A DNA stretch of 64,000 nucleotides from Luidia sarsii. Lineage: Eukaryota > Echinodermata > Asteroidea > Paxillosida > Luidiidae. The notes below the pieces were generated by a model. The model ran no database searches, was not told where the DNA came from, and worked only from the letters and a program-made list of their open reading frames with translations. Location: NCBI GenBank assembly GCA_949987565.1, contig OX465107.1:23944149-24008148 (forward strand), read 5' to 3'. A program made the translations under genes and the position numbers. How positions within the stretch are numbered: position 1 is the stretch's first letter; the number at the start of each line of letters is the position of its first letter. Shown here piece by piece: positions 1 through 64,000 of this stretch.

Positions 1-2274
1 TAAGTTGTGACACACCGTATGGTTTCTGTGCATGGCTTGAGATTGATCGTAAGTTACGATGCGTTTGGTGAAGTCGACTGCTGGGTACATATCGCCATCG
101 TGTCGACAGCTCTCCCGAGCACCCTTCCATCAATCAAGAGGCGCTCGACCAAACACCCATTTTCAGCTTCGTAAATCTAACGGAATGTCCTCGATGGGAT
201 TTCTTGTTTGTCAGATCGATTTGCTCCTGACCCCTCAGGCTCTATATTATACATAGCACTGAGATGAGAGGATTGAGTGGACTTGGGGGACGTTAAGGTC
301 CGTATATAGATAGAAACGATATCCTCGTCCCGATCCTACTTGCTTGGACTCGATCAACACGCACATTATACCGCACAAAGCGAACAGCAACAAATATTCA
401 GCAAGTGGTTGTAGATTGGCACTTAGCCCCATCCAATAAGTCTTTCATTCTGCACTCATGCATCTTCTTGCTCTTTTTTTTTTGCTGAGTAGTAGCTCCT
501 CGGGTTGAACTCTAAGTGGGTAAAGGTGCCAAGCCCCGACGACCGAGCGGCGGTGGTCAAGTCTGCCCTTGCTGTTGAGATTTTGGTTGGCGAGGTTGGT
601 CTCTTGTCTTTGTCACCAGGCCCTGTGCGGTGGTCACGGCTGAGCGGTCGGCTGGGCGCGCCACGGGCAGCCCACCCAACTACCCAAGCCACCGACTCGG
701 CCAACTTCACCCGGGAGAGCTGCCGTCCAAAAATGTGGGTCGCGATCCCACACGACACCTCAAGATTTTTTCTTCTTCTCCTGATCCTCCACGCCGTTCA
801 CCTCCACCCCCCCCCCCCCTTCCCAACCTCAGCTGGGTCTGGTTTAGCAAAAAGTACATGACAAAACCAATTACGGGCAGGCTTTACTCTGCAGCTTCTT
901 GGTAAAGCATAGGGAAGGACAGTCTGGGGGTATGGCTAAGAGCTGATCTCATTTCCGACATAGTTGGGACGCAATGCCTGAGAGCCAGGAGCCCACATCC
1001 TGAGGGGGAATGGATTACTGGGAAAAAAAATCATCACCGATGAGTGTAAAACGGAGGCGGGCTGACGCGTTAAAGTCGCATCGATTTGAAAGAGAGAAGA
1101 AAAAAAAAACCTCGCCCGCCGACGGGTACCGGCGAATAAAATGCCTACCGGCATCGCCACTATGCCAAGCTCAGAATGACTTCCATTATGAGCGGTTATT
1201 GGGGACGTCAATCAGGTGTAGGCCCGCCCTTTTCGAATTGGCAACTGTTTCATCCGGATATTGCCTGCTTCGCTCGTAACATTTTGTCTGGTTTGAAACG
1301 AGTTGCTCCAACCTTCCTGACGTCAGCGTGCAAGAGCTATATACAGTTGGCAACCTTATTTACGGTATTATAGGCGTCGCCTCTATCGCAGTTGTAGACA
1401 GTTTCGTGTTTACGGTTCCATCCATCGTCTTTAGCAAGTAGAGCACACACAAAAAATGTTTGCTTCCGGCGGCCTCCCTCGTGTCGCGATATCCACGGCT
1501 GGTGGAGGAGACTAAGGTTCCACGCTACTCCTTCTCGTTCCCGCCTACGCAAGGCGTCATCACTCAACGCGCCGGCGACAAGGCGGTAAACAAGGCGGCG
1601 CGTATAATGATAGCCCTTCAACATTGCCTTCTAGGTAGACACCATTCAGACGGCCTGGGATCGCATGCAGACGCTCGCCAATCCGCGTCTTTTTTTGTTT
1701 TGTTTTAGTACACACCGGGCCAATTAAGCAGCGGCTCGATTGTCGCCCATACGCCGTCGGTATACTTGCAGAGACCCGGGCCCGCTGGCTGTCGCGCATA
1801 GAGTCCCGTGATGTATTGGTCTCTGACGAGAAGTGTCGTGTGTGGGTGTGCGATGACAACTCCAAGTCCAGGCATGATATTATTGCGACCGGGTTGAGGG
1901 ATGGGGCAGAGTGTGGAAGTGTGAGAGAGTGGGGGAGAGAGGGAGAGAGAGGGGGGGAGTATAGAGACGCAATATGTGGGCCAATGATCCTTGGTAACGC
2001 AGATATTGCCGGCTGTATATATACCTAGCTCCACAATTGCCGCCGAAGACCGCCCGATCTCGACGGCTCGCACGGTGCAAAGTCCCACTGGTCTTAATTA
2101 CACGTAGCCGCCAATTGGAGAAAGAAGAGAGGTGAGCGCGTCCCATCTCAGCGCTCGTTGCTAAGAACTACCTATTAGAGCTCAAACGCCTTGGCTTCGT
2201 AGAAAGCGAGTCTGACGTCATCAAAACGGGAGTACTACGCTTCACAATGATGCATTGCTTTGTGAGGTGGTGCT
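1..2274. other. Intergenic, no gene seen
   Basis: Open frames here are short, lack family signatures and overlap each other in several frames. The only visible structure is homopolymer runs and a purine-rich patch near 1925-1960. I see no exon with matching splice phases. Confidence 0.5.
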
Positions 2275-2522
2275 CAGGGGCCAATTTCATAGAGCCGCTT
2301 AAGCGTGAAAATCTTCTAAGCAGGAAAAGTCTTCCTCGTGTAAGCAGGATTACAAACCGCTCTGCGATGCGATGCCAATTGCTTTTGACTTGTATTCCAC
2401 TCTTCTTTCCTTAGCGTGTAACAAAAAGTGAAGTTTGGGTTGGCTAGGGGATCCTGTGGCTCATGAGTTTTTGCGCTTCAGCACATTTTGACGCTTAAGC
2501 GGCTCTATGAAATTGGCCCCTG
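2275..2522. mobile_element. MITE-like element, family A, copy 1
   Basis: A 248-bp element with near-perfect 32-bp terminal inverted repeats. The left end reads CAGGGGCCAATTTCATAGAG and the right end is its reverse complement. The interior has no coding capacity. Related copies lie at 8428-8665 (decayed) and 37542-37787 (well preserved, opposite orientation), so it is a dispersed non-autonomous DNA-transposon-like family. Confidence 0.8.
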
Positions 2523-4540
2523 ATGTTCGAATCAAACCCTTTGTCGGCTTAGCGTGCATGAGATTCTGCTCAGCGAGCTGATTTTCTTTGCTTACGTACG
2601 TACGTATGACTTGGCCCTTATTTTGGGGGTGCTGGAACAGGATGGCTTGGTGGTAGAGCTTTATGACACGGCTAGGCAGGGCAGGGGTTGCCTCAACCCG
2701 CCCGTGTTGAGTGACGTGAACAGTATAGCAGACCTGTGTCAAAATAACGCCGTATTTTATCGGCACTCTACCGCCACGATGTCACCGACAAGAGCTGCAT
2801 CGTGTCAGTTCACCCTATATCGCGATGTGCCATATTCCAATACTGGTGCAACGCTATGAGTACGGTATGAATGCGAGGGTGTACCAGCCGCTCGCGGCAC
2901 TTCGGCTAAGCCTTGTTTTGGCAGCAACGCCAATCTTCAATACGATCATCATTTTCAAAATGAACCGATCACTTCAACTCACCGCTCTGCTTTGTCAGGG
3001 AAAAGACTTGGCAAAATGCCGGCACGATCTCTCCGCTGGTGTTCGTATATCGGAGGAACATGCACGCGCGATATCCATGCGCCCATCCGGGCCGACGGGA
3101 CGCGTGACTTACATCGTGTGGTCTCGCAAGTATTATAGGCCAATGCACGGATTATGAATGAGCCCTACACCCTTCACCCCCCCCCCCTCTCTCGATGCAC
3201 TGTTCATTGCCTGAATGGGACCATGGACACCCCCAAAAACATTACAAATCTTGCCGGGACAGGTGCGGGGGGTTTGGCAGCACAGGGGTGAGACAAAAGT
3301 GGGGTGGGGGCAAGATAATCGTCCACTATTGTGCATGCCCTCTTGCTCCCTTCGAACTCTAGCATCAGGGCACCTCTGATATATACTTGCCCTTTTTTGT
3401 GTGAAACGCACGTACGCACTATTTTTGCCCTCTATGACCACAAGTAGGATTTTAGGGCTTTGCAGTGAAGAGTGAATTGGACTCATGTGTCAACCTCTCG
3501 GTCGCAATATATCTAGGTGGCCCCTTTTCAGAGCGTTTCAACCTCAGATGCAAAGTTAAGCCACTCGCGTCACACTTCAAAAGCAACTCGTGTCCCGTCC
3601 CGACAAGGTACACGGTGAAGGTCATTCTGATCGGCATTAAAGCACTCTGCTACCCACTGGTGGGTTTGTTCTTCTTTATTTCTGCGTCCACATCGCGCAG
3701 GAAATCAGTTCAAACAGGGCTCCGTCACCCGCGCGAACATGACTGACTCCGCTGACGTAGCCGGACTGTTGTTGCTTCCTCTTCGCTTCCGATCGCTTCT
3801 GAGCTCTGGCGGCGGGACGGACGGATTAGGTGGCGGGGTGGTGCCGGGCCCTGTGTGCGGCATCACCTCACTCACGGGCAGACTCAGCGAGACGGATCAA
3901 TGCCGATACACAGTACTTAATTGCACGCTTCCTTAATGGAACACATCCCCCGTCAACTCTTTGGCTTGTTTGCTGACGAAAAGCAAAGTCTCCTTTTTTA
4001 TGAAAACAACCCCCCCCCCTCAAAAAAAAAAAAAAAAAAAAAAATGCGATGAGGACAATCAAGTTTTCTCCTCGTCTAGTAATAATTACCTAGTGCCCTG
4101 GTGGAGCCCCCAGTCCATGCGAACACAGCTATCCGGGGCCGGTCGGTTGCGACATGTGGGCGTGATACACCCACTCTGTTGACAAACAGCGACAAGCCGG
4201 CGGACGGATTCACTTCACCTGAGTTAAGAAAAGGGTGGAGGGGTAGAAATAGCAGAAAATGTTGGAGGGGGGGAAGGGGAGGAAAGTCAAACAACGGAAG
4301 AGAGAGGAGGGAAAAAACACAGATAATTATTGGTCGTGGATGCTTGGAGAACGCGTGTAATAAATCCGACCTATCACTGACATTTTGGAAATGTTTTATG
4401 GCGGCATTTGACTATGCCAAACTCCACGGCTAATTAGGAGAGGGACAAACGCGCACCATCGCACGCACGTCTACGGTGATCACTTTTACTCCATCCTCTT
4501 TTTGCTGTCAGTCGTTCTTTCTGCGGGGGTTTATTTACTT
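2523..4540. other. Intergenic, no gene seen
   Basis: No supported gene. It holds long homopolymers (C run near 3178-3187, C then A runs at 4010-4043) and a G-rich patch near 4260-4310. Open frames are short and lack recognisable domains. Confidence 0.45.
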
Positions 4541-4548
4541 TGTGTGCG

Positions 4549-4555
4549 TATAAAG
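4549..4555 (+). promoter_or_regulatory. Candidate TATA box
   Basis: TATAAAG in the context GCGTATAAAGTC. It lies about 110 bases before a strong splice-donor sequence, the arrangement of a core promoter with a short first exon. The assignment is inference; no transcript evidence is available. Confidence 0.35.
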
Positions 4556-4579
4556 TCTAGAAATGCCAAATCCCTTTCC

Positions 4580-4665
4580 TCATACCGATTGAGCCGCGTC
4601 GCGCCAAAGCGATACCACACCACCACACAGTGCTACCATTTTCTTTGAAATCGACACATGCAAAG
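4580..4665 (+). other. Candidate noncoding first exon
   Basis: The segment starts about 30 bases after the TATA-like motif and ends at CAAAG|GTAAGC, a near-consensus donor. It has no long open frame. The next supported downstream exon on this strand is the IGF B-domain exon, whose acceptor lies just before 16374, so this could be its 5' untranslated exon. The 11.7-kb distance makes that only a possibility. Confidence 0.25.
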
Positions 4666-5096
4666 GTAAGCAGCATTTCGTTCTGTTCACACATTGCGGG
4701 TTTTATTTCAGTTTCTTGTCTCGACAATCTTTATGACAAGCCGATCTGAAAAGGTAGGATATCAATGACTGATACTAGTCACAGTAGTCGTTGTCGATGT
4801 CGATCATAAGACGTTTCGACCAAAATGTGAGACATAAGTCATCCCTTTTTCTCCGTGTTTTCCCATTTTGGGAACCTCTTTTAACCATCCACCTGAACTG
4901 TACGGCTTTTGCTTTGTGTAATGTCGTCCCATAATACATGTTATTGAAGCCACTTGTTGTAATGATGCTGAAGTATCGCTTTATCGTACAAGAAGCAACT
5001 GCTTGTAATTTGATGTCGTGACCAAACCCGTCTGGTTATAAATCAATGAAAGGACTAAATTTCAAATGTAGGAATTCAGCAAGAAATTGAGCTATG

Positions 5097-5098
5097 AG

Positions 5099-5177
<79 letters not shown>

Positions 5178-5183
5178 CAGGGC
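5097..5183. repeat. (AGCCAG)n hexanucleotide microsatellite
   Basis: About 14 near-perfect copies of AGCCAG. On the minus strand this is GGCTCT/GGCTCG-like sequence resembling the ends of the GGCTCC-rich element family at 16649-16895 and 47526-47712. A related run is at 57332-57390. Confidence 0.9.
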
Positions 5184-8100
5184 CGAGATTTTGAAGAAAT
5201 TGAAAGAAAACTCTTCGACCCACGTATACCAAGTGCCAACCGTGGGGTCACAGCGGACGTGCGTGAGTGAGTAGTGACTGCGCGAGGCCATGCCCCCTCT
5301 GATGACCAAGTTTAAGGCCATGCGCTGAGACCGATCCTTCACAGCACCACGGAGCAGAGGGGCGGAGCTGCCCGCCTTGGGGTGTCCCTTCGCACGATAA
5401 GGTATCGCAGACACATCATTATACCTCTATTGAAAGCTTGTAACTCTATGTCGTGGTATCTGAGGCTTAACATTCAATCACGCATGTACGAGAACGTGTC
5501 GCCAGAGTCAACACGGAACGGTGTGTGACAATCATAAATGTCTACATAAACATTAATAGAGGTTGAGAAACAATCCTCCTGGTGAGTTGAGGTAATTTCC
5601 ATAGAGTTCAGAAGCAATATTTGCATCCAAATTACAAGGTGCAGCTCATTAAAGACCGTGGTATACAGCTTGTCAACGCTCCCCTTGTTTTTATGTCATC
5701 ACCAGATTATGCAATGTAGTTGAGTGTAAGTCAAAGTTTAATCCAAAAAAAAATCGTCTGTTACCCTGTCAAAGAAGGCAGGTCAACAGAAATGAATAAC
5801 ACGGGGAAATATTTCCTTCTTGGTCTATTCCACCATAAAATACTTTTCTGAGCAGAAGTATCGTAGCTCTGTGCCACTATAAGCAGCTAGTCTTGGACAC
5901 CGTGCGTCGGTGATTCCTGATTCTGCCAGCCGTTCTGTCGCAGTCCTTCGTGGCGCCCAGTGCTAGGCCCTACAGGTGTCTTCTTTATGGACAATCGCCA
6001 GCCACAAGGCCCAAAAGGCCCCTCGAGGTGATGGCTAAGAAAGGTCGGGGGATAGGGAATAAAGAAGGAGGAGATGACGTGAAAAAAAAAGACATCTGGG
6101 GTAGGTTGTAATTCGGAGGGAAGGAAGATGCGGAGGACCAATCGATGTCCCCAGCAAGACGGCACGTGGGAAGAAAAACTGGATAAGTGTCCCCAAGTAT
6201 TTTGCCTTGGGACAACCACAGTGTACGGATGTGAATGCACAGATAAAGGTGTGGTGGAACCAAAGGTATATAGTACGGTTGGGTGATGGAACAACCAGTG
6301 AGAATACATGCATGGGAGCACCTGCCAAACTATTACCAGATGCCATCAAAGGCATACGTTTACTATTAACGATTACGTGCACTGCATCATGCATGGTTCT
6401 CTCACAAGGCTTGGCAATAAGTCTACGGTATATAGTGACTCAATCTAACATGGAAATTGGTTCTGCTATTAAGTAGTCCCCCCACAACACTCTTGTATGG
6501 CGCGGCGATGCTATTTCGGTCTGAACCATCCGCAACTTGCATCCGTCTGTCTCCCCTCCGTAAACTCGAAAACATTGAGACGTGGATGAGTGCAGCCTTG
6601 CCGCTGTCCTGACCCCCAGCTCCCACTCCACACCGGTCCCTCTCGTGGTCAAGCGCCGGGCCGTGACCTATGTCTCTTGACCAATCACAACAGCCGTCGG
6701 GCATTCCCACCAACCCCCCCCCCCCCCCCCCCCCACAAACGAAAAACCCCCGCTTACAAATTATACAAACAGATGAGAGACTTATAAATTCGACTCGTGC
6801 GACACAAATCAAAGGCACACCAAATACTGATCAGGGCCTGTGCACAAATGCACGCTAGGCACGGAGTAATGAAACGCGGGCTGATGATAAACGGTCTATA
6901 GCGTTGATGGCAAATGTGCGGACATAAACGGGGCAATGGCGGGACGGAGGGGGGGGGGATGCAACACCGTGACGTGGTGGTTGCCATGGGCACCTCAAAG
7001 GAAGCCAGATACGGACGAATCCTTGAAGCATCATCAGCTGCGGATTCAGCACCGCGCGCGCTTCTCTGATGAAGGGCCGCCCGAAGGGCCTCAAAAAGAC
7101 ACGCGGTATTCCGAGCAGTGACGTCACGAGTGGTCGTATTCGCCAAATGGCGTCGGACGCGGGTCACTAAAGCTAGTAACACCACTCCTAAGCACCGAGA
7201 AGCAAAACGCCTGGAGTTATTGTACCACTCCTTCCCCCAAAAAAGAAGAAGTCGTTTGTGCAAGGCGAGACGTCACAGTCACGTGTACACGCCAGTAATC
7301 TAATAGCCAATCAATCACCGTTGTTCCTTTTCATTGAGCGTGCGGTCTTCATTGGTAAAGGTGGTTAATTGTGTGTTCTGTTCGACCGTGACTTGTTACC
7401 TTTTGAAAATTATGTGGACAGTTTCTCTATAATGGATCATGTTTTTTTTTCAGATAAACGCGGTGCCTGTACAGTTGAAGGTGTGCACCGCAGGTTAATG
7501 TATAAGAGGTTTGCGGTGACACCTGTACACATGTATCCCTATTCTGCCTGCGCGGCTCTGATGAAAGGTATCCGAGCATAAGTAACTCAACCATTCGGAC
7601 AGTGGTTCTCTATTGGCTATACACTGGGCAGGGGCGGGACTCTGTGGGCCGAGTAGGCGGGCTACCAGCGAAGTTACCCCAAGGTCGCGCCTCTGCGTGA
7701 GGCATGCCTCTTATGGGTCAACATGTTGACCAGCTCTGGTCAAACTATCAATTATTATAGGAGCACCATCGGTCAAAAGCCTGCTGATTGATCGTCTCGG
7801 TCAAAATCACCATTTCTAGAACCAGACCGAGGGAAAGGCAAACGATATTGCCAGAAGTGCGTGTTTAACCACCAATCTCCCTTCCCAATTGATTTATCGC
7901 CTTAATTATGTCTATGACACCTGATTGTCTTCCTCTGGTAAACAATGAAGCTATACTTTCACAGGACAGCCAACAGTCGAGCGTGATTGCCAGTGCTGTG
8001 TGGTCCGTAGTAATTAGGTCCAGAAATTCCGGAGATTAGATTCCAAGTCCCGTGACGATTGAGACTGAAGCTCAGCCATGAGTTCGTGAGTTCGGCAATT

Positions 8101-8427
8101 GAATCGCAACTGAAAAGGGACGCGGCTTACAAGACGTCGTGCAACAATCGATAGAGCTGAAAACCCGTATGCTGCTGTGTAAAATGTACCGTTCAAGGAG
8201 AGTCTAGCGACAGTCCATAACGATAGGGGACAAATACTGCTTTTTAATTTTCACTGCACTTGACTTAGACAAAATAAAATGGTTTGGGTCTTGGTTGAAT
8301 GTTTGTACTCGGTGTTCCGGTAGACGATTGTGTTTCCCAGTTCTGTCATTCCTGCTGCACTATAACGGTATTATCAAGACACGAGTGCCAGGATCTGAAA
8401 GCTGCCATTGGGGTGCGTAAAAATACC
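5184..8427. other. Intergenic, no gene seen
   Basis: No supported exon. There is a C run of about 18 bases near 6715-6733 and a G run near 6950. A partial copy of the TTTGCGGTGACACC repeat end lies near 7510-7530. A GTCAACATGTTGAC palindrome lies near 7717-7730. Open frames on both strands lack domain signatures. Confidence 0.45.
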
Positions 8428-8665
8428 CTGGTCCCAAATTTCACAGAGCCTCTTAGGCGTGAAAACCTGCTTAGCTTGACAAGTCTTCCCCGTGCAAACA
8501 GGATTACGGAGCACATTACGATATGATGTCTATTGCTTCCGACTTGTATTCCACTCTTCTTTACAAAAAGTGAAGTTTGAGTTGGCAAACCGATCCTATG
8601 AATCACGACCTGCTATGCTTGAGCAAATTTTAGTGATTAAGCAGCTCTTTGAAAATTGGCCCCAG
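8428..8665. mobile_element. MITE-like element, family A, decayed copy 2
   Basis: The ends and interior match copies at 2275-2522 and 37542-37787 with many substitutions. The left end is CCCAAATTTCACAGAGCC and the right end GCTCTTTGAAAATTGGCCCC. The greater decay suggests an older insertion. Confidence 0.65.
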
Positions 8666-9830
8666 ATTACAAAAACGCAGGAACGCTCCAATATTCAGCA
8701 TAATGCCGCCATGTTCGAAAGGTCTTATCGAGGTCTGGGATAGCCCGACGCTTCGATCCTTGGAAAAGTTTTCTAAAAGGCAGATTGACAAAGAAAGATG
8801 AAGGAAAAGAAGTCATATGATACGGATGACGAGAACAATGTGAGAGGAAAGCCGATAGACTGACGAGTAGGAGACCAGAGTGAATGTAAACAAATAATCT
8901 ATTGTGCATTAATTTTATAGACCAAACAAATATTAAAAAATGCTCTGAACCTGGCTGAATTACCGGCCATACCATTCTCCGATACTGTAACTACATTCTT
9001 ATCCCAGGGACAAAGTTAGGCGTCAACTCGTATACACGTCTACAGTGCGTTGTCTTAGATGCAATTTGATACTAAAAAGAGATGTCTGTATCTGCTGCAT
9101 ATATCAGATCTGCAAGTCTGAATTCCTTTTCCATTACTCTGGAACAATAGATCGAAATTTGCATATCTTGTAGACGTTATTAAAGTAATGACCCGGTCGC
9201 GCGATTGTGTGTGAGATTTTCCTTTGTTTTGTGCCCCCCCCCCACAAAAATAAATAAATAAATAAGTAGTGCATGATGAAGGAGATGCTGGCCACTCGGG
9301 CAGCCACTCCAGGAGAGATAGATTTCTGGCCAAAACACCATCACCTAGAAGGGGGATCCTGAAGGTCGCCAACCCTTTTTCCGGGCATGTTCATCGGGTT
9401 ATTTCATTGCCAAGGTGCGCAATACAATAACCCGCCACTTTGAAAACTGACCTCAACACGTGTTTTGTTTGCTAGAAATCGCCAAGGATACCAACGAACA
9501 CGCCCTGTTTGGAAGTATACCGTCACGAACTTGAAAAAGCGTGGGACTTACTTTCCGATACGAATCAGTCCGCGAGAGGATATTTTTTTTTTTATTAGGC
9601 CCCCCTATTTGGTTTTAAAGTTACTTCTCTGGCACTTTGGCAGGCGGTTTGTTGTTCATTCACTTCATGCAGGCACGATCTTGTTTCTGCATCTCTCTAG
9701 GCCCAACAAATTAGGGGGCAAGTCTGGGCTAAAAGCGGGCCAGGGTCGGAGCTTCACGACCCGCCAGGGGCGCACCGTATCAGGCGGCCGAGTCATGACA
9801 GGGTTGGAAAGGTGGAGGGGGAGTGACGCT
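8666..9830. other. Intergenic, no gene seen
   Basis: No supported gene. A 134-codon frame at 9465-9869 runs into the minisatellite and lacks any family signature. Confidence 0.45.
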
Positions 9831-9832
9831 CT

Positions 9833-11515
9833 GAGAGAGAGAGGGAGGGAGAGTGAGAGGGAGAGATAGGGGAAGAGGTATAGAGAAGGAGGGAGAGTGA
9901 GAGGGAGAGATAGGGGAAGAGGTATAGAGAGGGAGAGAAAGGGAGAGGGAGAGATAGGGGAAGAGGTATAGAGAGGGAGGGAGAGTGAGAGGGAGAGATA
10001 GGGGAAGAGGTATAGAGAGGGAGAGAAAGGGAGAGGGAGAGATAGGGGAAGAGGTATAGAGAGGGAGAGAGAGGGAGAGGGAGAGATAGGGGAAAAGGTA
10101 TAGAGAGGGAGGGAGAGTGAGAGGGAGAGATAGGGGAAGAGGTATAGAGAGGGAGAGGGAGAGAGAGGGAGATATGGGGGAAGAGGTATAGAGAGGGAGG
10201 GAGAGGGAGAGATAGGGGAAGAGGTATAGAGAGGGAGGGAGAGGGAGAGGGAGAGATAGGGGAAGAGGTATAGAGAGGGAGGGAGAGTGAGAGGGAGAGA
10301 TAGGGGAAGAGGTATAGAGAGGGAGAGGGAGAGAGAGGGAGAAATAGGGGAAGAGGTATAGAGAGGGAGAGAGAGGGAGAGGGAGAGATAGGGGAAGAGG
10401 TATAGAGAGGGGGAGAGAGGGAGAGGGAGAGATAGGGGAAGAGGTATAGAGAGGGAGGGATAGGGAGAGGGAGAGATAGGGGAAGAAGTATAGAGAGGGA
10501 GAGGGAGGGAGAGGGAGAGATAGGGGAAGAGGTATAGATAGGGAGGGAGAGTGAGAGGGAGAGATAGGGGAAGAGGTATAGAGAGGGAGAGAGAGGGAGA
10601 GGGAGAGATAGGGGAAGAGGTATAGAGAGGGAGAGAGAGGGAGAGGGAGAGATAGGGGAAGAGGTATAGAGAGGGAGAGAGAGGGAGAGGGAGAGATAGG
10701 GGAAGAGGTATAGAGAGGGAGAGAGAGGGAGAGGGAGAGATAGGGGAAGAGGTATAGAGAGGGAGAGAGAGGGAGAGGGAGAGATAGGGGAAGAGGTATA
10801 GAGAGGGAGAGGGAGAGAGAGGGAGATATGGGGGAAGAGGTATAGAGAGGGAGGGAGAGGGAGAGATAGGGGAAGAGGTATAGAGAGGGAGAGAGAGGGA
10901 GAGGGAGAGATAGGGGAAGAGGTATAGAGAGGGAGAGAGAGGGAGAGGGAGAGATAGGGGAAGAGGTATAGAGAGGGAGGGAGAGGGAGAGGGAGAGATA
11001 GGGGAAGAGGTATAGAGAGGGAGAGAGAGGGAGAGGGAGAGATAGGGGAAGAGGTATAGAGGGAGTGGGGGAGAGACGGGGAGAGAGAGGTGGCGAGAGA
11101 GGGGGAGAAAGAGAGAAAGAGAGGGGTAGAGAGAGGAAGAGAGAGGGGGAGGGAGAGAGAGAGGAGGGAGAGGGAGAGAGAGTGAGATAGAGGGAGAGAG
11201 AGAGAGGGGAGAGAGAGATGGAGAGAGAGAGAGGGAGGGAGGGAGCAAGAGGAGATGGGGGAGGGAGAGAGAGGGAGAGAGAGAAATAGAGAGGGGAGAG
11301 AGGGGGAGAGAGAGAGGAGAGAGAGGGGGAGAGAGAGGAGAGGGAGATAGAGACAGTGAGAGAGTGACAGTGGGAGAGAGATATGGAGAGAGAGAGAGAG
11401 GTGGACAGAGAAAGAGAGAGAGAGGGGGGGGTAGAGAAAGAGAGAGAGAGAGAGGGGGAGGGTAGAGAGAGGGAGAGAGGGAGGGGGGGGGAGTAGAGGG
11501 AGAGAGAGAGGGGGA
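9833..11515. repeat. 44-bp purine-rich minisatellite with degenerate flank
   Basis: From about 9866 to 11057 a unit of about 44 bp repeats roughly 28 times. Each unit has a GAGAGGGAGAG-type purine stretch, then ATAGGGGAAGAGG and TATA. Many neighbours are exactly 44 bp apart; others are shortened or carry a GAGTGAGAG variant. From 11058 to 11515 it decays into irregular (GA)n/(GGGAGA)n. One strand is almost pure purine. Long S/P/L-rich frames on the minus strand come from the repeat. Confidence 0.95.
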
Positions 11516-11859
11516 GGGGTCGGTGTCGTTGCCGTATCGATCCACAGCATGGATCAGCGCATTAGGTGGGTGGCCTCTACCGGTTGTCCCACGGACGACC
11601 CACGTGCCACGCCGTCCAATATCGCCGACGCATACCAGGGTGGTTTTTTTTTGGAGGGGGGGGGGTAGGCTGCGGCTGTATGGACCTATTACACTTAAAG
11701 CGTCCAAAGTTTTAAGGACTCTGGTGGGCGTGGCTATGCTGATGGCATCACCGCCAAACTTGTAGCAGGGGTGGATATTACTTTGTACGACAAATGTATA
11801 GGGAGAAAGGAGAGTGAGAGTGAGTGAGACGCGACGGGGGTGCAGAACTGTATTATATT

Positions 11860-12530
11860 ATATATCGCTATTATTTATATTTGACATGACGATATTGGAA
11901 CATTCATTCAACCCGTCCGAATCCCTGCGAGCGAAGCGTCTCTGCTCCGCCGCACTCTAGAGATACGAGAAGGGAAGCACGCTCTGTCACTCAGCCGCTG
12001 ACTCCACGGCCTAAGTGCGAACTCGGCGACTCTATTAAACGGTTTCTTTGGGCAGAGGACCACTGCGATCGGCCGGCCAAAGTGCGGCCTGATGAGGCAA
12101 GGCGGTGGGATCGATAGGCGACCGACTCCGGCCTCCTAATAGACCCCCGTGCTACCACTCCCCGATCACGGTTGACGGACTGGCCCAGCACAGCACGCCC
12201 CGGACTCCCCTTATCTGTCTGGTGAGCGCCACGTCGGGACACCCAACACCGTCTGAATTGCAAGGCGCCGTGCGCTATCTGCGTCGCCCCGTATCGTGCC
12301 AACTACCCACTTTGTCTACGAATCCAGGTTATCGCCGGTCGGGATTTCTTGGCCCACGACCCCGGCTCGTTCTCCTCCCCACCCACTCCACGCTCTCCGC
12401 CGGCTATAAATTCAGGTACGTCTCCCTCACCAAGCTTGTACCGGCCCGGACTTCAGCCCTGTACCGTCTCATCCCCAAGCGCAGCCCAGTCCGTACACCC
12501 GAAGTTAACCCCCTCCCACCCAAAAAAAAA
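11860..12530. promoter_or_regulatory. GC-rich, CpG-containing block with TATA-like motif
   Basis: A clearly GC-rich island with many CG dinucleotides between AT-rich flanks. It contains CTATAAATTC (TATA-like at 12405-12411) on the + strand and ends in A runs at 12520-12556. Such blocks often mark promoters. It lies 4 kb upstream of the IGF B-domain exon, but no transcript start can be shown. Frames of 103-154 codons on both strands overlap each other and look like chance in GC-rich sequence. Confidence 0.25.
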
Positions 12531-12559
12531 AAAAAAAAATCACAAAAAAAAAAAATAAG

Positions 12560-15500
12560 CAAGATTTAGATTGTTGTATCTTTATTCAACATTTAAGCTG
12601 CGGACAGCCCGGACTTCCGTTCTCCCGAAAAGGTATGGGTACAAGTCATTGTCTCGGACTAACTTTCTGACTTCTGTTTGTTTATACAAGGTGTTTATTT
12701 TCTGGGAGGTCGGGCGTGTCGACGCGAGGAAATCCTGATTTCGTCGGGTCCTGACTTCGACGAGTCACGCCTATGCCAGATTGGGTTCAAAAAGACGACA
12801 CGTTGCTTGTTGTAATTCTAACAACCCGCCTCAATTTCGTCCTTTTGGTTTTCACTTCGTTCCTTTTTTCAGTACTTTATTCATCTCAGCCCATTTTATG
12901 CATTTCCTTCAATAATAATTTCGCCCTCTTCTTACAGCGCTGTAGAATATTGTTTACCATTCTACCATTTCTTTTCGCTTTCAGACATCGCAGTGAATGT
13001 ACTCGTATATACGTTGATTAACTACTAATTAACTGATTGCTTGGTTGGTTTGCTTGCAATGCTTGCTTGGGTTTTGGGGTGGATGTTTGCTTGATTAGTT
13101 ATCTCGTGTCTTTAGTATCATTTTCTTATCTCACACGAAAGTCATTGCTTTGTATGATATCCGGAGGACAATATGCCAAAGTCGCTAACCTAAAACCAAA
13201 GCTATACCCTATACCGATTGCCACGGCTTGCCGTCAATACGTGTTATAACTTGTTTTGTACACAGTGTACACGAGTCGGAACCGCGTCCAGAAGTAGAAC
13301 CGAAACCTTATTTTGTTTCTATGCGCGTCGCTGTATCCGATCGCTCGCACGACCTTCCCGGGGAAAAACAGGACTGCGCAGTAAACAGAGACAAAAGAAC
13401 AACAAACGTACATTGAAACGAAACCGATCCGTGCTGCTAAGTTACACGACGCTCGGGGTATGAGAAGGAAAGCATAGTTTTTTTTTTTTTCAGCTCAACA
13501 TAAAACAGGATATTGGAAATCTTGCAGGTTTTTGCACCAGTTTTTCTTGATCCCCCATCATGACGTGGGCGGGATCTCGTCAACCGAGCTGATCACTCTA
13601 TCCACGTTGTTTAGGCGTTGCGTTCAGGCGGTCTAAGAGCAGAATTAGCGTATCGAATTGCTGATGGACTTGCTGGGCTTAGACCAGCGACCGAGACTCG
13701 TGTATACGTGCTGAAGTTATTACTCTTTGGGCATGGGCCGTGACCAGTGCACGGTGTCTCCCCTTACCTTGCCCGTCCGTCCGAAACTTGGCACCACACT
13801 CGGTCTGTCATCGCTGGGGGCGCTCTGCACTTTCTCAAGGTGCAAACAAAGCCTGAGCGCGCCAGGCAAGGAATGCGCCTCGTCACTTCGAAAGGAAATC
13901 CGGGGGTGGTATTTTTTAAAGTGGTTGGTTTTAGGAAGACACTGAACATCAACCGCAACAGCAACTCGGCCACTCTATGGCGGTTCGTCATCTCACGAGT
14001 CGTGGCTATGTCAGTCTGATTAGTCCATGTCTTTTCCCACGCGTAGAAGATCCACGCCACCCGTAATAACGTAATCAACGCGTGCAAAAAAAATGGCCGA
14101 CCCACTGCGGTCAGTATAACTGATATTCGTATGAAACTCGCTAAAAATTCATCTCGAAAAAATGTAAATCAATCTCTTTTTCACCCACTACTGAAAGACG
14201 AACAGCACGCACTTTTCGAAACCTTAGGGCGAAACCTTGCTTTCTGTTACAGAGGGCCCAACGGATGTTTGGGTTCGATTTATCAGTGCACGGTTTGGTT
14301 GAACCGGGACGGTGAAATTGTGTCGGGAAAGAATTGTGCCGAATCGAGCGACCCTGCGTGCACGCCGTATCGTACGAGCACCCGCACGTCATGCGAACAC
14401 CTCGTGATCGCAGGATCTAGGACCACCCGTCCAACCCTCTCGCTGACAACGACCGCTCAAAAATGCGATTGCAGTTATTGCCTATTGTTTCGTGCAGATA
14501 TGAGCACCGCGCGTGCACGGGTCGGCACAGCGCCCGTCGGAGATATCACCGTCACGCGACAACGAAAGACTGATAAACGGTGTTTGGCTGGGTGGTGAAC
14601 TAAACGACATGACTAGCTGTGACTTGAGATTGGTCTACCGCATTTATGTCACATCAAGGGTGATAGAATATCGGTATCTTTATGGCGACTGATGAAGACA
14701 AGTTCATGCAATCGTATCACATGCACTTCGATGCTAACTTGTAACTATGTCCTAGGCCTATACATTTTGTTTACTAAATTTCTGCGATAGTCGAGGGGCA
14801 TCCCATGGTGAACCGAAGGGGGAATGAATACGCATGCGCAGGGTTGGCCGTCTTTACGAGATGATAGGAGAGAAACAACCTACATTCGATGTACAGTGAG
14901 TGACCCTCAGTGTGAACTTATCCCTTACTGCGTTTATAGGGGAACCTTGTCTTTCTTCACCAATACAGACAGTAATCAGAGCGGATTTGTTTTAACAGAT
15001 GTGCATGTTCGTAATATCGCAAGATGTGTGCGTGTTTGGCAGGTATTTCCACGCTTCCTCTACCGTACGTCTGCCTTATGCGGAAGTCGTATTGGTGACT
15101 TATTGAATGTCTGCTACACGCCGGGCACCCATAGCATGCGCTGAGATCGAGGAATGATTCTCGTTTCTACCGATTAATGTCACTCGGCTGCAGGGCCGGG
15201 AGTGACACGAACATCCACGGGAAGTGACGTGACTCAGTCGCTATGGTTAGCGGCTTTCCAGTTAGAGACGGCTGACGAGTGTTGCTTCACATCCGCAGCC
15301 GGCCACGCAAAGGAGATACACGCAGTGCACGACCTGAACGCAAAAATGCGACATATGATATGCGCATGCCCAGTGCCACGATGGGCAAAACCTCAGCCGC
15401 GGCTTTGTTTTTGTCAACAACAAAACAATGTCAATAAACGAATGAATCCATTTTCATTCCGGTATCGGGCCAAACCCCGGGGGTCCCGTGTACGGTCACG

Positions 15501-16373
15501 TACTCCTCGGTGTGACCACCCATGGTACGGCCAAGTGCTACGGGCAGGCCAGACCAGGCCGCGCTAGGCAGGTGCAACTTGACATCCGTCAGCTCGAACC
15601 CGTCTCAGGTGCACCGCTGTCGCCCCACCGCAGCCTAACCGATTGATGTAAAACACATCCGCCAACGGGCGTTGTATTGCCTTGGTTTTTTTTCTCCCTC
15701 TCCTGATGGGTTTGAACTCCCAACGCTATACATGCACCTGGGCCAATGTATTAGTAACAGGTGTGCCATCCTGGCTGCATGGCGTTGCCGGCCACTTGCT
15801 TTGGGGCGTGGGTACTAAATATACGCGGGAGGACAAGATCACTACAGCGTGTGGGTATACAGTAACTCTCAAACCCTGAAATGATAAGTTTGTTTCCCAT
15901 AGCTAGATAGTCGCCCTCACCCGGCCGCTTCCTCCCGATGTTTCCTCGTACAGTATTTGATTTTTTGGGGGAAATGGAGACACATGCTCGCCTAATTACC
16001 ACGTGGTGGGTTTGGCGGAGTATAATATTAATAGACGCTCATACTTCAGGACCACATAAATCAGTATCTTTTTCATGACAACAGAGACCTAATTATGCGT
16101 TGACCTAATTATACGTTGAAAGTGCTCTACCAACTGAGCAAGTCAGCCTTATTGGTCAACAGTTACTTATTATGATGGACCACCGAATGCTTTCAATCCG
16201 GGTGAGATCTGACTAAAGAGACGCAATGATTTGAATCTAATGAATCCATACGCGACTGACGATCTGCTGGTTTTGGCGACAATCATGACCTGACCTCACG
16301 GTTTATGCGGTAAGCATAGGCACTGTAGCCCTTACATTAAAACACCCTGTATCTTTCTTATTGTCTATTCCAG
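12560..16373. other. No supported gene; several cysteine-containing open frames
   Basis: This stretch leads up to the IGF coding exons and may be 5' intron or intergenic. It contains frames at 14131-14598 (155 codons), 14824-15144 and 15202-15567, cysteine-containing but with no family signature. A tRNA-like A-box on the minus strand lies at 16118-16155. Confidence 0.4.
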
Positions 16374-16394
16374 TGCAGATACCCTTCTACCAAG

Positions 16395-16545
16395 ATGAAC
16401 CCCTTTCGACTGATAGTACTACTGGAGGTGTTAGCCTACACCACGCTGTACAGCAATGCCGGCTCCATCAAGGTGTGCGGCACGGATCTACTGGACGCCG
16501 TCAAGTCCGTGTGCGGTTTACGGGGCTTCTATTCACCCCCGGACG
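16395..16545 (+). CDS. igf: IGF exon: signal peptide and B domain
   Basis: The acceptor is the pyrimidine tract ending ATTCCAG before 16374. ATG at 16395 has a good context (CCAAGATGA). Residues 1-22 form a hydrophobic leader beginning MNPFRLIVLL, with probable cleavage near NA|GS. The B domain carries Cys28 and Cys40 with 11 residues between, then GFY as in insulin. The exon ends GAC G|GTAATT in phase 1, and the next stop is reached only inside the intron. Start choice rests on it being the first in-frame ATG before the leader. Confidence 0.9.
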
Positions 16546-19500
16546 GTAATTACATCCATTGAAACCCCCCTTTTTCCATGTAGAAAAGAAAGAAAGAGGG
16601 CGCTGTTCAAATGAAGTGCTACGCGAGTAAGACCCCCGTCGTAGACGTGGGCCCTTTTCCAAAACCCGACTTAGGCTTCTGCTCCGGCTTCGTCACTGTT
16701 ATCCAAAAACTGAAAACACAGGTTAGAGCTCTTTGTTGTAGTTGAAGCTTTGGATTTTAATTTTTTTACAAAACGTAGTATAACATTCAAAAACGAAGCC
16801 AAAGGCCTCCCATTTCTATGCCTTGTAAAAACGGACGAAAGAAATGGAGGCAAAGCCGGAGCCTGAGCCTAAGCCGGGTTTTTGGTAAAAGGGCCCTGTA
16901 AGGCTGTGTATTTCTTGCACTTGCGGAGCACCAGGAATAGGTTTCCAGATTCCTGTGTACAGTCAACGTTATGACTGACGTCAGGGGACGTTTTCCCACG
17001 ATCTCGCAAAGCATTACCACGGTGGCCTTTATAGTATGTGACGTCATCATACATTCCGCACCCGGACGTTTCATGTATATTACCACTAAGTCTGCAGGTT
17101 CCATAGTCACTTAGACAAATATCAACATGATGCTTTGCAGTACAATGTATAACGATGATAAGTAAGTACGTCAAGTATTACAAGTTTACAACGTCAATGA
17201 GGGTCATGGTTAGAACGTCACTAAAGGCCGTGGCTATACACTAGATACGCACAGCCGCAATCTCTTCGCAAAGAAAGAAATACTGACGTCACGATGCGTC
17301 ACAAAGATGCGACATTAACGCGCGGCTTTCTGATAGCTCTACAGACTAGGGGTGCCATCCAATTTGCTGAGATATCCCGAGAAAAAACCCAACATCTTGG
17401 GATGCCGATATATTCCAGACATCTCGTCAACATGCCGAGATAAGCATCGCAGGAAAGACGACCTCTCTGACATTGACGCCCTCACCCAGGACCTCGACGT
17501 GATGGCACATTAGGAGCACCGTAATTGTTTTTGGGTTTTTTCAAAAACACGACGGCCTGATTTTCGTAAGCATTAGCCTGAATGAGAGGCGGGTCACGCA
17601 AAGGTCGCAGAGGCAGGTCATTGGACTCCAAAGGATGAGCCTCTTGTGAACATTGACGCATATACCCCAAGGGTGCGCAGTATACCTTTATTGACCGGTG
17701 GAGAGCACGCATTCAGCTCAAATTTAATCGTCTGCGTGGTTTGCATTTTTTTTTCCAATAGGAAATACTTCACATTTTGGTTTTACCCAGACCTACTTGT
17801 TTTGTACCAATCGCTGCCTTATACCAAGACCCCCCGTTCTTTTCTTGATATCAAGTCTTAAGCCAGAGCCCCTGTTTACTTGTACGGCCGCAATGTCTCA
17901 CAGACTTGATTTCCTTCTTTCCAGCAATCGAGTCAACGGTCCAAGGGTGAACTTCTCTTAATTGTCTTGAGCCCGAGTTTGTCCCATTTCTGTGCCGAGT
18001 TTTTAACGGTCGGTCCAGTACGAATCGCCCTCGGCGGCTTGCCGAATTGTCAGCTCATTCTGGGTGCTGCAAGAATCTTTCAAACGAAATGCCACGGCAA
18101 TGCCACTAATTTAACTCGGAACCAGACCCTTTGCTTGAGATATCGCAAGACGTGTGCCGACTCGTATGTTCTTGTCACGCGGCCTACGTGTCGCAGGGAA
18201 GCAATGGCATCGACCACCAAAGAAACAATTGTTTCGTTTCTGTCAACACTGCCAGAGGAATTTTTCTTATTTCGAGGGGGTAATGTCTCACTTGGGACCG
18301 AAGGAGAGGGAGGACAAGTGCACGTGGACGCGGAGCGTGTCGGCTACTAGCAGTCCGTGGGTCCTACAGCCCAGGTTCACTGGCGGCGTGCTTGGCGTGG
18401 AGACCACCCCCCAAAGTTGGCCGCGACATCCTGGAAGTTGCCGTAAACATGCCAGAGACAAATGTTTCTGTCAGAAATTTGATGCCAACCTCGGAAGACT
18501 TGATAATCTCGTTTGGGAGGGCGTGGGGTGAATGATGGGTTGCCATTAAGAATTACAGCGCGGACTTTGCATTGTAGCTGTGGACTATACTGAAGATCAA
18601 AGCCAGTATCAGTGTTTCTGCGAGAATCGTCTTGAATAGAAGATCGGATGAAGATAAAATTAATTATTTTATTCATTTCTGTTTTGGTCAGGGATGCGGG
18701 TGGTCAGTCGATCCTTGGTGGACACTTTCCTTTGAGATAGATTCCGTATCAAGGCATGACTGCAAAAACATCTCCTTGTGTTAACCTACCATGCACTTCA
18801 CTGAGAACAACTGGATATATTTGTAATATATGTCATAATGGTTCTATGATCAAGTGCCTCTTCTGACGTAATACAGACTCTACTTCACCACACGACCTAG
18901 AAAGCAAGGGTCGTGGATTCAAATCCCGGCCGAGGGTTTTTTAGCATTTCAAGAAGGCAGTGATGGGGCTAGAGCAATGGGGATCTCGAGTATAATTACA
19001 GGGCGAAACCTCATTCAATTAGAATGAAATTGATAACTGCATTGATAGGGAGATGGATCAGATTGATCCGATGTTTAATGTTGTCCGGTGTTTTTTTTTC
19101 CTCGTGGTGTGCTGCAGGTCTTACGCAAGAACCCGGTGACGGCATCGTCACTCGCTGCTGTGATAAGAGATGCGACATGTCCGTCTTGGAGCAATACTGC
19201 GCCCCAGCCACTCCCGAGCCCCCGCTCGCTCCCATACGGACCACCGCGTCGCGAGGGGACGGGCGGCGGACCGACAAGGTGACGGCGCCCACGGCCGGCG
19301 GAGGCAGCGGAGCCGAGTCGGGGAGGACGGGCGGCGGGTCGCAGGCGGCCAGGGCAGGGGCGGCAGGGGGCGGAGGCGACAGGGGCACGCCGGAGTCCTC
19401 GCCGGCCGCCAAGAACAAGACCAAACCGAGACCGACCGAGATCGGCGGGAAGGCGAAGCCGGCAAGGGAGGAGGAGGAGGCGGAGGAGGAGGAGGAGGAG

Positions 19501-20781
19501 GAGGCGGGCGAGGAGAGTCGCGGCGGCAATGGCGGGGAGAGGAAAGACAACAGGAGCCCGTCGGCTCGGCCCGAGAGGCTGACGGACGCGGGGGGCACTC
19601 CCGGCGCCAGCTCCCGGGAGAGGGCCACCAACAGGCCCAACCGGAGCAGGGAGGGGGGCAGGAACAAGGGCGGCCGGGTCAACGACAGCCACAGTCGGCG
19701 GCGGAACAGCAGCGACCGGCGCCGGAACGGGGACCGGAGGACTCCGAGCTCCAAGCGGGCGTCCAAGCAGCGGCGGAAGGATCAGCAGAAGAACCCCAAG
19801 CGGCAGTCCAACGGCCGGAGGCGCTCAAGGCCCGACAGACGAGTGGCGGCCGGAGACAAGACTGCCACCACCCCCTCTGCCGTCCAGACGGCACAGAACC
19901 CTCTAAAGGTCAGTGTGCATCAATGGTCGCCAGTCTCAAATCATCACCAGAACAACAAGTTGCAACAAACACCAGACTTCTTTTTATCTTCTTCTCATAA
20001 CTACAATCGTCATAAGCCGTTTTGTTTTACCAACGACCAAGATACAATATGTACTATGCATTTTGTGGGAGTGGGGGGGGTATGAAAAATAATGGTCCCC
20101 TGTTACGGTCATGATTTATGGTTGCAGGTGGGGTAAGATGTGGGTTGTTTTCACCAGGCTGTTATACGAAGCCCGCCCAACTCAAACCGGTGGTCCATGC
20201 CTCAATAGCCTTGATTCAAGACGTTATCGATGTCCGAGTTATCTGTCTTCCACTTGGAAGAGAAGATGCTCGGACATCTGAAACACGTTTGATCGCGCTG
20301 ATCCCCACATAAACAAAGACTCGGTGTGTGTTTAGCCGTTGGCCGACCTCGATATCGAAACTCAGCGGAGACTGGGACAAGTCTTGAACAAGTCATTAAG
20401 ATCAGGTTGCCGTCATGTTGGTTCGATGTCACAGTGCACGTCACACTGCCATGGCAACGTGACTCTCGTTCCGACGGCGTTCATTGGTATCGTCGCGATC
20501 GAAAGCGAAAATGGATAAGGAAAAGTGTCTCTCGTATAGCTGACATGTTTGGAATTTTTGGTAAGACGGCAATCGGCATTCACACTTACCTTTCCTTCAC
20601 TGCTTTCCCTGTCCGCACACAGAATGCTGGTTACAACAGTACATCCGGGGAACTTTCGCTGGTAAACGTCACCGACACCGCGTCAGCGTCGGAAACCAAG
20701 AAGGATGGCTTCTTCACAACAATTACGGCAGTGCTCCGGGACGTCATTGGCTACAAGCCGGCAGACGACAAGAACCGTTGA
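16395..20781 (+). CDS. igf: Insulin-like growth factor (IGF-type) precursor
   Basis: Spliced coding sequence: 16395-16545, 19118-19908, 20623-20781, giving 1101 nt and 366 residues with all phases matching (1, then 0). Domain order is signal peptide (about 1-22), B domain with VCGTDLLDAVKSVCGLRGFY (27-46), a short C segment of about 12 residues without paired basic residues, A domain GIVTRCCDKRCDMSVLEQYC (59-78), D-like segment beginning APATPEPP, then a very long E region to 366. The six cysteines (28, 40, 64, 65, 69, 78) have exact insulin-family spacing, and YCAP after the last is typical of IGFs. The uncleaved C segment and long tail indicate an IGF-type single-chain ligand for an insulin/IGF receptor tyrosine kinase, as in echinoderm IGF precursors. 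Noncoding 5' exons were not established. Confidence 0.92.
16649..16895. mobile_element. GGCTTAGGCTCCGG-ended inverted-repeat element
   Basis: About 247 bp, bounded by GGGCCCTTTTCC at the left and GGTAAAAGGGCCC at the right. Inner termini read AACCCGACTTAGGCTTCTGC and GCCTGAGCCTAAGCCGGGTT. It lies in the IGF B-A intron. Related copies are at 23680-23935, 38801-39033 and 47526-47712. Confidence 0.75.
16896..19117 (+). other. Remainder of the IGF B-A intron
   Basis: It ends at a good acceptor, TTTTTTTTTCC...GCTGCAG before 19118. Two overlapping frames (17967-18350 and 18154-18531) are cysteine-containing but in different frames, with no recognisable family, and are not needed for the IGF phase. 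A T-arm-like sequence (GGATTCAAATCC) near 18911-18925 hints at a tRNA-derived remnant. Confidence 0.5.
19118..19908 (+). CDS. igf: IGF exon: C, A, D domains and most of the E region
   Basis: Begins in phase 1, completing Gly51. The C segment LTQEPGD leads into A domain 59-78. RGD occurs at 96-98. From about 100 the tail is Gly/Ala/Pro-rich, then has a glutamate run (168-182), then an Arg/Lys-rich stretch (about 220-295) with clusters such as SRRRNSSDRRRNGDRR. The exon is strongly GC-rich, so long shadow frames appear in other frames and on the minus strand. It ends AAAG|GTCAGT in phase 0. I infer that the basic stretch could bind heparan sulfate or be trimmed by proprotein convertases. Confidence 0.9.
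20623..20781 (+). CDS. igf: IGF final coding exon
   Basis: The acceptor is GTCCGCACACAG before 20623. It enters in phase 0 and encodes 52 residues, NAGYNSTSGELS to PADDKNR, then TGA. There are two N-glycosylation sequons (NST, NVT). Composition is ordinary, unlike the GC-rich exon before it. Choosing this exon over read-through of the previous frame (to 20085) rests on the good donor and acceptor and matching phase; a transcript would settle it. Confidence 0.72.
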   Translation, partial: NAGYNSTSGELSLVNVTDTASASETKKDGFFTTITAVLRDVIGYKPADDKNR

Positions 20782-23590
20782 TGACGTAGGCAGGTCGAAG
20801 GCCAAGACACTCGAGTCTGCGTTCAAAAATCAAACATTAAATACTCGTTATGTTCGTCGCTAGCCAAATGTAACGCCTCCGAGTGGTTCCCTCGGAATGC
20901 AACCATGCACCGCTTGGTCGGCAACGAGAATCATCCGACCGCTTGCGCCACGTGACCCGTGAACGACGCAGTGTGTTTCAAAACACGGCGGTCAGGTGCA
21001 GCACCAAAAGGAGGACTAACTGGACAAATCCTGCCTCGAGGTGGCGCGCTACTACCGGCTTGTAACGACCAGAAGCAAAAAGATCCAGTCCGTAAAATAT
21101 TATGAGATGCGAAGGCGGCCGACTCAGTCTCAGTGTTTGTCAGACACGAACAGGATCAGTCCCCAGAGGCTTCTTTCTACGGGCCTCGGAGACATTCTGC
21201 AGTGTTTATGCGCGGTATCTGATGAAGGCTGTTTAACCTTTCACAAAAAAATAATGAAGGGCACTGTGTGGCCGTCTCAATGCGGAAGTTGTGTCTCTAT
21301 CCAATACAAGCGAAATATTTGGTATACTTTTATGGTATTTATGAAAAATAATAATTTATTTATGCTAAGTATAACAACAGGGTATTGTGCCTATATACAC
21401 AGGGCTCGCGCCTACGTTTTGTTACAGCAGCACTTTTAGAGAGGGGGATTTTAATAACTCAAAAATTAATCATCGCAATGCTTTCGACTTTGAATGCTTC
21501 TGTTCACATTGACGAATGATGGTTATTGCGTTTTAAGCAGATTACGACGTATAATTATACCACTCTTTGACAAGAAAATAAATTATTCTCAACGGATTTT
21601 GACAGAGGTTCGACCTCGCTGTAAAAACCTTTGCATTTTAGATTTGATTTTTTTTAATGAGAAGCGAATGAGTTATTTGTTTTGCTCTTTGAGTAACTGC
21701 AACGATTCATGCAAAGAGTCAACTTTGGGAAACATGTCTAGGGACTATTTGAAGCTTCAAGATGATAAGGGTGATGCCACTGGCAATATTTCTGGGAACT
21801 CTTTGCAAGTGAAATGCTGTAATTTTATAGAAAGGGGAATCCAAAGGCCTCCTTAAAAAATCAATTGGAACTCTCGCTATTTTGACAACCTACAAGATGC
21901 AGTGCCAAAGACTGCAATGAGTATCCCGTGAGGTTCTACCACTTAGACGTTACTAGTGATACAGTTCACAATATAAGCGGGTGCTTCCTAAGGAGGGAGC
22001 TTATAAAAAAATATTTATCTTTTCGTTCTTTAATGAAAGGGCCCTTGTTTTAACCATTTGTAAGCAAAACAACCGGAGGACTGTAAAAACACAATAACGG
22101 TATATTTTAGTAACCATACCAACCAATATGCAAAATATATCCTCGATGCAGTTCGTAATATTAGTAATGTTTCCTAGTTGTGTCGTACGCCAGAGATGAG
22201 AGCGGCAAAAGTTTATTCTTGCACCTTCAGAAAAGAGCGCCCTCTTTCAAATGTTTAAATTCTTACGTTGATGTAAGGCGTGCGGGATGCCCTAATTCAG
22301 CTCAGCCGTTTCCCCACAAAGTACACCTTTCGCATTCATTGCGAGAACGCTACTCTCTTGGGTAAAGAGGGTGGTGCTCTCTTGAGTCACTCTTTGGGTA
22401 AAATTAGGAGATCACGCCTTTGAGAAAGGCTCTGTCGTGATAGAAACGTCAAGATCGCTGACTTTTAAAAAAGTGTAAAAATATCAAATGGCTTGCCCTC
22501 AGACTCACAATTGATCCAGGATGCCACCTATTACTTCACTTTCACTTCCCAGAGTGTCTACAAGATTGAGAAATGATTTTGAAATCGATTGCAAGATATT
22601 GTGCCTATCAACGAGTGCTACCGTCCGCATTTCTGACTGAACACAATAAAATTACATTCAATTCAAGCATTAGGTCACTCTTAGGTATTTTACAACACTT
22701 CAATTTATAGAAATGAAGACGTCGAGACCGGCAAACATAATTATACCATCCTTCTCCGCATTCTAAACAAGCCGCTTCAAAAGTGGACCACTATGTCTGC
22801 TGCCCTCAGCGTCTGAAAGCGACCATTGTCCCTAGACTTCAATGCGTATTCTATTGTGTTGTTACGATACTTAGGGGCCATTTTGAGGTCGTTATACTAA
22901 TAAAATGACTTAATAATTGTACTCATAACAGTTTTAAAAAAACATTGGATGTATAAAATGAGATTATTTTCGTTGCATATTACTTCTCCGTTTTTTACTG
23001 GCTTATTTGTTGAAGGTTCCGTTTGTCTGTCAGTGTGCTTTTAATCTGTTAACTTAGTTAAGGTAACTATTTTGTTTTGGTCGGTCTGTCTGTTTATTTG
23101 TTCGGGGTTTTGTCTGCTCACTTGGTCGAGTCAAACTGTTGCAATGGGAAGTCCTGATTTCTGGTAAAGATGGCATAAAAATAGACTACTAAGATCAGCA
23201 GAGGCCTGGTAAATTTGCTCTTTTATTTATTGACCTTCGTTTTTACTCGACTCGGAATCTTTGACAAGGTGGAGAAACTCATTACTGTGAAATACTTTCT
23301 CCCCCATGGAAAATAATTGTGACCATGCGTTATTATCCCACTGTAAGTTTTGGCATTGAAATGACCGTCACTGATTAAAACGATGATATTCTTGAATAGA
23401 AAATCAGGTGTGAATGTTCCTTTCTAAGTATTGGTTTGATCATAATTATTTATAATCATCCCTCTGATCTCCAATCACACTGCATAGGCCATTGTCACGC
23501 CGTGATAGTTTAGCCATTTCGCCAATATATCCTGTAATTTAACGGACGAGGAGAAACAAGACACGGGGAACGGTTGCCTTGCAGACGCGG
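20782..23590. other. 3' region of IGF and AT-rich intergenic DNA
   Basis: The first kilobase or so may be IGF 3' untranslated sequence. Frames at 21041-21439 and 21494-21856 lack signatures. From about 21.4 kb the DNA is AT-rich with no supported exon. Confidence 0.45.
20836..20841 (+). terminator. Possible IGF polyadenylation signal (ATTAAA)
   Basis: ATTAAA 55 bases after the TGA, a common variant hexamer. A canonical AATAAA lies further on at 21577-21582. The true 3' end cannot be chosen from sequence alone. Confidence 0.3.
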
Positions 23591-23593
23591 GCA

Positions 23594-23640
23594 CTGCGCG
23601 TGCGCAGCTTCAACTTTTGATTAGTTTAGTTTTCAACATG
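23594..23640 (+). promoter_or_regulatory. NRF1-like palindrome upstream of an ATG
   Basis: CTGCGCGTGCGCAG is a perfect NRF1-type palindrome. It is followed 30 bases later by CAACATGGACGG, a strong start context. The frame is only 19 codons (MDGGGAIFRRDK...). It could be the 5' end of a TATA-less gene whose downstream part was not found, or chance. Confidence 0.25.
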
Positions 23641-23679
23641 GACGGTGGTGGCGCTATATTCCGTCGTGATAAAGCTCTA

Positions 23680-23935
23680 CGGCCGTTTACGAAATAAGGG
23701 CTTAGGCTCGGGCTTAGGTTTGGATCACATTTTTCTCTTACCCGTTTTTAATGCCACATGATGTGGCATCTCGAAACAAGCGTTTGGCCCCAATTTCTTG
23801 ACGAATACTGTGTGCTTGACAAATCAGCAAATCTACAAATTCGGCAATAAACCACAACCTGTATTTTCAGGGGGGGGGGGGGTTGACGGAGACGAAGCCT
23901 GAGCCTGGTCCATGGATTCGTAAAGGACTTATGTC
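23680..23935. mobile_element. GGCTTAGG-ended inverted-repeat element, second subtype
   Basis: Ends AGGGCTTAGGCTCGGGCTTAG and GACGAAGCCTGAGCCTGGTC, with an interior shared with 38801-39033 (CAAATTCGGCAATAAACCAC). The two copies form a subtype whose interior differs from those at 16649 and 47526. Confidence 0.65.
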
Positions 23936-24032
23936 CCTCACCTTGGTTTTCATACCATGGACATGACATCGTATGACGGCAGGTGGTGCAATACACTACC
24001 GGTAAATCAATTCCCGTAAACCAAAAAAACAA

Positions 24033-24215
24033 CGCAGTGGCTGTTGTTACGGCAGTCGTCCGTGTGGTTCCCTGACTTGATTGTATTTCGTCAGCATTGC
24101 AGACTGGTTGAACCAGTCTATTAGCTGATAGTCTGGTTCCAAGAGCTAAACATCCTGACAAATACTGTGAAGTCAGGGAACCACACGGACGACTGCCGTA
24201 ACAACAGCCACTGCG
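24033..24215. repeat. 183-bp hairpin with perfect 46-bp arms
   Basis: The arms at 24033-24078 and 24170-24215 are exact reverse complements, beginning CGCAGTGGCTGTTGTTACGG. The 91-base spacer has its own palindrome, GACTGGTTGAACCAGTC. Perfect arms suggest a recent or recently converted insertion. No coding capacity. Confidence 0.85.
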
Positions 24216-26291
24216 AAAAAACAAAAAAACAAAAACAAACGTGACTTCTATAGTTCACTAACTAACTCTTATACGGCACACAAAAAATCAGCTCGGACCT
24301 CAATCCCTTAGACTGCGTTAATTATTTTTGTACCTGCATTCGCAGAGTGGATTATTTTTAGCTATCACGCCTTCATAAGAATTGAAGGTTGTTTTGTCTA
24401 AAAATTGGGGGAAGCGCTTATTAATGGGTATACTGACTGCCCCTCCCCAACTCTACGAACATCCGTCATCAAATTAATGGAATTTTCAGACGGCACAGCC
24501 CAACTTGAGGTCGACACTGGAGCATGGGAGCTCCGTAGGGCCTAATTACCTATGCAGAATCGAGACTTCTTTTTTTTAAATACTCGGGGCAAACCAAAGT
24601 CATCTTCTTATTCAGTCATTCTTCGAATACTATTTACGACTGACTTTGTCCCACGTATATGGACCAGTGTGACCTGTACGAGTCGCAGCTTGTGAATAGA
24701 GCCCACAGGGTGACGCGACATTATATCCGCTGTATGCTAAAATGTATTCAAGCAGGTCTTGTTCGAAATCTGAAAACATAATGTTGTGAACACTAGTCCA
24801 TAGTAGCAAAAAAAATGCAAATGAACACTTCAAATTGATATTTGGACCCAATGTACAGCGTGCATATTCAATATGATCTCCTTACATTTGTACAAAATAC
24901 ATGAAAACCCAGGCTATAATGGCATACCTGAAGTTGTCACGGAGCGGATACATGTAGGCCCATTATGCACTTGAACGAGGTTGCGTTAACTCTGCACTGC
25001 ATTGTACAGAAAACTAACGTCACTGAACAGTGCAACTTTACAAGGCAATTTTATCACGTTACTGTTTCAAAGTTGAACTTGACATAATGAGGAAATTACA
25101 CGCAGCCCGGCGTCGTATTCTCGAAAAAGAATTACACTCATCCAATCCTGGAACCATTAACGGGTCGTTCGAAATACGTTTCGGGCACCGTCGTCCCCGA
25201 AAAATGGGGGAGAGTGGAGAGAAGAAAATAACGCAAATGTCGCACGTGCTGTGTTTTGGTTTCCAACGCGCGGGCAGACGACAACATGGGAGACTCACGT
25301 GCTCTATAAATTAGTCCGCGCAGATGACAGTCATTCCAGGGAGAACAATTCATGCCAGCTGCCAACGACAATACGATATCAATCCAGAATTTACTTACAA
25401 ACGGTTATCTCGAAGAAGACGGTATTGTAGCGAGGACGTGGTTTTACGGCAAATAAACTTCGGAGTTATTTTGTGACGGGAACCGATATGCCGAAACACG
25501 TCTTTTTGACAACCACGGGGAAGCACAAAGGTCAATATCACGGGCACCAGCACCAACCTCTAGATCAGTGGCGGGCACCAGCGGCCATCAAAACTTTTAA
25601 TTCGGTGTAGGTATAATAATGAAAGCCAAGGTATGGTGCAACATGAGAAGAGGGTGCCTGTTGTGAGATCTTATACTAGTGGATGCCTGATACATTGGAT
25701 CTTTTTTTACCCCACACATTTTAGAACAAGCAAACAAACTCTTTCCTTTTTGGGGAGACTTTGATTTTGTTTCTCGGTGTTTTAGCGCCCTCTGCGGACC
25801 AATATTATTTCACGGCACTATGCTCCGCGGAACTGCCACCCCTTGGGGACATAGTCGTACAGGCGAACGGCCAGAGGTCACATGAATTATTCATTGCCAT
25901 GTCAGCAGGTGACCCGTGCTACTAGTACTTAGTAGTAATACGTAACTAATAATTATAATGTGCTCTACACATGGTACAATAAAAAAGGATAAATTTTATA
26001 ATTAATCAAACTGGATGCTGGTACTTTTAACTGTTTAGCTCGAGCCACTAAACCAACTCCCCTCCAGAGTTCGTCAAGACACTCTCTACAAGTACAAGTA
26101 CAAGTTGGAAAGACGGTGAGTATGCGATTCAGTTTATTCATGGAGCATGGAGGAATAAGAAGATTCCTCCATGGACATGGTTTATTCCTCCATGGTTTCA
26201 GCATGTACTGGAGCATGCCTGCATAGAGGTTTTTGTTCTGAATCGGTCGCGGCGCGGTGGGTCGGCTCCATGCATGGTCCACTCCATGGTT
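24216..26291. other. Intergenic, no gene seen
   Basis: AT-rich DNA with short frames on both strands and no signature. Overlapping frames near 25030-25370 on both strands lack family features. Confidence 0.45.
26146..26173. repeat. Mini-hairpin element, copy 1
   Basis: CATGGAGGAAT and ATTCCTCCATG arms separated by six bases. The loop, read on the minus strand, is CTTCTT. The same hairpin occurs at 43322-43352 and 56861-56891. A further ATTCCTCCATGG half-site follows at about 26183-26194. No clean flanking duplication here. Confidence 0.7.
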
Positions 26292-26391
26292 AGTCCGAGT
26301 AACTTGGACCCGACAAGTCACTTTTTTTTTATCGAATTTTGAATTTTGAGAATTTTGAATTTTGACTTGTCGGGTCCAAGTTACTCGGACT
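26292..26391. mobile_element. Inverted-repeat element, family C, copy 1
   Basis: A 100-bp element with ends AGTCCGAGTAACTTGGACCC and its reverse complement, almost all inverted repeat around a short AT-rich centre. Other copies are at 27486-27622, 27737-28002 and 53615-53840, with different interiors. Confidence 0.8.
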
Positions 26392-26858
26392 GTACTGTAG
26401 TATCGTGGGAACCCCCGTTTTCGACGCTACACGTTTTCGACGCTTAGCCTTCTAACTCACATCGCACTATGAAAACAACTCCGTATAACGATCTCAGACT
26501 TCGTATCTTACAGTTGGTTTCCTGCTCTTGTCCGTCACCGAAATTTAAGGCTTTTCCAGTAGGCCAAACTCGAGTTATTCAAAAAGTTGCTCTTTTGGGG
26601 TCTATTTTCCTAGGTACAAAATTGGCAGTTGCTTCGAAGCTCCAGTTTTCTTTGTTGGTCCTAAAAAAAATCTGAGTGTACCATAACAAACCCCAACATC
26701 CGTAGAAAAAAAATATATCACGCAACTTGAGGCAGTCCGTTCAGGGTAAAAACTATGGAGCCTCCTATAGGGGGTCTCGCTTATATATTTTTTTAAATTT
26801 ATTTTTTATTATTATTTAAAGACAAAAAGTAACATGGCCCAATAGGCTTTTTTAACAA

Positions 26859-27149
26859 ATGAAAAAAATAAAAGGGCAGCTAGAGAAAGTACCAAGAAGG
26901 AGGAAATGTGTATCTGGAGTGACATTGGGAAAGGTCATAACTGAAGAAGCAGCAAGAAAGAGGATTGTGGAGTTTTTTTTAAACGTCACAAAAGAAGACA
27001 TCAACCACCCCAATACGTTTTAAGCATAAATTATGAATGATTTGAGGAAAGTGTTAGAAGCAGTGTGGAAAAACGAAAACAAAGATGAACACAAACAAAC
27101 ATACAGGGAAGAATTTTACAGTGCCACACAGCATTTTGAGTTATTTTAA
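26859..27149 (+). pseudogene. Broken open frame, unknown family
   Basis: From ATG at 26859 the frame reads 54 codons (MKKIKGQLEKVPRRRKCV...), hits TAA at 27021 and TAA at 27027. It then continues in the same frame from ATG at 27033 for 38 codons (MNDLRKVLEAVWKNENKD...) to TAA at 27147. Charged, coding-like composition across both stops in one frame suggests a decayed coding sequence, perhaps from a transposon. I do not recognise the family. Confidence 0.3.
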
Positions 27150-27485
27150 GAATTTATTTTGCGTTTGGCTGCACTGGGACACCTTACTAAACACCACTGA
27201 CGAAAATAGGTGACGATGTTTACTGCGCGGTGCGCCGCAGACGTCAACAAAACCGGGTAATCTTACGGAAGTGACAGGTTTGATCAACCTTCTCTATGAT
27301 TATTCTAATAGTCTGTGGTGTGGAGAAAGTGACTGGGACCTTTTTTAGTGTGAAACTTTCGTCCACATTGTTCAGTTTGAAGAAAAGTCCTTATATCGTC
27401 GAAAACCGGTTATTGGAGGATATAGTACTAGTACTAGTACTACTAAAAAGTACTAGCTGTACCGGCTAGTCCGAGCATGGAAGTG

Positions 27486-27622
27486 GTCCGAGTAACTTGG
27501 ACCCGACAAGTCACCCTTTATTATCGAAATTTGGAATCAGGAGGGTCGGGTGACTGTAAAGCCACCCGACTCTATTCCAAATTTTGATTAAAAAAGGGTG
27601 ACTTGTCGGGTCCAAGTTACTC
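27486..27622. mobile_element. Inverted-repeat element, family C, copy 2
   Basis: Left end GTCCGAGTAACTTGGACCCG, right end CGGGTCCAAGTTACTC. The interior has a second nested pair, GGGTCGGGTGACTGTA and AAGCCACCCGAC. Confidence 0.75.
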
Positions 27623-27736
27623 TACGGTATGCCTGGTCCATTCGAGAGACGTACACTGGTAGTGGTACAGTCACTGACACTTGTGACACTGACAGTACAC
27701 TACATGGTGTTTACGTGTACATGATGGGCATGATGT

Positions 27737-28002
27737 AGTCCGAGTAACTTGGACCCTTATTGTTACAATCGCCCTTTTTAAGAAATTTGAGGGAGTCGGG
27801 CGACAGTATTATTAGTTCTAGGGTCCAAGTAATCCCGCAAGGTAACACCGGCTGTTTTGGGGGTAAAATCTGGGGATTTCAGTCGGGAGGAGTCGAAAAA
27901 CGGGAATGGCCGGTGTTACCCTGCGGGATTGCTTGGACCCTACTATCGCCCGACCCCCTTAAAATTAAAAAAGAGGGTAATTGTAAGGGTCCAAGTTACT
28001 CG
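27737..28002. mobile_element. Inverted-repeat element, family C, longer copy 3
   Basis: Ends AGTCCGAGTAACTTGGACCC and GGGTCCAAGTTACTCG. The interior has a further palindrome, AGGGTCCAAGTAATCCCGCA against TGCGGGATTGCTTGGACCCT, so it is a nested inverted repeat. It ends about 200 bases before the GFUS start codon and so lies in or next to its promoter region. Confidence 0.75.
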
Positions 28003-28085
28003 TAAGCACAGTCACAAAATACCAAACTCATTTATTGAGCAAATTTTCAATACTTAGTGACATTGTGATTCACTTTGTTCCATAA

Positions 28086-36067
<7,982 letters not shown>

Positions 36068-36600
36068 TCCACCACAGAACACATAGGACCTACTCTCTTT
36101 CACACACACACATAGATGTGCCTTTTCCATATAGGTCTGGTGTAGCTATTCTGTTTTCATTTGTGGTTTAGAACTTTTGTATTTGCCATGTAACACGCTC
36201 TGGGAAAATGAGTCCCATTGCTGGAAGGAAACGGTTCATTGTCTTTAGGCTCAAAGTGAGCCCCTGTGTTGTCTTTCTCATTTGAATGTCGCAGAAAAGG
36301 TGTCACCATTGCAATCTAGGGTGTCGGTACGCTTCATATACATACGTAGTGATGGTCGTGGGTTAGATGGAGCTTCTTTGATTGAATAATCTAGTAATCA
36401 TGGGAAATGGTTCCTTGTCAGTATGTTTGCAGTTCATGCTTGAGCATGAATCTCACCACCACTCGTCGTATCTCACAAACATCAGGAACAGCAGTCTAGC
36501 AGTACAAAGACTGAAGAATGGTCAACCACAGAGATCTATCTTATTTGTGCAGAAGATGGAAGATGGCTAGATTCTTATTGATAAATTTAATTAATAAACT
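36068..36600 (+). terminator. GFUS 3' untranslated region and polyadenylation signal
   Basis: AATAAA at 36593-36598, in AATTAATAAACTGCC, is the first canonical hexamer after the stop and gives a 3' UTR of about 540 bases. No other gene is seen in this stretch. Confidence 0.5.
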
Positions 36601-37410
36601 GCCTCGGGTAAGAATTTAGTTTTCTCTTTTCTGGTCAGAAAGAGTTGTTCCATGAGCCTTTTTCAAGGCTCAACGTATAAGCCGCGGCTTATATCCCGCA
36701 AATTACGGTAATAGTTTTGGGCTGCGTCTGTTGCTTAGGCCCTGTGCTTCTATTCAGTGGAGTCGCATATGCTGTTGCCTTTTTATAGCAACTGCCGTAG
36801 CCGTAGCCGTAGCCGCTCTCATTTTTTTGGAGGCAACCTAACTCCGTAGGTACTGCAGTGTTGTGCTGGCAATCATGGCGGAAAGTGTGATGCCTTAACG
36901 GCGATGATGTCCAGTAAGGGAATGCAGAAAATAATGCTTAAAAAATCCTTTGAAAGAGGTATAATCAATGATGCATCACGGGATAGCACCAGAAATAAGC
37001 TTTTAGTTTTTCCTGAAATAGCATTACAAAGGTAAATCTACCTAATATGTATGAAAGGCCCACACTTCTTCATGGTAAGCTCATGCTGATATTTATAACT
37101 CAGGACAAGTTAAGTCCCCAAGTAATGGTCTTCACTACAGTGTATTGGGTTATACATGTATTTATTTTTGTATCCTAAAAAAAAGTCTTTTTTCTTTCAA
37201 TCCTCCAAGAAATCGAAGGATTGCAAATGGAGGTGTATACTGTATAGTCCAGATGCTTATTGACCGAGCCTATGATTATTGCGTAGAATTTTATTACACC
37301 CTCAGATTTTTGGTTGTTGGTTTTTTAAGTCGGCGATTTGGTTTTGGAACAACCCCAAAAGTTCTCACCGGGGATTTCAGCACCCCGTGAACGAAAGTTG
37401 CCGTGGCCAG
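36601..37410. other. Intergenic, no gene seen
   Basis: No supported exon. A short GCCGTAGCC repeat lies near 36797-36812. Confidence 0.45.
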
Positions 37411-37466
37411 CCTATGACGGCCTATGACGGCCTATGACGGCCTATGACGGCCTATGACGGCCTATG
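37411..37466. repeat. CCTATGACGG decanucleotide array
   Basis: Five exact 10-bp units and one partial. Confidence 0.95.
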
Positions 37467-37541
37467 GAGTCGCTGGTCCACTCCTCCGGTGTATGGAGGG
37501 AGGAACCAGACCCACATTATCAGCAGGAAGTGTCGTGGAGC

Positions 37542-37787
37542 CAGGGGCCAATTTCATAGAGCCGCTTAAGCGTCAAAATGTGTTTAAGCGCAAAAACTCA
37601 TGAGCCACAGGATCCCCTTGCCAACCCAAACTTCACTTTTGTTTCATGCTAAGTAAAGAAGAGTGGAAAACAAGTCAAAAGCAATGGACATCACATCGCA
37701 GGGCAGTTTGTAATCCTGCTTTCACGAGGGAGACTTTTCTGCTTAGCAGATTGTCACGCTTAAGCGGCTCTTTGAAATTGGCCCCTG
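37542..37787. mobile_element. MITE-like element, family A, copy 3
   Basis: 246 bp with ends CAGGGGCCAATTTCATAGAG and TTTGAAATTGGCCCCTG. The interior is the reverse complement of the copy at 2275-2522, including CTCATGAGCCACAGGATCCC, so the two copies are inserted in opposite orientations. Confidence 0.85.
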
Positions 37788-37975
37788 CTTTCAACCATCC
37801 ATCTAAATGACGTCGAGTATCTACACCAAATCTTCAATGCACGTCATTGCCCTTACCGTGTAGGCTATTCCCGTACGAAAATAGCCCAAAGTGATGGGAA
37901 CTGATTCTCCCCATATAAGTATTTTTTTTAGATACCGGTACTGAATATAAATGCAGTACCACAAATTTACAACTC

Positions 37976-38074
37976 TTAAAGGGGAATGCAACCCAAGAAA
38001 TAAAGTTAGCTTATCTGATTGGGTGTTAAAGAACAACCTACAAACTTTATTTCTTGGGTCGCATTCCCCTTTAA
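37976..38074. mobile_element. AAAGGGGAATGCAACCC hairpin element
   Basis: 99 bp with arms TTAAAGGGGAATGCAACCCA and its near-complement; the centre includes CTTATCTGATTGGGTG. A partial copy, GAATGCAATTAACCC...CTTATCTGATTGGGTG, is at 52821-52880. Confidence 0.75.
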
Positions 38075-38800
38075 AAAAAAACACTGTCAAGGCTCTGACG
38101 TGTAGGTCCTGGCGGAACCTTGGGAGAAATGATCCTCAGTTAGTGGAAGGTCCTTCAAGTGCTATAGGATACAGACTAAAAAGCAGGGTTTCTTTAGTTG
38201 TTTTCCTTTTTTTCCCTAACGTTTTACTTTTTTGGGGTATATTACTCTTTTACTTTGGGTAGAATGGTTTGGCTCAAGAAAATGGCTGCATTCATGAGTC
38301 TGGTATGCCAAAAGAAATGGTTAATTTATTCGTTTGTCTCATGTATTCTAAAAAAAATAATGCCTTGGTAAAGGCAAGAAGGTTCTTAGAACGCAGGTAA
38401 CAATGATAATATATTTTGGGTGTATATATAGTATATACCATGTATTGTACTTATGGTAGTACTGGGAGAAGGTACGAGTAATAAAAAAAACTTCACCTCG
38501 TCCGAAGCATATAAATCCCCATTGCACCCTTATGTATGCATAATCCAGACAGTTGGATGTCTGTGTCACGATTATCTTATGAACAAAACAAAACTCGAAT
38601 CATAAGGACTGGACGAGCAAGCTCCCGATAGTCCTGAAAGCCGACGGTCAACTCGGCCCACCGAGACGAACCCAACTTCGATCCGAGTGGGCCACGGGGC
38701 ATGCCCAAGTAAAGTACGGGCTAGTCTATTGCTTCAGACGTACAGTGGTTGAGCCGGAGAGGGTACCGGTAGTCAACATCGAAAACGTCCAACTAAGTCC

Positions 38801-39033
38801 GCTTACGAAACGAAGGCTTATAGGCTCGAGTTTATGCTTCGTCCACATTTCTCACATCTGTTTTGATATCACAGACATCTAGAAACAAACGCTTTGGCCC
38901 CACAGTTTCTTGGCGAATACTTATCAAGCCAACAGACCTACAAATTCGGCGATAAACCACAACCCGAATTTTCAGGTTTCGTCAGACGGAGACGAAACCC
39001 GAGCCCGATCGGCATGGCTTCGTAAAGGACTAC
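38801..39033. mobile_element. GGCTTATAGGCTCG-ended inverted-repeat element
   Basis: Left end GAAACGAAGGCTTATAGGCT, right end GAGACGAAACCCGAGCCCGA. The interior CAAATTCGGCGATAAACCAC is shared with 23680-23935. Confidence 0.65.
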
Positions 39034-39162
39034 AGACTGTGGATTGGTTTCTGATGATGCAGATGGCATCGTAATGCCGTCGTGGTTGCTACAGTGTATC
39101 ATATCACAAAGGTGTATACAAACTATGATGGGAGTATGTAGCGCCTTAGAACAAACTTGTAT

Positions 39163-39209
39163 TGATTTAGGCGCTTTATAAATTTCTTTGATTGATTGAT
39201 TGATTGATT
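39163..39209. mobile_element. Retroposon-like tail with (GATT)n
   Basis: TTTAGGCGCTTTATAAATTTC followed by tandem GATT units, a typical retroposon 3' tail form. No coding body is seen upstream. Confidence 0.4.
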
Positions 39210-39350
39210 GGGTGGATGGGGGTGGGGCACAGCATATCGTGGCTCTATTTGAAGTCGAGTTCGAAATATGGTCCGAGACCGAATCCGAGTCATTCTTTCT
39301 CGCGAGTCACACAAGATAGCGAGACGGTTTATGACGTTTAGACGCTTAGA

Positions 39351-40030
39351 TGTTTCGATCCCAGCAAGACCTTTCTCGTAGGACCTTTGACTTTTGAGAA
39401 AGGACCTGCTAAGTTCAGGCCCTATACATTCTTGACATTTAGATTTTTGGTAATGATAGAGGGCCCGATGTTTCGATCCCAGCAGGACCTTTCTCGTAGG
39501 ACCTTTGACTTTGGAGAAAGGACCTGCTAAGTTCAGGCCCTCTACATTCTTGACATTTAGATTTTTGGTAATGATAGAGGGCCCGACGTTTCGATCCCAG
39601 CGGGACCTTTCTCAGAGGACCGCTGCCTTTGAGAAAGGACCTGCTAAGTTCAGGCCCTCTACATTCTTGACATTTACATTTTTGGTAATGATAGAGGGCC
39701 CGACGTTTCGATCCCAGCGGGACCTTTCTCAGAGGACCTTTGACTTTGGAGAAAGGACCTGCTAAGTTCAGGCCCTCTACATTCTTGACATTTAGATTTT
39801 TGGTAATGATAGAGGGCCCGATGTTTCGATCCCAGCAGGACCTTTCTCGGAGGACCTTTGACTTTGGAGAAAGGACCTGCTAAGTTCAGGCCCTCTACAT
39901 TCTTGACATTTACATTGTTGGTAATGATAGAGGGCCCGACGTTTCGATCCCAGCAGGACCTTTCCCAGAGGACCTCTGCCTTTGAGAAAGGACCTGCTTC
40001 TGGTTCAGGCCCTCTGGTCATTTTTGAGAT
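39351..40030. repeat. 118-bp tandem array
   Basis: Six copies with unit starts near 39351, 39470, 39587, 39704, 39822 and 39940 (spacings 117-119). Each holds TTTCGATCCCAGC, GGACCTTTCTC, GAGAAAGGACCTGCTAAG, CTCTACATTCTTGACATTTA and GGTAATGATAGAGGGCCCGA. It is an amplified form of the dispersed module at 29925-30055. The last unit diverges into GTTCAGGCCCTCTGG. Confidence 0.93.
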
Positions 40031-40429
40031 TTGCAATGTTGGTCTTTTCAGTCAGCGAGCACTTTGCAAAACCTTTGGTGTAGGCCTACATGTATATCAC
40101 TCCTACACCATTGGTTTGGTGCACCGAAGACACAGCATGTCCCTCTGCTAGCTGTTTGCATTTCACATTGAAAACGCCCAAACAACATTTTCTTTGTTCC
40201 CTTACGCATGGTCAATGGTTCAAAAACACCCGCTTCCATGGTCGTCCTTGGAGGAATTTTTCGTCTAGTCCAATATAGGCTTAGGAAAAAAACCCAATTT
40301 TGTCCTGCCTTCTTTGTTTGTTTTTGTTGTTATTGTTATTACTATCATTTAGTGAGTGGGTTGGCAGCAAGACTAGCTTTGTTCCCATGCAGCCGACCGG
40401 CTCCATAGGCGAGGCGTCTCCCCCATCGC

Positions 40430-40545
40430 CGCCAGGCGCATGCGCGCCAATGGTGGCCACCAAAGCGGAAAACGAAATGCCATAATATTGACTCATCGTG
40501 CCCAGCCTCCATCGGGGCCACCATTTTGCAATACAAAAAAAAAAA
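40430..40545. promoter_or_regulatory. NRF1-like and YY1-like motif cluster
   Basis: GGCGCATGCGCGCC at 40435-40448 (NRF1-type core), with GCCACCATTTTGC (YY1-type) about 80 bases downstream. Such pairs are frequent in TATA-less promoters. No flanking gene was found. Confidence 0.25.
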
Positions 40546-41035
40546 AAAACTTTTTATTTCGACGATAGACGTACCCCAAAAACACACCCGGAATCGGTCC
40601 AGGGTTTTTTGTTTTCCTACAATAGGCAGTACTCGTGTTTTGCTGATGGCATAATAGGAAAAGGGGCCAGGGAAGGGATATTATTGCGGTATTTTGAAGG
40701 ACGTACAGTAAGCCGTACTTCCATGCAGTGGTTGTACATAACTAAGGAAATTCACTTTTTTTATGCTCGATATGTAAAGCGTTGGTAGGCCTGAGCAGCA
40801 GTATTTTCATCTCTGAGTTTCATCTCTGAGTTTGTGGATTGATTCTGTTATCGTACCTGAAACTGAACACGACAGCTTCCTCAGAGTTTAAACAACCAAG
40901 GATCCCTAATGCTGAAATTACTGGAATCGGTCTTATCCATCCTTGGCGATTAACGATTTGGAATCAACGCGCTTCAAATTGCAGAGAAGTGGCGCTTACG
41001 GATGGTCCAGACAAGTTCAGCGCGTGGGCCTGATA

Positions 41036-41120
41036 GGCGCATGCGCATTGGGAGTCAAGGCGTTTACACGCGAGTCTATTGTGGCCACATGCTATAAAAG
41101 GAGACGCAATGATGACGTCA
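41036..41120 (+). promoter_or_regulatory. Candidate promoter: NRF1, TATA and CRE motifs
   Basis: In order: GGCGCATGCGCA (41036-41047), TATAAAAG (41093-41100) and TGACGTCA (41113-41120), a perfect cyclic-AMP response palindrome. It could drive an untranslated upstream exon of the modular gene at 43 kb or an unseen RNA. No coding exon is seen immediately downstream. Confidence 0.35.
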
Positions 41121-41494
41121 GTACTTTATTACATTCAGCTCGTCGACTTCATTATCTCCGAATGAACTAAAAGTGGAATTGCGGAATGAACTGAAATCTT
41201 TTTTTTTTAATCGGGATAAATTTTGTAAACTTTCAAGTCAGTTAAGACTGGTTTGGTGGTCTGTCGTATAGGCAGCGATCACTAATTTGTTTGTCTTTAA
41301 TTCGATAGTAAATATCGGAAACTGATTGCCTTGGTTAATGAAGTTGAAATATGTTTCGTTGAGCATGGTTAGTGCGTTCGGAAACGTTGATTAAGTGTGA
41401 TGTATACCGATTAAAACTATGCATACAAATTACTGTATGTATGCGTAACAATACCTCTTTAGCAATACAAAAAAAGCTGCTATCTGCTTACCGA

Positions 41495-41870
41495 CTTAAA
41501 GCCCCTACACAACATTGGTAAGATCGAAAAACAGAAATGTTCACAGATTTACTTATACAGTCTGAAGATGGTTATAGTAGAAACCTCGCACTGAAATATT
41601 TCTGCCTAAAATGTTGTATTTTTTGGAGAAAGGAGTAAAAGAAATCGTTTAAGTCTCACCGAGATCTAAACTATTTTGCGTTGAATGCTGCATTTTCGCG
41701 AAACAAATGAAGCGGTTTTCACGATTTCTCGAGACTCGGTTGGCGGATTGAGCTGAAGTTTTCACAGGTGTGCTATTTCATGCATATGTTGGACCGGACA
41801 ACGTATGGATGCTATTCTTTGACCTCGACCAATGTTGTGCAGGTGCTTTAAACGGCTAAAATACAAAGCT
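41495..41870 (+). repeat. Dispersed repeat, orientation 1
   Basis: Carries CCCCTACACAACATTGGTAA, GAATGCTGCATTTTCGCGAA, CGAGACTCGGTTGGCGGATT and ACAGGTGTGCTATTTCATGC. The reverse-complement copy is at 51722-52075. Confidence 0.75.
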
Positions 41871-42996
41871 CAAGTATTTAGAGGGCCTGAAGTTTTTATC
41901 CTAGCAGAAACTTACTGCGTTTGGGGAAAGGTATGTCACTAGTACTGTGTTGGAAACACGGAATCTTCTAATATTAAATGGGACCCATTCGCACACATCG
42001 ATAGCAGTGTCACATGACTTAAACTCGACCCAGTGTTGATTTTTGTCTCCAACAATGTACAGTATTTCCGTGTTCCCTTGAATAGAAGAGGTATGGCCGG
42101 GGTAAAAAAAAAAACGCAGAAGCGACTGTGCAAGTCAATGCAACTCAGCCGAACAGCCCCCCCCCCCACAGGACAAAAAGTACCTTGGTTCTGAGGTACA
42201 CTGTTGCCTCCCGATCCCACTGTTGGCTAGTATAGCGGGCCATTGGTAATTGTCATGTAAATTGATACACCCTTTCTACCCCTCCTTGCTATTCAAGGCG
42301 GTTTATCCGGCAGGTAACTCGGTGGATGACTAACGTGTGTTCGCCCTATGGGCCCTTGTTCTCCCGGCCACGCCTGGCTGCACACGGTCAAATATTTTCG
42401 GGGTGTTCACGTAGCCAACTGCAAAATACGAATGCACCGTGTGTGTGTTCACGTACCTGTATAACGTCATATTAATATTACGCCCGCATTGTTGTTCTCC
42501 TGTATGCACTTTTTTCGCATGAGATGAACTTCGACTACGCCTATATGTGCGACACACGTCACGACCGAGCCACCGGGAATTAGGTGCATGGGTGTGGTGA
42601 GGTAGTCGCAGGCAAGTTGTGATTGTATGCTTTTCAAACTTTTCAATCCCGAACACTCGGCAATTTCTCACGGTCCCCACTCGTCTGCTCAGTCCCAGCT
42701 CGGACGACTTTCACGTGGAGAGACTATTCAGCGTCTTAGACGGGTGCCTCGGGTGACAACACCCGTGGACTAAAACTTCAGACGGACGCCCCGAATCAGG
42801 AACCAGTAAATTGTTAGCGAAGCCCATCGCACCATCGCTCCGTTTGTTGGAGAGGATCGTAGCCATTCTCAGTCACCCGACAGACTCGGTGGGGCGAAGT
42901 TCTGGAGTAGGCGTGAATAGTTTCCTCCCCTTGTTCGCGGCACTCGGAATATCTCCACCCTTTTCTTCTTGTGAGGCCGTCGACTCCTCGCCGTCG
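41871..42996. other. Upstream region of the modular gene, no exon seen
   Basis: No supported coding exon. CpG content rises after about 42.6 kb toward the start codon at 43054. Confidence 0.45.
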
Positions 42997-43003
42997 TATA
43001 TTC

Positions 43004-43010
43004 TATAAGG
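43004..43010 (+). promoter_or_regulatory. TATA-like box of the modular gene
   Basis: CTATAAGG lies 44-50 bases before the start ATG, giving a predicted transcript start around 43035 and a very short 5' untranslated leader. A GATCC-rich palindrome (GGATCGGATCC) lies between. Confidence 0.4.
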
Positions 43011-43053
43011 AAGGGGACCGATCCGCGAGGGATCGGATCCGAGACCAGTCAAC

Positions 43054-43119
43054 ATGGCTGCCGGACGTATCGCTCCGAGTTGGCTCACTTTTCTGCTCGT
43101 CTGTTTGCCTCTCTGCTCG
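43054..43119 (+). CDS. Modular gene exon 1: signal peptide
   Basis: 22 codons, MAAGRIAPSWLTFLLVCLPL then CS, a typical secretory leader. Donor CTCG|GTAAGA, phase 0. ATG context AACATGG is strong. Confidence 0.75.
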
Positions 43120-46100
43120 GTAAGACATATAGCTGTCTGTCGGTTTCTCTGTTGTAAAATTTAAGGCCTTTTCACACCTCTGAACGTCCGATCCGTGTCG
43201 AAATCTACACGGGTCCGGGTCGAGCACGCCGGGTCACTTTCAACACGGGTCACTTTCGCTTCGTTTTCACACTTACCGCAACACTGGAATTTGCTCGACA
43301 CGGGTCCGACCCGTGTCCAACCATGGAGGAATACTCTTCTTATTCCTCCATGGTCCAACACGGAGATTGTTCGTCGTGTGAAAAGCCATTTAGTGGGCCT
43401 GACGTTTCGATCCTAGTAGGACCCTTTTTATCTGTTTGTTTGTGGTTTTGGGGGGTTGGTTTTTCTCTCAAGGGGGAGAGGGGCAAAAATTAGCTATTTT
43501 CATAGCTCCCATGCTTAGAGCAAGGAAACAGAAGCCTTTGAGAAAGGTCCTGCTAGGATCGAAACGTCAGGCCCTCGCATTTTGTGGTAGGCCTACACTA
43601 CAGTGTATTCGCTTTGGGGTTAGTCCCACTTACTGGATCGCTAGGAGCTAAACGATTTGTGTGTTGATCTGTCCCACTATTGCGAAAGTGATAAACACAC
43701 AAATCGTTTCAGAGGAGCTCCTAACGGCCCAGTAAGTGTGACTACTTTTGGTTCACTTTAATCAGTAAGAAGTTAGCAACATGTTTGCATATATTAAACG
43801 GGGAAAGGACAAAATACTGTTCATAACAAACACAGCCAAATAATGCCGAAAAATGTCTGACCGGGCCCGCTTTGGTAATTATTATTTGCTGCGCTGATAT
43901 AAACAAGTGGGTGAAAAGTGGGAAGTATTCACTTGACTTAGAAATAGCTTAAACATCTTCAGGTAAGTGTCATTTTGGCTTGTAGGCCTATATATCCAAA
44001 ATGTCGTGTTGGCCGTTTATGGTCTTCTTTCCGAAGAAGGCGTTTAGTCCGATGACATGTATGGTCTCATCAAAATAGAGGAACAGACCTCAGAATTTAC
44101 CACTAGATTGTATATTGAATCTAGTTCAGTTTCAAGTGCATATCCAAAGAAAAGTTAGGGAATACCTACACCTAAAAGGGTGGGGGAAAGGGTGAAAAAA
44201 CCCACAATAGACCACCTAGTTTTATGTAGTACACAGTCATGTAGTGCGTTTATCGACATGTGTTATGTCGACATGTATTATGTCGACATAACACAGTGTC
44301 GACATTGATATCCCGACATGTCGACGCGATTGTTTGGATGTCGACAGACAGACCCAAAAGACCCACGAAGTCAAGATTGAAGGTAACTTCTTAATTTATG
44401 TTTATTTGGAAAGATTTTACTCAAAAAATCAATGAAAAACTGACTGGGATCTTTTGAAACAATTGAAAAAATTGCGGCAAAGAAAACTTTGAATGGACCG
44501 GGAATTGGAAAAGCAAAACTAAAAGTGTGGGGGAAAAAAAATCTCAAATACACAATATTTGGACCACCAATTGTAATGTAGACAATATCCATAGTCCGGT
44601 ACAACCATAAGCCGAAAGAAATACACATACAGTTTTTTTTTTTTACAAAATCATGATTTTGTGAGGCGTATAGAAATAGTGAAGTGTTTTGTACATGCAC
44701 AACAACGTACTGACCATCGTCTGGCTGACACAAACGCGTCACAAAATCATGAATAGGGGGGGGGGGGCTGTAAGTATTTCTTTCGGCAAATACGGCAAGT
44801 GTTGGTTCCAGTCTACGTAACACCCAAACAAAAACATCAACAATTGGAAATCACCAACCTACAGTCGATTTAAACACACTCGAAGCGACCTGTAGGCTAT
44901 AATTGCCAAGAGAATCGGTGAAAGTGATACCGAAATTGGAAACTAGAGTGAACGCTTGGAGTGGCTGCATGTTTGTTCTCGACACCGTAGCATGCATGGC
45001 ACTGGCAGGAAGTTTCAGAACTAAAATACTCTCTGCCTGTTGTACTAATTTCTAAGCGGATTCAGTCAAGCGATCAGTTTTTCCCAACACTCAGTCGGCC
45101 CGTAGTCTGTACGCGGATCCAAGATATTCCGTCTATGGCGCCATGGATAGTGGAGACGTGTAGGACTTGTTTAGTTTCCATCCCATGGCCCTCTGAAAAT
45201 CCGAGGGAAACTCTGCTCTATTCAATTCAATCATCGTGGTCCTGCTCACTCATTACAGCTTTGCCTTTCCTTCTCGACACGATGACACTGTGTGCAGTGT
45301 ATTTCCAGAATCAGCTCTTGCAAAAAAAAAAATCCCCACAAAAGAGGGAAAAGATCCATAATTATGAAGCTTTTAAAGGCCGCCGTACACGAGAGCTATC
45401 TGCTGAGCAAAAATTATTTCGAGGTAATTAGCTCAGCACGTAGCTCACCGTGTGCGCTGAACTTTTGGTGAGATTTCTGCCTCAAGAGACCGTGAGACCA
45501 ATATCTATTTGATTTTGTTAGCCTCTCTTGGATGAAAACTCATCGTGTGCGGCGTCTTGAGCTACGTGCTCAGCCCCCCCCCCCAAAAAAAAAGAAATCA
45601 CAACTGGCCAATGAAAGCACACGCTCTGTTCACGTGATGGTTTCCCAAAATATTTTTTGGGGGCTCAGCACGTAGCTCAAGTCGCCTTTTACATGATGAG
45701 TTTTCATCCACGCGAGGCGAAAAAATCAAACAGGATAGATATTGGTCTCACGGCCTCTTGAGGCAGAAATCTTACCAAAAGTTCAGCGCACACGGTGAGC
45801 TACGTGCTGAGCTAACGACCTCGAGAGAATATTTGCTCAGCAGATAGCTCTCGTGTGCGGCGGCCTTGGACAGGTATACATACCGATCAGTTTGTTACCT
45901 TGTGGAGACAATTGCTTTGTTCTTTTAATTGTGCACTATACAACCGAGTGAGAAACGATGTTTGCTCCCATTTTAACCACATTCACTTTCCTGTGTAGAA
46001 ATCTGTACCTTATAGGCTATATAAGGCCTAACACTTCAATTTGCGACGGATTCTTACCCATCACAAATTTCCCAGTTTTTAGTTATTTCCAAATACCAGT

Positions 46101-49100
46101 TTCGTGAGAAACTTGTGGAGACTTATACACCTTCACAACTCCCCTGCAGTAGAGACCTATTCACAACCTATCCTATTGGACTATAGAGCCACGATACACA
46201 CTTCACTGGACACAGGCAAACACAAAATAATCTCTGCTGAATCTGAGATCAGGATGCCAGGAAAAGAGCTCTTCATTTTCCAATTTTTGTCTTTGGAAAA
46301 ACGAGCGCACGATTGTCGCGGTTATCATGGTAAGCTATGGGGGAATCGCTATGCTAAGAGTGGGCTTCACGCAGACTTTATACTGCATTATACAGGCTTT
46401 TGAGTCACAGTGTTTGTCACTTGTGTTCCTCCTGGCCATCTTAGATTGGATTGTCCTGACTCTGCTTGTTTACTCCTTCCCTCTTACCCTCCTGCCTAAT
46501 CTGTTCCCCTTCATCCCCAGTCCTTGCCCCATCTCTTCCCCTTCTCATCCTGACCTATCACATCTCTGATACATGTGCATAATATTCTCCTTGTTTGGTA
46601 TTTATTCAACCATTTTCTCCCGTCTTGAATTTCCATGATATAGACTGTATGACCTTTCTCACCCTGAATGTACTTGTTTGTTTTCCTTGGCCGAATAAAT
46701 AATAATAATAATAATAATGTATGGATTTGACCTGTGGTGGGTTTTATTTTATGCTGAACCTACGATTCTCAAATGGGAGTCTAAACGCGATAAGCATCCC
46801 CATGAATTACGGCCGTCAGTCTCGTTTTAACCGGGGGGGGGGGGTGTCATGGTTAGCAGGTTTACCTGCCCCGGATCTTAGCCGGACCGTACGGTGTGCG
46901 ATGACCTTAAAGCGATATTGTCGAACCCGAAAAAGGAGAGAGAAACGAACCTACGAAAATGACGATGTCCGCTTACTTGGGGTGAGCGTGGTTGAGTTTT
47001 GCTTCGCTAATTCGCCGGGTCAACAGATTCCATTCGCTGATGCGTTTTGTTCACGATTTCGCGACCAGTAATCTAGATACAGTTTGATGGGACGTGTAAA
47101 CAACTAAACATGTCCCTTAAATCCTTAACCCACACCCCCTCCCCCCACCGCCATCGAAAAAGAATCGTCCACACCAAGTTCCCTAGAATAGCAAGAATTC
47201 AGAAATGACATTGCCGATAATTACTTTGGTGAAGTTTACTTAATTAATGGTTTGCGACTTTCTTTCTGAAAAGTCCTTTCACGCGGCGAATGTTCGTTAT
47301 TCAAAGACTGTCCTTGATTTTGAAATACTTAATAGGCCTACTTTAATCAATCCTTAATCATCCTTGATAATAAAATTAAGTAAGTGTAAGCAATCACCCC
47401 CCCCCCCCAAAAAAAAAATAAATAAATAAATAAATGAACGAGCCCTATAATGTGTTGGCTGGTATGACGCAAATGATTTCCATGCGGATTGATATGTAGA
47501 GTCGAACTCCAATTCGAGTCATATCGGCCCTTTTCCCAAACCCCGGCTCAGGCTCCGGCTCTCTATAGTTCTTTCATTCATTTTAAAGTACAAGGCATGA
47601 AAACTAGGAAGCCTTTGGCTTCATGTTTCAATGTTTGAAACTCCAATCTGTGTTTTCAGCTTTGGGGTAAACAGAGACGAAGCCGGAGCCGAAGCCTAAG
47701 CCGGGTTTTGAATGGGTGGATAAAGCCATATTTGTGACCCGGCACAGCGACATGAAGAATATCCCACCAAAACACTATTCGAGTAAACAACGCCTAAAGT
47801 CAAAGTATCTTCTCAATTCGATTAAAAATCATTTTTTCGGAAAGTTAATGTCTTGGGGGACATTTTGATATCATTTGAAAGCTAATAGTACACTCTTTCA
47901 CATCATTAGAAAATCTCAAAATCTCAAAAGTGGGGCTTATTCCTCATTATGATGTGCCGGGTCACATTTGTCGTGACACCGGACTCAAGTCACGATAACA
48001 AAATGACTCGTACCCGAACCTACACTGAATCGAACTCGGAATCCATTTACATGACATGCAACTCGATGATACCTTTAAGGCAAGACAGGAATCGTCGGCA
48101 CTCGGCTGGTAGCTTTTACAGACTCTGTCGCCGTATCGGGTTAAGCCTATCTGGGTAGTCCATGGATTTATCAAACGATTTTCCCAACGATATACTGCAC
48201 TATTTGTATTGGATATAATGTTCGAGAGGGAATGTTTCGACGTTCGAGAAAAGCTGTAAGATTTCAACATGAGGATTCCATCATGACCATCGAAAAACTG
48301 TGTAAATGTATATAGGAAGGTTTGCGGTGACACCATGTATCAGGTCTCTTAAAGGAAGAGGTGTGGTTCTGAAAAGAACCTGAGTGGTAACTCGACGTTT
48401 CGACTAGTATGCTCTGGCCGTCATCAGGAGAAACTTTAGTCTTATTTGTGTAAATTTAGAATGAAATCTGTGGACATCGATTTTGTTACGATCTTCCCAA
48501 TGTTGTATTGGGCTAAAAGGTGACTCGTGACCGGAACTGGAGTCTAGTCCTTTGTGGCTCATGACTTGTCCTCGGAAGACCCGGAAGATTTCGAGAGATG
48601 TGACTCGGACTCGATATTTTGTGACTCGAATACGAGTCTACACCGTGTATTGTATACAGTTGTGAGTTATATATGCAGACCGTACCGACGTATGAAGCTC
48701 AATCCCCGAATAGAATCCCACACGTTTCAATGGGCGATTTTTGTTGCCCACAGAGCTAACTGCCTAAAAACTGGTTCCCTGCAAAATGTAGCCTCACGCA
48801 CAAGTCGTTGTTTTCTGGTCGCCCTTTAAACGTGTGGGATTCTATTCGGGGATTGAGCTTCATACGTCGGTCTGCATATATTTCTCACAGTTGTCGGTGA
48901 ACATTATTGAGTTGTTACCCGTTAACGTCAACAGTTCGCCTATATCAACTGTTTGTCCTGATAACTGTCCCAAAATACTTCTTCGTCAACAGTTACTGTC
49001 GGAGACATTAAATCCAAATAGTCTGACGGTATAGTTAGGATATGGACAGTTGTTTGACAATTCAGAGTGAGGGTTAGTCGAAAGCGTAGGTGATGCGCGG

Positions 49101-52100
49101 CTATATTGGTTGAGTAGGTCTACGGTGCAACGTGTATATAGGTTGTAAACAATTCGCCAAAACACCACCAATTTCATTCGGACTTTTTCAACGCGAGGGA
49201 AGCGCTTTCTTTTATATTCTATTCCTTTCGCAAAACACAGCGATACATTGTATATTATTGCACACGTTTTGGTATAAGTGGTGGTATAATGGTGGGGATA
49301 TTACAGGGATATGAGAGTGGTAACGCCTATGATATTATATCTTGATCTTGAGTAGCCTATAATCTTGAAGAAGTCGACGAACTATTTCCAAAGGATGAAT
49401 CACAATTATTTTACTATCCTGAGCATAACCTTCGTGAGAGCGCCTTAATTGTGCCACTGCTAGTGAGTCGAAAAAAAGGTGCACTTCGCAAGGAAAGGCA
49501 CTGTATAGTTGCAGCTTTAGCTTTGTCGTTTGCAAGTTCACATTCACAATCTCTGTGCGGCACACACTGCCGTTTGCTTTCGAAAACAGAATGGCTGGTA
49601 TGCCAGTGCATTAGGAGCGGAATTCGCAATTCCAATGCCAGAGCCACATAAGGGACAATGGTGGGGCTTAATAGCAACCGAACAAACGAAAGGGTACCTT
49701 TGTCGCCGGTTAGGTGAACCGCGAAAAAGGGGCAGCCCGTTTTGGTTTTTTTTTTTTTATGGATGGCACGCATGCGCACTGCGTCGGTGACCTTTACAAA
49801 GTAACTTCACCGTAGCCAGTCCCGCCAACTCTAAAACGCCCCCTCGCTTCCTGCACCCCCCCCTTCTCTCCTCTCTTCTCTCTCTCCCCTTCCTTCTCTC
49901 CTTCCCTCCCCCTCTCTCTCTCCCTCAGTCCCCACCTCTCTCCCTCCCTCTCTCCCTGTCTCACAATTATCTCCCTAGCTCTCTGTGTGTATCCCTTTCT
50001 TTCTCTGTCTCTCCCCGCCTCTCTGTCTCTTTCTTCATCGACACTTACCCCCCCCCCCCGCGTAAAATGCATTCAGGCGTTGCTTAGATGAATCTGATTT
50101 TTTTCCCGCGCCATTGTTGTTGTTGTTGTCGTCGCGGTTTTTTTTCATTTTAGCATTTTATTTTGTGTCGACTCATGAGTCGTAGGCAAAATGTGACCCG
50201 GCACAGCATAATGAGGAATAACTCCCACTTTTGAGATTTTGAGATTTTCTAATGATGTGAAAGAGTATACCATTAGCTTTCGAATGATATCAAAGCGGCC
50301 GTTCAAAAAGGCAGGAACTTTACATTTTCATGAAAACAGTACACAAACACTCCCCTTAAATCCTCGTTTTTTCAACATTTAGAGACGGATTTCGGAAAAA
50401 TCTGTTGGACATAACATCATCCAATACATTACCGGTAACTTTCCGAAAATAAAAGAAATAAAACAGATTTTTAATCGAATTGAGAAGATACTTTGACTTC
50501 TGGCGTTGTGTACTGGAAAAGTGTTTTGGTGGGATATTCCTCATGTCGCTGTGCCGGGTCACAAATGATCCCATACATGGCGTGGCAGTGTAGCTTCCGA
50601 CCCAGTGAGCCATTTTCTATTTGGGGAGAGCTGTATTGTATTTATTTTTTTCAAAAAGGATTTGGAGGACCTGCTCATAAAGGTCTGTTTTCACGGTGCA
50701 CGCAAACGATGTGAATGACGCAAAAGTGGCCTAGGCAAACATTTGCCTTTTTAGGTTGCAACTTGCAAGTAATTCGCCGCACCAGCGCGTCCCGGTTTTG
50801 GAAGTGTTGTCATCAGTTGCTCGAGTTTGTATAGCCCGGCGGAAATTTTGTAAGAACTCTGAAAGTTTCCAGCAACCCTGGGTAGTGGTCTGCTCGTGGG
50901 GTGTTCTCGGAAACGTCTTGGAGGGGGAAAAGAAGGCTTCGCGCGGTCATAATGCCGCACGACCCATCGATGATTTACTGGTGATGTTCGTAAAATCCTC
51001 CGGAAGGCTTGCGGAGGACACCATGTAACACATTTTTTTTAAGTGGTGTGACACGCTCACGGTGGCTCTAGAAAGAGCCGGTAACTCAACGTTTCGGACA
51101 GTGTGCAGTGTGCACTCTGCCCGTTGTCAGGAGACAGTACAGACTACACACTGGCCGAACCGTTGAGTTACTGGCTCATTTCAGAGCCACTGACTCCTAA
51201 ACGAAAATTTTTTACAATGGCCGGTCACCGCATACTTTCCAATAGCCTCGCCTTTCACATACGACTTCGAGGCTCAATTGTCATGACGTATTTGGAGTAA
51301 ATCTTCCTCAAACTATGCATGACATTGCTTTAAAAAAAGAAAAAAGATCCACATTCACATCATTTCGGAATCGTTCGCGTGCTATGAGAAAACGTACAAA
51401 AGGGGTCAAAACAATTAATAGAATAGGCCAGGCCTACCACAGTTATTGTGCGTTCGAATTCGTACAAAATTCGCCCAATATGTTACTGAACTGAACAGTC
51501 AGGCATTCGACTTGATGCATTGTAATTAACATTGAAATGCATTGAACCATTCAAACTGGTTCTTGGTTTGTCAGTTGAGCCCATTGTCCCGACCAAAATG
51601 CAAAAAAATCTGCCTTTGGGAAAGGGCCTGCTTGGATGGAAACGTGAGGTCCTCTACTTTCTTTGAAAAGAACAAAAACTGCACGGTCGTAACACGACCA
51701 TGGCACGCAGTTTTACATACAAAATTGGTCTAAGAATAGCATCCATACGTTGTCTGATCCAACATTATGCATGAAATAGCACACCTGTGAACATTTCATC
51801 TCAATCCGCCAACCGAGTCTCGAGAAAATGGTGAAAACCGCTTCATTTGTTTCGCGAAAATGCAGCATTCAACGCCGTACTGTTCCGAAAAAAAATAATT
51901 TAGATTTCGGTGAGAGGTAAATTATCTCTTTACTCTTTCCCCCCCAAATACAGCATTATATATATAACCATCTTCAAACGTACAATTCATGTAAATATGT
52001 GAACATTTCTGCATCGATTTTACCAATGTTGTGTAGGGCTTAATTAAGCCCCTACAGTCAGTAAGCAAAATTGTGTTTCTATTACTTAATGTCACAATTA

Positions 52101-55100
52101 AGCCCGTACGAGTCTGTCCACTTACGATGCTCCGACGCCATTTTGTTATTCTTGTCGACCACAAACTAAAACTGAAAACACCGAACTCCCTTTTAATGTC
52201 GCTTTTGTATTTTGTTTCCTTTCAGGTGCCTGTCCTGGCTGTAGTTAATGGTGAGTTGCGTGAATGTGGTGAAAACCTTAGACATTCCCGATTGTGGTCA
52301 ATGTCACCTGTAATTAATGAGCTCCTGAGTAAAGTTATATTAATCATACCTAAACAGGGATCCTCTGCACTGTACATAGCACTGATATGTATGAGTGGCC
52401 TAGAGATAAAAAAAAAGACAACTTCCTAATCAGAGGTCTTGTACACGATTGGTAACGTACCAAAACAGGAATCTTCACAGATTTTACCTATAACTCACAG
52501 TGTATTTTATAGTTATAGTAAAAACATATCGTTAATTCTTTTTTTGCCCGGAAGACTGAATATCGGTATCGGGGTGAGATCAGAATTCTTGTTTTCGAAA
52601 AAGTTTGATGCTGCCCCTCAAATTAAAGAAACAACGCCCAAATTAAAAAGAAAAGCACGCCTAAAACTAAGACAAAAGAAGTCTTATATTTTCATAGTCG
52701 TTTAGATTCTCGCTGTCTTTTGTACTGGCTTCTAATGTTGACACTAGTGTATTCCCTCTTTGGCATATTATGGGTTTTTTTTTCAATGTTGACGTTGCCC
52801 CGTTCTTGAGCTTAATGGAGAATGCAATTAACCCACAAAAAAATGTTGGCTTATCTGATTGGGTGATAAAAACAACCTACAATTACCTATGTGCTACCCA
52901 CCTACGAGTTTCATAAAGAGGGAAAAATCGTGGAATTCAGTGGTCGAATTTGCGTTCCCGCAACCCGCCATCTTTTCGAAGGGGCCGCCAATCATTGCGG
53001 GGGGTGTGACATCACAACGGAAAACTCCCGTATGGACCCGGACGGACGGATGTACCGCCTACTATATACTGCGTGCAGTTTGAATACACAGACTCGCGAG
53101 CTGAACGATGGTGTACGGCCATGTCATTCTTCTCCCAACAGTGGACAGCCTGAGCGTCTCCTTCAACGACAACAGCGACCAGATTGTGGAGTCTTCGACT
53201 GACCACCGCTTTGACTTCGACGTGACCATCAACCTTGGGCCTGGCGACGATGCCAACGAGGACGGCAACCTAGCCCGCTGGTCCGTAAGCCTGATGATGA
53301 CTTCGGGGGTCACCACGTGCGCAACCCCGGCCGTGACCCTGACACCTGCACAGGCAGGTGTGGCCATACCAGCCAGCGGTCAGGGGGTGATGAAAGGCGT
53401 GACACTGACTGCCGACCTGAGCGGGTGTCTGTGCTCGGCGACTGGGACCCTAGGACTGCTCGTCGCATTGAGCTCGACGTCGTATACGTTGGAAGGAGAC
53501 AAGTCTATCACAGCCCCTCTTATCTGCCACGGTAGGATTCCCTGACCACTAGTTCAAGCCGCTTAATTAGGAGAGACCCCATCCGGCACCCCCACTCTCT
53601 CCCTCCCCTCAGCTAGTCCGAGTAACTTGGACCCGACAAGTCACCCTTTTTTGTCTCGAATTTTAAAATTTGGAGGGTCGGGTGACTGAAGGGTCGAAGG
53701 AAACCCAATCCTACTGTTTAGTACTAACCACCAAAATATTTCGACTACCCATGGACTACCCGACCCTACAGTCACCCGACCCTCCCAATTTCAAATTTTG
53801 ATAAAAAAAGGGTGACTTGTCGGGTCCAAGTTACTCGACTACTGGCACCACCACTCTCTCCCTCCCCTCAGCTAGGTAATACTAGCAAATGGTGACCCCA
53901 GCAAAACGAGAGAACTGATCACTCATCACACCACAGCGTCAGCAAACTTGTTTCTAGTCTACTCTCTCTCTCGCTCTCTCTTTTATAACCCTTTTTGACA
54001 TTCTCAAAGCATCATGGGTATAGATGACAAACTCGCCGTATTTTCATGACACAACTCTAATTTTAATCGCATAACTTCTTTTTTTTTCTCCAAAAAGTAG
54101 ATGGAGTTCAGAAATGAAACTTACACAGAATGTTCGTCCAGATACCAGCAACAAAACATATTTTTTGTTGAGACGTTCATTTGTTAGTTTCGGGGAAATC
54201 AGTGAAAATTCCCTTGGTGACAGGATGGCAAACGAGGTGCGTGCATCCAGCTGCGCGCAGGCATACACAGCGCGCCGCTAGCTGTATGTGGTCACTGCAT
54301 TTCCATCCAGTCACCAACGGAATCCCCACTAATTTCTCCGAAATGACCTACTCAGCGTTTAAAATATAATAAAAATTTAGTGGGGATTCCATTGGTGACT
54401 GGATGGAAATGCAGTGACCACATACAGCTAGCGGCACGCTGTGTATGCATGCGCGCACCACATTTGCCATCCAGTCACCAAGGGAATTTTCACTGATTTC
54501 TCTGAAACTAACCACTGAACGTTTCAACAAAAAATATGTATTGTTGCTGGTATCTAGACGAACATTCTGTGTGAGTTTAATTTCTGAACTCCATCTACAT
54601 TTTGGAGAAAAAGAATAAACAAATCACGAACTTGAGTGCTTTGCCATAGAGTTGTGCGATAAAAATATGGCGAGTTTATCATATGCTCTTTGCGAATGTC
54701 GAAAGGTTTATTGCTTTGCTGTAATTCTTAGTAAATTCTATCAGCTGAAACTGTGTAACGAGAGAGGAATGAAATATTTCTCTTAATCTCTTTGTTCCCC
54801 ACATCAGAGAGAGCAATGTTGACTCTGGTTGCACTGCTAGTGGCCTTTAATCATCCCTCAGGGTCCCCTAATTGCACCCATACTGAGACCACACACTGCC
54901 AGAAGCATTTGAGGTGACTGTCTCTCTTCAGAGCCCCGCTCACTCTTCTCGGTCAAGCGATCATGTACACGGTGTCCCTGCAAGAAGCGACTCTACTGTG
55001 TGAAGCCACGTACAGTGCAAGCCTCCCTCTACCTCCATGCTTCATCTGACCAGTTTTGTAATCTTTTCCGCACACACACACACACACACATAAATAAAAA

Positions 55101-58100
55101 CAACCTTTGCAGGCATTGTGGGCTCCTCACTGACGCTGGTGACCAGCGGCGGACTGGTAGAGAACACCGACAACCAGGCGGTCAGCCTTCAGATCATCGC
55201 CAACAGCAAGACGCAGGGGCGCAGCGTGACGTGCGGCGGCAACTGCTGGGCCGTCACAGTCTACGCAGCCACGGGCACCGTGAACAGCCCCGTCGCCGTC
55301 CCGAGCACTGAGGTGGCTGCCACGCTGTCCTCGGGCACCGGCAGCTCATCCTGGGTCGCCGGAGGCACACTGACCCTCAACGGCATCTTGGCCACCTTGG
55401 ATCTGCGCAACAAGGGCAGCTGCAATGACCTGGACCTGATCTGCACCTCATTGACTCGGAACGCTGTCTCCAATCCCAGTTTCACCATAGACGGGACCAG
55501 CATTGTCTCCTGTGCCCCGGCCGTATGCACCGGTAAGGGCCTGTCCCCCTCCCATCTCCTCTCTCTCTCTCTCTCTCTCTCTTGTCACTTTATTATCACC
55601 GGTATTTTTTAAAGAAGTAAATAATGCCTCACAGTCACAGCAAATACATGTACCAAAAAGGACCCATGATGGGTATTACACTTACCAAGCATATGGGCTA
55701 GGCCAGGGAAAATGAAATGAGAAAATTGGCACCTAGTCCAAGTTGGCAATCTGTCAAAATGGCAACTTGCCTGAATTGGCAGCTTGCCCGAATTGGCAAC
55801 TTGCTCAAGTAGGCAACTTGCCGAAACTGGCAACTTGCCCAAACTGGTCATTTTTCACTGCTCACAGGCAACTTGCCCAACTGGTAACTTGCCCAGACTA
55901 GTCATATTGCACCAACAAGCAACTTGCCCAAGTTGGCAAATTGCCGAAAGTTGGCATCCTTGGAAAATGAAAGTAGCATCCTTTTTTTATGGGGGGGGTG
56001 GAAGAGTGAGAGCTTGAGTAATGTCTTGAGATGACAGCAGTAAATTGTGAACGAGCATGCAGGGTTTAGAATTAGACTTGTCTCCGTTAAGTGGGTTTTT
56101 TTTGGGGGGGGCATATAAATGAATTAACAATAACTATCAATTATTTCAAATTATTTTGAAAAATAATTATAATTACTTCAAATATAAGGTCCTACCTTGT
56201 GGAACTTAACTGAACCTTTCATCTGTAAAAAACAATTATCTTCTCCTTTGACTTATTTAAATTTCTATTATGTCTTGTCTCTGTGGTAGTCTTGTATTTG
56301 TTTAGTGTTTTGTAACCTATTGTGTTCTAATGTGTAACCTATGTATTCCTATATTTTGTAAAAGGGCCCACATTTATAAGCTCTGCTTCTTCGTGGGTGC
56401 CTTCACAGTATATCCTATATTCTATAATATTTATGATATTTAATATAATGAATAAATATCAATGCACAAATAAACACCACTTACAAATTGATGACGAAAT
56501 GAACAAACACTGATTTGTCGCCCGGCAGGAGTCGTGATCAACCACGTGCTTCCGTCCTTCACAAGTCCCACTGCCATCAACCAGGGGGAGGACAACACAG
56601 GCATACAGCTGACTGTGACCATCATGGCAGACAGCTCCAAGGCATCCATCTCCGGTGAGAGCCCCTATACAAGCCCTCGGGCCAAGTTTGCAGAGTGCTC
56701 GACTTTAAAAAAAAAAAATTTTTAGTAACCAATTAATTTGTGCTCTGCTGGTATTATACTCATACTCAAATAAAAGACACGGGAGGCCATTTTATTAAGG
56801 AAAAATCCTCGCTTTCTCGGATGGATGGCTGTGACCAAGTGACCACATGTTTGCTTCAAGCATGGAGGAATTCTCTCCTTATTCCTCCATGCTTCAAGTA
56901 AGTTTTTATGTGCCGAAACCCCCCCCCCACCCTCCCAGGATGGTTGGAAGATTCACGATGATGACCATCTGTTCTACATTCCAGGGCCTCCCCTGCTTGG
57001 TCATGCCCCCAAGAGTTCTGGACAGTGTCTCCACTGACCCACCCATAACTCATCAACTGTAGAAGATACTAATCAAATAGCTCTTCGCTGAGTATAAAGC
57101 CTTTTACCATTTAATTGGTAAAAGGAGATATCTTGCTCTTTTGAGCCATTTTGCCAGCCATCTTTTTTAGTGCAACATGGATTTCATTTGGCCTGTGATG
57201 CGCTGACTGTGCTACTTGGCAGCTTGATTCATAGACCAAGATGTTTGTTTACATCAAAACTTAATCATGGTGCTCTAGACATTAAGCCCTTTAAGAGAAG
57301 GATGCGGTAAATACAGGGTCTTTTCAGAAGTGTGGCTCTGTCTCCGGCTCTGGCTCTGGCTCTGGCTTTGGCTCTGGCTCTGGCTCTTCCGTCCAGCCGC
57401 GGAAAATACAAATGCGGCTTTGAAACAAAAAAGGATATTCCAATTAGCTTGCAAGTCATGGCAACTTTCTTTTACCCCTCACAGAACCAGAGATCCACCT
57501 CTTGGTTTGAAAGTCCAAAAACTGATATCTGTAAGTCAACAACTATGAATGTGTCGTTTTTTTGTGTGTGAATGGTGCTCATGAAATCTTCTCCACCGAC
57601 TTTTTGGCTCGCATTCTGAAGGCTCCAACCTGTGGTCAGCGAACGTCTTCGGCAATGCCGACTCTGACTGCTCAAATCCGACCCAGGTGCCTGGCACAGT
57701 CCAGCTGGTGGACGCCACCGACTACGGACTGGATGTCAACTCCAATTCTATTTGGCCACTGGTGAGTGTCAAACAAGCAAACACTCCCTGCTGAACAACC
57801 GGTCTCCTTACTCTTGTGTCGCGGGATCAGAATCGCTTTGATATCCAGGCTTTCACACTTTTCACATGGACTAAGTTCACTCTCATAGAGTAGCATACAA
57901 TGTACAGCATTTGTTTCTTTATTTGAAGCAGCATCTAGCATTCGTACTCTCTGTTATTCTTATCTCTCTGATCCTTTCCTAGCAAGAGGGGTCTTCATAT
58001 TTATATCACAAGAAAAAGGAGTTGGGGGTGATCTATAAATATCAATACTTAAAAGATGGAGGGCAGCGTGAGGGCTTGGTCAACAAGTTGTTGTCTCAAT

Positions 58101-61100
58101 GCAGGAGGTCTGGTCAGAAGGTTTCTAGGAAAGTGGCCAGAGTTTGGAATAGGTCCAGGATGATTTAATCTAGTGGGCTGAAGGTTACTTGGTAAATTGT
58201 AATACTGATAGGCCTACACAGCAAACTCGGCCCGGGCCTAGAGAAAAGAATCGGCACTAATTACTGTATGTGCTGCTGCTGAAAACAAACAAAGTTTATT
58301 ATGTGCGTGTATGCAATCATATCCAAACCTCAGTTTACACTGCATGTGATCCACACACAGCTGTAGCCATCTAGCTCACACCAATCGGTTGTTTGTATTG
58401 GAATGAAAACGGGGAGTCCACTTGAGGGACTCCCTTACCTATTAAACCTACAAATGCATATTTCTGTATACTATACCCTTAACGCTAGAGTAAATTAAAT
58501 ACCACACTAAGGGCGCCCCCATGAGCCCTGCTTCCGCCCGTCCATTATACAGTCGGGGAATATACAGCAGTTATTAGTGGTTCAATGCTTCTAACTGGTG
58601 CCCCTACCCTGGCAAGGATTGTTGACTATAAGGGAAGGCCATCGTCTAAGGGTGATAAGAGGGCTGGTACATTTTGGTTAGATTCCCAAGTCAGTTTTCT
58701 GCCACTTTGTTTCAAATTTGAAAAATGTCAAAGAAAACTTTGACTGGACTTGAACCTGAGGCCTCTGGATTAACATACCAGCGCTCTTCCATCTGAGCTA
58801 TCCCGCCCTTAGATGGTGGCCTTCCCAAAAAATTAATGGTGTCCTTCCAGTCAAATTTTAGTTCCCAGGCAACTTTTCCTTTGTCTGTTTGACTTTGTTT
58901 CACTGTAATAACTTTGGTCCAATGCGTGTCCATCGTAGATCGAGGTCAGCCTCAATTTGGCCCAGCATAGCTGCAATGACGCCCGGTACATCTGCCTGGG
59001 GGTGCTGAAGGGAAACAACCCCACCCCGGACTTCACCTTATCCTACAGTCCCGAGTCCGCCAAGTACGGCATCATCCAAGTCTCCTGCACAGGTGCGAGC
59101 TAGTGGGCACATGTTCATTCCTGTCCGAAAATCACTCCCAACAGAAATATTTCTCAAAGGGCCAGACATTTGTGACCTGGCATATCATAATGAGGAATAA
59201 CCCCCACTTTTGAGATTTTGAGATGATAATGATGTGAAAGAGTGTACCAATAGCTTTCAAATGATATCATAGTTTCCTCCAATACATTAACTTTCCGAAA
59301 ATACAAAAAAAAAAGGAAATTGATTTTTAATTTAATTGAATTGAGAAGATACTTTGACTTTAGGCATTGTTTACTCGAAAAGTGTTTTGGTGGGATATTC
59401 CTCATGTCGCTGTGCCAGGTCACATTTATATCCTAGGCAATCCTTCCTGAAAGATCCCGAAAGATTCATTTTCTGTGCTTATCCAACAAAAGAAAGATGA
59501 CCAATGGGGAAGGTCCCCACCTCAGTCCTAGATAGCTCAGGTGGTAAGAGCATCTTTGGAACAAGTCATAGTCTGGTCAAATTTTCTATGCTTATTCCTT
59601 CCCCCCCCCCCTTGATGAATTGGTTTAAAAAATAACAACTCCCAGTCAGTCTTCCTGCCCTTTGTTTGAATGAAAGCATGAGACGATATAACCCTGTTTT
59701 GTTTCTCCGATTTGTTTCAAAAATTGATATAGGATTGACGGTGGACAGTGGAACTCTGACCGTGAATCCTGCCACACAGCTGGCTGCCTTTAAGGAGGAC
59801 CATGAGATCCAGTTTGACATCTCCTTCGACTCGACCGCCGGGAGCGCCGGCGTGGGAGGCTCGCAGCTGTGGGAGCTGGTCGCCTTCCCGGCCTTCAACG
59901 GTGACGGCTCTGGGCAGACAGGCTCCGAGACCACTGTCACCCTGGATATCTGTAAGTCCATCCATCAACCCGCACTCTCCCACAGTCTAGATACGCTGGA
60001 TAGTTGAACCCCTAAAAACCCCTCCCAAATCCTACAGAATCCTAGTTTCCTGCTGCAGGAATTTGTAGGATTTTGGGGGACTTGAGAGTTGATGCGTCGT
60101 AGGAATTTGCAGGATTTAGGGGCATAAGGCGGTTTTGTCACTGTAGGAAAATGCAAGATACGGGTTACTAGGCCCAATGTGATGGAGGATGATCTTGTAG
60201 GATTGGGGCTCCATGGGACAAACACCAAAATAGGATTTTGAAGGATTCAGGTCATGTGGTTATACAATTATACATTGTAATTGTAAAGTTTATTAGTCAC
60301 AGAAAAACAAATGAATTTTTTTTGTCCTTTTTCCCAAAAAAATTCCATTAAAAAATTCAGTGCAGGATTTTGCAGGATTCGGGCAGTGGCGCACAGCCAA
60401 CTGGAGGATTGTAGGATCTTGCAGGATTTGGGTCATGAGCAACAAAAAAGTGGGGGGAGTTTACTCTCTCTCTCTCTCTCTCTCTCTCTAGGTCCTTTTC
60501 CACTACAAAAATAATTGAATACTTTGAATCGCGAATCAAAAAGCGGGTGTTTTTTTTGTCGTGTCCACACAGGGCACAAAAATTGCGTCGCAAATAATCA
60601 CGAGCCGATTGTGGTAAGCAGTTGTGTGTCCTTGAAAAAAGAAAGAAATGTAGCCGCAAACTTCAAAGAACGGTGAAGCTTGGATCAAAACATCACTCTC
60701 TCTATCTCGAAATAGGCGATTCAACTGAAAACACCTGTCTTTTCCCTTCTTTTTGTGTGCGTCTGCAGCCCAGTTAAGCACCGGATTCCCCGGAGCAGGA
60801 GGCACGCTGAGTCTAAGCGGCCTGACAGCCACCCTGTCACTAGTCAACAACGCCTGCAATACTTACCGCTACCTCTGCGCCCGGCTCAGAAAGAACAGCA
60901 TGGCCAGCCCTGACTTTGTCATACAGCCTGCCCCTGTTGTCTGCTCATCCTTGCTGGACTGTCGAAGTAAGCTAAAGGGAACTACACCCCCCCCCTCCTC
61001 GCCCCTCCTCCAATTTCATGAAGCCTTAAAATCCAACGCTACCTGACTTATATAGGAGGGTTTGCGGTGACATCATGTATAAGCTGATCCACCACCGAGT

Positions 61101-64000
61101 CCAAGGCATTCTCCTGATGACGGCCAGAGCATACTGGTCGAGTTACCACTCAGGTTCTTTTCAGAACCACACCTCTTCTTTAAGAGACCTTATACACAGT
61201 GTCACCGCAAACCCTCCTTTATTGTTTCACTCACCATGCAAAGCCTTAAGTCTTAGTTACACGACTAGGTCAACTTAAGGATAGCTCCAAGACTAACCAG
61301 TTGGAAAGAGTTACAAAAGCTTTTGTAGCCACAACGACTCTGTCACATGCAAGGGATAATTCATCACCAGTGTTGCGATTGTTCATAATAGAACTGGAGT
61401 GTGCCGTCATCGTTTGTGATTGATTGTCAGTTGGGATGAGTTTGGTGGAAATGACAACCAGTCCTCTGGACAGAATGCCAAATGCTCCTGTATTGCCAAC
61501 AGTTTCGCACGCTAGTCTCATAGGTGCTTCGCGGATATCACACACAGTGACCTTCCCAAAGTTGCTGATTATCTTTGCTTGGGCTGTGGGCCACCAGTCT
61601 GAAGCATTCAACCATCTTGCTGCCATAAGTCTCCAGGTTTCACACCCCCCCCCTCGTTGATGGCAATTAGCCCTAAACCTGGCTACAGCAATTTGGGGAT
61701 TTCAATCAGGCAAAGGATAAAAAAAAAACTTACTGGGAATTGTGTGTGTGTTTTTATATCAGACGTCATACTGATCAGCACCGAAGTCAGTGCCTCTGGT
61801 GGTCAGTCCCCAAATGGCCTGCCCCTTTACGAAGGTGTAGCCGACCAAGACGTCTACTTTGACGTTGTCATCCAGTCAGATGCCACAGCTGGCAGTGTAC
61901 CTAGTGGGACTGACCACTGGGCATTTGTGGTGAACCCGGGCTTGGTGTCAGCTGACCTGACCCAGGCACAGAAGGACAAGATGCTGACAGCTGGCGAGGA
62001 GCTAACCTTCTCCAGGGTCCAGGTAGGTGTGGCACTTCTCTTCCCTCCTCATCCCTTCCTTTTCCTTCCCTCCCTCCCCTCCCCTCCCCTTCAATTCTCT
62101 TCCCTTCCCTTCCCTTCCCTTCCCTTCCCTTCCCTTCCCTTCCCTTCCCTTCCCTTCTCTTCCCTCATCTTAACTTTCCTTTCCCTTCCCTTCCCTCCCC
62201 TCCCCTTCAATTTTCTTCCCTTCCCTTCCCTTCCCTCCCCTCCCCTTGCCTTCCCTTCCCTTCCCTCCCCTTGCCTTCCCTTGCCTTCCCTTCCCTTCCC
62301 TTCCCTTCCCTTCCCTTCCCTTCCCTTCCCTTCCCTTCCCTTCCCTTCCCTTCCCTTCCCTTCCCTTCCCTTCCCTTCCCTTCCCTTCCCTTCCCTTCCC
62401 TTCCCTTCCCTTCCCTTCCCTTCCAGTCCCGTCCCGTCCCTTCCCTTCCCTTCCCTTCCCTTCCCTTCCCTTCCCTTCCCTTCCCTTCCCTTCCCTTCCC
62501 TTCCCTTCCCTTCCCTTCCCTTCCCTTTCCTTCCCCTCCCTTCCCTTCCCTTCCCTTCCCTTCCCTTCCCTTCCCTTCCCTTCCCTTCCCTTCCCTTCCC
62601 TTCCAGTCCCGTCCCTTCCCTTCCCTTCCCTTCCCTTCCCTTCCCTTCCCTTCCGTCCCTCCCCTCCCCTCCCCTCCCCTCCCCTCCCTTCCTTCCCTTC
62701 CCTTCCCTTCCCTTCCCTTCCCTTCCCTTCCCTTCCCTTCCCTTCCCTTCCCTTCCCTTCCCTTCCCTTCCCTTCCCTTCCCTTCCCTTCCCTTCCCTTC
62801 CCTTCCCTTCCCTTCCCTTCCCTTCCCTTCCCTTCCCTTCCCTTCCCTTCCCTTCCCTTCCCTTCCCTTCCCTTCCCTTCCCTTCCCTTCCCTTCCCTTC
62901 CCTTCCCTTCCCTTCCCTTCCCTTCCCTTCCCTTCCCTTCCCTTCCCTTCCCTTCCCTTCCCTTCCCTTCCCTTCCCTTCCCTTCCCTTCCCTTCCCTTC
63001 CCTTCCCTTCCCTTCCCTTCCCTTCCCTTCCCTTCCCTTCCCTTCCCTTCCCTTCCCTTCCCTTCCCTTCCCTTCCCTTCCCTTCCCTTCCCTTCCCTTC
63101 CGTCCCTCCCCTCCCCTCCCCTCCCCTCCCCTCCCCTCCCCTCCCCTCCCCTCCCCTTCCCTCCCCTTCCCTTCCCTTCCCTTCCCTTAATTTTAATTCC
63201 CTTCCCTTCCCATTCCTTCCCTTACCCAAAATAATACAGTGTGAACGTAGCTTCATTGTACCATGATATGTAAAAATTCTATAACACATGATATTACCAT
63301 TATCTACAATCATTTGCCATAGCATCCCATATACCGGTTTATGGAGCTGTATAATATGCTCTATGAACTGTGGTCTATCGTTGTACACGTGATCTTATGG
63401 CTGCATCAAAGATTTCTCTCTCCCTCCTCCCTCACTACCACCCCACCCCCTTCCTCTTTGTAGGCCACTTTGGATCTGACCAACACGCATTGTGCCGACC
63501 TTGGGGATGTTTGTGCCGAGATCAGGAGGAGTGCAGATGACTCGCTCAACTTTATGCTTGCATCCAACACAGCCCAGAATATGGGATGCTTCACCCCTAC
63601 CTGTGAAGGTATGTCCGCTCCCCACCCACAACTCCTCCCTCCCATGCCCAACACCGGGACTAAGATACCCGATAAACGCCACCCAATGATCGTGACCTTT
63701 CCCCCCACAATGTTACAATTGGATGTCCATCATGGAAAAATTAACTTAATTTTGTTTCATTTCATCAAGTCTTGGTAAATTTGTTTCATGTTAATTAAGT
63801 TGCATTTGCTATGAATCTATTTTTTTTTTCTTTTTAATTTTTTTTTTTTTACATTTTTTAAATTTTGGTTCATTTTGTTACATTTTGTTTTGTTTCCTTG
63901 CATTGTGCACTTCATTCCACCTCATTTCCATTTCCTTTTGTTTCCTGAATTTAATGTGGTCTTTTTCTTTCTTTTTCTTTTTTTCCCGCCCAGGTGTGGA
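43054..64000 (+). CDS. Modular secreted/surface protein, unknown family (partial)
   Basis: Exons: 43054-43119, 52226-52250, 53142-53531, 55113-55532, 56529-56654, 57622-57761, 58939-59092, 59733-59951, 60769-60966, 61763-62022, 63464-63608, 63994-beyond. All phases agree, giving about 716 residues before the edge. Residues 1-22 are a signal peptide. From 31 on come modules of about 130, 140, 140, 139 and 135 residues, with a sixth starting. Each has an N half around FDVxI...W.V and a C half with (A/V)(T/S)LxLxN..C....xxC, then an aromatic F.L and one or two cysteines before a Gly at the phase-1 boundary. Sizes suggest beta-sandwich domains, but I recognise no named family. No transmembrane segment is visible so far. 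Confidence 0.82.
43163..43400. mobile_element. AAGGCCTTTTCACAC-ended inverted-repeat element
   Basis: Ends AAGGCCTTTTCACAC and CGTGTGAAAAGCC enclose many ACACGGGTC/GACCCGTGT repeats. A mini-hairpin (43322-43352) is inserted inside it. Confidence 0.7.
43322..43352. mobile_element. Mini-hairpin element, copy 2, with 7-bp duplication
   Basis: A 31-bp hairpin: CATGGAGGAAT, a nine-base loop ACTCTTCTT-like, ATTCCTCCATG. It is flanked on both sides by GTCCAAC. Removing the hairpin and one GTCCAAC restores a continuous CCGTGTCCAACACGG, as expected of an insertion. Confidence 0.65.
43621..43743. repeat. AGTCCCACTTACTGG inverted repeat
   Basis: Left arm TAGTCCCACTTACTGG...CTAGGAGCTAAACGATTTGTGTG and right arm CACACAAATCGTTTCAGAGGAGC...CCAGTAAGTGTGACTA; 123 bp, noncoding. 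Confidence 0.75.
44242..44350. repeat. TGTCGACA palindrome cluster
   Basis: Five or six TGTCGACA-type sites (TATGTCGACATG, TATGTCGACATA, TGTCGACATTG, CATGTCGACG, GATGTCGACAG) occur within about 100 bases, an unusual clustering of an 8-bp palindrome. Confidence 0.6.
45376..45867. mobile_element. 492-bp foldback inverted repeat
   Basis: Arms match from AAGGCCGCCGTACACGAGAG to CTCTCGTGTGCGGCGGCCTT. They run through GCTCAGCACGTAGCTCACCG, CTTTTGGTGAGATTTCTGCC and GATGAAAACTCATCGTGTGC. The short centre contains C and A runs. Long near-perfect arms, no coding capacity. Confidence 0.85.
46380..46717 (+). mobile_element. Probable non-LTR retrotransposon 3' end
   Basis: Pyrimidine-rich sequence ending CTTGGCCGAATAAATAATAA with an (AAT)n tail at 46698-46717, the usual form of LINE-type 3' ends in invertebrates. 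The hydrophobic frame at 46327-46569 has no reverse-transcriptase signature. Confidence 0.4.
47526..47712. mobile_element. GGCTCAGGCTCCGG-ended inverted-repeat element
   Basis: Ends CGGCCCTTTTCCCAAACCCC and AAGCCTAAGCCGGGTTTTG. The interior GAAGCCTTTGGCTTCATG is related to the copy at 16649-16895. Confidence 0.75.
47733..47966. mobile_element. TGTGACCCGGCACAGC element, family B, copy 1
   Basis: 234 bp with perfect terminal repeats TGTGACCCGGCACA / TGTGCCGGGTCACA. The interior has AATATCCCACCAAAACAC and CTCAAAATCTCAAAAGTG. Other copies are at 50192-50563 and 59171-59424. Confidence 0.88.
48308..48432. mobile_element. Family D element, truncated copy 4
   Basis: Starts TATATAGGAAGGTTTGCGG and includes GAACCTGAGTGGTAACTCGA and TCTGGCCGTCATCAGGAG but lacks the right-hand end. 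Confidence 0.65.
48658..48893. repeat. 236-bp hairpin with arms of about 65 bases
   Basis: Left arm GCAGACCGTACCGACGTATG and GAAGCTCAATCCCCGAATAG, right arm the complement. The unpaired centre is about 75 bases. Confidence 0.8.
49851..50034. repeat. Pyrimidine-rich (CTCTCC)n tract
   Basis: About 180 bases, mostly C and T on the + strand, broken only by short mixed segments, with an irregular CTCTCC/CTTCTCTC motif. Confidence 0.8.
50192..50563. mobile_element. Family B element, copy 2
   Basis: 372 bp, same TGTGACCCGGCACAGC termini, in the opposite orientation to copy 1. It carries an extra segment around GGCAGGAACTTTACATTTTC that copies 1 and 3 lack. Confidence 0.85.
51002..51245. mobile_element. 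Family D element, divergent copy 5
   Basis: Ends GGAAGGCTTGCGGAGGACAC and GGTCACCGCATACTTTCC; the interior has GAGCCGGTAACTCAACGTTT and GTTGAGTTACTGGCTC. Confidence 0.65.
51722..52075 (-). repeat. Dispersed repeat, orientation 2
   Basis: The reverse complement of 41495-41870, with shared blocks AATAGCATCCATACGTTGTC, CCGCCAACCGAGTCTCGAGA and TTTCGCGAAAATGCAGCATT. Confidence 0.75.
52226..52250 (+). CDS. Modular gene exon 2: 25-nt microexon
   Basis: TTTCCTTTCAG|GTGCCTG...TTAATG|GTGAGT has good splice sites on both sides. It encodes VPVLAVVN and converts phase 0 after exon 1 to phase 1 before exon 3, which is exactly what the flanking exons need. It is the only evidence tying the signal-peptide exon to the modules. 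Confidence 0.65.
52251..53141 (+). other. Modular gene intron 2
   Basis: Contains a partial copy of the GAATGCAA hairpin element near 52821-52880 and a cysteine-containing frame (52891-53202) that runs into exon 3 in a different frame. No supported coding exon. Confidence 0.5.
53142..53531 (+). CDS. Modular gene exon 3: module 1
   Basis: One phase 1-1 exon of 390 nt. Runs from VDSLSVSFNDNSDQ through RFDFDVTINLGPG, ARWSVSLMMTSG and VTLTADLSGCLCSATG to ITAPLICHG. It lacks some of the paired cysteines seen in later modules and is the most divergent. Donor CCACG|GTAGGA. Confidence 0.82.
53615..53840. mobile_element. Family C element, copy 4, flanked by long direct repeats
   Basis: 226 bp with ends AGTCCGAGTAACTTGGACCC and its complement, in modular gene intron 3. 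A direct repeat of about 31 bases (GGCACCMCCACTCTCTCCCT and onward to CAGCTA) lies on each side, at 53585-53615 and 53844-53874. Confidence 0.8.
53991..54706. mobile_element. 715-bp foldback inverted repeat
   Basis: Arms match from GACATTCTCAAAGCATCATG to the complement ending GAATGTC. Blocks include AACTCGCCGTATTTTCATGA, GAACATTCTGTGT-type sequence, GTGACTGGATGGAAATGCAG and CACATACAGCTAGCGGC. Centre near 54370. Lies in intron 3. Confidence 0.85.
55071..55091. repeat. (CA)n microsatellite
   Basis: About ten CA units shortly before the exon 4 acceptor. Confidence 0.9.
55113..55532 (+). CDS. Modular gene exon 4: module 2
   Basis: A phase 1-1 exon of 420 nt, 140 residues. Reads SSLTLVTSGGLVEN, CGGNCWAVTVYAATG, GGTLTLNGILATLDLRNKG, CNDLDLICTSL, PSFTIDGTSIVSCAPAVCTG. 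Acceptor CCTTTGCAG, donor CACCG|GTAAGG. It has a CGGNC pair before the conserved Trp. Confidence 0.88.
55725..55955. repeat. TTGGCAACTTGCCCAA tandem repeat
   Basis: An irregular array of a 16-20-bp unit (GGCAACTTGCCNNAATT variants), about a dozen copies. Each unit holds a GGCAA/TTGCC dyad. Confidence 0.85.
56529..56654 (+). CDS. Modular gene exon 5: module 3, first part
   Basis: 126 nt, phase 1-1. Encodes VVINHVLPSFTSPTAINQGE and GIQLTVTIMADSSKASISG. Acceptor TCGCCCGGCAG, donor TCCG|GTGAGA. Confidence 0.82.
56861..56891. mobile_element. Mini-hairpin element, copy 3, with 7-bp duplication
   Basis: CATGGAGGAAT, loop TCTCTCCTT, ATTCCTCCATG, flanked on both sides by CTTCAAG. It lies in modular gene intron 5. 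The same structure occurs at 43322-43352 with a different duplicated 7-mer. Confidence 0.65.
57332..57390. repeat. (GGCTCT)n hexanucleotide run
   Basis: About nine GGCTCT/GGCTTT units starting from TGTGGCTCTGTCTCCGGCTC, similar to the GGCTCCGGCTC termini of the inverted-repeat family at 16649 and 47526. Confidence 0.9.
57622..57761 (+). CDS. Modular gene exon 6: module 3, middle part
   Basis: 140 nt, phase 1 in and 0 out. Encodes SNLWSANVFGNADSDCSNPT to LDVNSNSIWPL, with the conserved Trp. The acceptor CATTCTGAAG has a modest pyrimidine tract but fits the phase. Donor CACTG|GTGAGT. Confidence 0.8.
58733..58806 (-). repeat. tRNA-like sequence (probable tRNA-derived SINE head)
   Basis: On the minus strand it has an A-box-like ATAGCTCAGATGGAAGAGCG, an anticodon-like loop with GTT, and a B-box-like AGGTTCAAGTCC. 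The acceptor stem does not pair and the T-stem is mismatched, so it is not a functional tRNA. Confidence 0.45.
58939..59092 (+). CDS. Modular gene exon 7: module 3, last part
   Basis: 154 nt, phase 0 in and 1 out. Encodes IEVSLNLAQHSCNDARYICL, GVLKGNNPTPDFTLSYSPES and IIQVSCTG. Exons 5, 6 and 7 total 420 nt, the same as the single exon of module 2. Confidence 0.83.
59171..59424. mobile_element. Family B element, copy 3
   Basis: 254 bp with slightly decayed ends TGTGACCTGGCATATC and GCTGTGCCAGGTCACA, in modular gene intron 7, same orientation as copy 2. Confidence 0.82.
59524..59600 (+). repeat. tRNA-like A-box sequence
   Basis: TAGATAGCTCAGGTGGTAAGAGC matches a tRNA A-box. The downstream half is degenerate (CTGGTCAAATTTTC). 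Probably a SINE fragment. Confidence 0.35.
59733..59951 (+). CDS. Modular gene exon 8: module 4, first part
   Basis: 219 nt, phase 1-1. Encodes LTVDSGTLTVNPATQLAAFK, EIQFDISFDSTAGSAGVGGS, QLWELVAFPAF and TTVTLDI. Acceptor AAATTGATATAG, donor ATCT|GTAAGT. Confidence 0.85.
59990..60440. repeat. GCAGGATTTNGGG interspersed short repeats
   Basis: More than ten variants of TAGGATTTTGGGG / GCAGGATTTAGGGG / AATCCTACAGAATCC occur irregularly across 450 bases, partly in opposite orientations, followed by a (CT)n run at 60463-60490. Confidence 0.6.
60769..60966 (+). CDS. Modular gene exon 9: module 4, second part
   Basis: 198 nt, phase 1-1. Encodes GGTLSLSGLTATLSLVNNAC, NTYRYLCARLRKNSMASPDF and PVVCSSLLDC. 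It closely matches the C half of module 2. Donor CGAA|GTAAGC. Confidence 0.87.
61050..61226. mobile_element. Family D element, copy 6
   Basis: Ends TATATAGGAGGGTTTGCGGT and GTCACCGCAAACCCTCCTTT; the interior GAGTTACCACTCAGGTTCTT and CACACCTCTTCTTTAAGAGA is shared with copies 1 and 4. In modular gene intron 9. Confidence 0.82.
61763..62022 (+). CDS. Modular gene exon 10: module 5, first part
   Basis: 260 nt, phase 1 in and 0 out. Encodes VILISTEVSASGGQSPNGLP, VYFDVVIQSDATAGSVPSGT, DHWAFVVNPG and LTFSRVQ. Acceptor TTTTTATATCAG, donor CCAG|GTAGGT. Confidence 0.87.
62040..63200. repeat. (CCCTT)n pentanucleotide tract
   Basis: About 1.15 kb in modular gene intron 10, nearly pure TTCCC units. Higher-order blocks include the CAGTCCCGTCCC interruption at 62424 and 62604 and the GTCCCTCCCCTCCC interruption at 62654 and 63101. 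One strand is pyrimidine throughout. All long S/L/P/F and K/E/G/R frames here are repeat artefacts. Confidence 0.97.
63464..63608 (+). CDS. Modular gene exon 11: module 5, second part
   Basis: 145 nt, phase 0 in and 1 out. Encodes ATLDLTNTHCADLGDVCAEI, RRSADDSLNFMLASNT and MGCFTPTCEG. Acceptor CCTCTTTGTAG, donor GAAG|GTATGT. Confidence 0.87.
63994..64000 (+). CDS. Modular gene exon 12, start only
   Basis: TTTTTTTCCCGCCCAG|GTGTGGA. The bases complete a Gly codon in phase 1 and continue GV, as at the start of modules 2 and 3, so a sixth module probably follows outside the window. Confidence 0.6.

Follow-up and report, generated by a model that had tools for sequence, protein, structure and literature searches.

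The original descriptions of the SURF ('sea urchin fibrillar') module are said to be those of Exposito in 1992 and of Cluzel in 2001 and 2004. In the accessible parts of two papers (PMC2852846, PMC10817530), four-cysteine SURF modules are assigned to procollagen N-propeptides (1-alpha, putative long form; 2-alpha; 5-alpha) and to fibrosurfin. According to the accessible part of PMC10817530, SURF-containing molecules have also been suggested to contribute to the way in which echinoderm connective tissue varies its tensility; neither 'receptor' nor 'integrin' occurs in the main text of that review, as far as accessible. The R3 receptor phosphatases described in the accessible part of PMC5336234 include PTPRQ, which has WPE and inositol-phosphate activity, and a Ciona protein with WPQ. 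The window analysed here is a stretch of 64,000 nucleotides from the starfish Luidia sarsii. The mitochondrial contig of the genome fits this placement: its COX1 has AAA at sites of expected Asn and ATA at sites of expected Ile, as in the echinoderm code, and a large rRNA on the minus strand together with a mixed tRNA cluster ahead of cox1 fits the asteroid gene order, so that an echinoderm is well supported and a sea star likely on this evidence. We estimate with a probability of roughly 0.7 that the modules within the window open one giant single-pass receptor tyrosine phosphatase, in which about 23 SURF modules are followed by six or more FN3 domains, a transmembrane (TM) segment and one phosphatase (PTP) domain, and that its extracellular rod would meet SURF-bearing matrix. 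Module identity, exon anatomy and the FN3, TM and PTP domains of a membrane phosphatase gene can all be read in the DNA, and the gene model is such a reading only.

The window contains five homologous modules of ~140 residues each on the + strand. Splice-site reading retains the limits set by an earlier sequence-only reading, with the first module beginning at 53142 and the fifth finishing at 63608. Modules 4 and 5 are each encoded by two exons and module 3 by three (Table 1). The motif proposed in that reading (a strand, a Trp, G-x-L-x-L-x-G-x-x-A-T-L, F-x-L and a C-terminal Cys) is present in most of the modules, module 1 being without the second Cys, and the paired cysteines are usually 6-8 residues apart. 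The terminal Gly is also present; its codon is split across the junction with the following exon, and Gly is what this codon gives at all three SURF-SURF junctions that were read. Introns of the receptor hold long repeats, simple or of minisatellite type and open in several frames, at window positions 62100-63200 and at 74854-80160 and 106400-108600 in extended window numbering.

Table 1. Coordinates of the receptor features and of the SURF-COLFI arrays on contig C6. SURF positions on the receptor are in window numbering, those of the FN3, unassigned, TM and phosphatase rows in extended window numbering, and those of contig C6 in Mb.
Feature	Position	Strand	Remarks
SURF module 1	53142..53531	+	one exon, phase 1-1; without C2 and C3, two extra Cys
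SURF module 2	55113..55532	+	one exon, phase 1-1; AF2 pLDDT 87.6
SURF module 3 exon a	56529..56654	+	
SURF module 3 exon b	57622..57761	+	
SURF module 3 exon c	58939..59092	+	
SURF module 4 exon a	59733..59951	+	
SURF module 4 exon b	60769..60966	+	
SURF module 5 exon a	61763..62022	+	
SURF module 5 exon b	63464..63608	+	
SURF module 6 exon a, start	63994..64000	+	runs to 64221, past window end
FN3 exons	from 102073	+	six fn3 stretches pass (Pfam) in the hand-assembled part; at least six domains
Exon-like ORFs, class unassigned	near 111.3 and 111.9 kb		
TM segment DPWWFVYAFIPFIIVILIIAFIMCLCTC	114087-114170	+	hydrophobic, judged by eye
Tyrosine phosphatase exons, one domain	116513-121042	+	PF00102
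C6 SURF	25.90-25.92 Mb		COLFI at 25.875-25.878 Mb, same strand
C6 SURF	25.84-25.85 Mb		COLFI at 25.805-25.808 Mb, same strand
C6 SURF	20.34 Mb		COLFI at 20.390-20.392 Mb, same strand
C6 SURF	20.42-20.44 Mb		COLFI at 20.494-20.497 Mb, same strand

By sequence comparison the window modules are SURF modules, a known echinoderm building block, and the earlier view of them as an unrecognised family fails. A profile built from the five window modules matches all 13 modules of Paracentrotus lividus fibrosurfin (Q9GNU3; sequence E 1.3e-186), and none of the controls (200 shuffled versions, the reversed sequence, the EGF part) exceeds the inclusion threshold. With hhalign, the alignment to fibrosurfin reaches E 7.9E-23 when only the window's five modules are used and 2.6E-36 with 22 receptor modules. 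The reverse search is consistent with this, a fibrosurfin module finding window module 2 (E 1.8e-6) plus other modules of the array. The profile and HMM-HMM comparisons that had been proposed as a check thus lead to a described module, SURF. The absence of an assignable common family had been correctly noted: no Pfam match of the 11 modules scanned is significant, all having E 0.089 or worse, and the modules have no sequence match in the PDB. This silence of Pfam and the PDB is what a new module family would have in its favour; set against the 13/13 fibrosurfin match, such a family is scarcely conceivable. An FN3 identity was considered and rejected, as the same 11 modules have no Pfam fn3 match and hhalign of the 22 receptor modules against six FN3 domains from this gene gives 0.7, with a probability of 0.1%.

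Relatives in other echinoderms, which the sequence-only reading had proposed to seek, are found in proteins of Lytechinus pictus and P. lividus. A 1379-residue query returned one homologue, an uncharacterised L. pictus protein (E 1.2e-82), in which seven stretches match the module profile amid EGF, CUB and LDLa domains. The SURF-bearing part of this protein led in turn to the fibrosurfin of P. lividus. Protein searches with short modules gave no match, the tool perhaps comparing only proteins of similar length. The suggestion that the module is of a matrix type is also borne out, since SURF is the module of collagen N-propeptides and fibrosurfin.

Four cysteines and a tryptophan are conserved in the module. 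Across the modules compared, C1 is conserved in 67/67, C2 in 65/67, C3 in 61/66 and C4 in 61/61, and the Trp in 64/67. Exactly four cysteines occur in 20 of the 22 assembled receptor modules. Among the 61 modules that reach C4, 56 have four cysteines at the standard places; the remaining five all lie in the receptor gene, where m01, m03, m17, m18 and m20 have altered cysteine places and always an even number. Because cysteines are lost together, the sequences suggest that the disulfides pair C1 with C4 and C2 with C3. An AlphaFold (AF2) model of the module, from an input that included 30 modules of this genome, is a beta-sandwich with a pLDDT of 96.5, in agreement with the fold that had been guessed by eye and for which a prediction had been called for. 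SURF is accordingly modelled as a four-cysteine Ig-like beta-sandwich, with the Ig-like sandwiches of transglutaminase, CARDB, Spo0M and TRAP as close known folds. The Foldseek and VIA lists reflect the common Ig-like arrangement only, and absence of a family from them proves nothing.

The array continues well beyond the five modules that had been counted. The five-module profile was run on 3226 six-frame ORFs from 144 kb around the window, and 27 of these exceed the inclusion threshold. All 27 are + strand ORFs from the interval 53.1-101.7 kb, and 20 of them played no part in building the profile, which excludes chance. The array comprises about 23 modules (22 assembled, and m11 in pieces with its second part unplaced) and extends ~38 kb past the window, to 101720 in extended numbering. 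Nine modules are encoded by single exons and the rest have internal introns at varied positions. In all, 37 SURF exons were placed; their AG/GT ends (37/37) are by construction, splice sites having been sought because they fit, and the joins in modules 6 and 14 rest on weaker sites or lower scores. When splice sites were scanned, every one of the 23 module starts had its highest-scoring acceptor in phase 1. No further SURF modules were found upstream of module 1. The receptor modules are more diverged than those of fibrosurfin (mean identity 23.3% versus 35.0%), so their ligand may differ from that of fibrosurfin, and a tree of the modules is poorly supported.

The SURF array leads into the FN3 region. 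Between module 23 and FN3-1 lies a phase-1 intron of 352 bases (101720/102073), across which the joined reading is in frame, and downstream the phosphatase exons, once joined, match PF00102 over its full length (1-233/234, E 2.5e-74). For these reasons we read the locus as one gene. The alternative is two neighbours, a secreted fibrosurfin-like SURF protein and a downstream FN3-PTP receptor, with the fusion an artefact of reading DNA. Such a division would fit the company that SURF keeps elsewhere, with EGF, CUB, Kazal or collagen domains, and the failure of one strict scan to find a signal-peptide exon upstream of the array. It is nevertheless decidedly improbable, given two phase-1 exons so close together and in frame and a last SURF exon that terminates at a donor site. 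A single strand is used throughout, and when two echinoid SURF proteins were compared with 204 kb by tblastn, 141 of the 142 matches fell within the array, the other being a CUB match at ~152.8 kb.

Other coding segments flank the receptor. Two ORFs at window positions 28086-33395 match NAD-dependent epimerase (PF01370) and, with an adjoining ORF, resemble GDP-fucose synthase by eye. A downstream gene at 132900-153100 (extended numbering) has a CUB domain, and exons that look ADAMTS-like by eye only. At 144512-147642 in the same numbering, a reverse transcriptase, a weak Dam-like match and a tyrosine-recombinase ORF stand in a row, an element that we take to resemble the DIRS type.

The phosphatase domain departs from the usual sequence in two of its motifs. 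Its signature, HCGAGIGRTG, is read across a splice and has the Cys and Arg of HC-x5-R in place, with Gly for the usual Ser, which is also that of LAR. Its second motif, the loop that is WPD in LAR, is WPQ. By comparison with PTPRQ and its WPE, the WPQ loop leads us to predict either low catalytic activity or a different substrate. Among solved structures, the single-domain match that scores highest is PTPRB, at 231.6 bits, and LAR domain 1 scores 212.6 bits. The final exon terminates with KRRK-stop. In a genome-wide search in which 150 of 204 candidates were scored, PF00102 matches at the receptor span contig C7:24061853-24064449, equivalent to 117705-120301 in extended numbering. Among the matches listed from these candidates, there is no second PTP domain at the receptor locus and no PF00102 match on contig C6 or less than 250 kb from the SURF cluster of contig C21, and no SURF locus apart from the receptor on contig C7 has a phosphatase. 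Tyrosine phosphatase exons are clustered on contig C15 (0.7-18.5 Mb, densest at 18.3-18.5 Mb) and at C25:5.9-6.3 Mb, which suggests local expansion.

In the genome as a whole, the receptor included, SURF modules occur in at least 35 places at E <= 0.01 with module 15 as query and in at least 72 with a fibrosurfin module. They are clustered at the receptor on C7, at C21:12.29-12.31 Mb and at C6:20.34-20.44, C6:25.84-25.92 and C6:6.77-6.78 Mb, with a few single modules on C5, C12 and C7. There are 22 matches to COLFI, the C-propeptide domain of fibrillar collagens, and a COLFI on the same strand lies downstream of each of four SURF clusters on contig C6 (Table 1). These putative SURF-collagen genes are recognised from both ends, SURF and COLFI, with a triple helix expected between. 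The four arrays stand as two neighbouring pairs (20.34-20.50 Mb and 25.80-25.92 Mb). Contig C13 has further COLFI matches and, among the matches listed, no SURF. In the C21 cluster (12.29-12.32 Mb), SURF modules are followed by EGF exons, as in a fibrosurfin-like gene. At C6:6.766 Mb (in C6:6761001-6771000) a SURF module lies between Kazal domains, with further SURF downstream to C6:6782147; the accessible parts of PMC2852846 and PMC10817530 make no mention of this combination. Within this genome SURF thus occurs with fibrillar collagens, in one fibrosurfin-like gene, in one Kazal gene and, as far as seen only on C7, in a receptor.

The architecture of the receptor suggests a way in which it might act. 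The long SURF rod would reach into the collagenous matrix, where the ectodomain would bind SURF modules on collagen fibrils and fibrosurfin, their glycans or a shared partner. Binding, clustering or pulling under tension would alter the phosphatase, whose catalysis, given the WPQ loop, would be weak or shifted to another substrate. In its most specific form, this would be a cell-side receptor for the SURF-bearing matrix of mutable collagenous tissue, gripping the SURF coat of fibrils over ~100 nm and coupling the state of the matrix to signalling, perhaps by way of a phosphatase of the phosphoinositide or trapping kind; we regard so detailed a role as rather unlikely.

The rod could also be a passive spacer. 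Size-based sorting away from close contacts has been proposed for CD45, and 23 rigid modules, forming a rod inferred to be of the order of 100 nm, could likewise keep the phosphatase out of close contacts with no SURF ligand at all. The low mean identity of the modules would be expected if length and fold outweigh any one binding face. A spacer would, however, leave the choice of SURF unexplained in a genome that otherwise uses this module beside collagen and EGF domains, and we consider it possible but doubtful. The same divergence, together with cysteine changes that are limited to the receptor gene among the modules compared, would also suit a recognition receptor (immune or allorecognition) whose SURF modules would bind partners that are either foreign or self. 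This is improbable for a receptor with one SURF-PTP locus in the genome and no family, among the matches listed. Our preferred reading remains a receptor phosphatase whose SURF rod would meet SURF-bearing matrix.

The SURF module itself is known; what appears to be new, from the gene as read here, is a SURF array as the outer part of a cell-surface phosphatase. Among the best hits of searches in the open-access literature there is no report of a SURF-bearing phosphatase, and the Pfam lists of the two echinoid SURF homologues, the L. pictus protein and fibrosurfin, contain no PTP domain. A transmembrane phosphatase built from SURF provides a concrete candidate gene for how cells meet SURF matrix. 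The analysis also supplies a confident structure prediction for SURF, a predicted disulfide scheme and a sequence profile where Pfam, in the scans made, is silent.

Three described systems can be compared with the starfish receptor. The L. pictus protein (LOC129282010) is arranged as EGF, CUB, four SURF modules, EGF, three SURF modules, EGF repeats and LDLa; what it shares with the receptor is SURF, seven modules of which match the array profile, and its Pfam list has no fn3. The R3 receptors (PTPRB, PTPRJ, PTPRQ and fly PTP10D) likewise have membrane-proximal FN3 repeats, one TM segment and one PTP domain, whereas the starfish receptor has about 23 outer SURF modules, WPQ for WPD and HCGAG for the usual HCSAG. 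R3 membership was considered and rejected: the receptor has a single PTP domain, multiple FN3 domains and one TM segment, but its ectodomain is not composed of FN3 alone, some 23 SURF modules preceding the FN3 region. Fibrosurfin and the sea urchin procollagen N-propeptides have the same module, of ~140 residues with four cysteines, LW, C-x(6-8)-C and a terminal Cys, in tandem. Those named in the accessible literature are matrix proteins, whereas the starfish array precedes a transmembrane phosphatase, and it is longer (about 23 modules) and more diverged, with changed cysteine places in 5 of 22 modules.
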